Shown in pieces: positions 1 through 25,589 of a stretch of 25,589 bases of DNA. This DNA comes from a virus. Both the position numbers and the translations under genes were made by a program. Within the stretch, counting starts at the first letter, position 1; each line of letters opens with the position of its first letter. Location of the stretch: positions 1 through 25,589 of the IMG/VR virus record IMGVR_UViG_3300020419_000076. One strand, 5' to 3'. A model generated the notes under the pieces. It searched no databases, was not told where the DNA came from, and saw nothing but the letters and a program-made list of their open reading frames with translations.

Positions 1-2
1 AT

Positions 3-944
3 CCTATGTTAGTTGCCTTTTCTTCTTCAGAAGATTTGTTAGATTTTGAGCCAAGAACAACAAATACCGCAGGTAGTGTAAGACTTTCGTCAGGTTCTCA
101 GATTGTTGGTGGAATAAAAGCTAGACAAGAAGTTGTTATTTTTACTGATACTTCAATTTACAGTATGACAAATATAGGGCCGCCTTTGGTTTTTGCTATT
201 AATCTAATTGATGAAGCTGCTGGATTAATAGGCCCTAACGCTTGTGTAAATGGCCCAGAGGGTGTTTATTTTATGGGTAAAGATGCTTTTTATGTTTATA
301 AAGGAGCAGTTAGCGAATTACCTTGTACCGTAAAAAATTATGTTTTTTCAGATTTTAATACAGCACAAGCATACAAGACTTTTGCTTTTACTAATAAACA
401 ACATTCTGAAATAGGTTGGTTCTATCCTAGTAGCTCCTCTCAAGAAAACGATAGGTATGTTATTTACAACTACCAAGAAGCAGTTTGGTATTATGGACAA
501 CTTACTAGAACATGTTGGTTAGATACAGGAGTTGTATCTTATCCACAAGCTACTGCCAATAATTACTTATATCAGCACGAAGTTGGGTTTAATGATGATG
601 GTAGTGAAATGCAAAATGTATTTATTGAGTCTGGTGATTTAGATATACAAGATGGAGAAAACTTTTCTTTTTTAAAAAGGCTAGTACCTGATGTCAAGTT
701 TCTTACAAGCGATAGTTCAACTAATGTAAATATAGAAACTAAGGTTAGAAACTTTCCTGGCGACAGTCTTTCTTCTGTAGCAACTTCAACTATCAGTCCA
801 ACTACAAAACAATCTCATATAAGAGGTAGAGGAAGGCAAGTGGTTTTTAAAATAAAATCTAATGATGGTGATTCAGGAAATGATGGAGTTGGTTGGCGAT
901 TAGGAGATACTAGATTAGACATACAGCCTGATGGCAGAAGATAA
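3..944 (+). CDS. Tail/adaptor structural protein, beta-propeller-like, 5'-partial
   Basis: The reading frame is open to the left edge (the codon before the first ATG at 6 is CCT), so this is the C-terminal part of a longer gene. Visible motifs include FTDTSIYSM near residue 46, GLIGPNACV near 73, GVYFMGKDAFYVYKGAVSEL near 86, and a C-terminal RGRGRQ followed by GWRLGDTRLDIQPDGRR. I know this pattern from marine phage proteins annotated as virion structural or tail tubular B (T7 gp12-like) proteins; the repeated short strands with Tyr/Phe/Trp fit a beta-propeller. It probably forms part of the tail tube, hub or adaptor. It is joined to the next gene by a TAATG overlap, so the two are likely co-translated. 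The virion role is fairly secure; the exact tail position is inference. Confidence 0.6.
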   Translation, partial: PMLVAFSSSEDLLDFEPRTTNTAGSVRLSSGSQIVGGIKARQEVVIFTDTSIYSMTNIGPPLVFAINLIDEAAGLIGPNACVNGPEGVYFMGKDAFYVYKGAVSELPCTVKNYVFSDFNTAQAYKTFAFTNKQHSEIGWFYPSSSSQENDRYVIYNYQEAVWYYGQLTRTCWLDTGVVSYPQATANNYLYQHEVGFNDDGSEMQNVFIESGDLDIQDGENFSFLKRLVPDVKFLTSDSSTNVNIETKVRNFPGDSLSSVATSTISPTTKQSHIRGRGRQVVFKIKSNDGDSGNDGVGWRLGDTRLDIQPDGRR

Positions 945-1279
945 TGTCCAGATTATTAAAAACAGCTTTGCCTTTTGCTTCAACAGAAGTTTCTCCACAA
1001 CTTTATAATAGATTAGTAAGAATACTTGAATTAAATGTAGGTAGCTTTGATCCTGATAGGACACCACACTTCACACAAACTGAATTAAATACTTTAGATT
1101 TTCAAGAAGGTGATGTAATATGGAATACAACTGTTGGCTCTTTACAAGCTTATTTAGGCAACAGATTTGTTCAGTTAACAGAACCAACCATAAAAAGTGC
1201 TGGTTTTGAACTGCTTGGCTCAGTAGGTACGTTGAAAATAGACGTAAAACTTAGTGGTGGTATTAAAATAGAGTTGTAG
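944..1279 (+). CDS. Small conserved phage protein in virion operon
   Basis: A 111-aa protein whose ATG overlaps the stop of the upstream tail gene (TAATG), which fixes the start. I do not recognise a named domain. The N-terminal half is mixed helical (ETFA-like segment LYNRLVRILELN near residue 21), the middle has the segment GDVIWNTTVGSLQAYLGNRF, which resembles the short strand-rich tail-protein motif 'G.v.y....l...n...W', and the end is strand-like and rich in Gly, Lys and Ile. Its position between a tail protein and the internal virion proteins suggests a small tail accessory, fibre-attachment or neck component. This is inferred from position only. Confidence 0.6.
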   Translation: MSRLLKTALPFASTEVSPQLYNRLVRILELNVGSFDPDRTPHFTQTELNTLDFQEGDVIWNTTVGSLQAYLGNRFVQLTEPTIKSAGFELLGSVGTLKIDVKLSGGIKIEL

Positions 1280-1309
1280 CCCCACTATTGCTTATAATAA
1301 AATAACAAG

Positions 1310-3097
1310 ATGAATGAACAAATGACTGGTCTTGCAAGTTTAGGAAGATACGAAGATAACAGAATAGCACACGTTGCTGATGGGGAAATGGTAATCCCAC
1401 CATTATCTATTTCTTTAGCTACAAAAAGACAAATATTCAGAGATATGTTAAATCAGGGTATAAACCCTGCTAATTATATTGTAGGCAGTTCTATGGGTAT
1501 CAACCCCAATTCTGGATTGCCAGAGTTCTTTTTAAAGAAACTTGTAAAAAAAATAATTAAGCCAGTTAAAAAATTAGTCAAAGCTCAAGTAGGCTTGGTT
1601 AAAAAAGTAGTTAAAAGTAAAGCATTTAGAAAATTAGCACCTATAGCTATGAACTTTATACCGATTCCAGGCGTAGGGCCTTTAGCTGCTATGGCTATAA
1701 GAGGGGCTCTAGGAGGAGTCGCTAGTGGGGGAGGCATAAAAGGTGCTTTAATGGGTGCTGCTATGGGAGCAGCAGGCGGTGCGGCAGGTGGATTAAAACC
1801 TGGCATGTCCCCAGTTGTAGCTGCAGGAACAAAAATCACTCCAGCAAACTATTTTAAAGCAACTTCTTTTGGCAGTAACCCATTTACAAAAATAAAAGAT
1901 GCTTTTACAAAAATAAAAGGCGGTGGCTTAAAAAATATTTTTGGCGGTTTAAAAGATATGAAATCAAGTTTTGCCGCTTTGAAATCTGGTGGGTCAGGAG
2001 GCATAACATCTTTGGGAGCAGGATCTAACAATCCATTATTACAAATGGCTAGTAGTTCTTTAGGTGGCTCATCAAATCCTCTAGTTTCTTTTGCTACACA
2101 AAGAATGGGGCAATCTAGCAATCCATTGGTTAAATTAGCTGGACAATACTTAGAACGCAAAGCAAGTTCTAAAGGTCAAGATAGTGTTAATCCTATGTTG
2201 CAATATGCTAGTTATGGAAACCCTATGATGATGTATGCATCTCAACCAGCAAGTTTAGTATCAGCTAATCCTAGTGGTATGACAAGAGAAGAATTATTAG
2301 AAGAACAAGACAGAATCAACAGAGCTCAGTTTGGATTAGCAGGGGGAATGGGAGGCTTGGCTGGATTAACAAGTTATTATGCAGCTAGAGATGTAGAAAA
2401 AAATCCTTTAGTAGATATTAGAGAAAACATAAGACCTGAATTGAGACCAGCTCCTGTATATGGTCAGGGTGGGTTTGATTTAGGATTTAGAGGGTATTCT
2501 GAAGGTGGGCCAGTTAGAGATTTACAAAATAACCCTTTATTTAAATTTAGAAGGGCTTTGCCTTCATTTAACCGTACAGCAAAATTTTTAAATACGCCTG
2601 TTGAAGATGTTGCTAAAGATGTAGGTTCTTCTTTGTATGACATATATCAAATAACTCAAAATCCTGAGCAAATTGGTGCTCTTGCAGCTAGAGCTCAACA
2701 AGATTTTGGAAAAGTTATGACAGAAGCTCAAGAACTTTTTAATGATGGAATTGAACCTATTCAAGAATTTGTAGATAGAGTAAGACAAGGTTATAGAATG
2801 GAAAAAGAAAAAGAAATGATAGGTTATGCTGAAGGCGGAGAAGTTTTAGATATGAGAGATGGCGGAGAATCTGAAGGCCCTGGAACTGGAACTTCAGACG
2901 ATATACCAGCTATGTTATCTGATGGTGAGTTTGTTATGACTGCTTCTGCTAACAAAGGAGTGGGCGGTTATAAAATTAGTAAAAGCAAAGGCGTTGTATC
3001 TTTAACTCCAAGTGGAAACCCTGATAGAAAAAAAGGTGCAAGAAATATGATGAATTTAATGAAAACTTTTGAAAAGTATAATGAGGCAAACGCATAA
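1310..3097 (+). CDS. Virion structural/internal protein with glycine-rich hydrophobic segment
   Basis: A 595-aa protein. Near residues 19-32 it has the block IAHVADGEMVIPPL, followed by VGSSMGINPNSGLPEFF, an N-terminal signature I know from marine phage structural proteins. A Lys-rich helix (residues 74-105) is followed by an Ala/Gly-rich hydrophobic stretch (about 110-165) able to insert into membranes. Residues about 240-315 hold spaced NPL/NPM repeats. The C-terminal 66 residues begin DDIPAMLSDGEFVMTA, another motif of this group, repeating the 'DGE[FM]V' theme of the N-terminus. It ends in a TAATG overlap with the next gene. A role as an ejected internal protein or tail component fits. 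There are 30 noncoding bases before the ATG and only a weak Shine-Dalgarno (ACAAG). Confidence 0.65.
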   Translation: MNEQMTGLASLGRYEDNRIAHVADGEMVIPPLSISLATKRQIFRDMLNQGINPANYIVGSSMGINPNSGLPEFFLKKLVKKIIKPVKKLVKAQVGLVKKVVKSKAFRKLAPIAMNFIPIPGVGPLAAMAIRGALGGVASGGGIKGALMGAAMGAAGGAAGGLKPGMSPVVAAGTKITPANYFKATSFGSNPFTKIKDAFTKIKGGGLKNIFGGLKDMKSSFAALKSGGSGGITSLGAGSNNPLLQMASSSLGGSSNPLVSFATQRMGQSSNPLVKLAGQYLERKASSKGQDSVNPMLQYASYGNPMMMYASQPASLVSANPSGMTREELLEEQDRINRAQFGLAGGMGGLAGLTSYYAARDVEKNPLVDIRENIRPELRPAPVYGQGGFDLGFRGYSEGGPVRDLQNNPLFKFRRALPSFNRTAKFLNTPVEDVAKDVGSSLYDIYQITQNPEQIGALAARAQQDFGKVMTEAQELFNDGIEPIQEFVDRVRQGYRMEKEKEMIGYAEGGEVLDMRDGGESEGPGTGTSDDIPAMLSDGEFVMTASANKGVGGYKISKSKGVVSLTPSGNPDRKKGARNMMNLMKTFEKYNEANA

Positions 3098-4224
3098 TGG
3101 CTGAACAAATTATAACATCTGGTCAAAGAGTAACTGATACTACAGGTGATCCTTATCTTAGAAGTTTGTTTTTTGGTACAGGCACAACTCCTGGCTTTAT
3201 AAATCAACTTCAACAAATAGCTAAAAAAAGGTTTGCTACTGCTGTTCCTGAACAACAAATAGCTGGTTTAGGAGAGTTAGAACAGCTTGGACTTTCTAGA
3301 TTAAGAGGTGGCATAGGCGATTACGAAAGATTTTTAACTGGTGGCGAAGAACAATTAAGCAGAATTAGGGATTTACAAGACCCTATGGCATTTCAAAAAT
3401 ATGAAAACCCTTATCAACAAGCCGTCATTGACCAAGCTACACAAGACGCTGTAAGAGCTTTTGACATGTCTGAGAACCGTAGAAGGTTTAAAGATATACA
3501 AACTGGCGGAGAGTCTGCTTTTGGCTCAAGAGCTAGATTAGGTTCTCAAGACAGAATGGAAGAATTTAGCAGAGGTTTGACTAAAGAATTAGCTGGATTA
3601 CGAGCTGCTGGTTATAGAGATTCTTTAGATAGAGTAAATAGAGAAATAACAGACAGAAGAACTTTAGCTAGAGACTTATCTGACTTAGGTTCTCAAACAC
3701 AATCTTTAGGCATGACAGGAATAGCTAACTTACTATCTCTTGGTAGAACTCCAAGAGACTTGCAAGACAGAAGGTTCCAATCACAATTCAACAGACAATT
3801 ATTAGAAAGAAATGATCCTTTAGCTACTGCCGCAACATTAAGTCAAATAATGCCTAGGTACCAGCCAGTATCAGCCCAGTTAGAAACAACTTATGGCAGA
3901 GCTCCTAATCCAAAAGCAGTTGGTGTTGGTGCATTTTTAAATACTTTTTCTAACATGATGCCAAATATGCAACAATCTCTAAATCCTTATTTGGCAAGAC
4001 CGTACCCAGTATACACACAACCTGTACCTGTACAACAAACAAATCAATCTAATCAAAATGCTGGTGTACAGCCACCCCCAAGTGTTTACGAAGATCCTAA
4101 CAAACCAGAGGTTATTAATGCAGCTTTGAGCACCGAACCAGCTTATAAGCCTTCAGGATTAACAACTACTTATGGTTCTCCAACAGCAATTTATAATCCT
4201 ACACCAAGACAGCAATATTTCTAA
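3097..4224 (+). CDS. Virion structural protein (marine phage type)
   Basis: A 375-aa protein starting in a TAATG overlap with the preceding gene. Residues about 102-113 read YENPYQQAVIDQ and residues 138-149 read GESAFGSRARLG; both are landmarks of a marine phage structural protein family usually lying between internal virion proteins. The middle (115-260) is predicted as long charged helices rich in Arg, Asp and Gln, possibly coiled coil. The last 90 residues are rich in Pro, Gln, Asn and Tyr and probably disordered. It likely assembles inside the capsid or at the portal/tail interface and may be ejected with the DNA. I cannot assign a specific T7 or P22 counterpart. Confidence 0.6.
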   Translation: MAEQIITSGQRVTDTTGDPYLRSLFFGTGTTPGFINQLQQIAKKRFATAVPEQQIAGLGELEQLGLSRLRGGIGDYERFLTGGEEQLSRIRDLQDPMAFQKYENPYQQAVIDQATQDAVRAFDMSENRRRFKDIQTGGESAFGSRARLGSQDRMEEFSRGLTKELAGLRAAGYRDSLDRVNREITDRRTLARDLSDLGSQTQSLGMTGIANLLSLGRTPRDLQDRRFQSQFNRQLLERNDPLATAATLSQIMPRYQPVSAQLETTYGRAPNPKAVGVGAFLNTFSNMMPNMQQSLNPYLARPYPVYTQPVPVQQTNQSNQNAGVQPPPSVYEDPNKPEVINAALSTEPAYKPSGLTTTYGSPTAIYNPTPRQQYF

Positions 4225-6128
4225 TGAGTGTTTTTGATAGAGAAATGTTCCGACAGGCTTCATATCAAAGTCCTGATGTTACTGTTATAAGCCCACGAAT
4301 AGACCCTCCAGTTGTAAGACCAGAAGAAATTGGAGTACAGCCTGAAACAGGTGATGGCTCTTCAGGTATAGAAACTTTAGTTCCTGAAAATATTCCAATA
4401 GTCCCCGATATTAATTTTAACGAACTTCCAAAACAAATAGACCCAACTGATTTAGGTAATATAAATGAAGGAGCTACTTTAGGGCCAAATGATTTTGCAC
4501 TTTCTGATGGGCGTATTGTTGATGGTACGGATTTAATTGCACAAATAAATAATGGTGAAATTTCAGATAGATTAATCAATAGACTATCTACTCAAGCAAA
4601 CAAAGAAGTTCCTATGGGTGAAAATATAATAAATGCAATTGCTAGATTTTTTGCACGTTCTGGAGAAGGTGCACAAGCTAGAGAGCCTATGCTGATAGAT
4701 AGTGATTTACAAACTATTGAAGCTATTAAAAAAAGATTAGGTACACAATACGCACCTCAAACTGTGGAAGGAAATATTGCGGCTGGTTTAGAAAATTTAG
4801 GTGGTGGTATAAGAAGTGTTATAGATTTTGGTAAAGATTTATTTGGATATGGTGGAACCGAAGAAGATAGAAAAGAAAGAGATGAATTTTATAAAGACCA
4901 AAAAAGACTTGGTACTTCATTTTATGATTTAGGAACTAATGCAGAAGGTTTGCAAAAAGTTATTGAAGCAACTCAAGATGCATTAAAAAAATATGACCCC
5001 ACTTATACAGAAAATATTGCCACACCAGAAATAGTTACAGATTTAGATGGCAGTAGTGGTGTGCCAGAAGAAGATATTGTAATTCCTGAAGAAGGTGTAA
5101 CCACAGAAAAATCACCTGAAGAAATTGCTGCAGAAGAAGAAGCAGAAAGAAGAAGAAGATTGGAAGAGGCAATAGCTGAAGGACAAGAAAATCCTTTACC
5201 TTCTCCTGAAGATAGGTCTCCACCTGGGGAAGCGGATTTCGTAGTATCAAAAGAAGATCAAGAAAAATATGCAAAAGATGATAGGAATTTTATTTTTTCC
5301 CAAGCTGCACTTAGAGCTTTTGGTGATGGTAAGTTAAGAGATTTAATGTCCGAAATAGGAGAAGGGCTAGTGCAAACTGGTGACTTTATGGGAATACCTT
5401 TAGGTACTATGACTTTTGCTCAGAAAGAAGGAGCTAAAAGAACAGCATCTTCTGAACAAGCTTTTGAATTGTTAAAAGAACAAGCTAAAAATACAGGTAA
5501 ATCAGCATTAGAATTAAAGCCAACTGACTTTTTGAAAGTAAGTAATGAAATACAAGAAGAAGTACCTTTCTTAGAAGGTAATATTCAAGCAGTAAAACTT
5601 TTAGAACAAGCTATAGATATTGTTGAAAAAAACCCAGAAACAGTTACTGGTGCTAGGGGATTGTTTTCAAAGTATTTGGATGATGCAAGAAACTTTATAG
5701 GAATGGGTGAAAAGAATTTTGATAGATTGCCACCGTATGTACAAGTTGCGACTATTATTGAAACTATAAGACAAAAAAACCTACAAGCTGTTTTAGGCGA
5801 ATCAGGAAGAACTATTTCAGATAGAGATAGGCAAATTATAACTAAAGTGTTTGGTGATTTAAGAAGTGGTTTTGCTTCTACTGGAGAATTAAAAAAACTT
5901 TTACGTCAATCTTTGGCTGGCTTTAAAGAAAGTGGTAAAGCTTACCAAGTCAGTATAAAAGGTAACTTAGCTATGGTTAAAGCAGATCCTCGATATACAG
6001 CACAAGCTGAAGCTTATTATGCTCCTAAATTTGAAAAATATAATTTAGATTACGACTCTTTAGTATCTGAAATTGGAAAGACTACTGACGTATTAGAGAA
6101 CAAAATATTTTTAGGCAAACTTAAATAA
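4224..6128 (+). CDS. Large virion-associated protein, acidic linker
   Basis: A 634-aa protein in the virion operon, with TAATG overlaps at both ends. The first 100 residues are rich in Pro, Asp and Ile and look disordered. The middle is helical and charged. Residues about 270-335 form a strongly Glu/Pro-rich linker containing a run of alternating Glu and Arg. The C-terminal 280 residues are helical; around 430-560 they contain the pattern AVKLLEQAIDIVEKNPETVTGARG and then SGRTISDRDRQIITKV, which I associate with internal/ejection proteins of marine podophages. The role is inferred from this pattern and from position between two other virion proteins. No enzymatic motif (for example lytic transglycosylase) is visible. 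Confidence 0.6.
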   Translation: MSVFDREMFRQASYQSPDVTVISPRIDPPVVRPEEIGVQPETGDGSSGIETLVPENIPIVPDINFNELPKQIDPTDLGNINEGATLGPNDFALSDGRIVDGTDLIAQINNGEISDRLINRLSTQANKEVPMGENIINAIARFFARSGEGAQAREPMLIDSDLQTIEAIKKRLGTQYAPQTVEGNIAAGLENLGGGIRSVIDFGKDLFGYGGTEEDRKERDEFYKDQKRLGTSFYDLGTNAEGLQKVIEATQDALKKYDPTYTENIATPEIVTDLDGSSGVPEEDIVIPEEGVTTEKSPEEIAAEEEAERRRRLEEAIAEGQENPLPSPEDRSPPGEADFVVSKEDQEKYAKDDRNFIFSQAALRAFGDGKLRDLMSEIGEGLVQTGDFMGIPLGTMTFAQKEGAKRTASSEQAFELLKEQAKNTGKSALELKPTDFLKVSNEIQEEVPFLEGNIQAVKLLEQAIDIVEKNPETVTGARGLFSKYLDDARNFIGMGEKNFDRLPPYVQVATIIETIRQKNLQAVLGESGRTISDRDRQIITKVFGDLRSGFASTGELKKLLRQSLAGFKESGKAYQVSIKGNLAMVKADPRYTAQAEAYYAPKFEKYNLDYDSLVSEIGKTTDVLENKIFLGKLK

Positions 6129-9100
6129 TGAATACTTATGTTATTCAAGTTACAGATGACGACACTTTAGAAGTTCAAGCTAGAAGTGAAGATGAAGCTA
6201 GAAAAAAAGTAAAAGCTTTAATAGCTGAAAGGTCTGTAGTTCCTCAAGCAGATAATATTTTTTTTGATTACGATACTGGCGTAAAAGATATGGGACTAAG
6301 GTTTGAGCTTGGTTTAGCTGAAGCCTCAAAACCAGAAGAGCAAGAGTTGGTTCTTGCTAGACATGTTGGTAATCAATATACAAGAGACTCAAGTAATAAA
6401 CTTGCATTGACTCCAGAAGGAATGAAAAGATTGGGGTTAGCAGATTACATAAAAACAGTAACTCTAACTAACGGACAAAAAATTCAACAAAACACAATTA
6501 TTGATGAGTCTCTCGAAGCTTCTAACTTTGGATTTAACAGATATGACTTTGCAGATTTATCAGGAGCCATAGGGCCTGTATTTGGTAGTGTCTTAGCTTT
6601 AATACCGCAAGTAAGATTAGCAAAAGCTGCTACTGCTTTACTTAGAAACAGTAATGTTGCTGGTAATGTTATTGCCTCTGGACTTGGGGGTGCTATTGGT
6701 AAAGGAGTTGAAGAGGCTTACGAAGTTAAAGAAGGCATACAAGCACAAAATAGAGATGAATTAATTTCCTTGTTAGGCACAGAGTTTACATTAGGAGCTG
6801 TAGGACAGGGTTTAGGTGAAGCAGTATTCAAATTTTATTCTTTGTTATTAGGTAAACAAGCACCCTTTGATAATTTAAGATTTCAACAACAAGCTATCAA
6901 AGGCAGATCTATATTAGATATTATGAAGCTAGATGAAAAACTAGGTAAAGAAGCAACTGATAAACAAATAGCAAAAGCAGTAAGAGATGGAGAAGTTGGT
7001 TTAAATGAGTTTAAAGCTTTACCATCACAATCTGCACTTAATAGAGTTATTGCTGGTAGATTACAAGCAGTTTCAGAAACAGTCTTGGGTAATAAAAGAG
7101 TTTTAAAAACCAAAGAATATTTAAAAGAGGAAATAGATAGATTAAACAGATTAATAAATGGAGAGAACTTTGCTGGTGATGAATTTGTTACAGAAGCAAC
7201 AAGAGGGCAAATAAAAGAATCTTTAGATGCTGCTAGGGCAAAATTAAACTCGGCTGAAATAGAAACCAGTAAAGAAGTTAATAAATTAGTTGAAGAACTT
7301 ATAGAGGGAATAACTTCTGCTGATGATTTTACTACAGCAATAGGTCGTGATGAGATTGGTAATTTGTTAATAAGAAGTTTGCAAGAAGTTAGAAAAGGAG
7401 TTACAGAGCAATTAAATGATAGGTATAAGCAAGTTGATGAAATGCTCTTTAACATAGCTAGTGATGAAGATCCTGTAATTGCAGAAGGTATTGCAAGAGC
7501 TATAAACCAAAATATTGCAGAAACTCTTGATGATATGGTTAGGCTCATAGACGACAGATATGCTAGAGCTCCGTTAGAAGCAGCTACGAAAGCACCTAAA
7601 GATGTTGATGATTATGCCTCTGATAGTTTGATGAGACTTAGAGAAAATTTATTTAGTCGTTCTGCAAGAATAAAAGAAGGTCTTGAAACAGATAATTTTT
7701 TAGAATATTTTCAAACTGTTGGTAGAAATCCTTCAGAAAGAAATCAATTGATGTTTGGAGAAAACTTTCAAAGGCTAAGAAATGATTTATCAACTCTTAG
7801 AGCACTTAGACAATACAGTACAAATGTTGGTATAAATACTTCTCTAATTGATGAAATTTCTAAAAAGATTTATAACCCAGTTGCAGATGGTTTAGAAGAA
7901 AAATTTGGATTGTTTCAACTTATGGAAGATCCTCGTCAGTTAGTAAAACTCAAACAAAAAGGTGGAGTTATTACTTATGCTGATAAAGGATTAGATCGTG
8001 CTGCAAGAACTAAACTTTCTAATGCCTTTAAACAGTTAGGAGAACTTAATGATGAAGCTAGAAAAAGAATGGAGCCTTTTGATTCTTTGAAAATAAAACA
8101 AATTATTGGCGAAGCTCCTATGGGTAATTACAACATAGATAGTGTTTATGATGAATTTGTCTTATCGGCTAGTAAAGACCCTAAACCATTCTTAGATTTT
8201 TTTAAAGGCTTGAGGCAACATGAAGAGTATTTAAAAAAGATACATACAAAAGATGGGAAACTAAATGAGGCAGCTTATCAAAAAGCTATGAATAAATTTG
8301 GCGGAGAACAATATGTAAAAACCCAATTACAAAGAAAAATTTTACATGATGCTTGGAAATCAGCTTACAACAAAACAGATGAAAGTTTTGACTTTAGAAA
8401 GTTTGCTAGAGGAGTTAAACAGTTTGATAGGTTACAAGACAAAAAAATGGAAATAATTTTTGGCGGAAACTTCAAACAAGTTGTTGATGCTCTAGACCAA
8501 TTAGAAATGCTTACTCCTTCTGTTTACAAAAACCAACCGTTAGAGTTAGAAAGAATTGTTAATGAAATAGCTGGTTCTGAATTTGGACTAGCAGATGCAA
8601 ATAATGCTAAAGCTTTTTTTGACACTATGCTAAGAAAAGCATCAGATACAAGAGATAGAATAGCATTTGACCAAAATGCAATTATAAGAAGGCTAGATGT
8701 TTCAGGTACAGATGAAATAGCTGATGTAGTTTTCAAACCAAATAGTGCAGAAAATATTAATTTAGTTAAAGAAGCTGTAGATGAAAATACATTCAAAGAA
8801 ATACAACAAGCAAGTTTATCGAAATTATTAAAAGATACTTTTGATCCTTCTAAAGAAAAAATTACAGACATATTTAGACCAGACAGATTAAGAAGAACTC
8901 TTGATAGCTACGGAGATACTACTTTGGAAGCTATGTTTGGAAGAGAAAGTTTACTTGGCATGAGAGCTTTGCAAAGAGCCTTAGATGCCATAGTCATTGA
9001 AAAATCGGCTGGTACATTAGTTGCTGCTGGTATTGCGGTAAATGCTCTATCTATTGGTATGTTGCCAACAGTTGCTGGTCTGGCTTTGATGAGACAAGCA

Positions 9101-9472
9101 TTTTCAAGTCCTTTTATTTTGAACATACTAGCTAGGAAAGACCCTGGTGCAAAAGCCAGAGCTCTTCAATTTTTTATTAGGGCTGCAAGACAACAAGGCA
9201 TAAGGTTGATTACAGGAGGATATACTGCAACCGCAGATGCAGCAGGAGAAGCTATTGAAGCTGGTAAAGAACGCTTACAGGATGAAATGAATGAAGATGA
9301 GCTAAAGGGGTTTCAAGACGACTTAGAACAATTCAGAAGAGAAAGTCAAAGAGGTTTAAAAAATCTACAAAGCTCTACTCCATTACCTGAAGTTCAACCA
9401 GTAAGTAATAATGCACTTTCTCCTGAAAGGATAGACTTCGCTGAAAGGTTAGCTAGACGACCTATTGTTTAA
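6128..9472 (+). CDS. Very large internal virion protein, probably DNA ejection
   Basis: A 1114-aa protein, the last and largest of the + strand virion operon. Residues 1-45 form a strand-strand-helix unit (TYVIQV...LEVQARSEDEARKKV). Residues about 142-245 contain several glycine-spaced hydrophobic stretches (GAIGPVFGSVLALI, GLGGAIGKGV, TLGAVGQGLGEAV) and another hydrophobic region lies at about 960-990 (LVAAGIAVNALSIGMLP). Most of the rest (250-950) is long charged helix, consistent with coiled coil. Size, position and the glycine-zipper-like membrane segments resemble the large ejection proteins of podophages (T7 gp16/gp15 class), without clear sequence identity. No lysozyme or protease motif was seen. 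Its 3' end overlaps the convergent gene on the other strand by 24 bases. Confidence 0.6.
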   Translation: MNTYVIQVTDDDTLEVQARSEDEARKKVKALIAERSVVPQADNIFFDYDTGVKDMGLRFELGLAEASKPEEQELVLARHVGNQYTRDSSNKLALTPEGMKRLGLADYIKTVTLTNGQKIQQNTIIDESLEASNFGFNRYDFADLSGAIGPVFGSVLALIPQVRLAKAATALLRNSNVAGNVIASGLGGAIGKGVEEAYEVKEGIQAQNRDELISLLGTEFTLGAVGQGLGEAVFKFYSLLLGKQAPFDNLRFQQQAIKGRSILDIMKLDEKLGKEATDKQIAKAVRDGEVGLNEFKALPSQSALNRVIAGRLQAVSETVLGNKRVLKTKEYLKEEIDRLNRLINGENFAGDEFVTEATRGQIKESLDAARAKLNSAEIETSKEVNKLVEELIEGITSADDFTTAIGRDEIGNLLIRSLQEVRKGVTEQLNDRYKQVDEMLFNIASDEDPVIAEGIARAINQNIAETLDDMVRLIDDRYARAPLEAATKAPKDVDDYASDSLMRLRENLFSRSARIKEGLETDNFLEYFQTVGRNPSERNQLMFGENFQRLRNDLSTLRALRQYSTNVGINTSLIDEISKKIYNPVADGLEEKFGLFQLMEDPRQLVKLKQKGGVITYADKGLDRAARTKLSNAFKQLGELNDEARKRMEPFDSLKIKQIIGEAPMGNYNIDSVYDEFVLSASKDPKPFLDFFKGLRQHEEYLKKIHTKDGKLNEAAYQKAMNKFGGEQYVKTQLQRKILHDAWKSAYNKTDESFDFRKFARGVKQFDRLQDKKMEIIFGGNFKQVVDALDQLEMLTPSVYKNQPLELERIVNEIAGSEFGLADANNAKAFFDTMLRKASDTRDRIAFDQNAIIRRLDVSGTDEIADVVFKPNSAENINLVKEAVDENTFKEIQQASLSKLLKDTFDPSKEKITDIFRPDRLRRTLDSYGDTTLEAMFGRESLLGMRALQRALDAIVIEKSAGTLVAAGIAVNALSIGMLPTVAGLALMRQAFSSPFILNILARKDPGAKARALQFFIRAARQQGIRLITGGYTATADAAGEAIEAGKERLQDEMNEDELKGFQDDLEQFRRESQRGLKNLQSSTPLPEVQPVSNNALSPERIDFAERLARRPIV

Positions 9473-9685
9473 TTTAAGAAGTTCTTTTCTTTTTTTAAAT
9501 AAATCCATCATATTTTCATAGCCATTAGGGTATATGTCTTTACACATGTGTATGACTTCATAATTTTTATTGTAATGGTCGTAAAGATTATCTAAGGACT
9601 TTATATTTGGAATATTAAAACTTAAAATTTTAAAACAATCTTTTGCAAAAGTTTCTCTTTCTTTATTTGTAAGCGTCTTTAACAT
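9449..9685 (-). CDS. Hypothetical protein, end of leftward lysis/replication operon
   Basis: A 78-aa charged, helical protein. An AGAGGG Shine-Dalgarno lies just before its ATG, inside the 3' end of the holin gene, which it overlaps by 23 bases. Its last codons are antisense to the end of the 1114-aa virion gene. There is no membrane segment and no recognised motif. Residues such as NLYDHYNKNYEVIHMCKDIY give it a mixed helix/aromatic character. The last position in a lysis operon could hint at a lysis accessory role, but nothing in the sequence shows this. Confidence 0.55.
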   Translation of the reverse strand: MLKTLTNKERETFAKDCFKILSFNIPNIKSLDNLYDHYNKNYEVIHMCKDIYPNGYENMMDLFKKRKELLKLNNRSSS

Positions 9686-10082
9686 TACCCTCTACCATAT
9701 TATTTCGAGCTACACCTTTCCATTTTTCAGCAGTTCTTAAACCACCAAGACCAAGTAAAGATAAAGTTAAAGTCATTAGACCTTCAGTATTTAGAACTGG
9801 TGGTTGTATTGATGATCCTGAAATAACAACTATCCAATTCATTAAAGGTGCTAAAAAGTATTGCCACATCAAAGCCAATGCACAAATCCAAAGGATTGCA
9901 GGCCTAGATCCCGAAACAAAAATACTAGGATGTTTAGCTTGTTCTAAATTAATTTCTGCTTGAGCTTTTTGCAAATCAATCATTTGTGATTTGATACTAG
10001 CTTCTAGTTCCATACGCTTAGTTTTATCAGGTATGGCTTTACCAATTAAATCACTTATTGGTTTAAAAAATTTGTCAATCAT
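9663..10082 (-). CDS. Holin, GTA-type 3TM family
   Basis: A 139-aa protein resembling the Pfam 'holin of 3TMs, for gene-transfer release' family. It has an N-terminal amphipathic segment, a charged helix (residues 20-50), the family landmark HPSIFVSGSRPAILWICALA leading into a first membrane helix (about 62-88), and further hydrophobic stretches to about 115 with GLGGLRTAEK, the usual C-terminal landmark. The ATG at 10082 is preferred over a GTG nine bases upstream because GAGGTG then sits at normal Shine-Dalgarno distance. Holins permeabilise the inner membrane at lysis. It lies between a small MscS-like membrane protein and a hypothetical gene. No endolysin is visible nearby. Confidence 0.8.
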   Translation of the reverse strand: MIDKFFKPISDLIGKAIPDKTKRMELEASIKSQMIDLQKAQAEINLEQAKHPSIFVSGSRPAILWICALALMWQYFLAPLMNWIVVISGSSIQPPVLNTEGLMTLTLSLLGLGGLRTAEKWKGVARNNMVEGNVKDAYK

Positions 10083-10437
10083 CTGTTTCACCTCGCAGTA
10101 TTTTTTCTAATTTAGCTTTTTTCTCCTCTGTACTATCAACATGTAAATCTTTATCAATTATTTTTTCTAACTTTAAATAATCAATTCTTTGATTTGGCAC
10201 ATATCTCCAAGTATAGCCATCCTTGGCAGTTACGCCAAAGACAGAAGTAGTCATGCCGATTTTTATTACAACAGCCTCCTCTCCATCAAGTTTTACTTTA
10301 TCGCCTTCTTTAAATTGTGGATTCATTTTAAAGTTCAATCCTTTGATAAAACTTACTGACCAATCCTTTAAGGCTAATCCTGAAATAACTGAAGCAACAA
10401 AAATAGACAGCTCTAAGTAGTATTGCTCTATATTCAT
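10075..10437 (-). CDS. Small membrane-anchored protein with MscS beta-domain-like fold
   Basis: A 120-aa protein. Residues about 7-24 are hydrophobic (one membrane helix); residues 36-92 read FKMNPQFKEGDKVKLDGEEA, then VVIKIGMTTSVFG, then a DG and the segment WRYVPNQRIDYLKLEKI. The order 'F..GD.V...G..G.V..I....T.....DG.....PN..i' is the pattern of the MscS mechanosensitive-channel beta domain. The full TM1-TM3 pore region of MscS is absent, and the protein is far shorter than MscS. A charged C-terminal helix follows. It overlaps the holin gene, so a role in lysis or membrane tension is possible. The fold call is by pattern, not by search. No clear Shine-Dalgarno precedes the ATG; translation may be coupled to the upstream gene. 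Confidence 0.6.
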   Translation of the reverse strand: MNIEQYYLELSIFVASVISGLALKDWSVSFIKGLNFKMNPQFKEGDKVKLDGEEAVVIKIGMTTSVFGVTAKDGYTWRYVPNQRIDYLKLEKIIDKDLHVDSTEEKKAKLEKILRGETDD

Positions 10438-10447
10438 ATAGCATATT

Positions 10448-10909
10448 CTAAAACCCTATTTCCTCTCTGTCCAAACCTAATGGCTTATCTGACAAACATT
10501 TACATATATCTTTTGGGAAGTGTACATAAGGCTCATTATCTTCTTCAAATTTAGGATCTTCTTTAAGATTCATCCTAATGTCATACTCATGTTTTGGATT
10601 CCATTGATGATACCAAACACTATCTTTCATAGCCCAAACAATAATAAAAGGGACATTTGTACCTTTTGCAAAAGAAGCTCCTTTTCTAAGTTTATTTGCA
10701 GACACAATAAAAGTTTCATACTTAGTTGCAGGAAAAGAACGACATTTAACTTCGCACCAAAAACAATTATTTTTAGACTCTATCCAATAATCTAAGCTGT
10801 AATTGGTTGGCAACTTATGGCAAGTTACTCCCCACAGCCCTTCTAAAAAACCTGCTACTCGTTCTTCCCGTTTCTGATCATCTTTGGTTTCTAAGCTTGG
10901 TGTTTTCAT
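10448..10909 (-). CDS. PD-(D/E)XK-type nuclease, putative resolvase-like
   Basis: A 153-aa protein with a plausible PD-(D/E)XK active site: Asp40 in YSLDYWI, then Glu53-Val-Lys55 in FWCEVKCR, and an N-terminal Glu17 in an amphipathic helix. The spacing and surrounding strands fit small single-domain nucleases such as Holliday-junction resolvases or T7 gp3-like endonucleases. It lies directly downstream of the primase-helicase gene (2 bases between them), with GAGGAG about five bases before its ATG. A role in resolving branched replication or recombination intermediates is likely by context. A VRR-NUC or restriction-type nuclease is the main alternative. Confidence 0.55.
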   Translation of the reverse strand: MKTPSLETKDDQKREERVAGFLEGLWGVTCHKLPTNYSLDYWIESKNNCFWCEVKCRSFPATKYETFIVSANKLRKGASFAKGTNVPFIIVWAMKDSVWYHQWNPKHEYDIRMNLKEDPKFEEDNEPYVHFPKDICKCLSDKPLGLDREEIGF

Positions 10910-10911
10910 AG

Positions 10912-13041
10912 CTACTCCTCAAAAAAGTTTGGATCTACGGCAACTAATCTTTTAGTTGGCCTTCCTTTTCCTCCCACTTTGACTTCTACCTCTTGAATTT
11001 CTCTAGCATTCATAAGCCTTTCTATTATTTCTTTTACTTCATAAGACTTCATACTTCTAAACAGTTCATGTCTATCAACTTCTCTTTTTGATATACCCTC
11101 CCCATTTCTTGACCTAATAAAAGATAGCACTTGTTTTATTTTTGATTCTATTGCTGAACTTGCAACTCTATCTCTACAAGCTTCTATAAACAGCAAGTCA
11201 TAATATCTGACAAAATCAACACACCATTTCATAATGTCCCCTGGAATCTTTTTTGCTTTGGGATTCTCCGCAAGAGTAACTGAAAGGGATAGTCGCATGG
11301 CTTTTTCTCTAGATCTTGATAGTAATGGCTCTAAGTTATCTTTCTCAAGTATATCTTGCCTTTTAACAATCTCAGATGCAAAGTCCTGCAGCACTAATTC
11401 TGCGTCTTGGTCAAAGTCTAGTACAACTTGCTCCAAATCAATATCGGCATTGTCAATAGCTACTTCATAAAAATCATTTATAGGTCGCCTTACATAATTA
11501 ACCCAATTAACAATTCTTAATGGTGCATCTCTGAACTTTTTAAGTTGTGCAACTCTTCTTGGTTCTTTTGATTCTACAATTAAAAATCTGTTAAGAAATC
11601 CGTCTGCTATTCTTCCGCTATTTAGAGCTTTATAAAAGTTTTTAGGCACCGATAAACCAACTAGAGTTATGTTTGGCTTGTGTGTAAGTCGATTCATAAA
11701 TTGGTCTTTGTATTGGTCTGGAACATTCATTAAAGAATAGTTATCAGGTCTTAAAGTGCCATGACACCTACCCCAAGCTTCCATTAAAGTTTGCAACCCA
11801 TCTTCTCTGTTAAAGTTTTGTTGTCCTCCTATTGACTCCAATCTTTTACCAAACTCATCCATAATAGTTATTTGTGTTGGTCTTTGCCTTAGTATTGAAT
11901 GCACAGCTCCACTTGAGGTGTAACCGTCTCCCACTATTAACTTTGAATGTTGTGATTCATTAAGAATGGTTTCTACAAATGTTTTAATGTTTTCTTTTCC
12001 TTGTCCTGATTTTGCAATACACATAAAAAACAAACTAGAAAAATTATTCATGTTGGTTCTATATACTCTGCCACAAGATACAGATGCTAAAGACAAAGCA
12101 GCGACCATAGATAGCTCAGGTTGTGGGACTTGTGCAATATCTTCACAGAAGTTATACATGTCTTTTAACAAACCAGGTGGATCATATAAATCTTTTGGTG
12201 GCTTTATGTTATCAACCGCTTGGACAAACAAAGGAGCTTTTTGATTTTTTCTGTCATGCGTTGATTTCACACTATCTACCACTTGGTCAATTTCTCTTAT
12301 AGTAAGTGGCGGATTATTATTAGTGTTCCACGACCTTAAAAAGAATTTTGCAAAATTAAGATTTACATTTTTAGAAATCATATAACCTGCAATCCTAGCT
12401 GCTTGGTCATTCCTTGATCCTTCATTAACGCCATCAAGAGAGAAAGGTACAGTTATATTTTTATCCTTAGCACCTGACTCTTTAGATACACCTGTTATCT
12501 TGTACCATTCTTTCTCGGTAAAGTCTGGTAAATCCCCAATATCATAAACACTCCAACCATCTAAAAATACTGGCTTATAAATGGCACCGTTTGCATGTCT
12601 ATTGTAAGGAGCAATAATCAGACCTCCTTCGCCTCTTATATCAATTAGTCTTTCGATTGGGGTTTCATTTGTTCTTCTAGTCGCAAAGGTAGTAAAGTTT
12701 TGTGGATTGTTGTAGTAAAAGTGCATACCTTTACCTGTAATGACTTTGTATGGAGTAACTGGTAAATTTTCTTCTACCCAAGTCATAGCTTCGGGAGTAT
12801 CTGCATCAACAACAATAAACTTACCGCAAACAATAGCAACAACAAGATCATCTCTATCTTTAAACCACTCTTCAACTTTTTCTCTCTCTGGTCTTTTAGT
12901 TTTATATTCTTCCCAAGAACCTAAATTTTTTGGGGGCTTTTTATCTTTCCTCTGCAAAGGAATTACACTAAGACCTTCTTCATAATAAGCCATAGCTAAT
13001 TCATAAGGAGAGTCCTCCTCTGATAAATTTATTTGAAACAT
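10912..13041 (-). CDS. Bifunctional primase-polymerase fused to DUF3987-like helicase
   Basis: A 709-aa replication protein. Residues about 13-165 form a prim-pol (archaeo-eukaryotic primase) domain: ELAMAYYEEGLSVIPL, VVDAD with Asp79 and Asp81 as metal ligands, GKGMHFYY with His107, and DIRGEGGLIIAPYN. Residues about 204-260 look like a primase C-terminal (PriCT) helical domain (EGSRNDQAARIAGYM). Residues about 300-500 form an ATPase-like domain with Walker B-like ITIMDEFGK (391-399) and a variant P-loop SGQGKEN (345-351) lacking the usual Ser/Thr after Lys. The C-terminus resembles a small winged-helix. The enzyme would make primers and unwind DNA at the phage fork. The start directly follows the stop of the HTH gene and has no strong Shine-Dalgarno, suggesting coupling; Met17 is an alternative start. 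Confidence 0.85.
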   Translation of the reverse strand: MFQINLSEEDSPYELAMAYYEEGLSVIPLQRKDKKPPKNLGSWEEYKTKRPEREKVEEWFKDRDDLVVAIVCGKFIVVDADTPEAMTWVEENLPVTPYKVITGKGMHFYYNNPQNFTTFATRRTNETPIERLIDIRGEGGLIIAPYNRHANGAIYKPVFLDGWSVYDIGDLPDFTEKEWYKITGVSKESGAKDKNITVPFSLDGVNEGSRNDQAARIAGYMISKNVNLNFAKFFLRSWNTNNNPPLTIREIDQVVDSVKSTHDRKNQKAPLFVQAVDNIKPPKDLYDPPGLLKDMYNFCEDIAQVPQPELSMVAALSLASVSCGRVYRTNMNNFSSLFFMCIAKSGQGKENIKTFVETILNESQHSKLIVGDGYTSSGAVHSILRQRPTQITIMDEFGKRLESIGGQQNFNREDGLQTLMEAWGRCHGTLRPDNYSLMNVPDQYKDQFMNRLTHKPNITLVGLSVPKNFYKALNSGRIADGFLNRFLIVESKEPRRVAQLKKFRDAPLRIVNWVNYVRRPINDFYEVAIDNADIDLEQVVLDFDQDAELVLQDFASEIVKRQDILEKDNLEPLLSRSREKAMRLSLSVTLAENPKAKKIPGDIMKWCVDFVRYYDLLFIEACRDRVASSAIESKIKQVLSFIRSRNGEGISKREVDRHELFRSMKSYEVKEIIERLMNAREIQEVEVKVGGKGRPTKRLVAVDPNFFEE

Positions 13042-13362
13042 CTAAGACTGTAAATCTTGTATGTTTCCAAAAATAGATTCGTAAGTTAGCTTACCCTCTG
13101 TTGCTTTAATTATTTGATGAGCTTGTTTTATAGACGGATTTCTATATCCATATCTCCAAGCTTTTATTGATGCTTCAGAACAATCAAAAGTTTCTGCTGC
13201 TTCTTTTACACCTAAAAACTCAATAAAGTCTTTGAGTGAATAGTGTTGCACTTTCTTGTTTTGAAACTCAGGCTCAAGTCCAGATTTTTTTAGATTTTTT
13301 AATGCCTGGTCTGATATTTTTTTTTGACGGTGGTAGTAATTAGCTTTCCAAATTTCATTCAT
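13042..13362 (-). CDS. Small HTH transcriptional regulator, Cro/CI-like
   Basis: A 106-aa protein with a helix-turn-helix at about residues 43-78: SLKDFIEFLGVKEAAETFDC followed by SEASIKAWRYGYRNPS, the arrangement of Cro/YdaS-type DNA-binding domains (helix, 'AAE.F' turn, recognition helix 'S..SIKAW..G.R.P'). It is too short for a CI-type cleavage domain. AAGAGGAG is well placed before the ATG. It is the first gene of the leftward replication/lysis operon and faces the Sak4 gene across an intergenic region with the ATAGT/ACTAT repeats described separately. It probably represses its own divergent promoters and perhaps early promoters at the right end. Confidence 0.75.
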   Translation of the reverse strand: MNEIWKANYYHRQKKISDQALKNLKKSGLEPEFQNKKVQHYSLKDFIEFLGVKEAAETFDCSEASIKAWRYGYRNPSIKQAHQIIKATEGKLTYESIFGNIQDLQS

Positions 13363-13384
13363 TTTTTGCTCCTCTTAATAAATG

Positions 13385-13413
13385 TTTACACATAGTATAG
13401 TATAGACTATAAT
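13385..13413 (+). promoter_or_regulatory. Sigma70-type promoter for Sak4/SSB genes with operator-like repeats
   Basis: TTTACA (13385-13390), a 17-base spacer and TATAAT (13408-13413). The spacer carries ATAGT repeats and an ACTAT half-site (ATAGTATAGTATAGACTAT, 13392-13410). It lies between the divergent HTH and Sak4 genes. A weaker leftward promoter for the HTH gene is possible on the opposite strand (TTGAAT with TATACT or TACTAT), overlapping the same repeats. Confidence 0.6.
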
Positions 13414-13450
13414 AATTCAAGTTCATTAATTAAAAACAGAGAGGTGAAGA

Positions 13451-14185
13451 GTGAGCATAAAAAATAAAATTGTTACACCTAGTCAGCTAGTAGATGATCA
13501 AGGAGCTAAAATCCTTATCTTTGGCGAAGCTGGTTCAGGTAAAACAACTATATGTGAAACAGCTCCAGGTAAGACATTAGTCATATCTGCTGAAGCTGGT
13601 TTACTTTCTATTAAAGACTCTAAGAATGTTGATGCTTTAGAAGTTAAAGAAGCTGCTGAAGTTATGGAAATTCATAGACTTTTAGAATCTGGTGAGATTA
13701 AGTACGACACCGTTTGTCTCGATTCAATATCTGAGATAAGTGAAATCTTACTTAATTTTGAAAAATCAAGAAACAAAGATCCTAGAGCTGCATACGGTAA
13801 TGTACAAGAAAGCATGACCAATGTTATGAGAGCTTACAGAGATTTGAAGATGCATGTGGTCTTTTTAGCTAAAAGCGAAAGGACTATTGCTGACGGCATT
13901 CCTAATTATGAACCAAAAATGGTTGGTACTAAATTAGGTCAAGCTGTTACATATTTCTTTGACGAAGTTTTATCTTTAAGAATAATTGAAGATCAAGACG
14001 AAGAAGGTAATGTAATCAAAAGAAGATGGTTGCAAACTGAAACTGGTCAAGGTCATGTGGCTAAAGATAGAAGTGGTAAGTTAAATCCATTTGAAGAACC
14101 TAATCTTACAAAGCTTATTGATAAGTTAGGATTTGGAGGGGTTAAACAAACCACGCAAGAAGAACCTTTAACTAAAGCGGGGTAA
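13451..14185 (+). CDS. Sak4-like RecA-fold ATPase (AAA_24), recombination
   Basis: A 244-aa single-domain RecA-fold ATPase. Walker A is GEAGSGKTT (residues 25-33) and Walker B is TVCLDSISE (87-95). The length and the order 'ILIFGEAGSGKTT', 'tLVISAEAGLLS', 'DSISE' match the phage nucleotide-binding family that includes the Sak4 single-strand annealing proteins. In other phages, Sak4 anneals DNA with the help of a phage single-strand-binding protein, and here the DUF669 gene follows after two bases. The start is GTG with GAGAGGTGAAGA upstream; no in-frame ATG lies close by. It probably promotes recombination and repair of replicating phage DNA. Confidence 0.8.
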   Translation: MSIKNKIVTPSQLVDDQGAKILIFGEAGSGKTTICETAPGKTLVISAEAGLLSIKDSKNVDALEVKEAAEVMEIHRLLESGEIKYDTVCLDSISEISEILLNFEKSRNKDPRAAYGNVQESMTNVMRAYRDLKMHVVFLAKSERTIADGIPNYEPKMVGTKLGQAVTYFFDEVLSLRIIEDQDEEGNVIKRRWLQTETGQGHVAKDRSGKLNPFEEPNLTKLIDKLGFGGVKQTTQEEPLTKAG

Positions 14186-14187
14186 TA

Positions 14188-14667
14188 ATGGTAGATTTTG
14201 CAGACGTAGATTTCATTGATAGTATTGATGAAATGCCTATAGGCCCAAGTGTGGCACCTGAAGGAACTTATCCTTGTAAGGTAATTGAAAGTGTTAAGTA
14301 CCAATCTAAATCAGGTAATAATACTTTGAAGATTACTTTCCAAGTAGATAACGGTAAGTATAAAGATCATGTTGAATACTTTAGTCTTTGGCACCCAACC
14401 GAAGATGTTAGAAGGATTGCAACTGAAAAGTTTACTAGATTAGCTAAAGCTGTCGGGTTTAAAAAGTACCCAGATGATGCTTCAGCTTATGTTGGTAAAG
14501 AATTACTAATGAATCTCAGAAATGTAGATGAAGATTGGAAAGATAATGACGGTAATACTCGTACTACGACAAAAACTGTCGTCAGGTCTTATGAATTTAA
14601 GAACGACTTTCCTCAATCATCTGAGTCTGCGTCAGAAGATTCAGAAGTAAGTCCACCTCCTTTTTGA
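14188..14667 (+). CDS. DUF669-family, probable ssDNA-binding protein
   Basis: A 159-aa protein of the DUF669 type: APEGTYPCKVIESVKYQSKS, then LKITFQVDNG, VEYFSLWHP and later GKELLMNLRNVDEDW. The core resembles an OB-fold strand arrangement. The C-terminus is Ser/Glu/Asp-rich and ends in Pro-Pro-Pro-Phe, similar to the acidic, Phe-terminated tip of bacterial SSB that recruits partners. It follows the Sak4-like gene, so the pair probably works as annealase plus SSB. The last 55 bases overlap the 3' end of a gene on the opposite strand. Confidence 0.75.
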   Translation: MVDFADVDFIDSIDEMPIGPSVAPEGTYPCKVIESVKYQSKSGNNTLKITFQVDNGKYKDHVEYFSLWHPTEDVRRIATEKFTRLAKAVGFKKYPDDASAYVGKELLMNLRNVDEDWKDNDGNTRTTTKTVVRSYEFKNDFPQSSESASEDSEVSPPPF

Positions 14668-14939
14668 TTGATAAAATCGAAGGGGGAGTCTTGTATATGC
14701 TCTCCCTTCACCAACACCCCAACAGAATCATCTAATAACTTTCTAATAATAGCAGGAAACTCTGCTCTTTCTGGCTGCATATCCATAGTCCAAACTAAAT
14801 CTGAAAAAGATTGTTTAATTTCTTCGTAACGAGGCACTATTTGACAAAAGTAAGACTCTAATTTTTTATTTTTTTTTGATAATTCATCAACTTTTTTTTC
14901 TAAAGTTTCTATATAAATATCTTTATTTATTTCTGTCAT
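14613..14939 (-). CDS. Hypothetical coiled-coil protein
   Basis: A 108-aa protein starting MTEINKDIYI. The start at 14939 is chosen over longer options because GAGG lies about seven bases upstream and because it follows directly on the stop of the MT-A70 gene. Residues about 10-50 are a Lys/Glu/Leu heptad-like helix (LEKKVDELSKKNKKLE), probably coiled coil; the end is Ser/Asp-rich. It is the last gene of the leftward modification operon and its 3' end is antisense to the DUF669 acidic tail. Function is unknown. Confidence 0.6.
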   Translation of the reverse strand: MTEINKDIYIETLEKKVDELSKKNKKLESYFCQIVPRYEEIKQSFSDLVWTMDMQPERAEFPAIIRKLLDDSVGVLVKGEHIQDSPFDFINQKGGGLTSESSDADSDD

Positions 14940-14940
14940 A

Positions 14941-15486
14941 TTAAACCTCGTTACCCCATACATCCCAACCTGGAGTTTTTTCTCTAGCAAATAACTCTAT
15001 TCTTGGTAAATCTCCACAAAGCTCAACTATTTTTTCTCGTACACAGTCAGGCTTTTTGGAATGTTGTTCTCTTTGTGACATTACTATACTTGATACCTTA
15101 TTGCTCACAGGTTTTACCTTGCCTCTGATACCCATTAAGCACAACTCAGCATTTGATTTCGTGTAATACCCTATACCGAAAAAAGGCTTACCGTTTTTCT
15201 TATTAGTCTTTACCCAATTAAATCCTATTGTTTTGTAAGTAAATCCCCAATTCTCAAATGTTTTGATTGCTTCATTTAACAAAGGAAAAGTTACCCATAA
15301 AAATAAATAACAATTTTCATCTGCAATACTTTCTACTGGAAGATTATAAATATCTTGCATAGGCATCGTTTCATAATGCACAGTAGCTCCGCCACAAAGT
15401 CTTTTATGTTTATCTCTTTTATCATTGTAAGACCAAGCTGGATCTGCATAAATGATGTTGTATTTTTTATCTGGAAAAGAAATCAT
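14941..15486 (-). CDS. MT-A70 family N6-adenine DNA methyltransferase
   Basis: A 181-aa protein. Residues 10-20 read NIIYADPAWSY; DPAW is the catalytic (D/N)PP(W/Y) motif of MT-A70-type methyltransferases. The family pattern continues with MPMQDIYNLPVESIADENCY, LFLWVTFPLL, FNWVKTN and near the end RIELFAREKTPGWDVWGNEV. The length is that of the minimal phage family. It transfers a methyl group from S-adenosylmethionine to adenine N6 in a short DNA target that cannot be read from the sequence. GGGAGG sits seven bases before the ATG. It is encoded with two C5-cytosine methyltransferases and no visible restriction nuclease partner. Confidence 0.85.
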   Translation of the reverse strand: MISFPDKKYNIIYADPAWSYNDKRDKHKRLCGGATVHYETMPMQDIYNLPVESIADENCYLFLWVTFPLLNEAIKTFENWGFTYKTIGFNWVKTNKKNGKPFFGIGYYTKSNAELCLMGIRGKVKPVSNKVSSIVMSQREQHSKKPDCVREKIVELCGDLPRIELFAREKTPGWDVWGNEV

Positions 15487-15488
15487 AA

Positions 15489-15644
15489 TTACCTCCCTTG
15501 ACCTCTGTATCTTAATTTTTGTTGTCTCCTTTTGTGTTTATTCATTGTGCTAGTCATTGTATTTTTATGTATGCCTTGGCTAGTTTTTTTTCCCCTAGAA
15601 CCACAAACAGAATTATGTTGTTGAAAGTTTTTTGTTTTTTGCAT
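15489..15644 (-). CDS. Small basic protein, 51 aa
   Basis: An ATG ORF of 51 codons filling the gap between the 87-aa gene (stop two bases upstream of this ATG) and the MT-A70 gene. The product is very basic, rich in Lys, Arg, Gln and His, and ends KHKRRQQKLRYRGQGR. There is no clear Shine-Dalgarno, so translation would rely on coupling to the upstream gene. Its last codons (GGG AGG) form the ribosome binding site of the MT-A70 gene. It may bind nucleic acid; no family is recognised. It could be a chance ORF, but its tight fit in the operon argues for a gene. Confidence 0.45.
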   Translation of the reverse strand: MQKTKNFQQHNSVCGSRGKKTSQGIHKNTMTSTMNKHKRRQQKLRYRGQGR

Positions 15645-15646
15645 AA

Positions 15647-15910
15647 TTATTTTATGTTTAATTTAATGATTTCAAAAGCAACTGATACTTTTGTTAATTT
15701 TTTTTCTGCCTTTTCTAATCTTTCTTGATTGCCATTATCTGTCCAATCATCTGCAACTTCGTTGATAAAATTTTCCAAAATATTAACGGCTTCATTTACA
15801 GTTTCCACTACTTCAGATTTTTCATGCTGTTCTTTCAAATTATTCCAAAGTGCTTGATTATATTCTTCTTCGGCTTTTTTATTTTTCTTTTTTCTTCTTG
15901 TAATTTTCAT
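15647..15910 (-). CDS. Hypothetical small helical protein
   Basis: An 87-aa protein with a Lys/Arg-rich start (KITRRKKKNKKAEEEY) and a helical remainder alternating Glu and Lys. It begins in an ATGA overlap with the stop of the C5 methyltransferase gene. Only a weak GGAT motif lies before the ATG, so coupling is likely. No domain is recognised; the basic N-terminus followed by an acidic helix could suit a small nucleic-acid or protein adaptor. Position in the modification operon is the only clue to function. Confidence 0.55.
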   Translation of the reverse strand: MKITRRKKKNKKAEEEYNQALWNNLKEQHEKSEVVETVNEAVNILENFINEVADDWTDNGNQERLEKAEKKLTKVSVAFEIIKLNIK

Positions 15911-17475
15911 AAATCCATATTTTTTAATATGTGTGCAATTACATCAATAGTCCAGCCGTTGCCTAACATTTTAAATCTCTGCGTCTTAGAAACGCAGCTT
16001 GTGTAATTGTCTGGAACTGTTTGTAATCGTTCGCACTCTAAAGGCAGAAGTTTTCTCCAAGATAGATTTTTTTCACTTACAGCTACATTATCTTTTTCTA
16101 CTGAACTTAAAGCATTACTCTTATTATCTTTTCTAAGCTCTAACATTTGTTTAGGCTTAGAGTCTTTCCATACAACTCTTTTTCCATTTGCATCGATAGA
16201 TCTAGCCCTCCAAGCTCCAGATACGACTTTAGGTTCTCTATTTCCCCCTTGCATAGTATTTAGTGTGGGCGACTTGCCTTCTGGCGAGTACACTCTTTTC
16301 AAAACATCATGTCCATTTATATCTGAAGCGATACCTACTTGTATAGGTTTGGTTTCCACAAGCTTTTCCGCATGAGCAGATGTTAATGTTGGAGATTTTC
16401 CTTCTTGGCTATAAACTCTTTGAGTGCTTTCATAGACACCATCTCTAATTTCAAATTCCATAATAGATTTATCAAATTCATTCGTTGTAATATTAAGTAT
16501 TTCTTTTAACTTGGGCCAATGTTCTTCTGAAGGTATAGAAAAAAAATCGCTACCTTTTTTTCTAAAATAATGTTCAACGGTTGAGTAGCTATCATTTAAA
16601 TCTTTTGCTATTTCTTTTTTAGTTTTATTACACTTAGCAAATTGATTTAAAATACATTCTTGTAGCTTAGGTATATCTACCTCATATTTTCTTACTTTTA
16701 CTTTTTCAATAGCTAATCCAACTTGTTTAGGTTTAGTTTCTTTTGGAGAAATAAAATCTTTTTTTATCCAACTTTGTATTTGTCCTTTATACATTGTGGC
16801 AGTCAAAGTTTTAGATTTACCAACATCAATATGCCTAACTTGATTAGCTCTTGGTTCCCCATGAAAATGATTTTTAAGATATTGTGGAACTTCTTCTTGC
16901 CATTCTTCTTCCGCAATTAAAATATCTTTTAAAACTATTGCTTTGTCCTTTGGCTGTTCAATATTAGGTATATTTGTCCAATACAACCTCAATCTATTTT
17001 GAGCACTCAATAAAGCTGAATTTATGAGAATAGGTTTTATTTTACTACCAAATAAATCATCCCCTTGATAATCAGGATAACACTCAGAAACTTGGTCAGT
17101 AATAACATCTTGAAATTGTTGTTTCATTCTGACATTTTCTAACAAAAAATATTTTGGTTTTATTTCTTTTAGCAATCTTATAAATTCAAAAAACAAAGCT
17201 GAACGAGGATCATCAAAAGCTAACTGCTTACCTGCAAAACTAAATCCCTGACACGGACTGCCAGCTAGAATTAAATCTATATCTTTGTAGTCCTCAGATT
17301 TTAATTGGCAAACATCTCCAACATGTATTGTTTTAGGAAAGTTTTCCTTAGCTACTTGAATTGCATACTTATCTATTTCACTCGCATAATAAGTATCAAC
17401 TTCAATACCAAGTTTTTGCAAAGCTAATTGTCCGCAACTCATGCCGTCAAATAAACTTAATACTCTAATCCCCAT
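15907..17475 (-). CDS. C5-cytosine DNA methyltransferase with HTH insert in target-recognition region
   Basis: A 522-aa C5 methyltransferase with the canonical motif order: motif I LSLFDGMSCGQ (residues 7-16), motif IV GSPCQGFS with catalytic Cys75, motif VI ENV (113-115), motif VIII QNRLRLYW (159-166), motif IX LECERLQTVP (479-488) and motif X LGNGW (504-508). The stretch between VIII and IX (about 170-470) is unusually long. It holds four related blocks (GKSKTLT at 219, GKSPTLT at 359, GKSPTLN at 400, NKSNALS at 451) and, at about 275-330, a helix-turn-helix-like insert (KKEIAKDLNDSYSTVEHYF...IPSEEHWPKLKEIL). It methylates cytosine in phage DNA, target unknown. GAGG is well placed before the ATG. 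No restriction partner is visible. Confidence 0.85.
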   Translation of the reverse strand: MGIRVLSLFDGMSCGQLALQKLGIEVDTYYASEIDKYAIQVAKENFPKTIHVGDVCQLKSEDYKDIDLILAGSPCQGFSFAGKQLAFDDPRSALFFEFIRLLKEIKPKYFLLENVRMKQQFQDVITDQVSECYPDYQGDDLFGSKIKPILINSALLSAQNRLRLYWTNIPNIEQPKDKAIVLKDILIAEEEWQEEVPQYLKNHFHGEPRANQVRHIDVGKSKTLTATMYKGQIQSWIKKDFISPKETKPKQVGLAIEKVKVRKYEVDIPKLQECILNQFAKCNKTKKEIAKDLNDSYSTVEHYFRKKGSDFFSIPSEEHWPKLKEILNITTNEFDKSIMEFEIRDGVYESTQRVYSQEGKSPTLTSAHAEKLVETKPIQVGIASDINGHDVLKRVYSPEGKSPTLNTMQGGNREPKVVSGAWRARSIDANGKRVVWKDSKPKQMLELRKDNKSNALSSVEKDNVAVSEKNLSWRKLLPLECERLQTVPDNYTSCVSKTQRFKMLGNGWTIDVIAHILKNMDL

Positions 17476-17668
17476 TAGTCCTCGTATAAAAAATAGTAAA
17501 AGATTTTGTTGTTTTATTTGTTATTTTTTTTATTGTACATTCAGGAGATAAAGCTTTAACTTTTTTAAAAGCATGTTCAAAAGAAAGACAATCAGATGCT
17601 TGTATAATTTTTAATTTATCTCCTTGCTGAACTTCAGCTTGATAATCATGTCTAACTTCTAAGCTCAT
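17465..17668 (-). CDS. Hypothetical small protein before C5 methyltransferase
   Basis: A 67-aa protein starting MSLEVRHDYQ. The ATG at 17668 is preferred to an upstream TTG at 17674. It overlaps the preceding 46-aa gene by 17 bases and the following methyltransferase start by 11 bases. Sequence suggests a strand-rich small fold (DYQAEVQQGDKLKIIQASD, then KSFTIFYTR). The Shine-Dalgarno is weak. No function is recognised. Confidence 0.5.
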   Translation of the reverse strand: MSLEVRHDYQAEVQQGDKLKIIQASDCLSFEHAFKKVKALSPECTIKKITNKTTKSFTIFYTRTNGD

Positions 17669-17792
17669 CTTCAATATTGAGTATGTGTTTTGACCTTGCT
17701 ATAGGGTCTGCGATATACATTCTATAGATACAATCATCTTTATAATCAAATCCCAATATCACTTCTCCTTCAACTTTATAATAACTAATCAT
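17652..17792 (-). CDS. Small protein, 46 aa
   Basis: An ORF of 46 codons starting at an ATG that overlaps the stop of the upstream 214-aa methyltransferase (ATGATTAG), with AGAGG about nine bases upstream inside that gene. The product begins MISYYKVEGEVILGF and reads as a small acidic strand/helix protein. It links the methyltransferase to the 67-aa gene by overlaps on both sides, which supports it as a real gene. Function is unknown. Confidence 0.55.
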   Translation of the reverse strand: MISYYKVEGEVILGFDYKDDCIYRMYIADPIARSKHILNIEDELRS

Positions 17793-18429
17793 CTTGTTTT
17801 TCCTCTATTGTAGTAATTTCTGAAAATAAATCCAGGAACAAATTAGGAGGAATAATACCTCTTTCATAAGCTCCTTTTAATCCTTGAGTGCCAGTTTTAG
17901 ATCCTCTTGGAGCTGGTTCATGGTGGCAATTTTTGTTGCCGTTAAAACACATGGGTCTTGCAGTAAAATCAAAATTAGTCCATATATCCGTAGGCTTCAT
18001 TCTTTTATCTCCATAAGAGCAGTAAGTAATAGTTTTTTGGTATGGGTGTTCTTTGATTACATCTAACTTTCTTAATTTGCCTCTAGGGTTTTCTATAAAA
18101 TAATACTTAGGCTTTAAAGTGCTTATAATTGAATTTGTTTTCTTGACTATTTCCATACCTAGCCTAGCCTCTTCTGTTTTTGGAGTGTGGTCTTTATTCC
18201 AATGTTTGCCTATTGAAGCTACGGAAAAGAAAGTGCATGGGGGACTAGCCCAAATTATATCTGGAAAGCCATTCTCTAAAACATAAGTGCTAATATTAAA
18301 GTCAAAAATATTACAAACTAAATCGACTTCTTCAAATGGGTGTATGTCTAATGTATAAGTTTCATGTCCTAAATCCTTTGCTACTTTACTAAAGCTCCTT
18401 GACCCCGCAAACAGTTCTAATGTTTTCAT
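17785..18429 (-). CDS. Compact C5-cytosine DNA methyltransferase
   Basis: A 214-aa protein with C5 methyltransferase motifs: motif I LELFAGSRSFS (residues 4-14), Asp28 in TLDIHP, motif IV WASPPCTFFSVAS with Cys65 as nucleophile, and motif VI FIENPRG (111-117). It lacks a recognisable large target-recognition domain and the motif IX/X block of classical enzymes; a Cys/His cluster (Cys161, Cys168, His169, His170) may bind metal. This compact type is frequent in phages. It most likely methylates cytosine at C5, but a role on another substrate cannot be excluded. AAGGAG precedes the ATG. Its first 41 bases are shared with the upstream 42-aa gene in another frame. Confidence 0.75.
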   Translation of the reverse strand: MKTLELFAGSRSFSKVAKDLGHETYTLDIHPFEEVDLVCNIFDFNISTYVLENGFPDIIWASPPCTFFSVASIGKHWNKDHTPKTEEARLGMEIVKKTNSIISTLKPKYYFIENPRGKLRKLDVIKEHPYQKTITYCSYGDKRMKPTDIWTNFDFTARPMCFNGNKNCHHEPAPRGSKTGTQGLKGAYERGIIPPNLFLDLFSEITTIEEKQDD

Positions 18430-18517
18430 TTTTTCTCCTTGTTTTAATATGCTTTTGTAATCTTTCTAAAGTATTTTCAGACAATTTCCCAGCATGTTTT
18501 ATTTTTGTTTTAGCCAT
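18389..18517 (-). CDS. Small basic protein, 42 aa
   Basis: An ORF starting MAKTKIKHAGKLSENTLERL with GGAG six bases before the ATG. It overlaps the upstream 35-aa membrane gene (ATGGCTAA) and runs 41 bases into the methyltransferase gene in another frame. The product is basic and helical, with a KAG/KLSENTL start reminiscent of short phage DNA-binding peptides. No family is recognised. The strong ribosome site and the overlap chain support it. Confidence 0.5.
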   Translation of the reverse strand: MAKTKIKHAGKLSENTLERLQKHIKTRRKNENIRTVCGVKEL

Positions 18518-18617
18518 ACACTTCTCCAAACACAATCCAAACATCTATATTTGCTAACAAAAATATTAAAGATCCTGCTAAGAAAAGTATTATGTAATCT
18601 TTTGCAGTAAGTTTCAT
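18510..18617 (-). CDS. Single-helix membrane peptide, 35 aa
   Basis: A tiny ORF whose ATG overlaps the stop of the 32-aa gene upstream (ATGA) and whose stop overlaps the ATG of the 42-aa gene downstream (ATGGCTAA). Residues about 8-24 (YIILFLAGSLIFLLANI) form one membrane helix, with Lys/Asp before and Asp/Glu after. No Shine-Dalgarno is clear, so coupled translation is expected. It is paired with another single-helix peptide directly upstream; together they could form a small membrane complex. Function is unknown. Confidence 0.5.
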   Translation of the reverse strand: MKLTAKDYIILFLAGSLIFLLANIDVWIVFGEVYG

Positions 18618-18712
18618 AAACTAACAATACCAACTGCTATATTCCAAGACATAATCAGTAGCCCTATCAAGATGCAAATCCCCAAAGCTATAGCCCACTT
18701 ATCTTCTCTCAT
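18614..18712 (-). CDS. Single-helix membrane peptide, 32 aa
   Basis: A tiny ORF starting in a TAATG overlap with the stop of the ExoVIII-like nuclease gene and ending in an ATGA overlap with the next membrane-peptide gene. After a charged start (MREDKW) the remaining 26 residues are almost all hydrophobic (AIALGICILIGLLIM...), giving a single membrane helix. Its exact fit between two overlapping starts makes chance unlikely. Function is unknown; holin-like, superinfection-exclusion or membrane-anchor roles are possible. Confidence 0.5.
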   Translation of the reverse strand: MREDKWAIALGICILIGLLIMSWNIAVGIVSL

Positions 18713-19596
18713 TAAATCTCTCTGTCGTTATCCTCTCTGAGCTTAATTTCTACAAGATTAGGAGAATTATGTATCATAGGCTCTTCGCCCTTCATAACGT
18801 CTCTATATAGCCCTAAAGTGCCTTCTAACGCTATCCACCCAGCTACTAAGTCTTTTTCAGACATTTTGAAGATTTTACTAGCATAAGGTTTCTTTTTTTC
18901 TTGTGCGACAAAGTAAAAACCTTCTACCTTGAATCCCGCTTTTTCATACCCTCTTTTGTACCAAGACGCTTGTAAATCATAGCCGTACTTACGAACAGAG
19001 CTTAGAAATCCTTTAGGCGAACAATCCATTGTAGTTTTGTAATCAACAATAATTATGCTCTTTTCAGAATAAGGTTGGGCTAACGGATGTCTAATTACAT
19101 CAGATCTCAACTTACAAAGTGTTTCTCCTTCGTACCAATAGAATGATGACTCGTATGGGCTTTCAAATACAGAAGGAAAGTCATTCTCATTCGGATTGAG
19201 ATACTTATTTGCTTCAGGAATGAGTGCCTCTTGCATAGCGAAAATATCGTTTTTCTGTTGGTTGTTAATAACGGTATAGCCCCTTTGCTCATAGTCTGCT
19301 TTCAAAGACTTGTTGGCATTAGTGTAGGGAGAGCCGACAATAACTGCTATATCTTTATCAAAAGCCTCTTGACCTTCAACTATAAGGGCATGAGCTGCTG
19401 TCCCAAACCTTAGAGCTGGAGAGTCCTCTATCTCTTGATATAAAGCATGTACTTGGCTATCCATAAACTTTCTTATGGTTGATGAACTTACTCCTGGGCT
19501 GTTGTGATAAAAGCTGTTGGTCAGCTCTGGAAAATAATATGCTTCATTCAAAATATAATTTTTATGTGGTTCTAGTATTTCAGGCAGACTTTGCAT
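18712..19596 (-). CDS. ExoVIII/RecE-like PD-(D/E)XK exonuclease (DUF3799-type)
   Basis: A 294-aa nuclease of the RecE C-terminal/DUF3799 type. Visible active-site landmarks are FGTAAHALIVEG with His69, CKLRSDVI with Asp166, IIIVDYKTTMD with Asp185 and Lys187, and YDLQASWY with Gln209 and Tyr213, in the order expected for RecB/ExoVIII-family nucleases. It would resect DNA ends 5' to 3' to give single strands for annealing, matching the Sak4-like and DUF669 proteins encoded nearby. GAGGAGGAG, within the upstream 42-aa gene, is a strong ribosome site. The stop overlaps the start of the next tiny gene (TAATG). Confidence 0.8.
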   Translation of the reverse strand: MQSLPEILEPHKNYILNEAYYFPELTNSFYHNSPGVSSSTIRKFMDSQVHALYQEIEDSPALRFGTAAHALIVEGQEAFDKDIAVIVGSPYTNANKSLKADYEQRGYTVINNQQKNDIFAMQEALIPEANKYLNPNENDFPSVFESPYESSFYWYEGETLCKLRSDVIRHPLAQPYSEKSIIIVDYKTTMDCSPKGFLSSVRKYGYDLQASWYKRGYEKAGFKVEGFYFVAQEKKKPYASKIFKMSEKDLVAGWIALEGTLGLYRDVMKGEEPMIHNSPNLVEIKLREDNDREI

Positions 19597-19708
19597 GTTG
19601 CTCCTCCTCTTGTATTTTTTGTTTTATTTCTTTAATCCATTGTTTAGTTCTTGCTAAGTCAAACTCAGCCATAGCTAATTCATGTGTTAAATCGTTTTCT
19701 TCTTCCAT
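19580..19708 (-). CDS. Small charged helical protein, 42 aa
   Basis: The first gene of the leftward modification/recombination operon: an ORF of 42 codons beginning MEEENDLTHELAMAEFDLAR, preceded by AGAGG. The product is one Glu/Lys-rich helix. Its last 17 bases overlap the nuclease start and its Glu-Glu-Glu codons supply that gene's ribosome site. It could be an adaptor for the nuclease or mainly a translational leader. No family is recognised. Confidence 0.5.
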   Translation of the reverse strand: MEEENDLTHELAMAEFDLARTKQWIKEIKQKIQEEEQHAKSA

Positions 19709-19728
19709 AAACTCTTACCTCTGATTGC

Positions 19729-19758
19729 ATTATACACACAATTAGTATATCATGTCCA
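19729..19758 (-). promoter_or_regulatory. Leftward promoter of modification operon, overlapped by palindrome
   Basis: On the - strand TGGACA (19753-19758), an 18-base spacer and TATAAT (19729-19734) lie about 20 bases upstream of the first ATG of the operon. A perfect inverted repeat, ACAATTAGT (19738-19746) and ACTAATTGT (19758-19766), 11 bases apart, covers spacer and -35, as an operator would. ACAATTAGTA recurs in right-end promoters. Confidence 0.55.
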
Positions 19759-19842
19759 CTAATTGTAATTAAGGGGAGATTTTTTAAGTTGCTCCTCTTA
19801 GTTCTAGTGCCGTTCATGTCATTCTCCCAATTTAACGGCTAA

Positions 19843-19876
19843 GGCTTCGGAGAGAGCCTAGCTAGAAATCTCTCCG
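19843..19876 (+). other. Overlapping hairpins in divergent intergenic region
   Basis: CGGAGAGA (19848-19855) pairs perfectly with TCTCTCCG (19869-19876). AGGC at 19842-19845 can instead pair with GCCT at 19856-19859, which would exclude the first stem's loop geometry. This is a possible RNA switch or a protein site between the leftward operon and the 97-aa gene. The rest of the 19709-19914 gap holds the leftward promoter and a TATAAT before the 97-aa gene. Confidence 0.35.
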
Positions 19877-19903
19877 CCCTTTCCCCTTTCTTTCAAGTAT
19901 GTA

Positions 19904-19909
19904 TATAAT
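19904..19909 (+). promoter_or_regulatory. Possible -10 box giving a leaderless 97-aa mRNA
   Basis: TATAAT ends five bases before the ATG at 19915. No good -35 box is visible 16-18 bases upstream, and there is no Shine-Dalgarno. If used, transcription would begin at or next to the start codon. Confidence 0.3.
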
Positions 19910-19914
19910 CAGAT

Positions 19915-20208
19915 ATGGCTTATAAAGTTATTGATTTCACAGAAAGATTGGGCCGACCTACTTCTCAAGAGTTGGTTTTAAAATGCGATAGTATTGTCAA
20001 TAATCATTGTGTAAGAGGAGAGTCGGAACTAATGACTAGCCTTTGTATGCTTTCTTATGCTTTGCAAAAGATAATGCAGATTACACAGTCGGAACAAGAA
20101 ACAGTACGCCTGGTTAATGAAACATTAGACGCACATTTACCTGAAGATTACATAGGCGAAGAAGGTATATATTTTACTGCTGATTTTGAGTTAGATCCTG
20201 AAAATTAA
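19915..20208 (+). CDS. Hypothetical protein before small terminase gene
   Basis: A 97-aa protein, MAYKVIDFTERLGRPTSQEL at its start. An in-frame stop seven bases upstream of the ATG rules out a longer form. The middle (MTSLCMLSYALQKIMQITQS) is a hydrophobic helix pair but not a clear membrane segment; the C-terminus is acidic. There is no Shine-Dalgarno, and a TATAAT lies almost against the start. A terminator-like structure follows the stop, so this is probably a single-gene transcript. Function is unknown. Confidence 0.6.
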   Translation: MAYKVIDFTERLGRPTSQELVLKCDSIVNNHCVRGESELMTSLCMLSYALQKIMQITQSEQETVRLVNETLDAHLPEDYIGEEGIYFTADFELDPEN

Positions 20209-20215
20209 TATTGTC

Positions 20216-20258
20216 GGGTTTTTGTCATGGGATTTATGACACCGCAAACCCTTTATTT
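20216..20258 (+). terminator. Terminator-like nested hairpin after 97-aa gene
   Basis: GGGTTT (20216-20221) pairs with AAACCC (20246-20251), and inside it GTCAT (20224-20228) pairs with ATGAC (20236-20240). TTTATTT follows. It begins eight bases after the stop codon. Confidence 0.5.
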
Positions 20259-20360
20259 ATAAGGCTTTCATCATTATTTTATTTTTTTCATTTTTGTCAT
20301 AAGAAATAGAAGAAAATACCCTTTAATACTCTAAAGTTCTTGACAATATAATAGTCGGGA

Positions 20361-20428
20361 GTGTACCCTTGCTACACACTATTGGGAGAATGGTGGGAGG
20401 AGGTCGTATTAGAATACGCTAAAACATC
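20361..20428 (+). promoter_or_regulatory. Structured leader of small terminase gene with hairpin-bridged ribosome site
   Basis: GTGTA/TACAC (20361-20365 with 20373-20377) forms one hairpin. The strong Shine-Dalgarno GGGAGGAGGT (20395-20404) ends 24 bases before the ATG at 20429, too far for normal use. CGTAT and ATACG (20405-20409 with 20414-20418) form a hairpin immediately after it that would bring the effective distance to about 10 bases. A TATAAT lies at 20347-20352 with a poor -35. Confidence 0.5.
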
Positions 20429-20998
20429 ATGGCAGATCATCAAAAGAAACATGATATAAATTACGAAGGCAATCTACTTGCTGAAAAAGATACTCCCCCA
20501 ATCGAAACTTGCAACCTGGATAAGAAACTTAATCGCAGACAAAGAATATTCATTTGGACTGCTGTAAATAATCCTAGACTATCTTTGATTGAGTCGGCTG
20601 CGAAAGCTGGCTACAAAGACCCACGACAAGCTGCAAACAAACTTATGAGCAACCCTTTGATTAGATCCGAATACAACTATCTGATGAATGAAGTGAAGAA
20701 AAAGTATGAGCTGAATTATGATAGAGCAGTTCAAGATTTGTATGATATTCGGGATAAAGCTTTGGAAGCTGGCTCATTTAACGCAGCAATCTCAGCTCAG
20801 AATAGCTTATTAAGGGTAGGTGGCCTGATTGTTGATAGAAAGGAAGTAATGTTTGGAAAAATAGATCAAATGAGTAGAGAAGAAGTAGAAAATCGTTTGG
20901 AAAGTTTGCTCGGTCAAGCTATAGAAGCACAAGTCATTAGCGATAATGCTTTAGAAAATGATGTTGTGGAAAGTTCTAAAAGTGAAGTAGAGCAATAA
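20429..20998 (+). CDS. terS: Small terminase subunit
   Basis: A 189-aa protein of the Terminase_2 type. Residues 30-75 read KLNRRQRIFIWTA, then SLIESAAKAGYKDPRQAANK and LMSNPLIRSEY, the classic DNA-binding HTH of small terminase subunits ('AA..AGY.....A..L..NP'). The middle has KALEAGSFNAAISAQNSLLR and VGGLIVDRKEV, and a helical region with an acidic tail (DNALENDVVESSKSEVEQ) probably for oligomerisation and contact with the large subunit. It recognises the packaging site on phage DNA. No large terminase gene follows; the next genes run on the other strand. The leader has an unusual hairpin-separated ribosome site. Confidence 0.8.
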   Translation: MADHQKKHDINYEGNLLAEKDTPPIETCNLDKKLNRRQRIFIWTAVNNPRLSLIESAAKAGYKDPRQAANKLMSNPLIRSEYNYLMNEVKKKYELNYDRAVQDLYDIRDKALEAGSFNAAISAQNSLLRVGGLIVDRKEVMFGKIDQMSREEVENRLESLLGQAIEAQVISDNALENDVVESSKSEVEQ

Positions 20999-21013
20999 AA
21001 GGGGAGAAAAAGA

Positions 21014-21035
21014 CAAGTATCACTCTACTTCGTTT
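21014..21035. terminator. Possible bidirectional terminator between convergent operons
   Basis: AAGTA and TACTT flank a six-base loop between the small terminase gene and the end of the leftward early operon, with T-richer sequence on the far side in each direction (CGTTTTAC on +, GTCTTTTTC on -). The stem is only five pairs, so this is a weak call. Confidence 0.3.
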
Positions 21036-21065
21036 TACATTTTAACTGCTATTTACATGATTTGT

Positions 21066-21140
21066 CTATTCATCGTCAAATACTTTATGCAGTATAAGGA
21101 TTAAAACAATAATAAAAATCCCTGGAATTGCTTCAATCAA
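21066..21140 (-). CDS. Candidate 24-aa membrane peptide with TTG start
   Basis: A TTG overlaps the TGA of the 119-aa gene in the same way other starts in this operon overlap stops (TTGA in place of ATGA). The product would be IEAIPGIFIIVLILILHKVF flanked by charged residues: one clear membrane helix of the right length. No good Shine-Dalgarno is present. It would be the last gene of the leftward early operon. It may not be translated. Confidence 0.35.
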   Translation of the reverse strand: MIEAIPGIFIIVLILILHKVFDDE

Positions 21141-21496
21141 GTAATTAAAGCTTTTATTTTTTCAACTTGAAAAATCATTTCTAACTTCTGCAAGTCTTTT
21201 TTGTTGTGTCCTCCAACACTCCATTCGCAAATTTCAGGTATCTCCCAACCTTCATCGCCAAGATAGTTCTTACCATTCTTCCAATTATAAATGTGAAGAA
21301 AAGTTCCATCTTGAAACTCCAACTCCCATTCAACGTCTGTCTTGCCGTCAGACATACCTAAATCAACCTTAATTGGCTCTCCAAGAGCATCAACTAAGCT
21401 TTGGTAAGATGTTTTAAGTTCGCCTATTTTAGAGCTTCCTAAGAAGTTCCTATCGTCAGCACCCTCATTGTGTGTAATGAACATATATGGTTTCAT
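21137..21496 (-). CDS. Hypothetical early protein, 119 aa
   Basis: The start MKPYMFITHNEGADDRNFLG at 21496 is chosen because GAGGAGG lies just upstream and because the ATG overlaps the stop of the preceding gene (ATGA). The protein has alternating strands and loops with several Trp and Gly (VEWELEFQDGTFLHIYNWK, CEWSVGGHNKKDLQKL), suggesting a compact mixed alpha/beta fold. Similar short proteins occur in many phages, but I cannot name a family. Probably an early host-interaction gene by position. Confidence 0.6.
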   Translation of the reverse strand: MKPYMFITHNEGADDRNFLGSSKIGELKTSYQSLVDALGEPIKVDLGMSDGKTDVEWELEFQDGTFLHIYNWKNGKNYLGDEGWEIPEICEWSVGGHNKKDLQKLEMIFQVEKIKALIT

Positions 21497-21711
21497 ACTG
21501 CCTCCTCTGTTTCTAGTATTATGCCTATCCATTTTACATTCCTCATGCTTTTTAAAGCTTGATTAAGTAAAGTGAAATCTTCTTGGTTATCAACCGAAAT
21601 CCATACTATCGGTTTATTGCCTAACTTTGCTTTTCTTGGGTTTAGATCCTCTTGTATCGTTCTTAGATACCCAATAGCGTTTTGTAATTGTTTTAGTTTC
21701 AAGTTCTGCAT
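21493..21711 (-). CDS. Hypothetical early protein, 72 aa
   Basis: Starts MQNLKLKQLQNAIGYLRTIQ at the ATG overlapping the stop of the 65-aa gene (TAATG); longer upstream starts are less likely. A first helix is followed by strand-rich sequence (KPIVWISVDNQEDFTLLNQA, then VKWIGIILETEE). The pattern resembles a small ferredoxin-like or beta-alpha-beta unit. Function unknown. Confidence 0.55.
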   Translation of the reverse strand: MQNLKLKQLQNAIGYLRTIQEDLNPRKAKLGNKPIVWISVDNQEDFTLLNQALKSMRNVKWIGIILETEEAV

Positions 21712-21908
21712 TAATCTTTGTAATAAAAATCTTCTGAACATTCTATTAAAAATTCTACTTCTAATAAGTTATCTAATTCTTCTTGCCAACTTTCTTCTTT
21801 TGGCTCTGATTTAATTTGATTGTTAGCAACTCCAATTAGACATTTAACAACTGCTAAAGCTGTTTCTAGTTCCTTACTTTTTCTTTTGTGTGTTAGCTCT
21901 ATACTCAT
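21711..21908 (-). CDS. Hypothetical early protein, 65 aa
   Basis: Starts MSIELTHKRKSKELETALAV with GGAG six bases before the ATG. It is mostly helical, with a basic start and an acidic Trp-containing C-terminal half (EESWQEELDNLLEVEFLIEC). It sits two bases after the 56-aa gene and its stop overlaps the next ATG. Function unknown. Confidence 0.55.
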   Translation of the reverse strand: MSIELTHKRKSKELETALAVVKCLIGVANNQIKSEPKEESWQEELDNLLEVEFLIECSEDFYYKD

Positions 21909-21910
21909 GC

Positions 21911-22081
21911 TTACTCCACTTCAAAACAACTACTATCATAAGCAAAACACTCATCAGAATTTTTTATGTACTCCCAAGCTTCTTCTTCGCTATCAAAAAC
22001 ATGTTCAAGCAAATAAGAGTCCATAGTGTTTGTAAATCTAATTCTACATTTACCTTCAACTATCGTTTCTACAATACTCAT
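21911..22081 (-). CDS. Hypothetical early protein, 56 aa
   Basis: An ORF beginning MSIVETIVEGKCRIRFTNTM, with GGAGGAG upstream and its ATG in a TAATG overlap with the 126-aa gene. It has a strand-strand-helix start and then FDSEEEAWEYIKNSDE, a common 'S-E-E-E-A' helix seen in small phage proteins. Three cysteines are present. Function unknown. Confidence 0.55.
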   Translation of the reverse strand: MSIVETIVEGKCRIRFTNTMDSYLLEHVFDSEEEAWEYIKNSDECFAYDSSCFEVE

Positions 22082-22461
22082 TATTTCTCCTCCTTATAAT
22101 TTATATCTCGTAAATCCTCTAAATTTTTTATAACATCATCAATGCAATTTCCAATAGTGATTTCTGTTCCATCACTATCTTTTGGCATATCCTTTATTCC
22201 ATCTCCTAAAGCATTTTTGATGTCATTAATATCGCATAAAGCACAACTTATTATTTCTTCAATAATCCTTTCTTTTTTTTCTTGGTTATATATCCATGTA
22301 TCTACTTCAAAAATTTCAAAGTCATCTAATTTCTCTGGCTCGTTTCCATCGCCAACCCTTTGTTCATTATTTTCTTTTAACCACTCATCAGGGTTATCTG
22401 TAAGTCCGACAAATTCTACTTCTCTATAAGAATTTATATAATCAATTTGATATATTTTCAT
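22081..22461 (-). CDS. Hypothetical early acidic protein, 126 aa
   Basis: Starts MKIYQIDYINSYREVEFVGL with GAGGAGG seven bases upstream and an ATGA overlap with the preceding gene. It is very acidic (many Asp/Glu, few basic residues) with a strand-rich start and helical remainder including NPDEWLKENNEQRVGDGNEP and a Cys-Ala-Leu-Cys pair. Strong acidity could suit a DNA-mimic or inhibitor, but this is speculation. Function unknown. Confidence 0.6.
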   Translation of the reverse strand: MKIYQIDYINSYREVEFVGLTDNPDEWLKENNEQRVGDGNEPEKLDDFEIFEVDTWIYNQEKKERIIEEIISCALCDINDIKNALGDGIKDMPKDSDGTEITIGNCIDDVIKNLEDLRDINYKEEK

Positions 22462-22709
22462 AGTTCCTCCTCTTGTGAAAAATAATCCTGGTTATCTGAT
22501 TGAATGCTTTGGTACTTATCGGAGTTTTCCATAAACTCTGTTGGGTCATATTCATCACAATCTACATCAGGATAAACTCTGTCGTTCATGTCGTGGTCTA
22601 ACTGTACCATCGCTTTGATTTCGGCTTCATTCAGATCTTTAGCTTCAATTTCGTAGTAGCCAACATAATCTGCCCTTACTCGTATATAAAATTTTCTTGT
22701 GGCTTTCAT
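22458..22709 (-). CDS. Small acidic protein with DpnD/PcfM-like strand-helix unit
   Basis: An 83-aa protein starting MKATRKFYIRVRADYVGYYE followed by IEAKDLNEAEIKAMVQ. The order strand, strand with 'v.IEA.dl.EAe..A' helix resembles the DpnD/PcfM-like small-protein pattern and also the first 45 residues of the 1114-aa virion protein. The C-terminal half is acidic. GAGGAGG precedes the ATG, which overlaps the stop of the 47-aa gene (ATGA). Confidence 0.55.
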   Translation of the reverse strand: MKATRKFYIRVRADYVGYYEIEAKDLNEAEIKAMVQLDHDMNDRVYPDVDCDEYDPTEFMENSDKYQSIQSDNQDYFSQEEEL

Positions 22710-22849
22710 TTGGCTTCCTCCTCTGTTAAGTCTGGGCTATCTACTATTTCTTTAATCATATTTGCTAACCAATAAACAGAACAATCAGGATTATTTTTAT
22801 TGGCTTTGCAAAGTAATTGTATCTCCTCAATCATTTCTTCTTTATTCAT
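22706..22849 (-). CDS. Hypothetical early protein, 47 aa
   Basis: An ORF beginning MNKEEMIEEIQLLCKANKNN, with GAGGAGGAAGC before the ATG and ATGA overlaps at both ends. One or two helices, with a Trp and two Cys. Its GAG-GAG-GAA codons near the end form the ribosome site of the next gene. Function unknown. Confidence 0.55.
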   Translation of the reverse strand: MNKEEMIEEIQLLCKANKNNPDCSVYWLANMIKEIVDSPDLTEEEAK

Positions 22850-23031
22850 GCTTCCTCCTCTATATTTTCGGGCATTTTGATACATTTAAAATCCCATTCG
22901 TATTTATCTTCGCTTCGGACTTCTCCTTCTCCGTCTTGTAGTTTTGTTTCTGCTTCCTCATAGTTATCTGCTTCAATAACTACTTCTTCAACTACTTCGT
23001 AAGTTAGCTCAAAAATATATTTCTTAGTCAT
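22846..23031 (-). CDS. Small acidic protein with DpnD/PcfM-like strand-helix unit
   Basis: A 61-aa protein starting MTKKYIFELTYEVVEEVVIE with ADNYEEAETKLQDG following. It has the same strand-strand-helix pattern as the 83-aa gene product two positions downstream ('v.IEA.n.eEAe'), so the two may be distant paralogues. GGGGAG precedes the ATG. Confidence 0.55.
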   Translation of the reverse strand: MTKKYIFELTYEVVEEVVIEADNYEEAETKLQDGEGEVRSEDKYEWDFKCIKMPENIEEEA

Positions 23032-23033
23032 TA

Positions 23034-23201
23034 TTATTTCTCCCCTATTGCTCTGTAGTCAGTCTGTTTTGTGATAAACATTTCTGCTTGATATTTATGG
23101 TTAAAACTCTCAACAGACTGCTTGGTTAAATTATCAACAACAACATAAGATTTATCTAAGTTCTGCCCCCTTTTTCTTATTACTTCTACTATACTAAACA
23201 T
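23034..23201 (-). CDS. First gene of leftward early operon, 55 aa
   Basis: An ORF beginning MFSIVEVIRKRGQNLDKSYV with AAAGGAG five bases upstream of the ATG at 23201. Its stop lies two bases from the next ATG. The product is a small mixed strand/helix protein with a basic patch. It lies directly downstream of a good promoter and thus opens the early operon. Function unknown. Confidence 0.55.
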   Translation of the reverse strand: MFSIVEVIRKRGQNLDKSYVVVDNLTKQSVESFNHKYQAEMFITKQTDYRAIGEK

Positions 23202-23237
23202 ATCATTCTCCTTTAATTATTTGTTTACTATCAGTAT

Positions 23238-23265
23238 ATTATAGACACAATTTATAGGATTACAA
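23238..23265 (-). promoter_or_regulatory. Leftward early promoter
   Basis: On the - strand TTGTAA (23260-23265), a 16-base spacer and TATAAT (23238-23243). GATAGTAAAC, the element present in the rightward promoter spacers, lies just downstream (23223-23232) where a repressor would block initiation. Confidence 0.6.
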
Positions 23266-23544
23266 TAAGTATCTATAAAAAATAATAAAAAATATCTAGT
23301 CGTGTCAATAACAAAAGGAAATCGCATTACCCCTCTCGCTTGGTCGCTTTCTATAAAAAAAAGCAATTATTCTCAACCTGGAAGCTAAGTTATAAGTCGG
23401 CTCACATGTCGGGAGTCGGTTTAAAAAGTGTCGGGTGGTTATTAGATAAGATTACACACAATTTTAGCACATCCAGGGCTCATCCAGGAGATCTCTTTTC
23501 TGGCTTCTGCAGGAACACATTTGGAGTACAGGAGAACTTTTTGG
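23266..23544. other. Noncoding stretch with GTCGG repeats and GC-rich patch
   Basis: No supported gene. It contains GTCGG at 23396, 23408, 23415 and 23430 (all + strand), an ACACACA run at 23453, and then a GC-richer patch (23467-23530) with three CCWGG sites nearby (23377, 23473, 23484), the palindrome GAGATCTC (23488-23495) and CTGCAG (23507-23512). It is the first copy of the recurring right-end cassette. Confidence 0.6.
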
Positions 23545-23573
23545 TTTACAAATAGTATAACTAAAAGTTATAA
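23545..23573 (+). promoter_or_regulatory. Possible upstream promoter with palindrome
   Basis: TTTACA (23545-23550), a 17-base spacer and TTATAA. The first bases, TTTACAAATAGTA, match the right-end promoter element. A perfect inverted repeat TATAACT-AAA-AGTTATA spans 23556-23572. Confidence 0.4.
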
Positions 23574-23612
23574 GAATTGTTTACTTTATGTAAAATTAAT
23601 CTAAAAAAATAG

Positions 23613-23641
23613 TTGACAAATAGTAAACTATCTGACATAAT
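23613..23641 (+). promoter_or_regulatory. Strong sigma70-type promoter for 74-aa gene
   Basis: TTGACA (23613-23618), 17-base spacer, CATAAT (23636-23641). The spacer contains the perfect palindrome ATAGTAAACTAT (23620-23631), a good operator candidate. Confidence 0.75.
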
Positions 23642-23673
23642 GCACTCATAACTTAAACAAAAAAGGAGAAATT

Positions 23674-23898
23674 ATGACTAAAAAAGATTACGAACTAATA
23701 GCTCAAGCGATTAGAGATAATACCGAATGGGTAAGATATGAAGATAAATGGGGAGAAACTGTTACAGAAAGAAAAATACACCCTACTGAAATAATGGCAG
23801 AGTTAAGTATTGCTTTTGAAAAAGAAAATCCTAAATTTAACAAGTTTAGATTTTTTGACGCTTGTAAAAAACCTTATCCTAAAGCTTGGGAGAAATAA
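23674..23898 (+). CDS. Small conserved-type phage protein, 74 aa
   Basis: Starts MTKKDYELIAQAIRDNTEWV with AAAGGAG well placed before the ATG, downstream of a near-consensus promoter. It is a single-domain helical protein with FEKENPKFNKFRFFDACKKP at the end. The 'M[TK]KKDYELIA.AI' start is common among small proteins of marine phages and of AT-rich phages generally, with no assigned function. Probably early expressed. Confidence 0.7.
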   Translation: MTKKDYELIAQAIRDNTEWVRYEDKWGETVTERKIHPTEIMAELSIAFEKENPKFNKFRFFDACKKPYPKAWEK

Positions 23899-23899
23899 T

Positions 23900-24031
23900 A
23901 TGATTAGATTTACAATTAATTGTCCTGACGATTTATCTGCCAAAGTTGTGAGAAAAGTTTTAGAAGAAAGTTTTTATCCTGATTTTTATAAAGAACTGAA
24001 TATCTCCGAAAAAACTATAGAAGAAGAATAA
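23900..24031 (+). CDS. Small protein, 43 aa
   Basis: Starts MIRFTINCPDDLSAKVVRKV, two bases after the stop of the 74-aa gene, with GGGAG upstream. A longer ORF in the same frame reaches back into the 74-aa gene, but this ATG has the ribosome site. Strand-helix start with a 'CPDDLSAKVVRKVLEE' helix. Function unknown. Confidence 0.6.
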   Translation: MIRFTINCPDDLSAKVVRKVLEESFYPDFYKELNISEKTIEEE

Positions 24032-24164
24032 GTCGGGAGCAGTCGGGGGAGCTTTAGCTCCCCCAAAAAAAATACCAAGAAAAATACATACACAAAGGAA
24101 CACATCTGGATCTAGAGCCCTGGGATCTCGCCAGATTGCTTCATACATCCTATAAATTTATTTG
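24032..24164. other. Noncoding stretch, second cassette copy
   Basis: Starts with AGTCGGGAGCAGTCGG directly at the stop codon, then the perfect hairpin GGGGGAGC-TTTA-GCTCCCCC (24045-24064) followed by an A run rather than a T run, then ACACAAAGG and a GC-richer patch (24101-24135) with two GATC sites, TCTAGA and CCTGG, flanked by TCTGG/CCAGA. Confidence 0.6.
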
Positions 24165-24192
24165 TTGACAATTAGTAATCAAATGCTATTAT
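24165..24192 (+). promoter_or_regulatory. Sigma70-type promoter for 121-aa gene
   Basis: TTGACA (24165-24170), 16-base spacer beginning ATTAGTAATC, TATTAT (24187-24192). The ACAATTAGTAA word is shared with the promoters at 25539 and, inverted, at 19753. Confidence 0.65.
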
Positions 24193-24223
24193 TTAAGTTC
24201 ATTTATTAAACGGAGAAAAAGAC

Positions 24224-24589
24224 ATGAATGAAAAACTAAACGATTGCCAACTTCAATTAAGAAGTATGGTTGACCAATATGCTGACGACTGCACAAGTGG
24301 CGAAATGCAGTTTTACGACTCTGAAGCTAAAAACTATTACGAGCCGTACGATTGGGATTACTGTGTTAATCGCCTGGGCGAAATGGAAGATGTAATGGTA
24401 CTGCTTGCTGGTGGTGGGCCAACTATTTGGTTAAACACTAGAGAACAAGTAGTGGAGGGTTATTGGGGTAGCGATAGCTACAAAAAGCCAATATATGATT
24501 ACGAATATATAATTGAATACTTTGCAGAGCATTACAACGCTATGGAAAGCCAAAAAGCTATTAACTTAAATAAAAGGGGGCAGTTATGA
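24224..24589 (+). CDS. Hypothetical early protein, 121 aa
   Basis: Starts MNEKLNDCQLQLRSMVDQYA with ACGGAGAAA upstream. The core VMVLLAGGGPTIWLNTREQV then VEGYWGSDS is a compact motif I associate with small phage proteins of unknown function; the rest is acidic and rich in Tyr. Its stop overlaps the next ATG (ATGA). Probably early expressed from the promoter at 24165. Confidence 0.65.
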   Translation: MNEKLNDCQLQLRSMVDQYADDCTSGEMQFYDSEAKNYYEPYDWDYCVNRLGEMEDVMVLLAGGGPTIWLNTREQVVEGYWGSDSYKKPIYDYEYIIEYFAEHYNAMESQKAINLNKRGQL

Positions 24590-24750
24590 GTAGTCCTTCT
24601 AATCAAGAGTATTTTGAGTTCTTAGACGATATGCGTGAGTTTGGTGGTGTGAATATGTTTGCAGCTCCAAAAATGCTCAGAGAAAGTTTTGACTTAGATA
24701 GACAAGAAGCAGCGAAAATCTTCAAAGCTTGGACTGACCAATGGAGTTAG
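24586..24750 (+). CDS. Small protein, 54 aa
   Basis: Starts MSSPSNQEYFEFLDDMREFG in an ATGA overlap with the 121-aa gene, with AGGGGG upstream. The C-terminal half, MLRESFDLDRQEAAKIFKAW, follows the 'L...F.L...EA..I...W' pattern of a recurring small phage protein family. It is a helical protein of unknown role. Confidence 0.65.
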   Translation: MSSPSNQEYFEFLDDMREFGGVNMFAAPKMLRESFDLDRQEAAKIFKAWTDQWS

Positions 24751-24803
24751 GTTGTTTGCTTGTTCTTGGTATCTTAGTGTTAGATTATATATTTGACAGC
24801 TAA
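24741..24803 (+). CDS. Candidate 20-aa membrane peptide
   Basis: An ATG inside the last codons of the 54-aa gene opens 20 codons: Met-Glu, then a hydrophobic run LGCLLVLGILVL and the end DYIFDS. It would be a single short membrane helix. The ribosome site is unclear. A terminator follows 20 bases later, so it would be the last gene of the transcript. It may be a chance ORF. Confidence 0.3.
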   Translation: MELGCLLVLGILVLDYIFDS

Positions 24804-24823
24804 CAGTCGGAGTCGGAACTTAT

Positions 24824-24857
24824 AAAGGGGGGTGTGTAAAAGCACTCCCTTTTTTTA
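24824..24857 (+). terminator. Rho-independent terminator
   Basis: AAAGGGGGGTG (24824-24834) pairs with CACTCCCTTT (24843 onward), an 11-pair stem with two G-U pairs, followed by a T run. Confidence 0.75.
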
Positions 24858-25173
24858 TTATCTAAACACAAGCACACGCTGAGATCCCCAGGGGGAGATT
24901 GGTATGGTTGTCGGTGTCGGGTGTCGGGCTACAACTCCTATTCTATATAGGGTTTGGTGCAACCATATATATACACACATATCCCGAAATGATCTGGATC
25001 CTGCGTGATGCAGACATCAATGCTCTCTTGAAACCTTTATATATAAGGGTTTTCTCACTACTGTCGGAGTCGGAGCTTCCCCCAGGGGCCGAATTTCTCT
25101 GGATTTGGCTGGAGTTTTTATATATACACAAGTAGGAGCTGTGGCCAGTTGATGCTGTGGCACATATTTGGAG
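24858..25173. other. Noncoding stretch, third cassette region
   Basis: No supported gene. In order: ACACAAGCACAC, a patch with GATC and CCCCAGGGG (24886-24894), a triple GTCGG run (24910, 24916, 24923), ACACACA, a patch with GGATCC (24996-25001), the near-palindrome AAACC...GGGTTT (25031-25052) followed by TTC, a GTCGG pair (25063, 25069), a second CCCCAGGGG (25080-25088), and a patch ending CACATATTTGGAGT just before the next promoter. Confidence 0.6.
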
Positions 25174-25201
25174 TTGACTTGCTGATTACTAATAGTATAA
25201 T
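25174..25201 (+). promoter_or_regulatory. Sigma70-type promoter
   Basis: TTGACT (25174-25179), 16-base spacer containing ATTACTAATAG, TATAAT (25196-25201). It drives a short leader without a normal gene. Confidence 0.6.
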
Positions 25202-25211
25202 AATAGGTAAG

Positions 25212-25279
25212 CTAAGGAGTGCCTTAGTGAAAATTAAATAACCATTCAGGAGAATATAATGAAAAAACTTGACAAATAG
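25212..25279 (+). promoter_or_regulatory. Leader with SD-sequestering hairpin and micro-ORFs
   Basis: The perfect hairpin CTAAGG-AGTG-CCTTAG (25212-25227) covers an AAGGAG. A GTG (25227) opens a four-codon ORF, and after CAGGAG an ATG (25259) opens a six-codon ORF (Met-Lys-Lys-Leu-Asp-Lys-stop). The second micro-ORF overlaps the next promoter. Confidence 0.4.
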
Positions 25280-25296
25280 TAGAACTTTGCTAATAT
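25269..25296 (+). promoter_or_regulatory. Sigma70-type promoter of candidate small RNA
   Basis: TTGACA (25269-25274), 16-base spacer beginning AATAGTAGAAC, TAATAT (25291-25296). Confidence 0.6.
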
Positions 25297-25302
25297 TTGT
25301 TG

Positions 25303-25380
25303 GTCAATAATAGCTTTTGCTATTCTTGGTCATAATGTCCCAAATTGAAACCCTTAGTCTCGGCTAGGGGTTTCTCTTTA
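25303..25380 (+). ncRNA. Candidate ~78-nt small RNA with terminator
   Basis: Transcription from the promoter at 25269 would start near 25303. The region has no ORF of note. It contains a perfect hairpin AATAGC-TTTT-GCTATT (25309-25324), a repeat of TTGGTCA on both sides of it, and ends in an 11-pair terminator hairpin (GAAACCC...GGGTTTC, 25347-25374) followed by TCTTTATT. This is the layout of a short regulatory RNA. Expression is not shown by sequence alone. Confidence 0.45.
25347..25380 (+). terminator. Rho-independent terminator
   Basis: GAAACCCTTAG (25347-25357) pairs with CTAGGGGTTTC (25364-25374) through one G-U pair, loop TCTCGG, then TCTTTATT. Confidence 0.7.
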
Positions 25381-25538
25381 TTGGGCGACTGAAGTCGGTA
25401 GTCGGGTTTGCATTACCAGCATCCCAGGAGCTGAAGCGAAAAAATTTTATATAAAACACACATAGTTGGGATCCTGCCTGGGAGATCTCTGGCACATCAT
25501 TCTGCGATATGGTTGTCTTGAGCTGTTTAAATTAGGGG
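25381..25538. other. Noncoding stretch, last cassette copy
   Basis: GTCGG pair (25394, 25401), CCAGG at 25424, ACACACATAG, GGATCC (25469-25474), CCTGG at 25477, GAGATCTC (25482-25489), then CTGGCACATC and the final promoter. No gene. Confidence 0.6.
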
Positions 25539-25567
25539 TTGACAATTAGTAAACTATCTGTTATAAT
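25539..25567 (+). promoter_or_regulatory. Perfect-consensus sigma70 promoter
   Basis: TTGACA (25539-25544), a 17-base spacer holding ATTAGTAAACTATCTG, TATAAT (25562-25567). It points out of the right edge of the window. Confidence 0.8.
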
Positions 25568-25589
25568 AGATTTATCTTTAATCAAAAAC

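Follow-up and report, generated by a model that had tools for sequence, protein, structure and literature searches.

Promoter early stem-loop (PeSL) elements, which are credited to Arbiol 2010 and Comeau 2014, are reportedly mobile regulatory cassettes of T4-type phages. They are described as multicopy cassettes of an early promoter and a stem-loop, situated between small exchangeable genes and linked to modular shuffling (PMC4503421, PMC3950731). In the haloarchaeal virus HGTV-1, a promoter and inverted-repeat motif precedes most left-arm open reading frames, according to the part of PMC3950731 that concerns this virus. Among mycobacteriophages, the SAS/ESAS elements of cluster K are repeated intergenic elements, mostly in one orientation, before small genes, with SAS at translation starts and ESAS consisting of a 17-bp inverted repeat (PMC3203893). 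Cluster O phages carry more than 30 copies of 17-bp dyad repeats, a single palindromic motif without orientation and partly within coding regions, for which deletions by inter-copy recombination have been inferred (PMC4351075).

We analyzed a 25,589-nucleotide stretch of viral DNA (the window) from an uncultured marine bacteriophage group in which small early genes are kept apart by a repeated noncoding block. The original prediction placed this block at the right end of the genome. However, the window ends at a contig break, and in a closed 53-kb relative, 99% identical, the region is internal, with the leftward early genes on one side and the late operon on the other; only the contig ends there, and a genome end or packaging site was rejected. 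The closed relative encodes a PrimPol-type primase, its structural proteins have no matches in cultured phages, and the hub is the place where gene direction changes. The hub also gave BLAST matches to Enterococcus and E. coli phages (E 5e-3), probably by chance.

Four stretches of the + strand (23391-23660, 24032-24215, 24751-25210, and 25381-25589) contain the parts, in the predicted order: GTCGG direct repeats, an ACACA stretch, a GC-rich patch containing GATC and CCAGG, and a TTGACA promoter whose spacer is of the TAGTAA type. All parts were located, but 24751-25210 holds three arrays rather than the one expected. The features are as follows.

23202-23390, no strand: conserved divergent region separating the leftward early genes from cassette 1; 96% identical to relative L082, aligned in 8 relatives
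near 23265-23238, - strand: leftward promoter-like site inside the divergent region (promoter scan)
23396-23434, + strand: cassette 1 GTCGG array (23396, 23408, 23415, 23430)
23452-23535, + strand: cassette 1 ACACA stretch leading into a GC-richer patch with CCAGG and AGATCT
23613-23641, + strand: cassette 1 promoter TTGACA-17-CATAAT, spacer element AATAGTAAACTAT; 11/12, conserved in L082
23674-24031, + strand: slot 1, exchangeable small genes of 74 aa (23674-23898) and 43 aa (23900-24031)
24032-24063, + strand: cassette 2 GTCGG array (24032, 24042) leading into the GGGGGAGC hairpin
24084-24150, + strand: cassette 2 ACACA stretch and variable GC-rich patch (GGATCT, CCCTGGGATC)
24165-24192, + strand: cassette 2 promoter TTGACA-16-TATTAT, TTAGTAATC spacer (promoter scan)
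24224-24750, + strand: slot 2, genes of 121 aa and 54 aa
24806-24900, + strand: cassette 3a, GTCGG pair, terminator 24824-24853, ACACA-type stretch, and GAGATCCCCAGG patch, without promoter
24910-25013, + strand: cassette 3b, three GTCGG, TATATATACACACA, and GATCTGGATCC patch, without promoter
25063-25201, + strand: cassette 3c, GTCGG pair, CCCAGGGG, TATATATACACA, and promoter 25174-25201 (TTGACT-16-TATAAT)
25269-25297, + strand: promoter of the small-RNA unit (begins TTGACAAATAGTAGAAC); 10/12, conserved in relatives
25296-25378, + strand: candidate small RNA, hairpin TGGTCAATAATAGC-TTTT-GCTATTCTTGGTCA, linker ATAATGTCCCAAA, terminator 25347-25374
25394-25500, + strand: cassette 4, GTCGG pair, AACACACA, and GGGATCCTGCCTGGGAGATCTC patch
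25539-25567, + strand: cassette 4 promoter TTGACA-17-TATAAT, TTAGTAAACTAT spacer; 12/12
13042-13362, - strand: repressor-like helix-turn-helix (HTH) protein, 106 aa (phrog_35 transcriptional repressor, E 7e-8)
13385-13413, + strand: divergent promoter TTTACACATAGTATAGTATAGACTATAAT with TAGTA half-sites, adjoining the HTH gene

Word counts in the 1,293 nt of noncoding DNA were compared with those in shuffled sequence. GTCGG occurred 15 times versus 0.47 expected, a count reached in 0 of 500 shuffles, and its reverse complement was absent; ACACA occurred 11 times (1.3 expected; reverse complement once) and CCWGG 7 times (1.8 expected, P = 0.002). The predicted excess over shuffles thus held for these three words and only weakly for GATC (8 versus 3.8 expected, P = 0.03), which is depleted in the remaining window (37 versus 60) and strongly enriched only across relatives (132 versus 29). 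G is the most frequent base 3' of GTCGG; the conserved word is therefore GTCGG and not GGA, and a CsrA-like titration of GGA was rejected. GGG runs would fit a G-quadruplex in some distant arrays; by inspection the window arrays mostly have GG only, and a quadruplex is therefore not a conserved property. Coding potential in 24899-25135 was rejected, the frame being broken by a 4-nt indel relative to L082.

The order of parts is conserved among related phages far beyond this contig. ACACA lay within 120 nt downstream in 98% of 116 nonredundant GTCGG arrays. The corresponding share was 17% for random positions, 18% on the upstream side of arrays, and 20% following isolated GTCGG words. There were 80 nonredundant full cassettes, and the composite pattern was found in 58 viral contigs (54 clearly of the same kind) versus 11 with a reversed-word control. 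Between orthologues, identity was 99% in the GTCGG words, 85% in the linker, and 68% in the patch, whose sequence is hypervariable even though GATC and CCAGG, in varying number and spacing, are strongly enriched there. This gradient, and an order kept in 80 to 116 cassettes, support the view that the parts look functional rather than recently duplicated.

The cassettes go with early-type promoters, as had been proposed. The sites at 23613, 24165, 25174, and 25539 match 11 to 12 of 12 consensus bases. The total of promoter-like sites (14) was not in excess of that in shuffles (11.3), so only promoter strength, placement, and conservation count. Among the arrays of relatives, a strict promoter pattern was found at 34% versus 7% at random; the -35 element lies mostly 93 to 166 nt downstream of the array, and the spacer carries a GTANCC/TAGTAAAC element that recurs in the promoter adjoining the HTH gene. 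In stoperators, the repeats are the operator bound by the repressor; here, the HTH gene's own promoter has TAGTA half-sites in this clade, not GTCGG. We infer that the 106-aa HTH protein is a putative regulator binding TAGTA operators. The late promoter has GTCGG and ACACA and lacks the TAGTA element. Two promoters lack an array immediately upstream, namely the one at 25269 for the small RNA and the one preceding a conserved 80-aa gene (L082:16563); an array is therefore not needed for every promoter. Of 115 arrays, 40 had a recognized terminator nearby on the array strand, about a third and 10 times the random rate (3.5%), versus 1 on the other strand; most arrays show none at the threshold used.

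Comparison of ten relatives revealed a constant order of cassettes with changing gene families between them. Slot 1 holds other gene families in relatives, and its 74-aa gene has only 62% DNA identity with L082, whereas the flanks have 94% and 89%; the slot at cassette 3a is occupied by genes in relatives, and the gene of cassette 4, beyond the contig break, is present in both L082 and the closed relative. The cassette 2 patch has diverged from L082 with both flanks kept, and L095 has the same GGGGGAGC hairpin followed by a T run. Cassette 5' halves at least 93% alike are followed by nonhomologous genes, and in 21 of 22 distinct swaps the similarity stops either at the GC patch or immediately ahead of it. 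These alignments show that genes are exchanged and that similarity breaks off at this seam, and recombination may act at the patch, although the patch evolves fast anyway, so the seam signal could be exaggerated. The original prediction contained neither gene swapping nor an embedded small-RNA gene. The 25296-25378 segment is probably such a gene; its pairing with phage start regions (GGACATTATGA) is suggestive by eye and is not claimed.

The best overall explanation, which we judge somewhat probable on these sequence comparisons, is that the cassette is an inter-operon regulatory unit doubling as a gene-exchange joint. Its 5' half would close the upstream transcription unit, often by an intrinsic terminator, and carry the oriented GTCGG and ACACA words, which may be bound by a factor affecting transcription. 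The 3' half, with a strong host-sigma-type promoter and operator-like spacer element, would drive the small early gene, or genes, that follow. The hypervariable patch would be the seam joining upstream and downstream halves of different phages or slots, probably via the phage's own single-strand-annealing recombination, for which a Sak4-like annealing protein encoded by the phage is a candidate. Every exchangeable gene would then have its own insulated, repressor-controlled promoter, and the cassettes would serve as exchange joints.

Strict one-strand orientation and short direct repeats are also seen in iteron origins, and the arrays could instead be replication elements (such origins, or one-strand loading sites for primase or helicase) spread through the hub, close to promoters because of transcription-primed replication or hub position. 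AT-rich TATATA stretches and the GATC-containing AGATCCA words (19 versus 0.6 expected) resemble iteron-origin parts, and the hub sits at the change in gene direction. We nevertheless consider this unlikely: each genome has several cassettes, every one preceding a promoter, rather than one origin adjoining its initiator gene (the primase gene is about 10 kb away); the words are spaced 5 to 8 without helical phase; GC skew tracks gene direction without a single switch point; and E. coli-type DnaA boxes are not enriched (TTATNCACA, with the E. coli consensus assumed, has 1 exact copy in 80 cassettes). The right-end origin or packaging control region first suggested is not supported, given the same GC-skew and DnaA-box results and a region that is internal, multicopy, and placed between transcription units before promoters. 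ACACA as an E. coli-type DnaA box was rejected; it resembles TTATNCACA, but the second T of TT is usually A. A Dam-controlled origin was also rejected, with no Dam found in the metagenome-assembled genome containing the closed relative, which may be incomplete and is not necessarily the host.

Words that abut without helical phase, all on the transcribed-sense strand, are what single-strand recognition would produce, and with terminator enrichment at arrays on that strand only, they are compatible with arrays acting as RNA. A protein would bind GUCGG/ACACA repeats in read-through transcripts and control termination or RNA stability, insulating neighboring units. This seems improbable, since cassette 1 has no upstream rightward gene and thus no obvious transcript through it, arrays lie before as well as after terminators, and the patches lack an RNA-structure signal (mean z, -0.44); with no Rfam match or tRNA found, the patch as a structured RNA was rejected. 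The end of similarity at the patch in swaps, and strongly enriched words in otherwise hypervariable sequence, might alternatively mark the patches as site-specific recombination or nuclease targets, with the flanking words as accessory sites. The phage encodes two PDDEXK-like proteins and one Sak4-like annealing protein; however, no integrase or recombinase was noted among the encoded proteins, there is no fixed core site, and the GATC/CCAGG words vary in number and spacing, making this very unlikely.

As a regulatory unit and exchange joint, the cassette is closest to the PeSLs of T4-type phages as these are presented in the sources above, sharing an early-type promoter at cassette ends (11 to 12 of 12 consensus bases here) and several copies flanking exchanged genes. 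This phage is not T4-type (the closed relative has 53 kb and a PrimPol-type primase), its cassettes additionally contain a GATC/CCAGG seam and arrays of oriented GTCGG and ACACA words, and a terminator stem-loop is recognized at only about a third of arrays (40/115). The arrays, their orientation, and a putative binder are new. HGTV-1 is similar in having an intergenic motif, repeated and linked to promoters, for which roles in regulating and shuffling genes have been proposed, but it is an archaeal virus with a TATA-box-like motif, and the section of PMC3950731 on it describes no pentamer arrays. In contrast to SAS/ESAS, the arrays here are pentamer direct repeats mostly 93 to 166 nt upstream of the -35 element, not at the translation start; unlike the cluster O repeats, the cassette is composite, oriented, and strictly inter-operon. 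In Pelagibacter phage HTVC027P we found one-strand CAAGC pentamer arrays (7-nt period) at near-consensus promoters between terS and terL; gp33 and gp34 of this phage make up an additional expression class (PMC12753301). This is a likeness only, and homology is not claimed: the word differs, the array abuts the -35 element, and there is no ACACA block.

We tentatively entertain a further possibility, that GTCGG and ACACA are read as single strands, in displaced DNA or nascent RNA, by a putative phage or host factor, which would define a class of transcription units both insulated and portable. Marine phages would thereby have a plug-in grammar for swapping host-takeover genes, with pelagiphages having analogous arrays of other words (CAAGC). 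Through the parallel in HTVC027P, a cultured pelagiphage for which RNA-seq has been published, part of the idea becomes testable. Many small genes are carried by marine phages whose hosts are uncultured. A strict, searchable cassette syntax marks the transcription units of such genes, reveals the places of gene swapping, and suggests a putative factor reading the arrays. It offers a route to gather interchangeable candidates for host takeover or counter-defense from metagenomes.

The window, which is the entire 25,589-bp IMG/VR virus record (class: linear), contains all four noncoding stretches that the original prediction had described as a repeated cassette. In its noncoding DNA, all of the words tested exceeded expectation rather than occurring at shuffled frequency: GTCGG (15 versus 0.47 expected; opposite strand, 0), ACACA (11 versus 1.3; 1 in reverse), CCWGG (7 versus 1.8), and GATC (8 versus 3.8). 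The top promoter-like sites, at 23613, 24165, 25174, and 25539, matched at 11 to 12 of 12 bases, and each lies downstream of one such stretch. GATC was depleted in the remainder of the window (37 versus 60 expected). Three DNA methyltransferase-like genes lie at 14941-18429 (one MT-A70 and two C5-type).

Relatives were gathered via primase and terS. Wherever tight GTCGG arrays occurred, they were limited to one stretch and one strand per genome, and the order of parts was conserved. Among 116 nonredundant arrays, related by descent and not independent samples, ACACA followed within 120 nt in 98%, compared with 17% for random positions, 18% upstream of arrays, and 20% after isolated GTCGG. Within 200 nt of these arrays, CCAGG was present in 72% (random, 18%) and GATC in 85% (random, 47%); a strict promoter accompanied 34% (random, 7%). 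The 80 nonredundant full cassettes, likewise related by descent, held 196 ACACA (17 expected; reverse complement, 4), 77 CCAGG (6.6 expected; reverse complement, 29), and 132 GATC (29 expected). Identity among orthologous cassettes was 98.9% for GTCGG words (somewhat inflated, since arrays were located by that very word), 91% for ACACA, 85% for linkers, 80% for the promoter, and 68% for the GC-rich patch. The spacing of words in an array had maxima at 5, 7, and 8 and none at a helical turn. When 2.9 million viral contigs were scanned, the composite pattern was found in 58 and a reversed-word control in 11. Of the 58, 54 are AT-rich and show the complete syntax; the other 4 are GC-rich chance matches. 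The original observation is confirmed and much extended, and no earlier description of these cassettes was found in the open-licence subset of the literature searched.

Sequence comparison also supported the proposal that the stretches carry early promoters. An intrinsic terminator was detected on the array strand at 40 of 115 arrays (other strand, 1; random, 3.5%), and the -35 box is mostly located 93 to 166 nt downstream of the array. The promoter spacer bears a GTANCC/TAGTAAAC element additional to the sigma-70 consensus. In this clade, the TAGTA half-sites of the spacers recur in a divergent promoter adjoining a repressor-like HTH gene (13042-13362), whose product may be the repressor for these half-sites.

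A location at the right end of the genome was not borne out. The window ends at a contig break, and both the related contig L082 and a closed 53,352-bp relative, NHFF02000028.1, run on; beyond the break, L082 has two further promoters, small genes, a terminator, and then genes up to terL. NHFF02000028.1, which closes by virtue of a 99-bp end repeat, is 99% identical across the cassette-bearing region; its cassettes occupy 31.1 to 33.1 kb, between terS (28.2 kb) and terL (37.9 kb). Nor was an origin or packaging role supported. NHFF02000028.1 is carried without a label in the "Gammaproteobacteria bacterium TMED104" MAG, reflecting contamination or hinting at the host; the binning is weak host evidence. 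The terS gene is distantly related to those of pelagiphages HTVC027P and HTVC023P, and the two large virion-module proteins that were searched had no match among cultured phages. Immediately 5' of terS, at 20340-20420, is a conserved TTGACAANNNNNNAGTCGGGAGTGTACCCTTGCTACACAC element with hairpin potential and a single GTCGG outside the arrays.

In ten close relatives, cassette order was constant and the gene families (F) in the intervening slots varied:

Slot 1: F4, F12, or F5
Slot 3: F6/F7 or empty
Slot 4: F11, F7 plus F14, or empty

The window arrays at 24806, 24910, and 25063 are consecutive and relatives have genes there; they therefore look like two emptied slots. When a wider set was compared, 5' halves with a similarity of at least 93% preceded nonhomologous genes in 147 pairs and homologous genes in 337 (pairs not independent). 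Across 22 distinct swaps, similarity ended in the patch in 11, between the array and the last ACACA in 10, and in the gene in 1, a seam signal that fast patch evolution could exaggerate.

Other elements accompany the cassettes:

25269-25378 (RNA about 25296-25378), between cassettes 3 and 4: candidate phage small-RNA unit (promoter, hairpin, terminator)

Its core (CAATAATAGC...ATAATGTCCCAAA) is invariant in at least 10 related contigs, and its terminator stem is preserved in relatives despite differing sequence. RNAalifold found no two-sided covariation in the unit, because the hairpin hardly varies, and an Rfam search gave no match. The linker of the candidate RNA resembles a possible antisense to GGACATTATGA start regions of phage genes. 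Right after the 25174 promoter, L082 (15296-15375) carries about 59 extra nt within a potential hairpin (CTAAGGCACTTC...GGAGTGCCTTAG), absent from window positions 25205-25250 and possibly another structured RNA or leader. A strongly conserved 190-bp divergent region at 23202-23390, with invariant blocks GGAAATCGCATTACCC and TAAAAAAA, lacks GTCGG, is partly tandem-duplicated in the related contig L095, and forms an element separate from the cassettes.

In function, the cassettes appear comparable to the PeSL cassettes known from T4-type phages, by analogy and not descent. In cultured pelagiphage HTVC027P (MN698241.1), CAAGC/GCTTG arrays with a 7-nt period lie on one strand at 16506-16627, 17396-17439, and 17719-17737, two of them abutting, directly 5', the near-consensus TTGACA promoters of gp33 and gp34. 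In its infection transcriptome, these genes form an extra temporal cluster with high expression at 6 to 9 h (PMC12753301). This likeness to the GTCGG cassettes would be analogy rather than homology, and is a lead; HTVC023P had no such arrays. In phage DSL-LC04 (OR003939.1), a 0.7-kb GC-rich noncoding stretch beside terL (14328-15030) is dense in GTGGCC/CCCTGG words and may be an analogue.

In the cassettes of the window and its relatives, the GTCGG/ACACA words keep strictly to one orientation, abut directly, and show no helical phase, features that favor their recognition as a single strand, either RNA or displaced DNA. A purely RNA role is argued against by the occurrence of arrays both before and after terminators and by cassette 1, which has no upstream rightward gene. 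The best-supported reading of these sequences is an inter-operon cassette, in which an upstream half would supply a terminator and oriented word arrays, a downstream half would supply a promoter under operator control, and the variable patch joining them would serve as the seam for exchange.
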